From Terriglobia bacterium (GTDB lineage: Bacteria; Acidobacteriota; Terriglobia; UBA7540): a stretch of 16,621 nt of DNA. A program made the translations under genes and the position numbers. Shown one piece after another: positions 1 through 16,621 of the stretch (the first letter of the stretch is position 1; each line of letters opens with the position of its first letter). The notes below the pieces were generated by a model. It searched no databases and was not told the origin of the DNA. It saw only the letters and a list, made by a program, of their open reading frames with translations. The stretch lies in the NCBI GenBank assembly GCA_022866195.1, contig JALHUF010000130.1, forward strand, positions 1-16,621. The letters are read 5' to 3'.

Positions 1-1123
1 CGATGTGCATCAGTTCCTTCTCGTCCACGTGCATCTTACCAGCATCTTTGAAGATTCCCACCTTGGGCAGCATGCCCATCATCTGGTCCACGGGGCCGAG
101 CTTGCGCATCTGGCGAAGCTGATCGCGGAAGTCGCCCAAGGTGAACGTATCGGTCTGGATCTTGCGCTGGACTTCCAGGGCTTGCTGCTTGTCGATGGTC
201 TTCTCGGCCTTCTCGATGAGCGAAAGCATGTCCCCCATGCCCAGGATGCGGGAAACGATGCGGTCCGGATAGAAGATGTCCAGGGCGTCGTATTTCTCGC
301 CCACGCCGATGAACTTGATGGGCTGGCCGGTCACGTGATGGATGGAAAGCGCCGCCCCGCCGCGCGCGTCGCCATCCAGCTTGGTGAGAATCACGCCGGT
401 GGTTCCCAGCCGCTCGTGGAATTCCTGCGCGCTGCGCACAGCGTCCTGGCCCATCATGGCGTCGGCAACGAGCAGTACCTCGCTCGGCCGCAGGCGGGTG
501 CGCAGCTCGCTCACTTCCTGCATCATCTCCTCATCGATGTGCAGGCGGCCGGCGGTGTCCACAATGAGCACGTCGTGCCCGCGGTCCGCCGCATCCTTCC
601 GCGCCGCCAGGGCCAGCTCGATAGGCGAGGTGATTCCTTCGCCCGGGAAGCAGGGGATTTCAACGGCCTGGGCCACAATGGCCAACTGCTCGCGCGCCGC
701 GGGCCGGTAGACGTCGGTCGAGACCACCATGGGCCGCTTTCGCTTCTTCGCGAGCCAGAGCGCTAGCTTGCCCGCCGTGGTCGTCTTGCCGGAACCTTGC
801 AGTCCGACCAGCAAGAAGACGGTAGGATAATCCCGGGAAAAAGTCAGCAGCGCCGCCTCGCGCCCCAAGATTTCTACCAGCTCGTCGCGCACAATACGGA
901 CGACTTCCTGGACGGGGGTGAAGCTTTGGCGCACTTCCTCCCCCAGCGCCCGGACGCGCACCCGCGCCAGCAGCTCCTTGACGACGTTGACGTTGACGTC
1001 CGCTTCCAGAAGCGCCAGGCGCACATCCCCCAGCGTCTCGTCAACCAGGGCTTCATTGAGGACGCCCTGGCCGCGCAACGTCTTGAAAACCCGCTGGAAC
1101 TTTTCCTGTAACGCGTCAAACAT
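1..1123 (-). CDS. ffh: Signal recognition particle GTPase Ffh (SRP54), C-terminus cut by window edge
   Basis: Ffh binds signal peptides at the ribosome and, with 4.5S RNA and FtsY, targets membrane proteins to the translocon. The reading frame is open from an ATG at 1123 (minus) through the left edge, giving about 374 residues of a protein usually near 450. An N-domain (MFDALQEKFQRVFKTLRGQG) is followed by the NG GTPase: P-loop GLQGSGKTT with its Lys at residue 113, then VYRPAA, DTAGR at 189-193, and TKLDGDARGGAA starting at 247. The start of the M domain is present; the RNA-binding end of M is lost beyond the edge. No clear Shine-Dalgarno precedes the ATG, but the N-terminus matches the family exactly. 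The gene lies 81 bp downstream of ada on the same strand; cotranscription is possible but not shown. Identification is certain; only the 3' end is unknown. Confidence 0.96.
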   Translation of the reverse strand, partial: MFDALQEKFQRVFKTLRGQGVLNEALVDETLGDVRLALLEADVNVNVVKELLARVRVRALGEEVRQSFTPVQEVVRIVRDELVEILGREAALLTFSRDYPTVFLLVGLQGSGKTTTAGKLALWLAKKRKRPMVVSTDVYRPAAREQLAIVAQAVEIPCFPGEGITSPIELALAARKDAADRGHDVLIVDTAGRLHIDEEMMQEVSELRTRLRPSEVLLVADAMMGQDAVRSAQEFHERLGTTGVILTKLDGDARGGAALSIHHVTGQPIKFIGVGEKYDALDIFYPDRIVSRILGMGDMLSLIEKAEKTIDKQQALEVQRKIQTDTFTLGDFRDQLRQMRKLGPVDQMMGMLPKVGIFKDAGKMHVDEKELMHI

Positions 1124-1204
1124 GGCAACTCTGCCAGACTGGACACAGCGGCTTGCGGCCGCATCTAGCCGGGCCCATCCCGCTGAACGAAATTAGCCGA
1201 GTAG

Positions 1205-2341
1205 TTATTTTACACGCGTTTCCGGGAAAAAGGAACGATGCGCCGCAGCCGAGGCAGGGCGGAGACGTTTCCTGGTTTCCGTCGCGAGCAGCGCTTGTTT
1301 ACGTTCCAGGCCCCAGCGGTAGCCCCCGAGCGAGCCGTCTGAGCGCAGGACGCGGTGGCAGGGAATCACGAGTGAGACAGGGTTGGTGGCGCAGGCGCGC
1401 GCGACGGCGCGCACTGCCCGAGGCTGGCCGATGGCCCGTGCCACGTCCTTATAGGAGCGCGTACTCCCGTAAGGTATGCGGCGGAGTTCTTCCCAGACGC
1501 GTCGCTGGAAGGCCGTAGCCTCGACGTCCAAAGGAAGATTGAGGCGAGGCTGATTTCCCCGGAGATACTTCTGGATGGTCTTGGCCCACGGTGCAACCCC
1601 GGACGCCTCGCGATGGATTGTGGCATTCGGGTACTCGCGCCGCAGGGCCGCTGCAAGCTGGGCCGCCGCATCCCCCAGGCTGACCATGCAGATGCCACGC
1701 TCGGTAGCGGCCACCAGCAGGCGGCCCAGACGACCCTTGACGATGGTGTAGCCAATTTCCATACCGCGTCCTCCTCGCCGATAAGTTGCCGGCGTCATTC
1801 CGAGCTGTGCGGCGGCCTGCTCGTAGAGCCGGCTGCTCGAGCCGTATCCCGCTTCATAGAGGGCGCGGGTAACGTTGTGGCCCTCGCGCAGCCGCCCTTT
1901 CAGCTTGTCCAGGCGCCGTGCATCGGCGTACTGGCGTGGTGTGATGCCCATCAGGCGCTTGAAGGTTCGTTGCAGGTGACCGGGGCTCACACCCATGTGC
2001 AAGCCGAGGGTCTGGAGGGTGTAGGGCTCTTCCAGGTCTGTTTCGATCGTGCGGCAGACCCGGCGGACTAGCTCCAGGCTCGGGTTACGGGCAGGAGCTT
2101 CGCGTGGCTGGCAGCGGCGGCAGGGTCGGAACCCAGCCTGCTCAGCAGCCTCGGGCAAGGCAAAGAAAATCACCTGCTTGCGCGCGGGCCGGCGCGCCGG
2201 GCACGACGGGCGGCAGTAGATGCCGGTCGAGCGGACCGCGAAGACGAAACTCCCATCCCAGCGCGCGTTCCTGGCCCGCGCGGCCCACCAATACTTGCTT
2301 TCCCTGCGTCGTTTGTCAGCCCGCGGCTGCTCTCGGATCAA
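1205..2341 (-). CDS. ada: Bifunctional Ada: methylphosphotriester/O6-methylguanine-DNA methyltransferase and AraC-type regulator
   Basis: Ada removes methyl groups from DNA by irreversible transfer to its own cysteines and, once methylated, activates alkylation-repair genes. All three parts are visible. The N-terminal Ada zinc domain has GIYCRPSC and FRPCRRC (Cys43, 47, 74, 77; the first is the expected phosphotriester acceptor). An AraC-type helix-turn-helix region spans about 88-188 (HMGVSPGHLQRTFKRLMG). The C-terminal Ogt domain carries the acceptor motif IPCHR (Cys328) followed by LGGYRWGLERKQALL. I chose the TTG at 2341 because GAGGAG lies 9 nt upstream and the N-terminus then matches E. 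coli Ada in length (378 residues against about 354). A longer form from a TTG at 2377 is possible but lacks a ribosome site. The extra length is a basic, low-complexity C-terminal tail after residue 355. No alkB or alkA is adjacent. Confidence 0.93.
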   Translation of the reverse strand: MIREQPRADKRRRESKYWWAARARNARWDGSFVFAVRSTGIYCRPSCPARRPARKQVIFFALPEAAEQAGFRPCRRCQPREAPARNPSLELVRRVCRTIETDLEEPYTLQTLGLHMGVSPGHLQRTFKRLMGITPRQYADARRLDKLKGRLREGHNVTRALYEAGYGSSSRLYEQAAAQLGMTPATYRRGGRGMEIGYTIVKGRLGRLLVAATERGICMVSLGDAAAQLAAALRREYPNATIHREASGVAPWAKTIQKYLRGNQPRLNLPLDVEATAFQRRVWEELRRIPYGSTRSYKDVARAIGQPRAVRAVARACATNPVSLVIPCHRVLRSDGSLGGYRWGLERKQALLATETRKRLRPASAAAHRSFFPETRVK

Positions 2342-2540
2342 AGGCCAAATCTCCTCCGCACAGGCTAAGCCACGCAAAGGAGCGATTCTATCCGAATCTG
2401 GCGCTCAAAATCTCTCCCACGCCTGGGGCAGCGCCTTGCGGGATGCGCGGCCGGGGGGCGCCGGCCGGGCGTCCCGGCACATAAGAAAAGCTTGCTGTCG
2501 AGACCCAAAGGGCCGCCGGCCACGCTGTAGAAGGGCCCAC

Positions 2541-3404
2541 TCAAGGAATGTAACGGAAGCCGTACAACCACCGGTTGCCGGCATAGAAGGTCACGCGTCG
2601 CCGGACTTCGGCCCTCTGCTCGAGATTCTGGTCCCCCTCGGTATACGGGCAGATTACCATCACGATTTCACCGACAGCCAGCTTCATGCTTAGACAGACC
2701 GCCAAGCCCCCTTTGGAGATATTATCGGTCTTGGCGAATTCCTGTTCGCCCTCGTGGGTGCGGACCACAACTGGGAGCTTCAGGGGCAACCGCTTATGTG
2801 CGCGCCTCTCGATTCCTCCGCGCGGTTCCTGTGCTTGGGGTGAGGAAACCGCCGGCTCGGCGGCCGGTGGAGAAACCGCGGGGTCTGCGGGCGGCGGAGC
2901 TTGGGGACGGCGCTCCACGTCAGCGTAAGCCCAGGAGGAGAGCTGGCCGCAGTGGTCACAAAGACGTGGGAGACCGCCGGTCGTATCGAGGATGTCCAAC
3001 TCCATCAGCGTGAGCACGGAGAGCATCTGCTTGCCGCAGCCCTGACACCGTAGGAGAGCGCCAGCTTCCGACTTCTCGGCGGCGAGGGGCGGGGGGAAAT
3101 CGATGCCCCAGATGTTTCTTCCCGGTTCCAGGCACTCCACCCCCCACTCGGCGACTTCCTCTCTGTCCAGGCGGGTAGGCCCCAACACGTGGAAATCGGC
3201 CTCGGAGAGATTCTCCAGATTGATAATCCGGAGAGTATCACCCGAGGCTACCCGATGTTGTAGAGCAATGCGGGCTCCGGCGCGGTTCACCTCAACGGTA
3301 CAAGTTTCCTCTGTAAAACTCCTGCTCTCTGTGCCAAACGAAATGACCCGGATGGGGATGGCCAACAGGAGTCGTTCGGTGCCTCTTCGCTCCGCCTCAC
3401 CCAT
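2541..3404 (-). CDS. Protein with two PilZ domains around a Cys4 centre
   Basis: PilZ domains are c-di-GMP receptors that control motility, exopolysaccharide or gene expression through a partner. This 287-residue soluble protein has an N-terminal PilZ-like domain (about 1-105) with RxxxR (R7-R11) but a degenerate second motif (EVNRAG instead of [DN]xSxxG). A middle segment has CQGC (120-123) and CDHC (149-152), spaced like a small zinc-binding fold. A Pro/Ala-rich linker (about 166-196) follows, then a canonical C-terminal PilZ domain with RRAHKR (R201/R205) and NISKGG (N228, S230, G233). Only the C-terminal domain therefore looks able to bind c-di-GMP. There is no signal peptide or membrane segment. 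It is transcribed divergently from the yceD-fab cluster and upstream of ada on the same strand, with a 199-bp gap. Its target is unknown. Confidence 0.85.
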   Translation of the reverse strand: MGEAERRGTERLLLAIPIRVISFGTESRSFTEETCTVEVNRAGARIALQHRVASGDTLRIINLENLSEADFHVLGPTRLDREEVAEWGVECLEPGRNIWGIDFPPPLAAEKSEAGALLRCQGCGKQMLSVLTLMELDILDTTGGLPRLCDHCGQLSSWAYADVERRPQAPPPADPAVSPPAAEPAVSSPQAQEPRGGIERRAHKRLPLKLPVVVRTHEGEQEFAKTDNISKGGLAVCLSMKLAVGEIVMVICPYTEGDQNLEQRAEVRRRVTFYAGNRWLYGFRYIP

Positions 3405-3549
3405 ACCGCAACAGGTATCTGCACCTGGGGCCAGTGGCGTGAACCTGAGGGGACGGGGAGCTAGCGGAGGGGAGCTTGGCCCCGGCGGGCGCGGAGCTTG
3501 CCCGGGTGGCGAGTATGGCAGGTGCGGTAAGGGACGGCCTGCAACTAGC

Positions 3550-3569
3550 GACCGACCGGTTGGTCGGTC
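3550..3569. promoter_or_regulatory. 20-bp palindrome resembling a TetR-family operator
   Basis: Two perfect 8-bp arms, GACCGACC (3550-3557) and GGTCGGTC (3562-3569), flank a GGTT centre. The form (repeated GACC/GGTC half sites) is like operators of many TetR-family repressors. It lies 30 bp upstream of the -35 box of the yceD promoter, in the spacer shared with the divergent PilZ gene, so it could control either or both. No regulator gene is adjacent. It could instead form a hairpin in an RNA. The pattern is directly visible; the function is inferred. Confidence 0.5.
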
Positions 3570-3599
3570 ACTCGCAAGTGCTCGTTCTTTGCGCCTGTC

Positions 3600-3627
3600 T
3601 TGACAATCCGTCGGCGGGGGCTATAAT
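3600..3627 (+). promoter_or_regulatory. Near-consensus sigma70-type promoter for the yceD-rpmF-plsX-fab run
   Basis: TTGACA (3600-3605) and TATAAT (3622-3627) both match the consensus fully, separated by 16 bp. The expected transcription start is around 3634. This leaves either almost no leader to the GTG at 3637 or about 20 nt to the GTG at 3655. It is the strongest promoter seen in the window, as expected for a unit carrying a ribosomal protein and essential lipid genes. Confidence 0.8.
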
Positions 3628-3654
3628 GAAAGATTCGTGTTCATCGCGGCTGCC

Positions 3655-4164
3655 GTGCTGCTTACGCTCCAAGAGCTGGAGCTTCACCAGATCGTGGTCT
3701 CGAAGACCTATGCTCCGGGGGCCTTGGATTGCCGAGGAGCGGAGTTCCATCAGGCGGGGCCGCTGCAAGTGGACATGGTGGCGGAATTAGTTGGTTCAGA
3801 GATTCGGATTCGCGGCCATCTCGGAACGCGGCTGAAGGCCTCCTGCGCCCGGTGCCTGGGGCCAGTCGAACTCCCCGTGGAGCGCGATTTCGATCTGTTC
3901 TACCGCCCCTTGAGAACCATCGCCCGCGAGGAAGAGGTCGAGGTTCCCGAGGACGAACTTGAGGTCGGTTTTTACTCGGGCGACGGAATCGCCTTGGCCG
4001 ACGTGGTAAGCGAACAGGTTATTCTCTCCGTCCCCATGAAGGTGATTTGCCAGCCTGATTGCTTGGGGCTCTGCCCCACTTGCGGCGCGGATCGAAACCG
4101 GGAGGCGTGTCGGTGTCCGGCATCTCGCGAAGATTCGCCTTTTGCCACCCTCAAGGGCGGATAG
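3655..4164 (+). CDS. yceD: YceD/DUF177 family protein (large-subunit rRNA accumulation protein)
   Basis: This family is found immediately upstream of rpmF in most bacteria and is linked to 23S rRNA accumulation; the molecular mechanism is not settled. From the GTG at 3655 it has 169 residues, beginning MLLTLQEL, the usual start pattern of the family. CARC (64-67) is followed by an acidic middle (REEEVEVPEDELEVGFY) and the typical C-terminal cysteine cluster CQPDCLGLCPTCG (132-144). An in-frame GTG at 3637 would add six residues (MFIAAA) but would begin only about 3 nt after the predicted transcription start. Neither start has a Shine-Dalgarno, so the choice rests on family alignment and is uncertain. 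The gene is first in the run and is followed by rpmF after 143 bp. That spacer shows only a weak 6-bp inverted repeat (GACAAT/ATTGTC). Confidence 0.88.
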   Translation: MLLTLQELELHQIVVSKTYAPGALDCRGAEFHQAGPLQVDMVAELVGSEIRIRGHLGTRLKASCARCLGPVELPVERDFDLFYRPLRTIAREEEVEVPEDELEVGFYSGDGIALADVVSEQVILSVPMKVICQPDCLGLCPTCGADRNREACRCPASREDSPFATLKGG

Positions 4165-4307
4165 GGCGAGTGCCGGTGCATGGAAAAGACGACAATTTGG
4201 CTGCCTCGATTGTCTTGATCTATTGCGGCACTGGGATTGAATTCCTGGAGACACGGGGAGGTTTCCTGGGCCTGTAAGCAAGCCATTCGCTTGGAAAGAA
4301 AAGACTT

Positions 4308-4493
4308 ATGCCAAATCCCAAAAGGCGACATTCTAAGGCGCGGCGGAACCGCCGACGGGCGCACGACCATCTGGTCCAGGCATCGCTGGCCGAGTGCCCA
4401 CACTGCCACGAGCCAAAGCTGCCCCATCAGGCTTGCCCGCACTGCGGTTACTACCGCGGACGCGAAGTGATTCTGGTGGAAGAATCAGCCTAG
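4308..4493 (+). CDS. rpmF: 50S ribosomal protein bL32
   Basis: This small basic protein of the large ribosomal subunit has 61 residues, the usual length. It opens with the diagnostic MPNPKRRHSKARRNRRRAHD and carries the zinc-binding pairs CPHC at 30-33 and 43-46, so it is the zinc-containing (C+) form. A purine-rich GGAAAGAAAAG lies just before the ATG as a modest ribosome site. The order yceD-rpmF-plsX-fab is a widely conserved link between ribosome and membrane synthesis. The 98-bp gap to plsX has no clear terminator, so readthrough is likely. Confidence 0.97.
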   Translation: MPNPKRRHSKARRNRRRAHDHLVQASLAECPHCHEPKLPHQACPHCGYYRGREVILVEESA

Positions 4494-4591
4494 GAAGACA
4501 CAAGTGTGAGGTGCCAGGAGCTGACGAGCCTGGGACCCGTGGACTGGCGGAGTGAACCCTCTTCACTTGGCTGGTCTTCGTAGCCGGACAC

Positions 4592-5620
4592 ATGGAACCT
4601 GCCTCGATCATGCGACGAATCGCCGTTGACGCCATGGGAACGGACGCGGCGCCAGGGCCGGAAGTGGAAGGCGCCATCCTGGCCGTGCGTGAGCGGCTGG
4701 CCGAAGTTGTGCTAGTTGGCCCGCAGGATGTTCTGGGGCGCGAATTGGGGCGCCGGGAGGCGCGGGGGCTGGACATCGAGGTAGTGCATGCCAGCGAGGC
4801 CGTCACCATGTCAGAGGCAGCCGCCAAGGCCTTTCGCCGGAAGCGTGACTCCTCCCTCCGGGTAGCGGCCCGGCTGGTACGGGAAGGCAAGGCGGACGGG
4901 TTCATCAGCGCAGGTAACACGGGCGCCGTCATGGCCACTGCGAAGATAACGCTGGGGGCGTTGGAGGGCGTCGAACGGCCGGCTTTGGCAGCGGTCTTCC
5001 CGACCTCGAAAGGTACGGCCTCGGTTCTGCTCGATGTGGGGGCCAACGCCGATTGCAGTCCGGCGAACCTGGAGCAATTTGCCGTAATGGGCGAGATTTA
5101 TTACCGGGCGATTTTCGGAGTGAAGCGGCCGCGCGTGGGCCTGCTGTCCATCGGCCAGGAAGCGCACAAAGGAAATGACTTGGCTCGGCAGACGCATCTG
5201 CGGCTCAAGAAACTGCCGTTGAACTTCATCGGGAATGTCGAGGGCCGAGACCTCTACAACGGCCGCGTGGACGTGACCGTCGCCGACGGCTTCACCGGCA
5301 ACGTCGTGTTGAAAGCTAGCGAGGGAGTTGCGGAGGTGCTTTCGGGCATACTACGAGATGCGCTCTCCAGTACCCTGAGCGCCAAGGTGGGCTACGTCCT
5401 GGCGCGGAAGGCCCTGCGGGACTTCAAGAAGCGGGCCGATTATTCCGAGTACGGCGGAGCGCCCCTGCTGGGGGTGCGCGGGGTTTGCATCATCTGTCAC
5501 GGCAGGTCGAACGCCAACGCCATCAAGAACGCCATTCGCGTGGCGGCGGAATTCGCCGCCGGGTGTGTGAACGAGAAGATTCAGCGTGAGCTGGCCGGAG
5601 CCTCCTGGGGAAGAACCTAG
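4592..5620 (+). CDS. plsX: Phosphate acyltransferase PlsX
   Basis: PlsX converts acyl-ACP and phosphate to acyl-phosphate, which PlsY then uses to acylate glycerol-3-phosphate; it acts at the inner face of the membrane. The 342-residue protein shows the family signatures: [19 protein letters not shown] near the N-terminus, [32 protein letters not shown], and [16 protein letters not shown] followed by [18 protein letters not shown]. PlsX commonly has MGGD where this has MGTD; this is a minor variant. The ATG at 4592 gives [16 protein letters not shown]. The second ATG at 4610 ([10 protein letters not shown]) fits the family equally well and neither has a strong ribosome site. It lies upstream of fabH, its usual partner, across a spacer filled by a 7-bp repeat. 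Confidence 0.96.
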
Positions 5621-5635
5621 GGGCAGCCTTCAGAG

Positions 5636-5726
5636 CGGAAGACGAAACGCGAAAATCGAAGTTCGAAAATCGCCCGTTCGAATGGCGGGTTACGAGTTTC
5701 GAATTTCGAGTTTCTAGTTTGGAACT
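5636..5726. repeat. Period-7 degenerate tandem repeat with inverted arms (plsX-fabH spacer)
   Basis: From 5636 the spacer reads in 7-mers: first CGAAnnn-like units (for example CGAAAAT at 5650 and 5664, CGAAGTT at 5657), then TCGAnTT-like units (TCGAATT at 5699, TCGAGTT at 5706) in the same 7-bp phase. The two halves are near reverse complements: 5651-5672 and 5693-5714 match at 19 of 22 positions around a 20-nt centre, which itself holds CCCG/CGGG. A long imperfect hairpin is possible. The array begins 15 bp after the plsX stop and ends just before the fabH ribosome site. Confidence 0.8.
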
Positions 5727-5742
5727 CCGGACGGGAGTGAAC

Positions 5743-6723
5743 ATGGCTTTGGCAGGGATTCTGGGCACTGGGGCGGCGGTGCCCGAAAAGGTGCTTACCA
5801 ATCAGGACTTAGAGAAACTGGTGGATACGTCCGACGAGTGGATCACGACGCGGACGGGTATCAAGGAGCGTCGGCTGGCCGCGCCGCACGAGACCACGTC
5901 CATGCTTTCCGTCCAGGCGGCTCGAAAAGCGCTGGACATGGCCGGAATCAAGCCAAAAGACTTGGACCTCATCATCTGCTCCACCATTTCGCCGGATATG
6001 CCCCTGCCGGCCACGGCCGCCTTTATCCAGCGCGACCTGGGAGCACCTCCTTGCTGCGCGTTTGATCTAGCGGCGGCATGCTCGGGGTTCCTGTTTGGGG
6101 TCACGGTGGCTGACCAGTTCATCACCACCGGGAAGGTCAAGTATGCCTTGGTGATCGGCGCGGAATTGCTCTCCCGCTATGTGGACTACCAAGACCGCGC
6201 CACCTGCGTGCTCTTCGGGGACGGAGTAGCGGCAGGCGTGCTGGGCCCGGCGTCGCCACCCTCGGGAATTTTGGGGGAAGAGATGCACACGGAAGGCGCC
6301 TACTCTGACCATCTCTATATTCCCGCGGGTGGAACTGTGAAGCCTACGAGCCGCGAGACCGTTGAGGCCCGGGAGCATTACATTAAAATGCGCGGCAACG
6401 AGCTGTTCAAGGTGGCAGTGCGCAGCATGGAAGAGGTGTCGCGGCGGGTTCTTAAGAAAGCCGGAGTCAGCGCCGAGGAATTGGACCTTTTTATTCCTCA
6501 CCAAGCTAACCAGCGCATCACCGATGCGGTCCAGGAACGCCTCGGCGTAAGTCCCGACAAGGTCTATTCCAACATCAGCCGCATCGGAAACACTTCCTCG
6601 GCTTCCATCCCGATCTGCCTGGACGAATGCGTGCGAAGTGGGCGCGTCAAAAAGGGCGACCTCATTCTGATGTCTGCCTTTGGCGCTGGGGTAACCTGGG
6701 GTGCAGTGCTGATGCGCTGGTGA
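5743..6723 (+). CDS. fabH: Beta-ketoacyl-ACP synthase III FabH
   Basis: FabH starts fatty acid synthesis by condensing a short acyl-CoA with malonyl-ACP. The protein has 326 residues. The triad is complete: Cys113 in AAACSGFLFG, His253 in FIPHQANQRI and Asn283 in RIGNTSS. SDEWITTRTGIKERR near the N-terminus and the Gly-rich end (SAFGAGVTWGAVLMRW) are typical. I chose the ATG at 5743 because GGGAG sits 5 nt upstream and the product begins MALAGILGTGAAVPE. An in-frame TTG at 5719 would start inside the repeat array and adds eight residues with no homologous counterpart. It is followed by fabD after a 128-bp repeat-bearing spacer. Starter chain preference (straight or branched) cannot be told from sequence alone. 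Confidence 0.96.
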   Translation: MALAGILGTGAAVPEKVLTNQDLEKLVDTSDEWITTRTGIKERRLAAPHETTSMLSVQAARKALDMAGIKPKDLDLIICSTISPDMPLPATAAFIQRDLGAPPCCAFDLAAACSGFLFGVTVADQFITTGKVKYALVIGAELLSRYVDYQDRATCVLFGDGVAAGVLGPASPPSGILGEEMHTEGAYSDHLYIPAGGTVKPTSRETVEAREHYIKMRGNELFKVAVRSMEEVSRRVLKKAGVSAEELDLFIPHQANQRITDAVQERLGVSPDKVYSNISRIGNTSSASIPICLDECVRSGRVKKGDLILMSAFGAGVTWGAVLMRW

Positions 6724-6724
6724 A

Positions 6725-6830
6725 GTAATTGTGTGATTGAGTGATTGAGCCATTGAATCATTGACCTACGGAGGGGGCAAGCTGGAAGTTAGGATCAGTT
6801 AATGGCCCGATGACTCAATCACTCAATGAC
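6725..6830. repeat. Period-8 degenerate tandem repeat with inverted arm (fabH-fabD spacer)
   Basis: Five consecutive 8-mers from 6725 to 6764 all carry ATTG at positions 4-7 (for example GTGATTGA at 6733 and again at 6741). A second arm at 6807-6830 reads in 8-mers on the opposite strand (TCAATCAC at 6815, TCAATGAC at 6823). Arms 6733-6755 and 6808-6830 match as inverted copies at 20 of 23 positions across a 52-nt loop. The array starts one base after the fabH stop codon. The same unit recurs after serA at 16367-16406. Confidence 0.8.
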
Positions 6831-6851
6831 CCAACTCTTACAGGGGTCTGC

Positions 6852-7790
6852 TTGCCCAAGATAGCTTTCCTGTTTCCCGGTCAAGGGTCGCAGTATCCCG
6901 GCATGGGCCGGGAACTGGCGGAGACGTTTCCCGCCGCGCGCCGCGTGTTCGAGGAGGCTGACCGGGCAGCGGGCTTTGCCTTGTCTAGACTGTGTTTTGA
7001 AGGTCCGGCAGAAGATCTTCAGCTCACAGCCAACACCCAGCCAGCCATCCTGGCGGTGTCGATCGCAGCGGCGGAAGTGTTGCGGGAAAGAGGCATTCGG
7101 GCGGACTACATGGCAGGGCACAGCCTGGGTGAGTACTCAGCACTGGTGGTGGCTGGCGCTCTGCGTCTGGGCGACGCGGTACGGCTGGTGCGCAAGCGTG
7201 GGCAGTACATGCAGGAAGCCGTACCCGTTGGGCGCGGCGCCATGGCGGCGCTGCTGGGGATGGAGGTGGCGGCAGTAGAGGCGGTTTGCCGGGAGGCGGG
7301 CCAAGGCGAGGTTGTCTCACCGGCCAACTTGAACTCCCCGGGTCAGGTCGTGATTGCGGGCCACGCGGCGGCGGTGGCGCGGGCGGTGGAGCTGGCCAAG
7401 GCACGCGGTGCGCGCCGAGCCGTCCTGTTGAACGTAAGTGCGCCCTTTCATTGTGCCCTCATGCAGTCCGCTCAGGAGCGCTTGGCGCAGGACCTGGAAG
7501 CCGCGCAGATCGCCGACCCGCAGATACCGCTGGTAAACAACGTGGATGCGCAGGTGGTGCGTTCGGCGCTGGCCGTGCGCGACGGGCTGAAGCGCCAGGT
7601 GACTATCCCGGTCCGGTGGGAGGAGTCGATCCGCGTGCTGCGTACGCAAGCCGTGGAACTCTTCGTGGAAGTGGGTCCGGGGAAGGTGCTTGCGGGACTG
7701 CTCAAGCAAATCGATCGCCAAGCCGAAGGTCTGCACGTGGAAGACCTGGCGTCCTTGCAGGGGGTCTTGGCGCGGCTGGCGGCTAGCTGA
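6852..7790 (+). CDS. fabD: Malonyl CoA-ACP transacylase FabD
   Basis: FabD loads malonate from malonyl-CoA onto ACP for chain extension. The 312-residue product begins MPKIAFLFPGQGSQ. It has the nucleophile motif GHSLGEYSA with Ser91, Arg116 (KRGQYMQ), His200 (SAPFHCALM) and SPGQVVIAG, matching E. coli FabD Ser92/Arg117/His201 within one position. I chose the TTG start at 6852 because AGGGG lies 5 nt upstream and the N-terminus then matches the family. An in-frame ATG at 6810 would translate the inverted repeat arm as 14 extra residues. fabG follows after 17 bp with its own strong ribosome site, so the two are surely cotranscribed. Confidence 0.95.
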   Translation: MPKIAFLFPGQGSQYPGMGRELAETFPAARRVFEEADRAAGFALSRLCFEGPAEDLQLTANTQPAILAVSIAAAEVLRERGIRADYMAGHSLGEYSALVVAGALRLGDAVRLVRKRGQYMQEAVPVGRGAMAALLGMEVAAVEAVCREAGQGEVVSPANLNSPGQVVIAGHAAAVARAVELAKARGARRAVLLNVSAPFHCALMQSAQERLAQDLEAAQIADPQIPLVNNVDAQVVRSALAVRDGLKRQVTIPVRWEESIRVLRTQAVELFVEVGPGKVLAGLLKQIDRQAEGLHVEDLASLQGVLARLAAS

Positions 7791-7807
7791 ATCCGGGAGG
7801 AACAACC

Positions 7808-8551
7808 ATGAACCTTGAAGGACGAGTGGCCTTGGTGACGGGCGCTGCCCAGGGTATTGGCAGGGCCATCGCCTTAGCGCTGGCGGAAGCGGGCGCCGAT
7901 ATTGCCGGAGGCGACGTCAAACTCGAGCAACTTCAGGCGGTGGCCAAAGAGATTGAAGCCCTGGGGAGAAAAGGCCTGGCGCTTCCCCTGGATGTCTCCA
8001 GCCCCGATTCGGTCAAAGCAGCGGTCGACAAGATTCTGGAAGTCTTCGGCAAGATCGATGTCCTGGTGAACAACGCGGGGATCACCAAAGACAACCTGCT
8101 GATGCGCATGAAACCCGAGGACTGGGATCTGGTCCTGCGGGTGAACCTGAACGGCGCCTTCCTTTGCACGCGGGCGGTGTTGCCGGGCATGGTTAAGCAG
8201 CGGTACGGGCGCATTATCAACATCGCCTCGGTCGTGGCCCAGGCCGGAAATGCCGGCCAAGCCAACTACGTCGCTTCGAAAGCGGGTATCATTGGCCTGA
8301 CCAAGGCGGTGGCCGCGGAAGTCGGCAGCCGGAACATCACGGTCAATGCGGTTGCCCCAGGATTCATCGCCACTGCCATGACCGAGAACCTGCCCGAGGC
8401 GGTACGCCAGAGGATGTTGAGCCTGATCCCGCTGGGACGCATGGGCACCGACCACAACATCGCTTGCGGGGTACGGTTTCTCGCTTCCGAGGAAGCGAGC
8501 TATATCACCGGGCACGTGCTGAATATCAACGGCGGGATGTACATGGCGTAA
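7808..8551 (+). CDS. fabG: 3-oxoacyl-ACP reductase FabG
   Basis: FabG reduces 3-oxoacyl-ACP to 3-hydroxyacyl-ACP. The 247-residue short-chain dehydrogenase has the cofactor loop TGAAQGIG (11-18), NNAG (88-91), the catalytic Ser141, Tyr154 and Lys158 (YVASK), and the FabG-typical segments AGITKDNLLMRMK and NGGMYM at the end. AGGAAC lies just before the ATG. At the end of the second beta strand it has Asp36 (AGGDVK), where NADPH-dependent FabGs usually have a small or basic residue; in this superfamily an acid there usually favours NADH. With this position inside a complete fab run the assignment is firm. The cofactor preference is inference. Confidence 0.95.
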   Translation: MNLEGRVALVTGAAQGIGRAIALALAEAGADIAGGDVKLEQLQAVAKEIEALGRKGLALPLDVSSPDSVKAAVDKILEVFGKIDVLVNNAGITKDNLLMRMKPEDWDLVLRVNLNGAFLCTRAVLPGMVKQRYGRIINIASVVAQAGNAGQANYVASKAGIIGLTKAVAAEVGSRNITVNAVAPGFIATAMTENLPEAVRQRMLSLIPLGRMGTDHNIACGVRFLASEEASYITGHVLNINGGMYMA

Positions 8552-8554
8552 GAG

Positions 8555-8634
8555 CAGTGACGAGTGAAGAGTGACAAGTGACAAGCCCAGGAGAGCGCTT
8601 GCGGTTCTTGCTCGCCCCTCGTCACTAGTCACTG
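8555..8634. repeat. Period-7 degenerate tandem repeat with inverted arm (fabG-acpP spacer)
   Basis: Four 7-mers of the form AGTGAnn run from 8556 to 8583 (AGTGACA occurs twice in a row, at 8570 and 8577). The opposite arm at 8619-8632 has TCGTCAC and TAGTCAC, also 7 bp apart. Arms 8555-8571 and 8618-8634 match as inverted copies at 15 of 17 positions. It begins 3 bp after the fabG stop and ends just before the predicted acpP promoter. Confidence 0.75.
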
Positions 8635-8646
8635 TTCTTGTGGTGC

Positions 8647-8675
8647 TTGAATCTAGCCCAAAGCACAGTTAGAAT
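8647..8675 (+). promoter_or_regulatory. Predicted sigma70-type promoter for acpP
   Basis: TTGAAT (8647-8652) and TAGAAT (8670-8675) are separated by 17 bp. The transcription start would be near 8682, giving a leader of about 25 nt that contains the strong ribosome site GAGGAGGAG. A separate promoter fits the high ACP demand of cells. The -35 match is 4 of 6 and the -10 match 5 of 6. Confidence 0.55.
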
Positions 8676-8706
8676 GGCCGCCCCACGGAATGAGGAGGAG
8701 AGACGG

Positions 8707-8955
8707 ATGGCTTCACTTGATGAGAAGGTCAAGCAGATTATTGTGGAGCAGCTCGGCGTGGACGAAGCCGAGGTGACCCCCACGGCGCACTTTATTGACG
8801 ACCTGGGGGCCGATTCGCTGGATATCGTCGAACTCGTGATGGCGTTCGAAGAGGCGTTTGAGATCGAGATCCCCGACGAGGACGCAGAGAAGATAACCAC
8901 GGTTAAAGACGCCATCGACTATATCCAGTCCCACGTGAAGACTCCCAAGAGCTAG
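8707..8955 (+). CDS. acpP: Acyl carrier protein
   Basis: ACP carries growing acyl chains on a 4'-phosphopantetheine arm. The 82-residue acidic protein has the attachment motif DLGADSLD with Ser37, and the usual helix pattern ([21 protein letters not shown] starting at about residue 40). The ATG at 8707 is preceded by GAGGAGGAG with a 6-nt gap, the best ribosome site in the window. A longer in-frame reading from 8638 would add a non-homologous leader and cross the predicted promoter, so it was not used. fabF follows after 35 bp. Confidence 0.97.
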
Positions 8956-8990
8956 CCGCCCGCGTCAGGCTGCCACAGGAGGAATGTATC

Positions 8991-10232
<1,242 letters not shown>

Positions 10233-10233
10233 A

Positions 10234-10321
10234 GGAGCTTTCAGCCGGCAGCCTTCAACTCTCACCCGCAGGTGGTGCGGCTGTAAGCCAAGGGATGACT
10301 GCTGATCGCTGATAGCTTCCG
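10234..10321. repeat. Period-7 degenerate tandem repeat with weak inverted arm (fabF-etfB spacer)
   Basis: The left part reads in 7-mers starting with CA (CAGCCGG at 10242, CAGCCTT at 10249, CAACTCT at 10256). The right part reads GCTGATC (10301), GCTGATA (10308), GCTTCCG (10315). Inverted copies 10234-10252 and 10301-10319 match at 14 of 19 positions, so this is the weakest of the paired arrays. It fills nearly the whole 92-bp spacer and ends 4 bp before the etfB start. Confidence 0.55.
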
Positions 10322-10324
10322 ACA

Positions 10325-11104
10325 ATGAAAATCGTCGTTTGTTTGAAGCAGGTCGCCGCACACGATGCGCCGTTGCGCTTGAACGCGGCGGGAACCTGGA
10401 TCCAGGAAGCAGACCTCAGCTTTGCCATCAACGAGCCGGACTTGTATGCTCTGGAAGAAGCCCTGCGGCTGAAGGAAAAACATGGCGGGGAAGTGGTGGT
10501 CTGTTGCCTGGGGCCGGCGCGCGCCCAGGCGGCCATCAAGGAGGCGCTGGCCAAAGGGGCCGAGCGGGCTCTGCACCTGGACAACCCAGCGCTCGAGGGC
10601 CTGGATCCCTGCGGCGTAGCGCGCGCTCTGGCCCAGGCAATCCGCAAGGAGAACCCCGACTTGGTCCTGACCGGTTTGCAGTCCGACGACTGGGGCTACG
10701 CGCAGACCGGCGTGCTGCTGGCGGAACTACTCGGCTTCCCGCACTCCACCATCATCATGGAAATCCAGGTTCACGGAAATGCGCTCAGGGTGAAACGGGA
10801 ACTGGAAGCGGGCTGGTTCCAGTGGATTGAGATGCCATTGCCTGCCCTCCTCACTATCCAATCAGGGATCAACAAACCGCGTTACGCCACGTTGAAAGGG
10901 ATTATGGCGGCCAAGAACAAACCTGTTCAGAAGTTGACACCGGCGGACCTGGGACTGACCCCGGAGGACCTGGCACCAAGGCAGAAAGTCTCCAAGGTGT
11001 ACGTCCCCGCCAAGAAAGGCCAGACCGAGTTCCTCCAGGGCAGCCCCAAGGAGATTGCCGCCCGGTTGGTGGACAAACTCAAGAACGAATCGCGGGTGCT
11101 CTAG
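10325..11104 (+). CDS. etfB: Electron transfer flavoprotein beta subunit
   Basis: EtfB pairs with EtfA to pass electrons from acyl-CoA and other flavin dehydrogenases to the quinone pool. The 259-residue protein begins MKIVVCLKQV, has NEPDLYALEEALRLKE, the nucleotide-binding stretch TGLQSDDWGYAQTG, and the subunit signature VKRELEAGW followed by PALLTIQSGINKPRYATLKGIM. Length is normal. No Shine-Dalgarno is seen before the ATG. It ends 17 bp before the broken ABM-like gene, with etfA beyond it; an etfB-small gene-etfA order implies one operon. Whether it is a bifurcating type cannot be decided from this sequence alone. Confidence 0.93.
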   Translation: MKIVVCLKQVAAHDAPLRLNAAGTWIQEADLSFAINEPDLYALEEALRLKEKHGGEVVVCCLGPARAQAAIKEALAKGAERALHLDNPALEGLDPCGVARALAQAIRKENPDLVLTGLQSDDWGYAQTGVLLAELLGFPHSTIIMEIQVHGNALRVKRELEAGWFQWIEMPLPALLTIQSGINKPRYATLKGIMAAKNKPVQKLTPADLGLTPEDLAPRQKVSKVYVPAKKGQTEFLQGSPKEIAARLVDKLKNESRVL

Positions 11105-11121
11105 CTGCGAAAGGAGTGATT

Positions 11122-11550
11122 ATGTTCATCCATATCTGGAGAATGCGGGCCCGCAAGAAGCGCGCGGACGAGTACGAGTAGTTTGGCCGGCAGGTCACGT
11201 TGCCGGCGTTGAAGAAAATCAACGGTTGCCTGGATGCCCACTTCATTAAGGTGTTCGAGGCGCGCAAACCCGAGTACCTCTGGCTGGTCTTCTGGCGGGA
11301 TCAGGCCGCTCTGGAAGCCGCGCGGAGCAATCCCGTCTGGCGCGACCAGATCAAGAAATTCGAAGCGGGAAAGTTCTACAAGACGATTCCGCTGGAGTTG
11401 GTTTGCGAGTCCCTGGCGTCGTCCGCCGCACCCAGCGCCGAGAAAGCCAGGAAGCCCGAGAAGGTCGAGAAGATTGACAAACCCGAGAGAGCGGAGAAGC
11501 CCGAGCCCAGCAGCAAAGGCTTTGTCGGCCCGACGCCGGAGGGCGAATAA
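11122..11550 (+). pseudogene. ABM-like small protein with in-frame amber codon and charged tail
   Basis: An ATG at 11122 with a strong AGGAG 5 nt upstream opens a frame reading MFIHIWRMRARKKRADEYE. It meets TAG at 11179-11181, then continues in the same frame as FGRQVTLPALKKINGCLDAH and onward to TAA at 11548. The whole looks like one ABM/ferredoxin-like dimeric alpha-beta domain (about 90 residues, WLVFWRDQAALEAARSNPVW) followed by a Lys/Glu/Pro-rich tail (repeated KPEK-like units). The amber codon is the only defect. The downstream part could also be read from the TTG at 11200 as 116 residues, but that loses the first beta strand and has a poor ribosome site. Options are a recent nonsense mutation, a sequencing or assembly error (CAG, AAG or GAG to TAG), or suppression. 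Function between etfB and etfA is unknown. Confidence 0.7.
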
Positions 11551-11635
11551 GAAGTACGAACTGTAGAGTGTGAAGGCTGAAGTACGAACACCGAACGTGA
11601 CGGGCTGTTTCATACTTTAACCTTCACGCTTCACC
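11551..11635. repeat. Period-7 degenerate tandem repeat with inverted arm (upstream of etfA)
   Basis: Seven 7-mers run from 11551 to 11599, six of them beginning GAA (GAAGTAC at 11551 and again at 11579, exactly four units apart). The opposite arm reads CTTTAAC (11615), CTTCACG (11622), CTTCACC (11629). Inverted copies 11567-11588 and 11609-11630 match at 18 of 22 positions with a 20-nt loop. It starts directly after the TAA of the ABM-like gene. Five T residues at 11639-11643 follow the hairpin at a short distance, so weak terminator action is possible. Confidence 0.75.
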
Positions 11636-11649
11636 CTGTTTTTCAAATC

Positions 11650-12642
11650 ATGTCCAACGAGATCCTGGTTTTCGCCGAGCACCAGGGCATGAAGCTGACC
11701 CGGCCCACATGGGAGGCGCTCGCTGCCGGGCAGCGCCTGGGGGGGGAACTCGCAGCACCGGTCGCGGCGATCCTCTTGGGTCATGGCATTTCCGCCTTAG
11801 CGGCGGAACTCGCCGCAGTGGAGCTTCAGGAAGTCTTGCAGGTTGACTCGCCTTTGCTCGCCGAATACACGGCGGATGGTTACACCCACACGCTTCGCGA
11901 GGTGATCCGCGACCGCCAGCCGCGCTTCGTGGTTTTCAGCCACACCTATCAGGTGAGGGACTTTGCACCAACACTCGCCGCCGCTCTGGACCGCGCTTTG
12001 GTGAGCGATTGTCTGAGCTACCGGGAAGAGGGCGGAAGGCTGGTTTTCGTTCGCCAGGTCTTCCAGGGCAAGTATTGCGCCGATGTGGAGTTCGTTGGCG
12101 ACCCACCCTACCTCGTGTCGTTTCAGGCCTCGGCGTTCCGCGAAGATTCGGTCCGGCGAGGGCCCGCCCCCGCCAAGGTCACTTCGGTTCCCACGACGCT
12201 GTCTCCCGGCGCCATTCGCACCAAACCCGGCGAGCGCTTTCGCGAGACCAAGCAGGCCGTGGACCTGTCCCAGGCCGAAATCATTGTCGCCGTAGGGCGG
12301 GGCATCAAGGCATCGGAAAACCTCGAACTCGTCCAGAAGCTGGCGGAAGCCCTGGGGGCGGAGGTCGGCGCCTCGCGGCCCATTTGCGACAACGGCTGGT
12401 TGCCCATGGACCGGCAGATTGGCAGTTCCGGACAGACGGTCGCGCCCAAACTCTACATTGGACTGGGCGTTTCCGGCGCCGTCCAGCATCAGGTGGGCAT
12501 GAAGGGATCTCGCACCGTGGTGGCCGTGAACAAGGACAAGGAGGCGCCGATCTTCGAACTCGCCACTTACGGGATCGTCGGCGACCTTTTCGAAATCGTC
12601 CCGCCCCTGATCGAAGAGATCAAGAAAATCAAAGCCGGCTGA
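11650..12642 (+). CDS. etfA: Electron transfer flavoprotein alpha subunit
   Basis: EtfA holds the FAD of the ETF dimer. The 330-residue protein begins MSNEILVFAEHQGMKL and carries the C-terminal FAD-binding signature: SSGQTVAPKLYIGLGVSGA, QHQVGMKGSRTVVAVNKD, APIFELATYGIVGDLFEIVP. Length is normal. The ATG has no clear ribosome site; the preceding bases are T-rich. It is separated from the ABM-like gene by 99 bp occupied by a repeat hairpin. The next gene converges on it from the opposite strand, and a weak hairpin (GACTC/GAGTC, 12659-12677) lies in the 63-bp spacer between them. Confidence 0.94.
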   Translation: MSNEILVFAEHQGMKLTRPTWEALAAGQRLGGELAAPVAAILLGHGISALAAELAAVELQEVLQVDSPLLAEYTADGYTHTLREVIRDRQPRFVVFSHTYQVRDFAPTLAAALDRALVSDCLSYREEGGRLVFVRQVFQGKYCADVEFVGDPPYLVSFQASAFREDSVRRGPAPAKVTSVPTTLSPGAIRTKPGERFRETKQAVDLSQAEIIVAVGRGIKASENLELVQKLAEALGAEVGASRPICDNGWLPMDRQIGSSGQTVAPKLYIGLGVSGAVQHQVGMKGSRTVVAVNKDKEAPIFELATYGIVGDLFEIVPPLIEEIKKIKAG

Positions 12643-12691
12643 AGCTGCTGGGTGAGACGACTCTGCGTGGGGGAGTCTCTTGCCCCTCTTA

Positions 12692-12747
12692 CGTCTGCTT
12701 GCCGCCTACTGCTTACTGCCCTCCGCCTTCTGCCGGCTGCCTTCTGC
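12692..12747. repeat. Period-7 degenerate tandem repeat, eight units, overlapping a coding end
   Basis: Eight uninterrupted 7-mers from 12692 all end in CTGC or CCGC on the plus strand (for example CTACTGC at 12706, TTACTGC at 12713, CTTCTGC at 12727 and 12741). No clear inverted partner was found. Bases 12706-12747 form the last 13 codons and the stop codon of the minus-strand hypothetical gene, so this array is in part translated. Confidence 0.8.
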
Positions 12748-13239
12748 CCCTTCTTTGGGGACCCACTCGAACTCCTTCCAAACCGTTTCCAGGATCTGGC
12801 ACCGCGCGCAATCCCACCTCCGCAGGGCCTCCGCGCGCCCGGTGATGCGGTCGGGGGTCAGGGCAGTGAATTCGATCTTCGTCAGAAGCCGACATCGGTT
12901 GCTGACTCGCCCGCTGGCCTCGGTGGTATCGCAGGGCAAATAGCTGCGCACCGTCCCAACCCACTTCGATCCCGCGCGCTGGGACTCACTGCGCACGTAG
13001 GCCCCGGCCTGAACCGCCGCGGGGGGAAGGTTGACCCACTCGGTGTGAAGACGATCATTCTCCACCCACACCCGGTATTCCCTGCGCGTGGTGATTGACC
13101 TCCAGACACGCGCTGAGGTCGGAACGGGTTGGGCCGGCGGCTTCCGGTCAGGCGGCTTGGCCTGCTGGGCTACGAGCTGCAGGCCCGCGATTTGCATGAG
13201 CATCATTCCACACGCCAGCACGAGTCTCCGAATTCTCAC
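12706..13239 (-). CDS. Secreted hypothetical protein with repeat-derived C-terminal tail
   Basis: I do not recognise a family. The start is a GTG at 13239 with GGGGAGG 5 nt upstream. Residues 1-26 form a likely signal peptide (positive MRIRR, then hydrophobic LVLACGMMLMQIAGLQLVA), so export is expected. A Pro-rich segment (28-40) and a mixed domain with four cysteines (103, 116, 144, 147; the last two as CARC) follow. The last 13 residues (AEGSRQK then AEGSKQ) are the translation of the 7-bp repeat array at 12692-12747, and the TAG stop itself is repeat sequence; the original end was probably near EWVPKE. It converges on etfA and is divergent from the aminotransferase. A candidate promoter lies upstream at 13299-13327. 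Confidence 0.65.
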   Translation of the reverse strand: MRIRRLVLACGMMLMQIAGLQLVAQQAKPPDRKPPAQPVPTSARVWRSITTRREYRVWVENDRLHTEWVNLPPAAVQAGAYVRSESQRAGSKWVGTVRSYLPCDTTEASGRVSNRCRLLTKIEFTALTPDRITGRAEALRRWDCARCQILETVWKEFEWVPKEGAEGSRQKAEGSKQ

Positions 13240-13298
13240 AATGTCCTCCCCAGGTTTTCCGGCAATTCGCCGGTACCACGGTCGTCTGTGGTCTCTCG

Positions 13299-13327
13299 CT
13301 TGTAGCGCCTCGGCCCCAAGATGTCAA
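13299..13327 (-). promoter_or_regulatory. Predicted sigma70-type promoter for the secreted hypothetical protein
   Basis: On the minus strand TTGACA (13327-13322) is followed after 17 bp by TACAAG (13304-13299). The predicted start near 13292 gives a leader of about 53 nt. Two short stem-loops fall in it: ACCAC/GTGGT (13275-13292) and CCGGC/GCCGG (13259-13273), just before the ribosome site. The -35 is perfect and the -10 matches 4 of 6. Confidence 0.5.
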
Positions 13328-13450
13328 TAAAGGCGCCGCCCCGTGGTTGAGATAGGGCGGATTCCGCAGCTTCTGCAAAAGGAAGCGTAGACGCCGCCAT
13401 CCCGCGTTTCGATTCTGCGCTAAGCAAGAGAGTTGGCCATCGCGCGTTGT

Positions 13451-13479
13451 TTGACAATCCCTCTGCCTTCCCCTAGACT
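13451..13479 (+). promoter_or_regulatory. Predicted sigma70-type promoter for the aminotransferase-serA unit
   Basis: TTGACA (13451-13456) and TAGACT (13474-13479) are separated by 17 bp. The start near 13486 would leave a leader of about 97 nt before the ATG at 13583. With the minus-strand promoter it makes the 343-bp gap at 13240-13582 a divergent regulatory region; nothing else coding is seen there. Confidence 0.55.
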
Positions 13480-13515
13480 GGCTAGCTTCGGCTCAGACAG
13501 CCCAGACAACTAGTA

Positions 13516-13531
13516 GGCCCCAATTGGGTCC
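13516..13531. promoter_or_regulatory. Near-perfect 16-bp palindrome in the leader of the aminotransferase-serA unit
   Basis: The core CCCAATTGGG (13519-13528) is a perfect palindrome, and the outer GG/CC pairs extend it with a single mismatched pair. It lies about 30 bp downstream of the predicted transcription start, a place where a repressor could block transcription. It may be coincidence; no regulator gene is near. Confidence 0.3.
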
Positions 13532-13582
13532 GTCAAGGAAGGTTCCTCCGAGGCAAACCCATTCGATACAGGAAGCGAACTC

Positions 13583-14743
13583 ATGCCTGGAATCATTAAA
13601 GAGAGACTTTTTACTCCTGGTCCCACCCCGCTGTTGATGGAGGCCCAGGCGCGCACGCTCACCGCCGCCAACGTCCATCATCGCACGGAAGCTTTCCGCA
13701 GAATCATGGCGGAGACGCTGGAGCTGCTGAAGTACTACTTCAACACGAAGAATGACGTCCTGGTGTTTGCCAGTTCCGGCACGGGAGCCATGGAAGGCGC
13801 CGTCTCCAATCTCATATCGCCCGGGGAGCGTATCCTGGTGGGAACGGCGGGCAAGTTCGGCGAGCGTTGGCTGGGTCTGGCCGAGGCCTATGGGATTGAG
13901 GCGGTGAAAGTTGAGTCGCCCTACGGTGGGCCGGTTGACATCGAAGCGATGAAGCAGAAACTGGCCAGCGAGGGACCCTTCCGCGCCGTGTACATTCAGG
14001 CTACGGAAACTTCCACGGCGGTGATGAACGATGTGCAGTCGCTCGGTGAAGCGGTCAAGAATTACCCGGCGACGTGCCTGGTGGTTGATGCCATCACCGG
14101 ACTCGGCACCACCGACCTGCGACCCGACGAGTGGGGTTTGGATATCGTCATTGGCGGCTCGCAGAAGGCGGTGATGATCCCGCCCGGTCTGGCCTTCGCC
14201 AGCATCAGTGAGAAGGCGTGGGGCTTGATTGCCCAGGCGAAATTGCCTCGCTACTACTTCGACTTCGCCAAAGAACGGAAGAATCAGGCGAAGGGCGAGA
14301 CAGCTTACACGCCCGCGACGACGCTCATTATCAGCCTGCACGCCGCGCTCGAGTACATCAAGCAGCTCGGGCGCGAGAACCTCATTGCCAACGCCGCCCT
14401 GCTGGCGTCGCTCACCCGCGAGGCCGCGCAGGCGCTCGGCCTGAGACTGTTCGCGGCCCGCTCGCCGGCTAACGCCGCCACCGCTGTCTGCGCTCCGGAA
14501 GGAATGGATTCCGGCGCGATCATCAAGGAGTTGCGGAATCGCTTCGGCGCCATCGTTGCGAACGGCCAGGGGAGCATGAAGGGCAAAATCTTCCGCTTGG
14601 CGCACCTGGGCTATTACGATGTGGTGGATCTCTTCGCTGTCCTCGCGGCGTTGGAGATTGTCCTTCTGAAACTCGGATACAAGGTTGAACTCGGTAGCGG
14701 CGTCCGCGCCGCGCAGGAAGCTTACATGCATCAGGCAGTCTGA
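13583..14743 (+). CDS. Class V PLP aminotransferase (alanine-glyoxylate/serine-pyruvate type), possible phosphoserine aminotransferase
   Basis: This fold-type I enzyme transfers amino groups using pyridoxal phosphate. The 386-residue protein begins with the family pattern LFTPGPTPL and has HHRTEAF (32-38), the phosphate-binding SSGTGAME (64-71), Asp169 in VVDAITGLG and the PLP lysine Lys195 in GGSQKAVMIPPGLAF. These features belong to the AGXT/serine-pyruvate group rather than to SerC. The ATG at 13583 follows AGGAAGCG. serA follows after 45 bp, and no serC is present, so it may make phosphoserine from phosphohydroxypyruvate. A similar pairing with SerA is known in Thermotoga (TM1400-TM1401). 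Alternatives are serine-glyoxylate or alanine-glyoxylate exchange. Class is certain; substrate is inferred. Confidence 0.88.
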   Translation: MPGIIKERLFTPGPTPLLMEAQARTLTAANVHHRTEAFRRIMAETLELLKYYFNTKNDVLVFASSGTGAMEGAVSNLISPGERILVGTAGKFGERWLGLAEAYGIEAVKVESPYGGPVDIEAMKQKLASEGPFRAVYIQATETSTAVMNDVQSLGEAVKNYPATCLVVDAITGLGTTDLRPDEWGLDIVIGGSQKAVMIPPGLAFASISEKAWGLIAQAKLPRYYFDFAKERKNQAKGETAYTPATTLIISLHAALEYIKQLGRENLIANAALLASLTREAAQALGLRLFAARSPANAATAVCAPEGMDSGAIIKELRNRFGAIVANGQGSMKGKIFRLAHLGYYDVVDLFAVLAALEIVLLKLGYKVELGSGVRAAQEAYMHQAV

Positions 14744-14788
14744 ACCTGTAGCAGCACGGCATGCCGCGCCCTTACACAGTCTGCGACT

Positions 14789-16378
14789 ATGGCCATGAAA
14801 ATCCTCGTTGCTGACAATATCTCCGAACGCGCTCTCGAGCTGCTCCAAGCCGAGAGATCTTTTGCGGTCGTGAATCTGCCCGGGAAGGCCGGCGCTTCGC
14901 TGGCGGACGAAATCCGCGACGCCGACGCTCTTGTGGTGCGCAGCGCCACCAAGGTAACGGCGCAGTTGCTCGAACACGCCGAGCGCCTGCGCGCCATCGG
15001 GCTGGCCGGCGTGGGCGTGGACAACGTGGACCTCGATGCCGCTACGAAGAAGGGCATCGTGGTGATGAACACGCCGGGCGGCAACGCGGTTGCCGTCGCC
15101 GAACATGCGGTGGCGCTGATGCTGGCCCTGGTCCGCCGCATCCCCCAAGCCGACAGCGCCCTCAAGCAGGGCCGCTGGGAGAAAAAGAAATTGATGGGCA
15201 CGGAGCTGCGCGCGAAGACCATCGGCCTGATCGGTCTAGGCAAGATCGGGATGGAAGTGGCGCGGCTGGCTCAGGCCTTCCAAATGGAGGTCATCGCCCA
15301 TGACCCTTATGTTTCTTCGCTGATGGCGCGCGAGCAGAACGTGCGGCTGGTGGCGCTGGAGGAGTTACTGAAGGCGAGCGACTTCATCAGCGTGCACGCC
15401 TCGGCGACGCCGGAGACGCACCATCTGCTCAACACGCAGACGCTGGCTCTGGCGAAGCCGGGCGTCCGCATCGTGAACTGCGCGCGCGGAGAATTGATCC
15501 ATGAGGAGGATCTGCTTCAGGCGCTCGAAAGCGGCCAGGTGGCTGGCGCGGCTCTGGACGTCTTCGAGAATGAGCCGCCCAAGGACTTCCGTCTGGCGGC
15601 GCACCCGAACGTCATCGCTACGCCGCACATCGCCGGCTCGACCGAGGAGGCGCAGGAAATTGTGGGCGTCCGCATCGCCGAACAGGTACGTGACTACCTG
15701 CTCCAGGGCGTGGCCCGCAACGCGGTGAACATGCCGACGATTTCGCCGGAAGAGTACAAGAAGCTCGAGCCTTACATTCAGTTGGGAGAGAAACTCGGCG
15801 CCTTCGTGGCGCAGATCGCCCCAGGGCGACTGGAAGAGATTCACATCAGCTACGACGGCGGCCTGGCGGAACTCAACACCCATCTGGTGAAGAACGCCGT
15901 GCTGAAAGGCATCCTCAACTGCGTCCTTTCCGAGCAGGCGAACCTGGTGAACGCGGGCACGCTCGCGCAGGCGCGCGGTGTCGAGGTGACGGAGTTGCGC
16001 AGCGCGCACCGGGCGGCGTTTTCCAACTCCCTTGGCATCGCGCTGCGCACGGAAACGGATTCCGCCTCGGTGCTCGGCATGCTGGGCCTGCGCGGCGAGC
16101 TGCGCATTCTGGGCATCAACGATATCGATGTGGAGGCCCCGCTGCGCGGTGTCATCCTTTTCATCCGCAACCAGGACGTGCCGGGCGTCATCGGGCGCGT
16201 GGGGACGCTCCTGGGCGATCGCAACATCAACATCGCCAACTTCGCCCTGGGCCGCAGCCAGAAGGCCGCCGAGGCCATCGGCCTCGTCAACGTGGACAAC
16301 CCCATCCCCGAGGCCGTGCTTACGGAAATCCGCGCTATCCCGGCCGTCCGCGTGGCACGAGTGGTGTCAATTGAGTGA
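14789..16378 (+). CDS. serA: D-3-phosphoglycerate dehydrogenase, long ACT-domain form
   Basis: SerA oxidises 3-phosphoglycerate to 3-phosphohydroxypyruvate, the first step of serine synthesis. The 529-residue protein is the long type: a split substrate domain, a Rossmann NAD domain with GLGKIG (149-154) and Asp172 (HDPYV, as in NAD-dependent enzymes), catalytic Arg233 (CARGELI), Glu262 (NEPP) and His280 (TPHIAGSTEEA), then an intervening ASB-like domain (about 320-450) and a C-terminal ACT domain (about 453-529; GVILFIRNQDVPGVIGRVGT) where serine may regulate. A start at 14795 (third residue) is equally plausible; no ribosome site is visible for either. The last codons (S-I-E-stop) lie inside the period-8 array at 16367-16406. 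Confidence 0.96.
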   Translation: MAMKILVADNISERALELLQAERSFAVVNLPGKAGASLADEIRDADALVVRSATKVTAQLLEHAERLRAIGLAGVGVDNVDLDAATKKGIVVMNTPGGNAVAVAEHAVALMLALVRRIPQADSALKQGRWEKKKLMGTELRAKTIGLIGLGKIGMEVARLAQAFQMEVIAHDPYVSSLMAREQNVRLVALEELLKASDFISVHASATPETHHLLNTQTLALAKPGVRIVNCARGELIHEEDLLQALESGQVAGAALDVFENEPPKDFRLAAHPNVIATPHIAGSTEEAQEIVGVRIAEQVRDYLLQGVARNAVNMPTISPEEYKKLEPYIQLGEKLGAFVAQIAPGRLEEIHISYDGGLAELNTHLVKNAVLKGILNCVLSEQANLVNAGTLAQARGVEVTELRSAHRAAFSNSLGIALRTETDSASVLGMLGLRGELRILGINDIDVEAPLRGVILFIRNQDVPGVIGRVGTLLGDRNINIANFALGRSQKAAEAIGLVNVDNPIPEAVLTEIRAIPAVRVARVVSIE

Positions 16379-16406
16379 TTGCGTGAGTGAGTGATTGAGT
16401 GAACTG
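16367..16406. repeat. Period-8 degenerate tandem repeat (end of serA)
   Basis: Five 8-mers run from 16367 to 16406, with GTGA at the start of four (for example GTGATTGC at 16375, GTGATTGA at 16391). The unit is the same as in the fabH-fabD spacer 9.6 kb away. The stop codon of serA (16376-16378) lies in the second unit, and the next gene begins 4 bp after the last. No inverted arm is present before that gene; one could exist beyond the window. Confidence 0.75.
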
Positions 16407-16410
16407 ACCC

Positions 16411-16621
16411 ATGAGCCAGCCGGAGGAGTTGAGGCAACGAACCAAGCAATTCGCCTTGCGAGTCATCAGACTGTTTCGATCCCTGCCCAAGTCCGACGAG
16501 GTACGCATCCTGGGGAAGCAACTCTTGCGCTCGGGAACCTCAGTCGCCGCTAACTACAGAGCCCTTTGCCGCGCGCGTTCCAAAGCCGAGTTTATCGCCA
16601 AGTTGGGAACGGTCATCGAAG
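16411..16621 (+). CDS. Four-helix bundle protein, 23S rRNA intervening-sequence (S23/Avd-like) family, partial
   Basis: Proteins of this family are small helical bundles, first found in insertions of 23S rRNA genes. They are related to Avd, the accessory protein of diversity-generating retroelements; the role of stand-alone members is unknown. From the ATG at 16411 the frame stays open to the right edge (70 codons of an expected 115-125). The recognisable pattern is RTKQFALRVIRLFRSLPKS, then LGKQLLRSGTSVAANYRA and CRARSKAEFIAKLG. The start is supported by the family pattern, with no clear ribosome site. It lies directly after a period-8 repeat array. No reverse transcriptase or variable repeat is visible in the window. 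Confidence 0.85.
   Translation, partial: MSQPEELRQRTKQFALRVIRLFRSLPKSDEVRILGKQLLRSGTSVAANYRALCRARSKAEFIAKLGTVIE

Follow-up and report, generated by a model that had tools for sequence, protein, structure and literature searches.

Tandem arrays of 7- or 8-bp period behind bacterial genes look like the arms of a widespread hairpin element that often carries an S23 gene

The tandem repeat arrays in a 16,621-nt stretch of a Terriglobia bacterium (contig JALHUF010000130.1, the whole of which we call the window) look like parts of a hairpin element that is widespread, little noticed and often carries a gene for S23/IVP (PF05635), the 23S rRNA-intervening-sequence protein, a four-helix bundle. We hold it highly probable that the arrays are arms of S23 elements, and we regard hairpin elements of this S23/IVP kind, with the arrays as their arms, as the best overall explanation and a likely one. 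This explanation rests on the anatomy of the elements, their association with S23 genes across many phyla, the correlation of array density with S23 number, the presence or absence of elements at junctions, and the covariation of repeat unit with protein. A search of the open-licence literature found no paper linking heptamer arrays to S23 genes.

Besides one S23-bearing copy, whose 3' side falls outside the contig, the window holds five copies without an ORF and a solitary arm, with the following features:

5641..5672, plus strand: 5' arm of CGAAnnn heptads, behind plsX (self-match and autocorrelation)
5686..5724, plus strand: inverted 3' arm of the CGAAnnn heptads (RNA fold, partner search)
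6724..6764, plus strand: 5' arm of octamers (GATTGAGT type), behind fabH (self-match and autocorrelation)
6809..6834, plus strand: inverted 3' arm of the octamer site behind fabH (RNA fold, partner search)
8556..8585, plus strand: 5' arm of AGTGACA heptads, behind fabG (self-match and autocorrelation)
8617..8639, plus strand: inverted 3' arm of the AGTGACA site behind fabG (RNA fold, partner search)
10238..10262, plus strand: 5' arm of TCAGCCn heptads, behind fabF (self-match and autocorrelation)
10297..10320, plus strand: inverted 3' arm (GCTGATn) of the site behind fabF (RNA fold)
11553..11600, plus strand: 5' arm of degenerate GAAnnnn heptads (self-match and autocorrelation)
11608..11639, plus strand: inverted 3' arm of the GAAnnnn site (RNA fold)
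12697..12750, minus strand: solitary arm of GGCAGAA heptads, overlapping the end of the minus-strand ORF 12706-13239 (self-match; no partner seen)
16370..16402, plus strand: 5' arm of octamers ATTGAGTG, overlapping the serA stop (self-match)
16411..16621, plus strand: S23/IVP (PF05635) gene, truncated by the contig end (profile match)

A preliminary description of this DNA had placed arrays of 7- or 8-bp period in seven spacers, and all seven were located as claimed and exceeded dinucleotide shuffles when the best local self-match at lag 7 or 8 was compared with 2000 such shuffles. None of the shuffles reached the observed self-match at 5621-5742, 6724-6854, 8552-8707, 12643-12775 and 16350-16410, and the sites at 10233-10324 and 11551-11649 gave p = 0.003 and p = 0.0065, respectively. 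Autocorrelation over whole spacers was strong at five array sites (z 3.5-6.2); the two weak sites were 12643 (lag-7 z 2.1, p 0.058) and 16350 (lag-8 z 2.2, p 0.038). It was non-significant in nine further testable spacers of the window (all p > 0.16), a tenth being too short. The period was as strict as described, with tandem 7-bp intergenic units of the STRR type at five of the seven sites and a period of 8 at the other two, 6724 and 16350. Inverted arms had been proposed at five sites, and in agreement with this RNA folds surpassed those of shuffles at five of the six sites tested, 5621 to 12643 (z -2.3, -4.4, -2.0, -2.0 and -4.2); the fold at 12643 was no better than shuffles (z +0.66). The reported proximity to stop codons was also confirmed, every array lying at most about 20 nt past the stop of the preceding gene or overlapping it, and most of them sit inside a run of fab/etf genes. 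The last array of the window, built of octamers, runs into the PF05635 gene at 16411, which scores 38.3 bits against a Pfam gathering cut-off of 33.8 despite its truncation.

We surveyed the flanks of 161 S23 genes from the source genome (13 S23 genes), its relatives and 80 named genomes of 21 phyla. Arrays with a best lag of 7 or 8 flanked the gene on both sides at 115 of the 161 loci, on one side at 39 and on neither at 7; among 479 control window pairs, both sides carried such arrays in 4 and one side in 54. The best lag was 7 in 99/120 of the 5' flanks and 93/120 of the 3' flanks, compared with 122 of 1021 control windows, and further S23 loci listed for three genomes (G002-G004) behaved alike, with 37/40 and 36/40. 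Arms matched the partner at their own locus far better than arms of different loci, with mean scores of 20.7 vs 10.3 (40 loci), 22.6 vs 9.5 (80 loci) and 19.5 vs 9.7 (the 40 further loci of G002-G004). Because the arms are inverted and share the same unit, they place the S23 ORF in the loop of a hairpin, an arrangement known from 23S rRNA intervening sequences (IVS); S23 loci in general showed it, with inverted arms at the ends and the ORF between them. Within the named-genome set, both arms were present at just 4 of 14 Pseudomonadota loci and at none of the six loci from five other phyla. Loop sizes of array pairs followed a bimodal distribution.

Array density rises with S23 number. With the listed S23 loci masked, we counted 80 lag-7 arrays in 625 kb of S23-rich genomes and 4 in 640 kb of S23-poor ones, and over 31 genomes array density correlated with S23 genes per Mb (Spearman 0.67, p 4e-5). 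A lack of excess at lags 7 and 8, which would have refuted the preliminary description, did not hold for the sample: the excess was strong in most of the sampled S23-rich relatives and near zero in most S23-poor ones. The small samples of G017 and G018 (7 and 5 S23 genes) held no array, and some arrays were present in G023, G024 and G027 (1, 1 and 3 S23 genes). Junctions at orthologous positions carried an S23 element, an ORF-less element or no element, and array positions persisted between genera.

Each site had been described as having its own unit. Units do differ between sites, yet the arms share an AG-anchored heptad logo, built from 85 of 86 5' arms (one arm with an N was left out) and optimised from 40 starts for the observed set and from 4 for each of 12 nulls; the octamer logo (7 arms) was not above its null. 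Units go with the S23 protein more closely than with the locus: where gene contexts differ, S23 proteins that resemble one another still have similar units, and none of 2000 permutations did as well. Exceptions are L022 with L003 and L004, which have similar S23 proteins and unlike units. This covariation may reflect shared descent of the whole element rather than recognition. The two arms of a locus usually share a unit yet differ in the order of its variants, and when unit order was shuffled, no more than 28 of 58 loci had an observed arm match above the shuffled mean (Wilcoxon p 0.04), which leaves exact inverted copying a small role at best. We also considered stop codons as the reason for a period of 7 or 8 and rejected the idea: in 86 5' arms, one containing an N, TGA and TAG were mildly enriched and TAA was depleted, and several units had no stops.

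ORF-less arms share strand polarity with S23-bearing arms (20/25, p 0.004), and their units matched the S23 units of their own genome, as expected but by a slight margin, better than those of other genomes (0.679 vs 0.647, 19/30, p 0.06). On balance we lean towards ORF-less copies deriving from, or depending on, S23 copies. The partner search, at the threshold used, left 58 of 109 arrays of S23-rich genomes without an inverted counterpart. That the elements are mobile and not purely regulatory we judge an evenly balanced proposition. Near-identical recent copies were absent among 44 loci of three relatives, the best within-genome pair reaching ~80% over 372 nt, and we identified no enzyme for element movement. 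Two copies on a Calothrix plasmid (L202 and L203) share far more than the element and therefore do not demonstrate its movement. A tree of 79 S23 proteins from named genomes, built on few columns and with many open forks, implied 37 changes of phylum label, with a minimum of 20 and a shuffled mean of 54.6; we do not take it as proof of transfer between phyla. In Xanthomonas, 83% of repeats keep their context in two species (PMC4692102), which speaks for stability and against frequent movement.

In our reading, an element consists of a 5' arm of mostly four to six AG-anchored heptads (or octamers), a middle that is either an S23 ORF (loop length roughly 250-500 nt) or a short loop without coding sequence, and an inverted 3' arm of the same unit; it is placed directly behind a gene's stop codon and often within an operon. 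In the transcript the arms may fold into a stem cuttable by RNase III, as has been reported for one rRNA intervening sequence, the S23 protein would recognise its own heptad, and S23-bearing and ORF-less copies would form one family spreading as units via a putative host enzyme. Direct recognition of the heptad by S23 is put forward tentatively, at somewhat under an even chance. A bolder joint claim, drawn by analogy and on balance doubtful, is that S23/IVP is a ring protein reading its own repeat, with a protein-to-heptad code and a single superfamily of hairpin elements. The S23 toroid would dock along an arm of mostly four to six units, each subunit taking one AG-anchored heptad, each S23 subfamily would have its own unit and so constitute such a code in bacteria, and cyanobacterial STRR, the G-heptads of Xanthomonas and Nostoc, the TAACTGA repeats of Beggiatoa and the rRNA IVS would belong to one superfamily lacking a recognisable enzyme. 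TRAP, which docks on NAG repeats, is the model for such reading of heptads by a ring. The Xanthomonas S23/IVP toroid is described as a homopentamer (PMC4990558, citing Lin 2006).

The arrays might instead be a family of regulatory RNAs, serving as binding sites or stems for post-transcriptional control or as G-quadruplexes, with S23 incidental between them. We consider this unlikely, since matched arms enclose an S23 gene at 115/161 loci in many phyla, the 13-19 diverse S23 paralogs per genome fit an element better than one regulator, and many of the heptads here are not of the G-tract kind; in its favour, stems fold at five of the six window sites tested, positions persist between genera here and between species in Xanthomonas, where Rehm reports quadruplexes in vitro and transcription of most repeats (PMC4692102), and MacGregor proposes translational regulation for TAACTGA repeats (PMC4679880). 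The preliminary description preferred a local process to the spread of an element, namely slippage with inverted copying or an enzyme that measures the period. Slippage at a fixed step with inverted copying, making arrays de novo in each spacer, would account for the agreement of the arms in unit order at a few loci (L012, L022, L083, L091 and L096, clearly so at L012 and L096, for example) and for the whole-unit differences in repeat number between Coxiella strains (PMC4990558). It leaves unexplained the S23 genes in the loops, the density link, the common logo and the covariation of unit with protein, and arm agreement exceeds unit-order shuffles in only those 28 of 58 loci, so we rate it very improbable as the whole explanation. 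What may stand of the local process is slippage by whole units and a protein tied to the period; arms flanking S23 in many phyla and units tracking the protein tell against the remainder.

Three further readings start from known machinery. Miniature elements moved by a Y1/RAYT transposase, to which the nine Y1 matches in G000 (several of them weak) might point, are a remote prospect: G009 has seven Y1 genes and no lag-7/8 array in 80 kb, and S23 genes occur without any Y1 match in G001, G006 and G011. About half of the 20 Y1 genes inspected carried single REP-type palindromes and none carried heptads in its best arm match, so that membership in REP/RAYT was rejected. Resemblance of PF05635 to the DGR protein Avd (PMC10053308) might suggest a reverse-transcriptase element, which we regard as extremely improbable given that RVT_1 had no match in G000 (85% complete), G003, G005, G010 and G026, each with 9-17 S23 genes; a diversity-generating retroelement was set aside for the same lack of RVT_1 matches in G000. 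Placement behind stop codons would suit ordinary intrinsic terminators or insulators, yet most arrays lie within the fab/etf run, and the four terminator-like sites between 5400 and 13000 are fewer than in shuffles, with none at an array, which leaves hardly any probability for this reading. Insertion in 23S rRNA was likewise rejected: neither the window nor any of the 17 S23 loci tested had an Rfam rRNA match.

If the hairpin-element reading is true, it connects three puzzles: heptamer repeats that were described one species group at a time, S23/four-helix-bundle genes, which are of unknown function and occur in many copies per genome, and the rRNA IVS, which has been called unclear in both function and origin (PMC4990558). 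The reading directly predicts that the protein of an S23 gene recognises the adjacent repeat, for which matched protein-repeat pairs are available. If mobile, the elements would form a very small class, lacking a recognisable enzyme and lodged inside core operons.

Among known systems, REP/RAYT elements likewise have a small gene surrounded by short inverted repeats in intergenic DNA, but they differ in their single palindromes and Y1 transposase gene, with no 7-bp period seen. The claimed kinship to cyanobacterial heptamer repeats, with period-true arrays and inverted arms at gene 3' ends, is upheld. The GGGNATC-type heptads of Xanthomonas and Nostoc are linked with the cyanobacterial STRR. 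They share with our arrays the period of 7, a G-rich strand and a position near stop codons, and they occur in inverted pairs, 70 and 75 of them in two genomes of Xanthomonas, with four units preferred (PMC4692102); that study concerns one unit family and its main text contains neither 'S23' nor 'four helix', whereas we find many units tied to S23 proteins. The TAACTGA repeats of Beggiatoaceae are also intergenic heptamer arrays, but they are direct repeats upstream of starts with one inverted case, and S23 is absent from the main text describing them (PMC4679880); read as its reverse complement, TCAGTTA, the unit conforms to the AG logo, and it is present in an arm of S23 locus L019. Repeat classes of Geobacter metallireducens, with four or five tandem heptanucleotides, are similar in form and differ in being predicted regulatory elements, in a paper whose main text has no mention of S23 (PMC2700814). 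The Coxiella 23S IVS resembles the elements here in enclosing an S23/PF05635 ORF between inverted terminal arms; it has a 28-bp stem, and the tandem heptamers directly before its S23p ORF differ from strain to strain in steps of whole units. RNase III cuts at the first repeat, and the authors of the Coxiella study hold the RNA to be more important than S23p (PMC4990558). Unlike that IVS, the elements described here stand in the spacers of protein genes, and their ORF-less copies are abundant.

Arrays of tandem 7- or 8-bp units had been claimed in the preliminary description at seven spacers of the window (contig C696 of the source genome G000, a draft of 3.58 Mb in 727 contigs, 85% complete), five of them with an inverted arm. 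The period proved strict, 7 at five sites and 8 at two, and local self-match exceeded dinucleotide shuffles at all seven: none of 2000 shuffles reached it at five sites, and p was 0.003 and 0.0065 for the remaining two. By whole-spacer autocorrelation two of the seven sites are weak, and the nine other testable window spacers showed no significant signal. The inverted arms were borne out by RNA folding, which was better than shuffles in five of six spacers tested, spacer 12643-12770 being the one that was not. The neighbouring genes, most of them named by reading translations and with Pfam run on five proteins, are ffh, plsX, fabH, fabD, fabG, acpP, fabF, etfB, etfA, an aminotransferase-like gene and serA. 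Two coding details lie near the arrays:

12706-12750, minus strand: the heptad array itself encodes the C-terminal residues of a hypothetical protein, which ends in EGSRQKAEGSKQ
11122-11550: frame from ATG 11122 meets TAG at 11179-11181; judging from the sequence, this gene may be interrupted
11200-11550: ORF in frame with ATG 11122, weakly ABM-like

Such arrays flank genes for S23 (S23/IVP, PF05635, the 23S rRNA-intervening-sequence protein). G000 has 13 of these genes, two with an internal stop, and most carry a similar array upstream and an inverted arm downstream. We assembled 161 S23 loci from four sources: G000 (13), relatives (28 among the matches listed), named genomes (the best 80 of 569 confirmed matches) and the related genomes G002, G003 and G004 (40 more, which with earlier ones make 44 of the 55 matches there). 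Lag 7 or 8 was best on both flanks in 115, on one flank in 39 and on neither in 7, one of the 161 having its 3' side past the contig end. Equally spaced control window pairs elsewhere in the named loci gave both in 4/479 and one in 54/479; where loci are short, a few of these pairs may reach into S23 flanks, an overlap that could only raise the control. When lags 4 to 13 were compared, 7 was best in 99/120 5' flanks and 93/120 3' flanks, against 122/1021 control windows, and in the 40 further loci in 37 and 36 flanks, respectively. Arms of the same locus match about twice as well as arms from different loci in three S23 sets, the own-locus match lying at or above the 99th percentile of cross pairs in 20/40 loci of the first set and above it in 34/80 and 12/40 of the other two. 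As a control family we took 20 Y1 transposase genes from G000, G003, G009 and G016: around half have single REP-type palindromes (clear at L042, L045, L052, L058 and L060, in G000 and relatives), and none of the 20 contained heptads in its best arm match. At one S23 locus, L117 of Acidobacterium sp. palsa_139, both flanks have period 11, with a repeated GAGC-type anchor.

Among the best 80 of 569 matches, 16 of 21 named phyla have loci with both arms; no such locus was seen there in Lentisphaerota (0/2) or in four single-locus phyla including the archaeal one.

Loci with both arms in some of these 16 phyla, best 80 of 569 S23 matches
Planctomycetota: 9/12
Bacillota: 7/7
Bacteroidota: 7/12
Acidobacteriota: 6/10
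Pseudomonadota: 4/14
Thermodesulfobacteriota: 3/3
Chloroflexota: 2/2
Cyanobacteriota: 2/2

On complete cyanobacterial plasmids, seven S23 loci (two of them near-identical copies) have heptads on both flanks by eye, the 3' arms being short in L267 and L268 and the arms displaced in L266. The S23 gene of L266 (Anabaena sp. 90 plasmid pANA02, 1192-1560) sits in a type I-D locus, flanked by cas6 and cas4. The available text of PMC3936711 counts 18 S23 genes in cas loci, which may have arisen by insertion of the element between genes.

Arrays also occur without the gene, and are densest where S23 genes are many. Stretches of 31 genomes were compared by S23 number after masking N runs and listed S23 loci. 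Where genomes have at least five S23 genes (14 genomes, 625 kb) there are 80 lag-7 arrays and 12 of lag 8; with no more than two (14 genomes, 640 kb) the counts are 4 and 3, and with 3 or 4 (three genomes, 98 kb) they are 4 and 2. The stretches are not a random sample, several contigs being known from S23 or Y1 matches, and S23 genes outside the matches listed may remain unmasked. Control lags gave about one array per genome group. Density correlates with S23 number (Spearman 0.67, p 4e-5, uncorrected for relatedness). Eleven S23-rich genomes and the window gave 109 arrays, 51 of which have an inverted partner no more than 1.2 kb away; when the bases of the arm were permuted as a control, 4 of 109 did. 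Counting each arm of a pair, loops measure 0-149 nt (28), 250-499 nt (21) or >1.1 kb (2); the long class contains the ORF in S23 loci, and its counts include a few not checked for S23. A logo trained on S23-bearing arms predicts the inward strand of short-loop arms in 20/25 (p 0.004). For the 80 arrays outside listed S23 loci mean logo fit is 1.55 vs 0.93 phase-permuted, higher than the permuted version in 45/80 (p 0.008). At L236 (G026, 562-949) successive heptad arms, all of unit AGTGAC, alternate in orientation like tandem hairpins.

The shared logo of 78 heptad 5' arms, rotated and aligned, reads A (79%) G (93%) K K R Y Y and holds 3.68 bits of information, against no more than 2.72 once phases are permuted. 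Base composition is G-rich (36%) and C-poor (16%) in the 5' arm and the opposite in the 3' arm. Detected 5' arms mostly have four (33/86) or five (21/86) units; degenerate three-unit arms would fall below the detection threshold. The unit covaries with the protein: across 140 S23 loci whose unit is a heptad, 294 context-similar pairs excluded, unit similarity is 0.45 below 30% protein identity, 0.50-0.51 at 40-60%, 0.68 at 60-70% (101 pairs) and 0.71 above 70% (17 pairs), and among pairs at or above 50% identity the observed mean was reached in 0/2000 permutations. Matches cross phyla (L159 of Pyrinomonadaceae with L039, AGTGACA/AGTGACG; L157 of Nostoc with L284, GGGAGT), and L022 vs L003 and L004 are exceptions. 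Differing units tend to track S23 subfamilies, which goes far toward solving the puzzle raised in the preliminary description. Most window units have counterparts at S23-bearing loci, and the 6725 octamers resemble those at 16370, which adjoin the window's own S23 gene.

S23-bearing counterparts of window units
10234: own-genome L002 (0.71), also relatives
12692: own-genome L005 (0.76)
5636: L277 and L303 (0.80)
8555: L288 (0.75)
11551: weak counterpart (0.59)

Hypothetically, if S23 formed a ring and each subunit docked one heptad, the period would stay fixed while the unit varied. Xanthomonas S23p is a toroidal homopentamer, as cited in the available text of PMC4990558, and the two PDB relatives list five chains each. 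The covariation could also arise if ORF and arms were co-inherited as one moving unit. Relatives do differ at fixed junctions. In the fabH-fabD spacer, read by eye in 13 of 20 fetched loci (one without a spacer, leaving twelve), octamer arms occur in 4/12 (G000, G003, G004, G008) and heptads in 1/12 (G002), no array is visible in 6/12 (G001, G006, G009, G011, G012, G019), and G005 is ambiguous. For serA, 12 of 20 fetched loci were examined: G000, G003 and G008 have an S23 gene behind it, none was detected in eight others, and G006 is too short to judge; G004:C414:5453-5575 has a second SerA C-terminus-like piece about 0.6 kb behind serA. At a junction that is likely nuoF-nuoG from its translation, S23 occurs with both arms in G015 and with a 5' array alone in G017; the G003 array, similar in its 5' unit, lacks the ORF, and no array is visible in G002. 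At another, likely sucC-sucD, the S23 genes of G000 (L011) and G027 (L238) have different units. At a third the S23 genes of G000 (L001) and G008 (L018) have opposite orientations, as if the gene had flipped between its inverted arms. Against frequent movement argues the report of Rehm et al. (available text of PMC4692102) that 83% of Xanthomonas repeats share their context in two species.

Within the open-licence PMC literature, preprints aside, heptamer papers and S23 papers turned up, but the text available yielded none linking intergenic heptamers to S23 genes, and the term 'S23' is absent from the main texts of PMC4692102, PMC4679880 and PMC2700814. The nearest link is a remark on Coxiella heptamers before the S23p ORF (PMC4990558, available text). 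According to that source, the ORF of the Coxiella rRNA intervening sequence lies inside a stem-loop with a 28-bp stem, excised by RNase III; two or three tandem GACAGAT heptamers precede it, their number differing between strains by whole units. Rotated to AGATGAC, this heptamer fits the AG logo found here. By analogy, the arms of our elements would form a stem in the transcript that RNase III would cut. The known S23-bearing intervening sequences lie inside rRNA, whereas the elements described here lie outside it and have abundant ORF-less copies; we regard the S23-bearing intervening sequence as known, and its occurrence outside rRNA together with these copies as new.
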